Assembly: GCA_958346165.1 (NCBI GenBank)
Contig: CATVQO010000046.1
Location: 1 to 10,383, forward strand
Direction: 5' to 3'
Length of the DNA: 10,383 nt
Origin: an uncultured Collinsella sp.
GTDB lineage: Bacteria; Actinomycetota; Coriobacteriia; Coriobacteriales; Coriobacteriaceae
Both the position numbers and the translations under genes were made by a program. The notes beneath the pieces are model-generated. The model ran no database searches. It was not told where the DNA came from and saw only the letters and a program-made list of their open reading frames with translations. Of the stretch, positions 1-10,383 are shown one piece after another. The stretch's first letter is position 1; every line of letters begins with the position of its first letter.

Positions 1-23
1 CCGGATTCGTGTCTGCGCGAAAA

Positions 24-205
24 CGAAGGTGAATACTTTTCCGCGAAGTGAACGACCTATTTTGGACCCCCGAAGCATCCACACTTTTTGACGCCAAAAC
101 TGCAGGGAAAACTCGACGAAACCGCAGGAAACGGCGTCCGAAAAGTGTCGATGCTTCGGGGGCTCGTTTTTACTCGTTCACTTCGCGGAAAAGTATTCAC
201 CTTCG
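24..205. repeat. 182-bp imperfect palindrome
   Basis: Bases 24-55 are a perfect 32-bp inverted match to 174-205. Further in, 67-79 pairs with 150-162 (13 bp) and 81-88 with 141-148 (8 bp), all about the same centre near 114.5. With a one-base shift, 90-95 pairs with 133-138. The innermost ~37 bases (96-132) hold two CTGCAGG/CCGCAGG-like copies. No convincing gene lies in it: the open frames that cross it have no ribosome site and no recognisable protein. It could be a dispersed intergenic repeat, a miniature mobile element or a protein-binding palindrome. The structure is plain in the sequence; its function is unknown. Confidence 0.8.
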
Positions 206-229
206 ATTCGCAAGGGCACTGCGTGAGTC

Positions 230-271
230 AAAAAAGCGGGCCGCGCCGGGGATTTTCGGCGCGGCCCGCTT
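230..271 (-). terminator. Rho-independent terminator of the dehydrogenase gene
   Basis: A 13-bp perfect GC-rich stem (AGCGGGCCGCGCC at 235-247 pairing with 258-270) has a 10-base loop. Read on the minus strand it is followed by six T residues (complement of 230-235). It lies about 40 bases past the stop codon of the minus-strand dehydrogenase, as an intrinsic terminator should. Confidence 0.88.
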
Positions 272-312
272 GGCATCGCGTTTAGATTCGCAAGGTTGCG
301 GCAGCCAGCGGC

Positions 313-1290
313 CTACTTTGCGTCGTAGGCCTCGGCGTCCCACCAGTCGAGCTGGGCGATGTTGTCGCGGATGTGCTGGCAGCTCTTGTGGAAGCCCTCG
401 AGCTCGTACTCGGACAGGTCGAGCGTGTAGACCTCCTCGACGCCCCCGGCGCCGATCACGCACGGCAGGGAGGTAAAGATGCCCTCCTCGCCATACTGGC
501 CGGTCATGAGCGTGGAGGCGGAAAGCACGGCGTGCTCGTTGTGCAGCACGGCGGCGCAGACGCGCGCGGCGGAGTTGGCGACGGCGTACTCGGTGCACTG
601 CTTGCCCTGGTAGGTCACATAGCCGCCCTTGCGCGCGAGCTCCTCGACCTCCATGTGGTCAAAGGCGTACTTGTCGGGGTTCTCGGCCTGAAGCTCGTTG
701 AGGCTCTTGCCGGCGATGGTCGCGGCCTTAAAGGCAGCCAGCTGGCTAAAGCCGTGCTCGCCAATCATGTAGGCGTCGATGGACTTGGGGCTCACGCCGA
801 CCTTCTTGGAGATCTCGGTGCGCAGGCGGGCGGAATCCAGACCGCAGCCCGAGCCGATGATCTTCTTGGGATCGTAGCCGGTCAGGTGCCACAGCTCGGT
901 GCACACGACGTCGCAGGGGTTGGAGATGCTCACGAAGATGCCGTCGAAGCCGGCGTCGACGATGCGCTTGGCAAAGGAGCGGGCGGCGTCGGTGGTAAAG
1001 AACAGCTCGCCGTCGCGGTTGCCAGCGGCCAGCGCGACCTTACCGGCGGCGTTGACGATGACGTCGCAGCAGGCCAGCTCCTCGTAGTGGTCGTAGCAGT
1101 TGACGATCTTGGTGTTATACGGGACAAACGAAAGGGAGTCGCGCAGGTCCTGGACCTCGGACGTCACCTTGGCCTCGTTGATATCGCACAGGTACAGCTC
1201 ATCGGCAATGCCCTGCATAAGCAGGCTGTTGGCGACATGTGCTCCTACGTGGCCCTGGCCGACCACACCGATCTTACGCGTCTGGTACAT
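313..1290 (-). CDS. L-lactate / L-2-hydroxyisocaproate dehydrogenase family protein
   Basis: NAD-dependent 2-hydroxyacid dehydrogenase of the lactate/malate dehydrogenase superfamily, cytosolic, expected to interconvert a 2-oxoacid and its L-2-hydroxyacid. Visible in the 325 residues: Rossmann motif GQGHVG (11-16), the acidic NAD-selecting Asp36 (DINE), SNPCDVV (123-129), the catalytic Asp152 and substrate-carboxylate Arg155 in LDSAR, and the catalytic His179 in GEHG. The substrate-specificity loop (about 83-96, GKVALAAGNRDGE) differs from the usual lactate dehydrogenase loop and resembles L-2-hydroxyisocaproate dehydrogenase, so the substrate may be a branched or bulky 2-oxoacid. I chose the ATG giving MYQTRK because an AAAGGA site lies 7 bases ahead of it; the frame stays open 13 codons further upstream. 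It is a single gene, divergent from metA, with its own terminator. Family assignment is secure; the exact substrate is not. Confidence 0.9.
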   Translation of the reverse strand: MYQTRKIGVVGQGHVGAHVANSLLMQGIADELYLCDINEAKVTSEVQDLRDSLSFVPYNTKIVNCYDHYEELACCDVIVNAAGKVALAAGNRDGELFFTTDAARSFAKRIVDAGFDGIFVSISNPCDVVCTELWHLTGYDPKKIIGSGCGLDSARLRTEISKKVGVSPKSIDAYMIGEHGFSQLAAFKAATIAGKSLNELQAENPDKYAFDHMEVEELARKGGYVTYQGKQCTEYAVANSAARVCAAVLHNEHAVLSASTLMTGQYGEEGIFTSLPCVIGAGGVEEVYTLDLSEYELEGFHKSCQHIRDNIAQLDWWDAEAYDAK

Positions 1291-1327
1291 ATATGTATCC
1301 TTTCGGCCGAGTTTTTCGCGTCGAACC

Positions 1328-1333
1328 ATTGTA
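1328..1333 (-). promoter_or_regulatory. Possible -10 box of the dehydrogenase gene
   Basis: TACAAT on the minus strand, 37 bases upstream of the chosen ATG of the dehydrogenase. No good -35 hexamer stands 16-18 bases upstream, so this is only a candidate. The rest of the 209-base divergent spacer to metA shows no clear plus-strand promoter and no recognisable methionine-type riboswitch. Confidence 0.35.
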
Positions 1334-1369
1334 GCGTCCTGCTACCACTTTGCTAGGCTAAAGCGCCAC

Positions 1370-1393
1370 AGATTTTGGGACATGCCTTAATCT
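1370..1393. repeat. Decayed copy of an AGATTTTGGGACATGCC hairpin
   Basis: AGATTTTGGGACATGCC followed by TTAATCT forms a weak stem (AGATT/AATCT). The same core, with one extra T, occurs on the minus strand inside the terminator of the M16C peptidase gene (4983-5019). This suggests a dispersed sequence family, here degenerate and without a T-run. Based on only two copies in the window. Confidence 0.4.
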
Positions 1394-1499
1394 CTACTTT
1401 TGGAGTGATTTGGCCGCTGACGGCATCGCTGGGCGATGTACTCGCGCGGATGGGGCCGCTCGTTGTACCATAGCTGCAACTGACTCGTAAGGAGTATCC

Positions 1500-2426
1500 A
1501 TGCCCATTCGCATTCCCGACGCCCTCCCTGCCGCCGCGCAGCTCGAGAGCGAGAACATCTTTGTCATGACCGAGTACCGCGCGCTGCACCAGGACATCCG
1601 CCCGCTGCGCGTGCTCATCCTCAACCTCATGCCCACCAAGATCGCCACCGAGACGCAAATCATGCGCAAGCTCTCCAACACGCCGCTGCAGGTGGAGGTG
1701 GACCTGCTGCGCACCAAGACGCACGAGGCCACGCATGTGAGCGCCGGCCACCTGGAGACGTTTTACCGCACGTTCGACGACATCCGCGACATCCACTACG
1801 ACGGTCTAATCATCACGGGCGCGCCGGTGGAGCAGATGCCGTTCGAGGAGGTCGACTACTGGCCCGAGCTCTGCCAGATCATGGATTGGTCCACCACGCA
1901 CGTGCACTCTACGCTGCATATTTGTTGGGGCGCGCAGGCCGGCCTGTATCACCACTACGGTATTCAGAAGCACGACCTGCCGGCAAAGACGAGTGGCGTG
2001 TTTGAGCATTATCTGGTGAAGCCGCAAAGCCCGCTGGTCCGCGGCTTTGACGACCGTTTCTATGCCGTGCATTCGCGCAACACCGATGTGCGCCGCGAGG
2101 ACGTGGAGGCCGAGCCGCAGCTCGAGGTCGTGGCCGTGTCCGACGAGGTGGGCCTGTACATCGTCAAGTCGACCGACAGCCGTCGCTTCTTTGTCTTTGG
2201 CCATCCCGAGTACGATACCGACACGTTGCGCCTGGAGTACGAGCGCGACGTGAAGCGCGGACTCAACCCCCAGGTTCCGGCGCATTACTTCCCGAATGAC
2301 GACCCCACGGCCGAGCCGCGCAACGTCTGGCGCAGCCAGGCTCAGCTGTTCTACACCAACTGGCTCAACTACTACGTCTACCAGACCACGCCCTACGACC
2401 TGGCCCGCGCCGGCGAGGAGCACTAG
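1500..2426 (+). CDS. metA: Homoserine O-acetyltransferase (MetA/MetAA family)
   Basis: Catalyses acyl transfer from acyl-CoA to the hydroxyl of L-homoserine, the first committed step of methionine synthesis, in the cytosol. The 308 residues match the MetA family over the whole length, ending in the typical [15 protein letters not shown]. The catalytic nucleophile Cys142 (HICWGAQAG) and the His235/Glu237 pair (GHPEYD) are at the family's canonical numbers. Position 111 is Glu (TGAPVEQ). Known work on MetA links Glu111 to acetyl-CoA use and Gly111 (as in Escherichia coli) to succinyl-CoA, so O-acetylhomoserine is the likely product. The ATG is preceded by AAGGAG with 5 bases of spacing. It stands alone, divergent from the dehydrogenase; the hairpin at 2521-2591 is its likely terminator. 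No riboswitch was recognised in the leader. Confidence 0.95.
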
Positions 2427-2468
2427 GCTGCGGCCGTGGTTGCGACTGTGGCTGTGCTCGCGGCGTGA

Positions 2469-2584
2469 CGAGCGTGGATTTTCGGACACACGAGCGTGGA
2501 TTTTCGGACGTTTACAAATCGAGCGTGGATAATCTCCCACTTTTGGCTTGAAACTAGACTCAAAACGGGAGATTATCCACGCTC
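2469..2584. repeat. 116-bp direct repeat, copy 1 (upstream of AbiEi-like gene)
   Basis: Contains two 19-bp units CGAGCGTGGATTTTCGGAC (2469-2487, 2491-2509) starting 22 bases apart. A third, changed unit (from 2520, 29 bases later) forms the left arm of an 18-bp-stem hairpin. The block aligns without gaps to 3919-4034 at roughly 80% identity (about 93 of 116 counted by eye), in the same orientation. The two copies bracket the AbiEi-like gene 1450 bases apart. Confidence 0.85.
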
Positions 2585-2591
2585 ATTTTTT
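2521..2591 (+). terminator. Hairpin plus T-run after metA
   Basis: A perfect 18-bp stem, GAGCGTGGATAATCTCCC (2521-2538) with 2567-2584, has a 28-base loop and is followed by A then six T (2586-2591). It is the first strong terminator-like structure after the metA stop codon, 94 bases downstream, though the loop is large and the stem is shared with the repeat family, so termination may be incidental. Confidence 0.6.
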
Positions 2592-2879
2592 ATATGTAGA
2601 TGCCGATGGCTCGGCTAAGAGGCGGTGCGTGCAGAAGCAAAGTCGCATTTGGCGTGGTCTTGAATCTCGACGGGTTTTTCTTTCTGATAATCCAATGGAC
2701 CAAGGCATCGAATTGTGGAGACAGGGACCTCTCGACAACCGCCCTACCTGCAGATATAAGTCATCAGCCTAAAACGTCCAAAACCGTCAAGCATTTGGTC
2801 AGTGCCTGGACGGTATTTGGTCAGACTTCGCATGAAACCGTCTGGTACGTTTGCGCCGTTCCAAGATTTGGGAGGCGAC
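2592..2879. promoter_or_regulatory. Leader of the AbiEi-like gene with dyad and direct repeats
   Basis: This 288-base stretch has no convincing gene. Near its 3' end, CCAAAACCGTC (2778-2788) is an inverted near-match to GACGGTATTTGG (2809-2820). ATTTGGTCAG occurs twice, at 2793-2802 and 2815-2824, 22 bases apart. AAACCGTC recurs at 2781-2788 and 2835-2842. Such clustered repeats just ahead of a winged-helix protein could be its own operator, as is known for AbiEi antitoxins; that role is inferred. A TGATAAT string (about 2685-2691) is a possible -10 box without a well-spaced -35. Confidence 0.45.
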
Positions 2880-3842
2880 ATGGGAAACATGACGGCGAAT
2901 CAAAGACTTAGAAGTCACATTAAAGCATGCGAACAGCAGATGAGTTGCGTGTACGCGCGCACGGCGGCGGAGGCAAAGCAGATTGAGCGGCGGGTGGCGG
3001 CGGGAAGTCTAGAGGCGGTCATGCCGGGGCTGTATGCGCGTCCGGATTATTGGTCCGAGCTCAAGTTTCGGCAGCGTTATCTGCATCGGGTACGGGCCCT
3101 TGCGCAAAAGCATCCCGACTGGACGTTTTGCTCCTATACGGCGGCTGTTATCTATGGCCTTTCGGTTTCGCATGCCAATTTGACGCACATCCATATCGCC
3201 GCGGCGCCGGCGCAATCGACGACGCCCGGCTCTCGGGTGATTCGCCATCGTTATGCTCGTCAAACACGGGCAATCCAGATGGATATTGCCGTGACCGATA
3301 TCGATCAGACGATTGCGGATTGCCTGGTCGATGCGTCGTTTGTCGAGGGACTGATCATTGCGGACTCAGCGCTTCATGAGCAGCTGTTGTCGATGGAGCA
3401 TCTTGTTGAGACTGTCGACAATCTTGGCCTGAATCGTCGTGGTGTTGTGACGGCGCGCAGGGTTGCGCGGTGTGCCGATGGACTGTCGGAAAGCGGCGGC
3501 GAGTCCAAGGCACGCGCGCTGATGATCGAGCGCGGCTGGCAGACGCCGGAGCTGCAAGTTGAGCTGTTCGACCCAGTTGAGCCGGGACGGCCATATCGCG
3601 TTGACTACTTGTGGCGCGTGGGCGACCGGCTGATTATCGGTGAGTTCGACGGATTCGTTAAAAGCGAGAAAGCGGCGGAGGAGGGCAAGCTCGCAAAGGC
3701 GCAATTTGATGAACGTCAGCGCGAGTCGAGGCTTTCGCTGCTTGATAACTGCAAAATCGTGCGCTTGTGCTGGGATGATCTGAGGGACCCGTCAAAGCTC
3801 GATCGCAAACTCAAGGTTGCCGGCGTGCCGCGTGTGTGCTGA
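2880..3842 (+). CDS. AbiEi-like winged-helix protein with C-terminal nuclease-like (DUF559/Vsr-type) domain
   Basis: The 320 residues have the layout of the actinobacterial 'type IV toxin-antitoxin AbiEi family antitoxin domain' proteins. An N-terminal winged helix (about 15-55, ending ERRVAAGSLEAVMPGLYAR) is followed by a middle region with CSYTAAVIYGLSV (84-96) and VTDIDQTIADCLVD (138-151). A C-terminal restriction-endonuclease-like domain spans about 200-305. Its candidate acidic residues are Glu208 (GGESKAR), Asp242 (RVDYLW) and Glu255/Asp257 (IGEFDG), and it ends in the family's KIVRLCWDDL. I chose ATG 2880 because GGGAGG lies 4 bases upstream; the frame extends to a GTG at 2802 without a site. 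No AbiEii nucleotidyltransferase toxin is adjacent, so it is an orphan. Codon use looks less GC-rich than its neighbours, and direct repeats bracket it, both hints of acquisition. Activity is not established: it may be a regulator, a nuclease or both. Confidence 0.8.
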   Translation: MGNMTANQRLRSHIKACEQQMSCVYARTAAEAKQIERRVAAGSLEAVMPGLYARPDYWSELKFRQRYLHRVRALAQKHPDWTFCSYTAAVIYGLSVSHANLTHIHIAAAPAQSTTPGSRVIRHRYARQTRAIQMDIAVTDIDQTIADCLVDASFVEGLIIADSALHEQLLSMEHLVETVDNLGLNRRGVVTARRVARCADGLSESGGESKARALMIERGWQTPELQVELFDPVEPGRPYRVDYLWRVGDRLIIGEFDGFVKSEKAAEEGKLAKAQFDERQRESRLSLLDNCKIVRLCWDDLRDPSKLDRKLKVAGVPRVC

Positions 3843-3867
3843 GGCGGTTGCAGAGCGTTGAGCCGCA

Positions 3868-4034
3868 CGAGCGTGGAAATCCGAACGGACGAGTGTGGAA
3901 ATCTGGACGCGCATTGGTTAAGCGTGGATTTTCGGACACACGAGCGTGGATTTTTGGACGCTTGTTGAATGAGCGTGGATAATCTCCCGTTTTTGACTCG
4001 TAAGGGGGCTCAAAGTGGGAGATTTTCCACGTTC
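3868..4034. repeat. Five-unit GAGCGTGGA array with hairpin (direct repeat copy 2)
   Basis: Five 19-bp units start at 3868, 3890, 3919, 3941 and 3970, so the starts are 22, 29, 22 and 29 bases apart: a 51-bp double unit repeated. The first two units are diverged (GTGGAAATCCGAAC, GTGGAAATCTGGAC). The last forms the hairpin arm GAGCGTGGATAATCTCCC (3971-3988), pairing with 4017-4034 with one mismatch and one G-T pair. Bases 3919-4034 are the partner of the repeat at 2469-2584. The array lies between the convergent AbiEi-like gene and cyclo-ligase gene; the hairpin could serve both as a terminator but has no T-run on either side. Confidence 0.85.
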
Positions 4035-4060
4035 ATCTTGCGGGTGCGATACAACGGCGA

Positions 4061-4657
4061 TTAGGCGCTGACGATGTGGGGTAGCGGCAGGTCGTGTGCG
4101 TCGGTGGGTACGTGGTCGACACGCTGTTCGTCAAAGGCGATGCCGATGATTTGACATACGGGTGAGAGCATGGGCAGGTAACGGTCGTAGCAGCCGCCGC
4201 CATAGCCCAGGCGCGCGCCGGCGCGGTCGAATGCTACGAGCGGCGCGATAATCATGTCGAGAGCTTCGGCAGGCACGATAGGGAAGCGGCTGCTGTCGAT
4301 GTCCATGGCCGTGAAGGCCCGCGTGGGGTGGGCGATAAACGGAGCCGCGGAGGCATCGCCGGCGGCAACTGCCCGCATGCACATGCGCTGGCCACAAGCT
4401 GCGGCGTCTGTTGCCGAGAGCATGCACGGATAGGCCACGCGCCAGCCGCGTTTGGCGGCCGCAGCGGCAAACGCGGCTGGGTCGACCTCGGAGCCCATCG
4501 CGGCATAGATGGCAACGGTGTGCGGCGCCGCGGCATCCAAGCGATCCAACAGCTCAACAAGCCGCGCACAGATAACGGCAGACTTCGCTGCTCGCACATC
4601 CAAATCAATCGCATCGCGCCGGGCAATCACCGCCTGCCGCAATCCATCCTTGTCCAT
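4061..4657 (-). CDS. fthC: 5-formyltetrahydrofolate cyclo-ligase
   Basis: ATP-dependent conversion of 5-formyltetrahydrofolate to 5,10-methenyltetrahydrofolate, a cytosolic one-carbon repair step. The 198 residues have the family's usual length and marks: an N-terminal basic helix (LRQAVIARRDAI, 6-17), YAAMGSEVDP (51-60), the phosphate-binding LGYGGGCYDRY (150-160, commonly GYGGGYYDR, here Cys at one position), and the C-terminal DLPLPHIVS. The chosen ATG has AGGAGG 5 bases upstream (4663-4668). A TTG nine codons further upstream lies in frame, but the ribosome site falls inside that extension. It is apparently monocistronic; the upstream M16C gene on the same strand ends 368 bases away behind its own terminators. 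Annotation is secure. Confidence 0.93.
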   Translation of the reverse strand: MDKDGLRQAVIARRDAIDLDVRAAKSAVICARLVELLDRLDAAAPHTVAIYAAMGSEVDPAAFAAAAAKRGWRVAYPCMLSATDAAACGQRMCMRAVAAGDASAAPFIAHPTRAFTAMDIDSSRFPIVPAEALDMIIAPLVAFDRAGARLGYGGGCYDRYLPMLSPVCQIIGIAFDEQRVDHVPTDAHDLPLPHIVSA

Positions 4658-4673
4658 CCCAACCTCCTCTAGC

Positions 4674-4712
4674 AAACCTGCCAAAAAGGGACAGGTTTAT
4701 TTTGGCAGGTTT
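4674..4712. repeat. 13-bp inverted repeat in the cyclo-ligase leader
   Basis: AAACCTGCCAAAA (4674-4686) is perfectly repeated inverted at 4700-4712 around a 13-base loop that contains GGGACAGG. It ends 5 bases short of the AGGAGG of the cyclo-ligase. In the transcript it would form a hairpin right before the ribosome site, so a translational or operator role is possible but unproven. Confidence 0.6.
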
Positions 4713-4728
4713 TATCTGGGTAAACAGC

Positions 4729-4766
4729 AAAAACAACCACGAAGGGGACACACGCACCTTCGTGGT
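4729..4766 (-). terminator. Second minus-strand terminator upstream of the cyclo-ligase
   Basis: ACCACGAAGG (4736-4745) pairs with CCTTCGTGGT (4757-4766), 10 bp with an 11-base loop. On the minus strand it is followed by TGTTTTT (complement of 4729-4735). It would stop read-through from the M16C peptidase gene before the cyclo-ligase. Confidence 0.6.
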
Positions 4767-4789
4767 GGTCTGTGCTGTGATGGGCGTCT

Positions 4790-4947
4790 GCGGCGGTTTG
4801 TCTCGATCTGTAACAGTAACTCGGCAAAATTGGACTTAGATGTTACAGATTGAGACAAAAGGTCGGCGTCGTCTGGAAACGTCTCGATCTGTAACATCTG
4901 GAGCCGATATTGCCGTTTAGATGTTACAGATCGAGACAAACCGCCGC
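4790..4947. repeat. 158-bp compound palindrome of four TCTCGATCTGTAACA half-sites
   Basis: Bases 4790-4815 are a perfect 26-bp inverted match to 4922-4947. Inside are two more half-sites, at 4841-4859 and 4881-4899, giving the order forward, inverted, forward, inverted. Neighbouring half-sites also pair as two separate hairpins: 4797-4815 with 4841-4859 (19 bp, one G-T), and 4881-4899 with 4919-4937 (19 bp, perfect). No coding potential is apparent. It lies in a 368-base gap between the M16C and cyclo-ligase genes. Confidence 0.85.
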
Positions 4948-4978
4948 GGTGGGCTGCGCCGCCCCGCTCAAGCCGCAG

Positions 4979-5019
4979 AAAAAAGGTAGATTTTCGGGCA
5001 TGTCCCAAAAATCTACCTT
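4979..5019 (-). terminator. Rho-independent terminator of the M16C peptidase gene
   Basis: AAGGTAGATTTT (4983-4994) pairs with 5008-5019, and after one mismatch GGG (4996-4998) pairs with CCC (5004-5006). On the minus strand the stem is followed by a run of T (complement of 4979-4984). It starts 7 bases after the stop codon of the M16C gene. Confidence 0.85.
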
Positions 5020-5025
5020 GGTGCG

Positions 5026-8000
5026 TTAGCCCAGCAGGTCGACTACGTTGAAGCCGGCGTTGCTCTTGGCGATGACGTCGCGGCCGCCAAAGACGCAGGT
5101 GGGTGACTCGGCTGCGATGCGCGTTACGTCGGCGCCGAGCGAGCGAAGCTCACCGGGCGTGGCGGCGAGCATCTGGGCGCGGCGCTCCTCGCGCGCATGC
5201 GGATCGAGCCCGGCCAGGTAGGTCGTGTTGCGGCGCTTGGTGAGCGCGTACGGCTTCACCGGCGCGTCCATGCCGCTCACGCAGCTCACGATAAAGCCCT
5301 CAAAGGCGGCCTCGTCGGGATCAAAGCTGCCGAGCCATTCGCCCGCGCGCGCCACGCGCTCAATCGAGGGGTCGATTGCCGGGTCGCGGTAGGTGTAGAA
5401 CGCCGCCTGACGCTCGCCGGCCGCGCGGAATCCGCAGCCGTACGCGCCGCCCTTCACGCGGATCTCGTTCCACAGGTAGTCGTAGGAGAGCGCGTTGGCA
5501 GCTACGGCCCAAGCGCCCGTCACGTCAATGCCCAGACGGCGCGGGTCGCACGCGCGCGCCGCAAAGCAGATATCGCTGGGGATGACAAAAGCCTCGTGAC
5601 GGTCGCGCGGCGTCGGCACCACGAGCGCGTTGCGGCCGGCATCGGCGCCGTCGCCCGCGCCAAGCCCCAGGTCGCCCGCGGCATCCCAGTACGCGTCAAA
5701 GTCCTCATCGCTGCCGGTAAAGCTTGCCAGGCAGCCGTCGGCCACAAAGATGCGCTCTGCCAGCTCGGCAAGCTTGGCACGCAGGTCGTCCAGTCGCTCG
5801 TCAAAGTGGTCGAGCAGATCGCGCAGGAACAGGTAGAAGTCCACGCCCGAAAGCTGCTCGCGCACCACGGCCGAAGGTGAGCCGTAGCTCATCGCGCGAC
5901 CGAGCGCCGCCGAGTGGCCGTTGTTGATAAAGCCCTGCTCAAGCCCAATGCGAATCTGCGTAAGCACGTCGCGCACGCGGTCGGCGTCGGCATCGAGCAA
6001 CAGCGTGCTCGACCACACCTCGCGCGGCAGGCTCGCCAGCGCGTCGATCTTTTCGGACAGGGCGCCGGCGCTCACCAGCAGGTAGGGGCGCACGCCGTCC
6101 ACTTCGGGCTGCGTCATGACCTCGGTCGTAAAGCTCAAAAAGCCGAGCTTGCCAGCGAGCAAGTTGTCGAGTTCCTCGGCCGAATGCTCGCGCGTGGGCA
6201 GCTGCTTGAGCAGGCGGCAGAGCAGCGTCACGTAGGGCAGGTCCTCAAATGCGACGCGGCTCAGGTCGAAGTACTGCATGGCGTAGGCCAGGCGGTTGGT
6301 GGGGATGCCGTGGCGCAGGCAGGGGATGGGCGCGGTCGTGTCCACAACGAGCGGCGGCTCGGGGCGCGCCTCGCCAATGTCGGATACACGCAGGCGCGGC
6401 AGCGTGGCCTTGTCCTCGGGCGTGTCCTCGGCCTCCTGCGCGGCACGCAGCACGGCCGTGCGCTCGACCACGTCGGCCAGCTCGGCATCGGTCATGGCAT
6501 CGCGCTTGGCAGCCAGCTCGGCAGCTTCGGCACCCTCCGCACCCTCGGCAGCGTCCACCGGAACCAGCTCGACCAGCGCCATATGGTCGTTTTCCAGCAC
6601 CAGCTCGCGCAGCAGGTCCTCAAAATAGCTGCCGTCCAGCTCATCGCGCAGTTCCTCGTACACCGGGCCGTACTTGAGTGCCAGCGTCGCGGAGTCGTCA
6701 TCGTAGAGCCAGGTGCTCAGCGCGTCGCACGCAATGGCCACGCCGTCGGCGATGCCATAGTCGCGCTGGCGCAGGTCGTACTCGTTGCTGCTGATGATGG
6801 CCTCTAGGCGCTCGCGCGGAACGCCGTGCTCACACAGGTCGCGGCAGGCGTCCTGGAACACGCGGCGCAGCTCGCGCGCTACGCCGGGCTGCGCATTTTG
6901 CAGCATGATGAGCTCGTAGGGCTGCAGGCTCTCGGCTGCGGTGTAGCTCACTACGTTGCCGCCCAGGCCTGCCGCCAGAATGGCCTTCTTAACCGGTGCT
7001 TCGTTGGAGCCCAGCAGTGCCTCGAACAGGATATCCGCCGCGATCGTGCGCTTGCGGTCGAGCGCGCTGCCCAGCACCAGACCCAGGCCTACCAAGGCGT
7101 TCTCGGGCGTGGTTGCCATCTCGACGCGCTTATACTCGCAGGTCACAGGCTCCTGCACGTCCAGCGGATTGGGCGCCAGCGTGGACGGGTCCTCGCCGGC
7201 GGCAACGGCAGCGTCCATGCGGCGGCTCGCGGCACTCGGCTGCGACAGATAGCGCTCGTCCAAAAACGCCAACGCGCGGTCCACGTCCAGGTCGCCGTAG
7301 AGCGTGATGTAGGAGTTGGAAGGATTGTAGTGGCGCGCGTGCGTGTCCAGGAACTGCTCGTAGGTGAGCGCGGGAATCGCGCGCGGGTCGCCGCCGCTCT
7401 CGTGCGCATAGGCGGTGTCGGGATAGAGCGCGGCGTTGACGGCGTCGTCCAGCACGCTCATGGGGTCGGACAGCGCGCCCTTCATCTCGTTGAACACCAC
7501 GCCGTTATAGCGCAGCGTGCCCTCGCGCAGGCTCGCGGAGCTGCCGTCGCCCTCGGCGCCCTCCGGCAGGTCCAGCTCGTAGTGCCAGCCCTCCTGCTCA
7601 AAAATGGTGGGCTTGGTGTAGATGGCCGGGTTGAACACCGCGTCCAGGTACACGTCCATCAGGTTGTACAGATCCTGCTCGTTGGTGGTGGCAACGGGGT
7701 AGATGGTCTTGTCGGGGTAGGTCATGGCGTTGAGGAACGTCTGCATGGAGCTCTTGATCAGGTCGACAAACGGCTCCTTGACGGGGAACTTGGCCGATCC
7801 GCACAGCACCGAGTGCTCAAGAATATGGAACACGCCGGTGGAATCGGCCGGCGGCGTCTTAAAGCCAATGGCAAAGGCCTTGTTTTCGTCGTCGCACGCC
7901 AGGTACAGCAGGCGAGCGCCCGATGCGGTGTGGCGCAGCACGTAGGCGTCCGAGTCGAGCTCGGGCACGGTCTCGCAGCGCTCGACGGCAAAACCGTGGC

Positions 8001-8064
8001 AGGTGGTACCGGGCACCAGCAGCGCGGCAGCAGCGGCGCGCGGGTCGGTTGAGGTGGTGGGCAT
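5026..8064 (-). CDS. M16C family zinc metallopeptidase (presequence-protease-like)
   Basis: A 1012-residue zinc peptidase of the insulinase superfamily, subfamily M16C, which degrades peptides inside a two-halved chamber. The inverted zinc motif HxxEH is His80-Ile-Leu-Glu83-His84 (FHILEHSVLCGS), with Glu83 as catalytic base. The likely third zinc ligand is Glu193 in YNGVVFNEMKGA. The block VKEPFVDLIKSSMQTFLNA and TYPDKTIYPVATTNEQD are highly typical of PreP-type enzymes. A charged, Ala/Glu-rich helical stretch near the middle fits the M16C-associated linker, and the C-terminal half carries the second, inactive M16 unit. No signal peptide is seen, so it is probably cytosolic. The chosen ATG has AAAGGAG 7 bases upstream; 58 further codons are open upstream without a good site. 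It stands alone, divergent from the GntR gene, with its own terminator. Substrate unknown. Confidence 0.93.
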   Translation of the reverse strand: MPTTSTDPRAAAAALLVPGTTCHGFAVERCETVPELDSDAYVLRHTASGARLLYLACDDENKAFAIGFKTPPADSTGVFHILEHSVLCGSAKFPVKEPFVDLIKSSMQTFLNAMTYPDKTIYPVATTNEQDLYNLMDVYLDAVFNPAIYTKPTIFEQEGWHYELDLPEGAEGDGSSASLREGTLRYNGVVFNEMKGALSDPMSVLDDAVNAALYPDTAYAHESGGDPRAIPALTYEQFLDTHARHYNPSNSYITLYGDLDVDRALAFLDERYLSQPSAASRRMDAAVAAGEDPSTLAPNPLDVQEPVTCEYKRVEMATTPENALVGLGLVLGSALDRKRTIAADILFEALLGSNEAPVKKAILAAGLGGNVVSYTAAESLQPYELIMLQNAQPGVARELRRVFQDACRDLCEHGVPRERLEAIISSNEYDLRQRDYGIADGVAIACDALSTWLYDDDSATLALKYGPVYEELRDELDGSYFEDLLRELVLENDHMALVELVPVDAAEGAEGAEAAELAAKRDAMTDAELADVVERTAVLRAAQEAEDTPEDKATLPRLRVSDIGEARPEPPLVVDTTAPIPCLRHGIPTNRLAYAMQYFDLSRVAFEDLPYVTLLCRLLKQLPTREHSAEELDNLLAGKLGFLSFTTEVMTQPEVDGVRPYLLVSAGALSEKIDALASLPREVWSSTLLLDADADRVRDVLTQIRIGLEQGFINNGHSAALGRAMSYGSPSAVVREQLSGVDFYLFLRDLLDHFDERLDDLRAKLAELAERIFVADGCLASFTGSDEDFDAYWDAAGDLGLGAGDGADAGRNALVVPTPRDRHEAFVIPSDICFAARACDPRRLGIDVTGAWAVAANALSYDYLWNEIRVKGGAYGCGFRAAGERQAAFYTYRDPAIDPSIERVARAGEWLGSFDPDEAAFEGFIVSCVSGMDAPVKPYALTKRRNTTYLAGLDPHAREERRAQMLAATPGELRSLGADVTRIAAESPTCVFGGRDVIAKSNAGFNVVDLLG

Positions 8065-8116
8065 ATGCAGTCTCCTTTGACGCCCCAGCGGGGGCGAATC
8101 GAGTCGAATCTTCGAG

Positions 8117-8122
8117 AGTATA
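8117..8122 (-). promoter_or_regulatory. Possible -10 box of the M16C gene
   Basis: TATACT on the minus strand about 53 bases ahead of the chosen ATG, within the 280-base divergent spacer to the GntR gene. No convincing -35 stands at the right distance, so confidence is low. Confidence 0.35.
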
Positions 8123-8267
8123 CCCATATGGGGCCGCGGCTCTGCGGCGAACTGGAGACGATGTGGGTGGACTAGCCTAGCTAGGTTGATAACGAATGCC
8201 GCGGGTAGCCGCTGCACCCCACTAAAGTGAAATAACACCCCGTTTACCGAATCATTTAGGAAATATA

Positions 8268-8294
8268 TGGACTCCTAAAAAGTTCTAATACAAT
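8268..8294 (+). promoter_or_regulatory. Possible promoter of the GntR-family gene
   Basis: TACAAT at 8289-8294 with TGGACT at 8268-8273 (15-base spacer, shorter than ideal), in a markedly AT-rich stretch (about 8225-8335) that contrasts with the GC-rich surroundings. A loose dyad, TTAT-CTAGCT-ATAA, follows near 8300-8314 and could be an operator. The region, rather than the exact hexamers, is the supported part. Confidence 0.4.
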
Positions 8295-8344
8295 ATAAGT
8301 TATCTAGCTATAAGCTGCTGATTCCTTGCAAAGGTATGGTTGAT

Positions 8345-9049
8345 ATGGTTGAAGCAAATAGCGTTATCCCCCTGTACAAACAGATTGTTCGTGCGCTTTC
8401 TGATTCGATCGCCAACGGCACGTACCGCCCGGGAGATAAGCTTCCGACCGAGGCGGAGCTCATCGAGCAATTTGGCGTGAGCCGAATAACGGTTCGCTCC
8501 GCAATTAAAGAAATGGAAGATGCTGGGCTTGTTGAGAGGGCCCGCGGCAAGGGCACGTTCGTTTCGTCGGACACACAGATGTATGCCGCGGACGACCGTG
8601 AGAGCTTTACCCATTCGTGCCAGCTTGCGGGAAAACAGGCGTCTACCAGGGTTCTCGCAATGGGCTGGGACTTCCCAAGCCTGCGAGACGCGAAGTTCCT
8701 GGGCGTAGACGATACCCAAAAGGTATTGCGTAGTCGTCGTCTGCGCCTTGTGGATGACAAGCCCACGATGCTGGAAACCAATAGCTATTCCGCTGCGCTT
8801 TCTTTTTTGGAGCATGAATCCCTCGAGGATTCGCTGATGGCGGTACTCGATCGCCAGGGGATCAAGATGGGCCCCAACACGCGTACGCTCGAGGTCTGCT
8901 ATGCGAGCGAGCTCGAGGCGGCATACCTTAACGTGGAGCTGGACTCTCCGCTGCTTCTGTTTGTCGATAGACGTTATGCTCCAAGCGGCGAGCCGCTTTT
9001 CATCTCCCGTCAGGTGTACTGCACCGAGCGACTGAAGTTCTATCTGTAA
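8345..9049 (+). CDS. GntR/HutC-family transcriptional regulator with UTRA domain
   Basis: Ligand-controlled DNA-binding regulator. The N-terminal GntR winged helix spans about 5-74: PLYKQIVRALSDSI, GTYRPGDKLPTEAELIEQFG and VSRITVRSAIKEMEDAGLV, with the wing ERARGKGTFV. A UTRA ligand domain of the HutC type fills about 90-230 and ends in the family's FISRQVYCTERLKFYL. UTRA domains of this group commonly bind phosphorylated sugars or amino sugars. It sits just upstream of mannose-type PTS genes on the same strand, so it probably controls them and itself. ATG 8345 is preferred because AAAGG (8330-8334) lies 10 bases upstream; the in-frame ATG at 8336 is only one base from it. A terminator separates it from the PTS genes. 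The ligand cannot be read from the sequence. Confidence 0.92.
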   Translation: MVEANSVIPLYKQIVRALSDSIANGTYRPGDKLPTEAELIEQFGVSRITVRSAIKEMEDAGLVERARGKGTFVSSDTQMYAADDRESFTHSCQLAGKQASTRVLAMGWDFPSLRDAKFLGVDDTQKVLRSRRLRLVDDKPTMLETNSYSAALSFLEHESLEDSLMAVLDRQGIKMGPNTRTLEVCYASELEAAYLNVELDSPLLLFVDRRYAPSGEPLFISRQVYCTERLKFYL

Positions 9050-9056
9050 GCAAGGG

Positions 9057-9086
9057 CGGCCGTTCTGTAAAAGGAGCGGCCGTTTT
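9057..9086 (+). terminator. Terminator after the GntR gene
   Basis: CGGCCGTT (9057-9064) pairs with AGCGGCCG (9075-9082) with one G-T pair and a 10-base loop, followed by TTTT (9083-9086). It starts 8 bases after the regulator's stop codon. Confidence 0.7.
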
Positions 9087-9147
9087 ACCGACCAATTGTT
9101 ACCGTTCGCGGAATTAGAGAATTAACGCACCGCAAAAAGGAAATTGC

Positions 9148-9166
9148 TTATATACTTTGTTATGAC
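9148..9166 (+). promoter_or_regulatory. AT-rich shared element upstream of PTS EIIA
   Basis: TTATATACTTTGTTATGAC here closely resembles TTATATAAAGTATTATAAC at 10283-10301, ahead of the next transcription unit: TTATATA, five variable bases, TTAT, purine, AC. The overlapping TTGTTATGACAA (9158-9169) is a near-palindrome. The element is about 33 bases before the EIIA start, so it may be part of the promoter (TTGCTT at 9144-9149 as a possible -35) or an operator of the neighbouring GntR protein. Inference from two copies only. Confidence 0.45.
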
Positions 9167-9198
9167 AATATAGTACGTCTTATTGATATTGGAGAACT

Positions 9199-9618
9199 AT
9201 GAATAAGATATTGCTAGCGAGTCATGGTTATCTCGCCCAAGGTATGAAAAGCTCTCTGGAGATTCTGATGGGCGCCAACGACCGAATCGAGTGTCTGTGC
9301 GCCTATGTCGATGACGACACGAGGGATGTCGCAGCGCTTATCGATGCTTGGATGGAGTCGAAGGATCCGGCCGACACGTGGTTTGTCGTAACTGACATCT
9401 TTGGCGGTTCCGTAAACAACGAGTTCATCCAGAGGCAGGCCGCCGGATCGTTTACGTTGATCGCCGGAATGAACTTGCCGCTGCTGGTGGAAATGGTTAC
9501 ACAGCTGGACTTCCTGGATGCGGACAAGGCCAAAGCCGCGGTCGAGGGATCGCGTTCGTTTATCCAGCTTTGTGAGGCGGCGGATATGCTCGCCGATGTC
9601 GAAGAAGAAGAGTTCTAG
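9199..9618 (+). CDS. PTS mannose-family EIIA component
   Basis: Cytosolic phosphocarrier that accepts phosphate from HPr and passes it to the EIIB partner for uptake of a sugar through IIC/IID membrane subunits. The 139 residues match a stand-alone EIIA-Man domain: the phosphorylated His9 in LLASHGYLAQGM, and the conserved TDIFGGSVNN (65-74) with Asp66 near the active site. The C-terminus is acidic (DVEEEEF). The ribosome site GGAG lies 4 bases before the ATG. EIIB follows 62 bases downstream on the same strand, and the GntR regulator precedes it. The sugar cannot be told from this subunit; mannose-family systems also carry glucosamine, sorbose, fructose or glycated amino acids. Confidence 0.92.
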   Translation: MNKILLASHGYLAQGMKSSLEILMGANDRIECLCAYVDDDTRDVAALIDAWMESKDPADTWFVVTDIFGGSVNNEFIQRQAAGSFTLIAGMNLPLLVEMVTQLDFLDADKAKAAVEGSRSFIQLCEAADMLADVEEEEF

Positions 9619-9680
9619 CTCAAGCTTCAACGAATAATTCAATCCTGTCATTACCTTTATTACGTGTGGAGATGATTTTG

Positions 9681-10154
9681 ATGATTAAGCTTACGAGAGT
9701 TGATTACCGACTGATTCACGGCCAAGTTGCCATGTCTTGGACGCATGCGCTGGATGTCGATTGCATCCTGTGTGCCAGCGATGCCGTGGCAAAAGACGAC
9801 ATGAGAAAAGCCGCTTTGAGGCTGGCTCGTCCCAACGGCGTGAAGCTCGTCATAAAAGACGTAAACGCTGCTATCGAGGCGCTCAACAGCGGCGTCACCG
9901 ACAAGTATTCGCTGTTTATCATTGTCGAGACGATCGAGGATGCCTATCGCCTTGCTAAGGGTTGCAAAGACATCAAGGAGATCAATTTGGGCGGAACTCG
10001 AAAGACTCCCGAGACCACGCTTCATCCGACCCCCGCGATCTTTGCGACCGAAACCGATGCCGAGCATATCCAAGAGCTTGTCAACGATGGCGTGGTTATC
10101 GAAATCCGTCAGGTTCCCAATGACTCAAAGGTACTTGCCAAGGACGTTTTCTAG
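9681..10154 (+). CDS. PTS mannose/fructose/sorbose-family EIIB component
   Basis: Takes phosphate from EIIA and phosphorylates the incoming sugar at the IIC/IID transporter; cytosolic, membrane-associated through its partners. The 157 residues open with the family signature IKLTRVDYRLIHGQV, in which His13 is the phosphorylated residue. The later LGGTRKTPETTLHPTPAIFA and GVVIEIRQVPNDSK fit the EIIB-Man/Sor fold and length. The start ATG 9681 has GGAG 9 bases upstream; upstream in-frame ATG 9672 would abut the ribosome site. It follows EIIA, and a terminator comes next. IIC and IID are not in the window. Confidence 0.92.
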   Translation: MIKLTRVDYRLIHGQVAMSWTHALDVDCILCASDAVAKDDMRKAALRLARPNGVKLVIKDVNAAIEALNSGVTDKYSLFIIVETIEDAYRLAKGCKDIKEINLGGTRKTPETTLHPTPAIFATETDAEHIQELVNDGVVIEIRQVPNDSKVLAKDVF

Positions 10155-10203
10155 CTGGAAACATGCCATTGTCTAGCATTTATTAACCAGGTCCTCCTTT
10201 CTT

Positions 10204-10236
10204 AAGCCCGTCGACCATTTGATCGGCGGGCTTTTT
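10204..10236 (+). terminator. Rho-independent terminator after EIIB
   Basis: AAGCCCGTCGA (10204-10214) pairs with TCGGCGGGCTT (10223-10233) with one G-T pair and an 8-base loop, and runs into TTTTT. It lies 49 bases after the EIIB stop codon and separates EIIA-EIIB from the following gene. Confidence 0.85.
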
Positions 10237-10270
10237 ATTAAAGAAAAATCAAAAAAATCTGAAATAGTTC

Positions 10271-10301
10271 TTGCATAGTTAGTTATATAAAGTATTATAA
10301 C
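10271..10301 (+). promoter_or_regulatory. Promoter and palindrome ahead of the last gene
   Basis: TTGCAT (10271-10276), a 16-base spacer and TATTAT (10293-10298) make a reasonable sigma-70-type promoter. Overlapping it, GTTATA at 10282-10287 and TATAAC at 10296-10301 form a near-palindromic 20-mer, placed where a repressor would block the -10 region. The 19-mer 10283-10301 is the partner of the element at 9148-9166. Confidence 0.6.
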
Positions 10302-10348
10302 GTCATGGGATGAATGAAGGGTTCATCCAAGTGAGTTAGGAGTAAGGG

Positions 10349-10383
10349 ATGTTCAATTTCGATGAGCCTCGTTACGAGAAGGT
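10349..10383 (+). CDS. Start of a gene running off the window (N-terminus MFNFDEPRYEKV)
   Basis: ATG 10349 is preceded by AGGAG with 6 bases of spacing, downstream of a good promoter, and opens a frame that reaches the window edge after 11 full codons. Twelve residues are too few for a firm assignment. Next to mannose-family PTS genes and a UTRA regulator, a SIS-domain sugar-phosphate isomerase or deglycase is a plausible guess, as is a further PTS subunit. Confidence 0.6.
   Translation, partial: MFNFDEPRYEK

Follow-up and report, generated by a model that had tools for sequence, protein, structure and literature searches.

Genes for AbiEi-like nucleases in Collinsella and related bacteria are often bracketed by palindromic repeats that differ among protein groups

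Genes encoding a protein with an AbiEi-like DNA-binding part and a homing-endonuclease-like nuclease domain (here AbiEi-nuclease genes) are often bracketed by palindromic repeats; this bracketing is a property of the protein family, and each protein group has a different palindrome. The pattern suggests a partnership between AbiEi-nuclease enzymes and spreading DNA repeats. The locus from which the analysis departs lies in a stretch of 10,383 nucleotides (nt) from an uncultured Collinsella sp. (this whole stretch is termed the window herein).

The two same-orientation repeats noticed in the initial annotation, which placed them at 2469 to 2584 and 3919 to 4034, are real and lie at 2471 to 2589 and 3921 to 4039 (repeat search, strand not assigned); they are 119 nt long, align without gaps at 97 of 119 positions (82% identity), and start 1,450 nt apart. 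When the upstream repeat was placed without gaps across the window, with placements up to 119 nt from that repeat excluded, the second-best placement (54/119, at position 3870) overlapped the downstream repeat, and the best placement clear of it matched at 48/119 positions. Each repeat consists of tandem GAGCGTGGATTTTCGGAC units (or close variants) followed by a hairpin with 18-nt arms. Two direct GAGCGTGGATTTTCGGAC units open the upstream repeat (2470 to 2509, plus strand, units at 2470 to 2487 and 2492 to 2509; direct-repeat family D2), and its hairpin (2521 to 2584, inverted repeat I3) has arms at 2521 to 2538 and 2567 to 2584, with the sequences GAGCGTGGATAATCTCCC and GGGAGATTATCCACGCTC. 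The arms of the downstream hairpin (3971 to 4034; arms at 3971 to 3988 and 4017 to 4034) carry one mismatch and one G-T pair. As single-stranded DNA, both hairpins are far more stable than shuffled sequence (z of −9.7 upstream and −5.4 downstream). No match to the window was found in Rfam at the gathering level; three microRNA matches to the hairpins, with scores far under gathering, were taken as chance.

A single intact gene of 320 amino acids lies between the repeats on the plus strand (2880 to 3842), with an ATG start at 2880, backed by the 320-amino-acid length of most close homologues, and a TGA stop at 3840 to 3842. Directly 3′ of it, at 3867 to 3909 on the plus strand, are two diverged units of the GAGCGTGGATTTTCGGAC motif (family D2, 74%). 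The neighbouring genes are metA and, on the opposite strand, the gene for 5-formyltetrahydrofolate cyclo-ligase; no AbiEii gene was found beside the AbiEi-nuclease gene, nor any AbiEii match in G001, the nearest of the 58 relatives that form our comparison set (50% of sampled 31-mers in common with the window). The description of the gene as an orphan falls short, as the gene belongs to a widespread AbiEi-nuclease family. Two hairpins of another family (GTCTCGATCTGTAACA; inverted repeats I1, I19, and I22, and folding) are located at 4790 to 4947; in Collinsella relatives, a second gene of the AbiEi-nuclease family has this palindrome on both sides.

Fold comparison divides the protein into an AbiEi-like DNA-binding part (residues 5 to 200; 2892 to 3479, plus strand) and a Vsr/I-Bth0305I-like, PD-(D/E)XK-type nuclease part related in fold to homing endonucleases (residues 205 to 317; 3492 to 3830, plus strand). 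Both domain assignments of the initial annotation were borne out, the AbiEi-like one by a PADLOC AbiEi match (1e-9 over residues 29 to 178) together with an AbiEi fold match, and the nuclease-like C terminus by the fold comparison. The best folds were AbiEi and PD-(D/E)XK-type nucleases; Foldseek alone returned nothing at an E value of 1e-3 or better, and the fold scores used here come from a second look. In the nuclease part, E208, D242, E255, and D257 are invariant and K261 is nearly so. The protein was unmatched in NCBIfam and Pfam at the first thresholds (among 47 homologues, 7 matched Pfam AbiEi_4, at best with 4.5e-4), has no relative in the PDB by sequence, and matched no transposase family, including the Y1/HUH tyrosine transposases, in family profile searches. 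The gene is under purifying selection (dN/dS of 0.118 over 36 pairs) and contains no internal stop in any of the eight relatives that carry it. We saw no sign of a phage or small-plasmid vehicle: there was no match in a protein search of 50,697 phage records, in PHROG, or in viral contigs searched with patterns derived from the window protein only, and the one match in a plasmid collection (34.5%) lies inside a 900-kb Collinsella record.

At the outset, repeats were seen to flank most paralogues of the gene, and the palindromes differed among paralogues. Bracketing was scored when the same repeat lay on both sides of an open reading frame (ORF) within 700 bp (blastn, 1e-6), at loci with at least 300 nt of sequence on each side (termed testable) and with ORFs called by a simple longest-ORF rule, in three overlapping sets of loci. 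In set (a), 20 regions picked among the matches in the 58 relatives, four of them already seen to be unbracketed, 14 of 19 recognised AbiEi-nuclease genes were bracketed versus 8 of the 260 remaining ORFs, a count that includes an antisense reading of the AbiEi gene at one locus. Set (b) comprised 80 loci in named genomes, the highest ranking among 305 confirmed matches; they come from Coriobacteriia, from Bifidobacterium, and from a record titled simply “actinobacterium,” with class-level assignments that follow record titles and background taxonomy. Among its 76 testable loci, 57 were bracketed, versus 4 of the 432 remaining ORFs at these loci (Fisher's P of 1e-53) and 3 of 128 size-matched ORFs (Fisher's P of 5e-30). 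Counted by protein clusters at 60% identity, 28 of 42 were bracketed and 14 of 42 had no bracket at the threshold used; with 1,500-bp flanks the numbers were 31 of 42 clusters versus 12 of 432 control ORFs, and with 400-bp flanks 25 of 42 versus 3 of 432. Set (c), all 81 matches listed for the 58 relatives (80 loci, 75 testable), had 59 bracketed loci; by cluster, 23 of 36 were bracketed and 13 were not. Among the loci listed, the repeats lie about 50 to 615 nt upstream and about 16 to 657 nt downstream of the gene.

Other accessory genes served as controls. AbiEii loci (30, from 34 matches; 29 with a usable ORF) were bracketed in only 3 of 29 cases (P of 2e-6 against the 28 of 42 AbiEi-nuclease clusters); an adjacent upstream ORF, possibly AbiEi, was present at only 15 of the 29, and 2 of these 15 were bracketed. 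For Fic genes (30 loci, the best of a longer list; 29 testable), 10 loci were bracketed, six of which represent one orthologue; with these counted once, the proportion is 5 of 24 (P of 7e-4).

Each protein group proved to have a different palindrome. When the 57 bracketed loci of set (b) were compared with each other, a repeat was shared by 115 of the 126 pairs within clusters and by none of the 1,470 pairs between clusters. The within-cluster value is confounded, because 122 of the 126 pairs appear to sit at syntenic sites, and of the 4 nonsyntenic pairs 1 shares a repeat; within-cluster sharing thus mostly shows differences between groups, not palindromes that follow the gene to new places. 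G001 has four AbiEi-nuclease genes that we found, each with its own palindrome, and the fourth is bracketed by a palindrome that we had first met as a variable intergenic insert.

Genome-wide searches showed that five of six palindrome families are dispersed; the exception is the G022 type, for which, beyond the two copies beside the gene, there were just two weak matches. Of the 58 genomes, just one has the G018 palindrome, at no fewer than 15 sites (15 of 34 candidates were scored), and no other genome carries a gene of that cluster; the genes nearest to that of G018, in G021 (53%) and G031 (52%), have neither this palindrome nor a bracket in their genomes. The Gordonibacter/Paraeggerthella palindrome was present in all three genomes chosen as carriers of its cluster (38, 30, and 34 matching pieces) and absent from all seven genomes chosen for other AbiEi-nuclease clusters. 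For the Collinsella tanakaei palindrome, which occupies 11 sites in G023, 22 and 16 pieces were detected in the carriers G023 and G024 and 4 to 8 in three genomes without the cluster gene, a difference that is confounded by kinship to the query. The palindrome of a family of 379-amino-acid proteins was found in 21 of 58 genomes, with 34 to 63 pieces in each of 17 genomes and 2 or 3 in four more; 14 of the 17 piece-rich genomes carry the cluster gene, one copy of which is broken.

In the three families checked, the palindrome copies avoid ORFs. Copy midpoints fell inside an ORF of ≥100 amino acids at 7 of 40 loci for the window family, where random points would give 30.8, at 1 of 26 for the 379-amino-acid family (19.4 expected), and at 1 of 7 for the G018 family (5.5 expected), counts that include the same place twice in some cases, as well as orthologous places and gene flanks. 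Copy number at individual sites is variable. At the site corresponding to 4790 to 4947, the window and five genomes have two hairpins, three genomes have one, and seven have none; for one further genome, G032, this interval is incomplete in the locus examined, and a separate genome search finds the two-hairpin form. Beside the 379-amino-acid gene, each side has none to four copies among its mostly syntenic loci. Another palindrome insert was present in seven of the loci read and absent in two, two further loci giving no reading, and at one locus it is split by an insertion carrying a transposase gene, which we take to be IS3-like from our own reading of the protein.

The stems change in a compensatory way, although for the window type this is weak in one measure. 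Among 17 copies of the Eggerthellaceae-type stem, the covariation was 0.166, compared with 0.026 for shuffled pairings (reached in 0 of 500 shuffles); eight pairs were changed on both sides, all of them inner, and none of the ten outer pairs (columns 5 to 14) was. For the window-type stem (29 copies), the covariation was 0.065, a value that none of 500 shuffles reached (0.031 shuffled), and slid alignments gave no more than 0.036; most of this signal comes from one exchange, C-G to A-T, shared by seven copies. Its number of pairs changed on both sides (4 versus 2.9 shuffled, 102 of 500) was not unusual.

The window repeat itself is present in 17 of the 58 relatives, all of the same genus, including all 8 carriers of the window-type gene; the other 9 lack this gene. 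In G001 we counted ten places and one additional 21-nt match. Carriers have more matching pieces than noncarriers (means of 20.6 and 14.1, P of 0.04, with the fragmentary G028 left out and the counts of two carriers being “at least” values from 15 scored places), but this excess vanishes once the approximately four pieces contributed by the flanks of the gene are subtracted (P of 0.56), and gene presence does not clearly raise the copy number of the repeat. A Fic gene close to a PTS IIA gene has a copy of the window repeat on each side in six genomes. We considered this Fic site as a second clean insertion and ruled it out, since the crr-side region differs widely among genomes. The initial annotation had named, as a finding that would count against its cassette proposal, the same repeat lying widely beside unrelated genes with no link to AbiEi-like genes; the repeat is indeed dispersed and brackets the Fic gene, yet the link to AbiEi stands family-wide.

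The window-type gene is found at 93 to 97% identity in 8 of the 58 relatives, with one match of ≥93% in each of them, i.e., as a single copy. The neighbourhood of the cyclo-ligase gene was readable in 16 genomes (loci L080 to L095): in eight, the metA/cyclo-ligase interval contains the gene between two repeats, and in the other eight the gene is missing. The proposed cassette is therefore upheld as a unit of repeat, gene, and repeat that is either present or absent; it corresponds approximately to 2450 to 4050 of the window, limits drawn by eye in the comparison with relatives. Seven of the eight empty sites are free of repeats, with metA adjoining the cyclo-ligase gene, and the eighth (G013) retains one unit of ∼20 nt and the right-hand boundary. 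No target site duplication was seen at this site by eye. Since carriers have both gene and repeats and seven of eight empty sites have neither, the two are gained or lost jointly.

The mode of gain and loss proposed in the initial annotation, homologous recombination between the cassette's own two repeats, is very improbable. It would suit the fact that the repeats are direct and 82% identical and that the unit is variably present, and the remnant in G013 could be a deletion scar; such recombination should, however, leave one whole repeat in gene-less strains, and the empty sites hold none, seven having no repeat at all and G013 a single short unit. The nuclease part has a homing-nuclease fold and conserved acidic residues. 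A further, improbable explanation is a selfish homing gene: a free-standing endonuclease would cleave alleles that lack the gene, repair would copy the gene into them, and the palindromes would be by-products or marks of the donor site. Because seven of the eight empty sites are palindrome-free, the palindrome is probably not the homing target, and homing leaves unexplained the dispersed palindromes without a gene and the separate palindrome of each family.

Two other explanations start from the palindromes. They might be ordinary REP- or MITE-like families spread by another enzyme, for instance, an HUH transposase, with AbiEi-nuclease genes merely occupying repeat-rich variable slots. The bracketed Fic gene, located in a variable region, the nine genomes that have the window repeat and no window-type gene, and the mostly syntenic nature of within-cluster sharing are all in line with this; that other accessory genes are less often bracketed (AbiEii and Fic, as above), that the G018 and Eggerthellaceae palindromes are found together with their genes, and that no palindrome is common to two protein groups among the 57 bracketed loci make it unlikely. 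Alternatively, an autoregulating AbiEi-type protein might use the palindromes as operators (and perhaps as terminators) and, through the dispersed copies, control adjacent genes as well, the nuclease serving another task, such as phage defence. Precedent exists in AbiEi and Rv2827c, which, according to PMC7319586, autoregulate via 23-bp inverted repeats in their promoters, and arms of comparable length are found in many of the present palindromes, which lie outside ORFs where checked. The copies, however, are found on both sides of the gene at very variable distances, not just proximal to the promoter, and their number and presence differ among strains, unlike a fixed regulon, so that we regard this regulatory role as decidedly unlikely.

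We favour, by a modest degree, a two-part system made up of the gene-palindrome pairing and recognition of the palindrome by the protein, with the window locus as one member. That the repeats are recognised by the protein, a suggestion of the initial annotation, gains indirect support from the family-wide pairing. In such a system, a single-copy AbiEi-nuclease gene would have its own family of short palindromes, some copies of which flank the gene and others of which are scattered in intergenic DNA. The AbiEi part would likely recognise the fixed outer bases of its own palindrome, the simplest assumption given that AbiEi and Rv2827c bind their own inverted repeats. Nicking or cutting at the palindrome by the nuclease may follow, probably while the palindrome is extruded or single stranded, which might allow the hairpin to be copied to new sites in a manner resembling REPIN/RAYT with an unrelated enzyme. 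Binding or spreading of the palindromes by the protein is what we infer from the genomic pattern, and the copying of the hairpin to new sites by the nuclease is put forward tentatively. Nuclease action at the hairpin could serve copying, regulation, or defence.

With similar reserve, we propose that Coriobacteriia and Bifidobacterium possibly contain a previously undescribed class in which an AbiEi-type protein with a homing-like nuclease recognises and propagates a private hairpin family, with several independent pairs per genome. AbiEi-like nucleases with flanking palindromes were not described among the matches listed in a literature search of titles and abstract openings, a scope that subscription papers mostly fell outside. 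If such a class exists, a second, unrelated class of enzymes would have the same genomic signature, and enzyme-palindrome partnerships would have arisen more than once; it would suggest a role other than that of an antitoxin for orphan “AbiEi” genes, explain several intergenic repeat families of Collinsella, and make many nuclease/hairpin pairs available for testing in vitro.

The closest likeness is to REPIN-RAYT systems, with which the proposed class would be convergent, using metal-dependent PD-(D/E)XK chemistry instead. As described in PMC3116915, PMC3733652, and PMC8049555, the enzyme gene of REPIN-RAYT systems (REPtrons) of Pseudomonas, Escherichia coli, and other bacteria is single copy and has its own palindromes on its flanks; these palindromes form hairpins, are intergenic and family specific, and also occur in genomes without the gene. 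Here, likewise, AbiEi-nuclease genes are flanked by their own palindromes (57 of 76 loci versus 4 of 432 controls, and 59 of 75 in the relatives), the palindromes are scattered as intergenic inverted pairs in five of six families and lie outside ORFs in the three checked, and the window-type gene is present in one copy in each of its eight carriers, with palindromes also in genomes that lack the window-type gene. The enzymes differ, RAYTs being Y1/HUH tyrosine transposases and the present proteins an AbiEi part joined to a PD-(D/E)XK-type nuclease. According to PMC3733652, the known enzyme partners of REP-like palindromes are HUH-type RAYTs, and CGTC-tagged REPs are without a known enzyme. RAYT-linked REPs bear a GTAG tag, whereas none was seen on direct reading next to either of the window's two hairpins. 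For the REPINs of E. coli, PMC8049555 reports copy numbers raised with the presence of the gene, unlike the window type, whose copy number is not clearly higher with it.

The AbiEi fold is shared with the AbiE type IV toxin-antitoxin systems, from which the window locus differs by the lack of an adjacent AbiEii gene and by its extra nuclease domain; AbiEii loci, moreover, are seldom bracketed (3 of 29). The EDxHD motif includes a His that is not evident in the window protein, which has E-x-D-G instead and in this differs from the EDxHD endonucleases. I-Bth0305I, Vsr, and TnsA have a different DNA-binding part, and there is no intron or interrupted gene at the window locus. With respect to DNA recognition, AbiEi and Rv2827c offer the nearest parallel: as PMC7319586 reports, each binds the 23-bp inverted repeats of its own promoter, not those of the other, and thereby regulates itself.

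The window-type repeat, the 119-nt hairpin-bearing repeat that flanks the AbiEi-nuclease gene of the window, also brackets a Fic-family gene in six genomes (loci L063, L064, L065, L078, and L228-L233), where this gene sits in a variable region next to a PTS IIA gene. Other repeats were likewise seen on both sides of other ORFs. In genome G014, a 226-aa ORF lies between two copies of a Collinsella tanakaei-type palindrome (L283, about 400-1550), and at locus L340 (G025:C1:140802), a 201-nt repeat, with copies that are 83% identical, brackets an AbiEii gene together with its adjacent upstream ORF.

Window positions 21-208 contain a 35-nt inverted repeat pair with a second inverted pair inside it. 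Three genomes have a similar sequence at about 2950-3116 (L334-L336), which lies upstream of an AbiEii gene whose adjoining ORF is presumably AbiEi; the window's repeat had no match in any of the AbiEi-nuclease flanks searched.

The palindrome family of a second AbiEi-nuclease gene is represented in the window by two hairpins (GTCTCGATCTGTAACA) at positions 4790-4947, and the number of hairpins at this site varies among related genomes (two, one, or none). One member of the 379-aa AbiEi-nuclease cluster (L422, G025:C1:65083-66031) has its frame broken by a single TGA, and its genome, G025, still carries many palindromes of the family that goes with this cluster. At another locus (L203, about 8880-10300), the loop of a palindrome is interrupted by an inserted transposase gene, which was read by eye as IS3-like.

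The interval between the 5-formyltetrahydrofolate cyclo-ligase and M16 peptidase genes is filled by small ORFs in seven genomes (L083, L085-L087, L089, L090, and L092) and lacks them in the window; we take these ORFs to resemble HicA/HicB.
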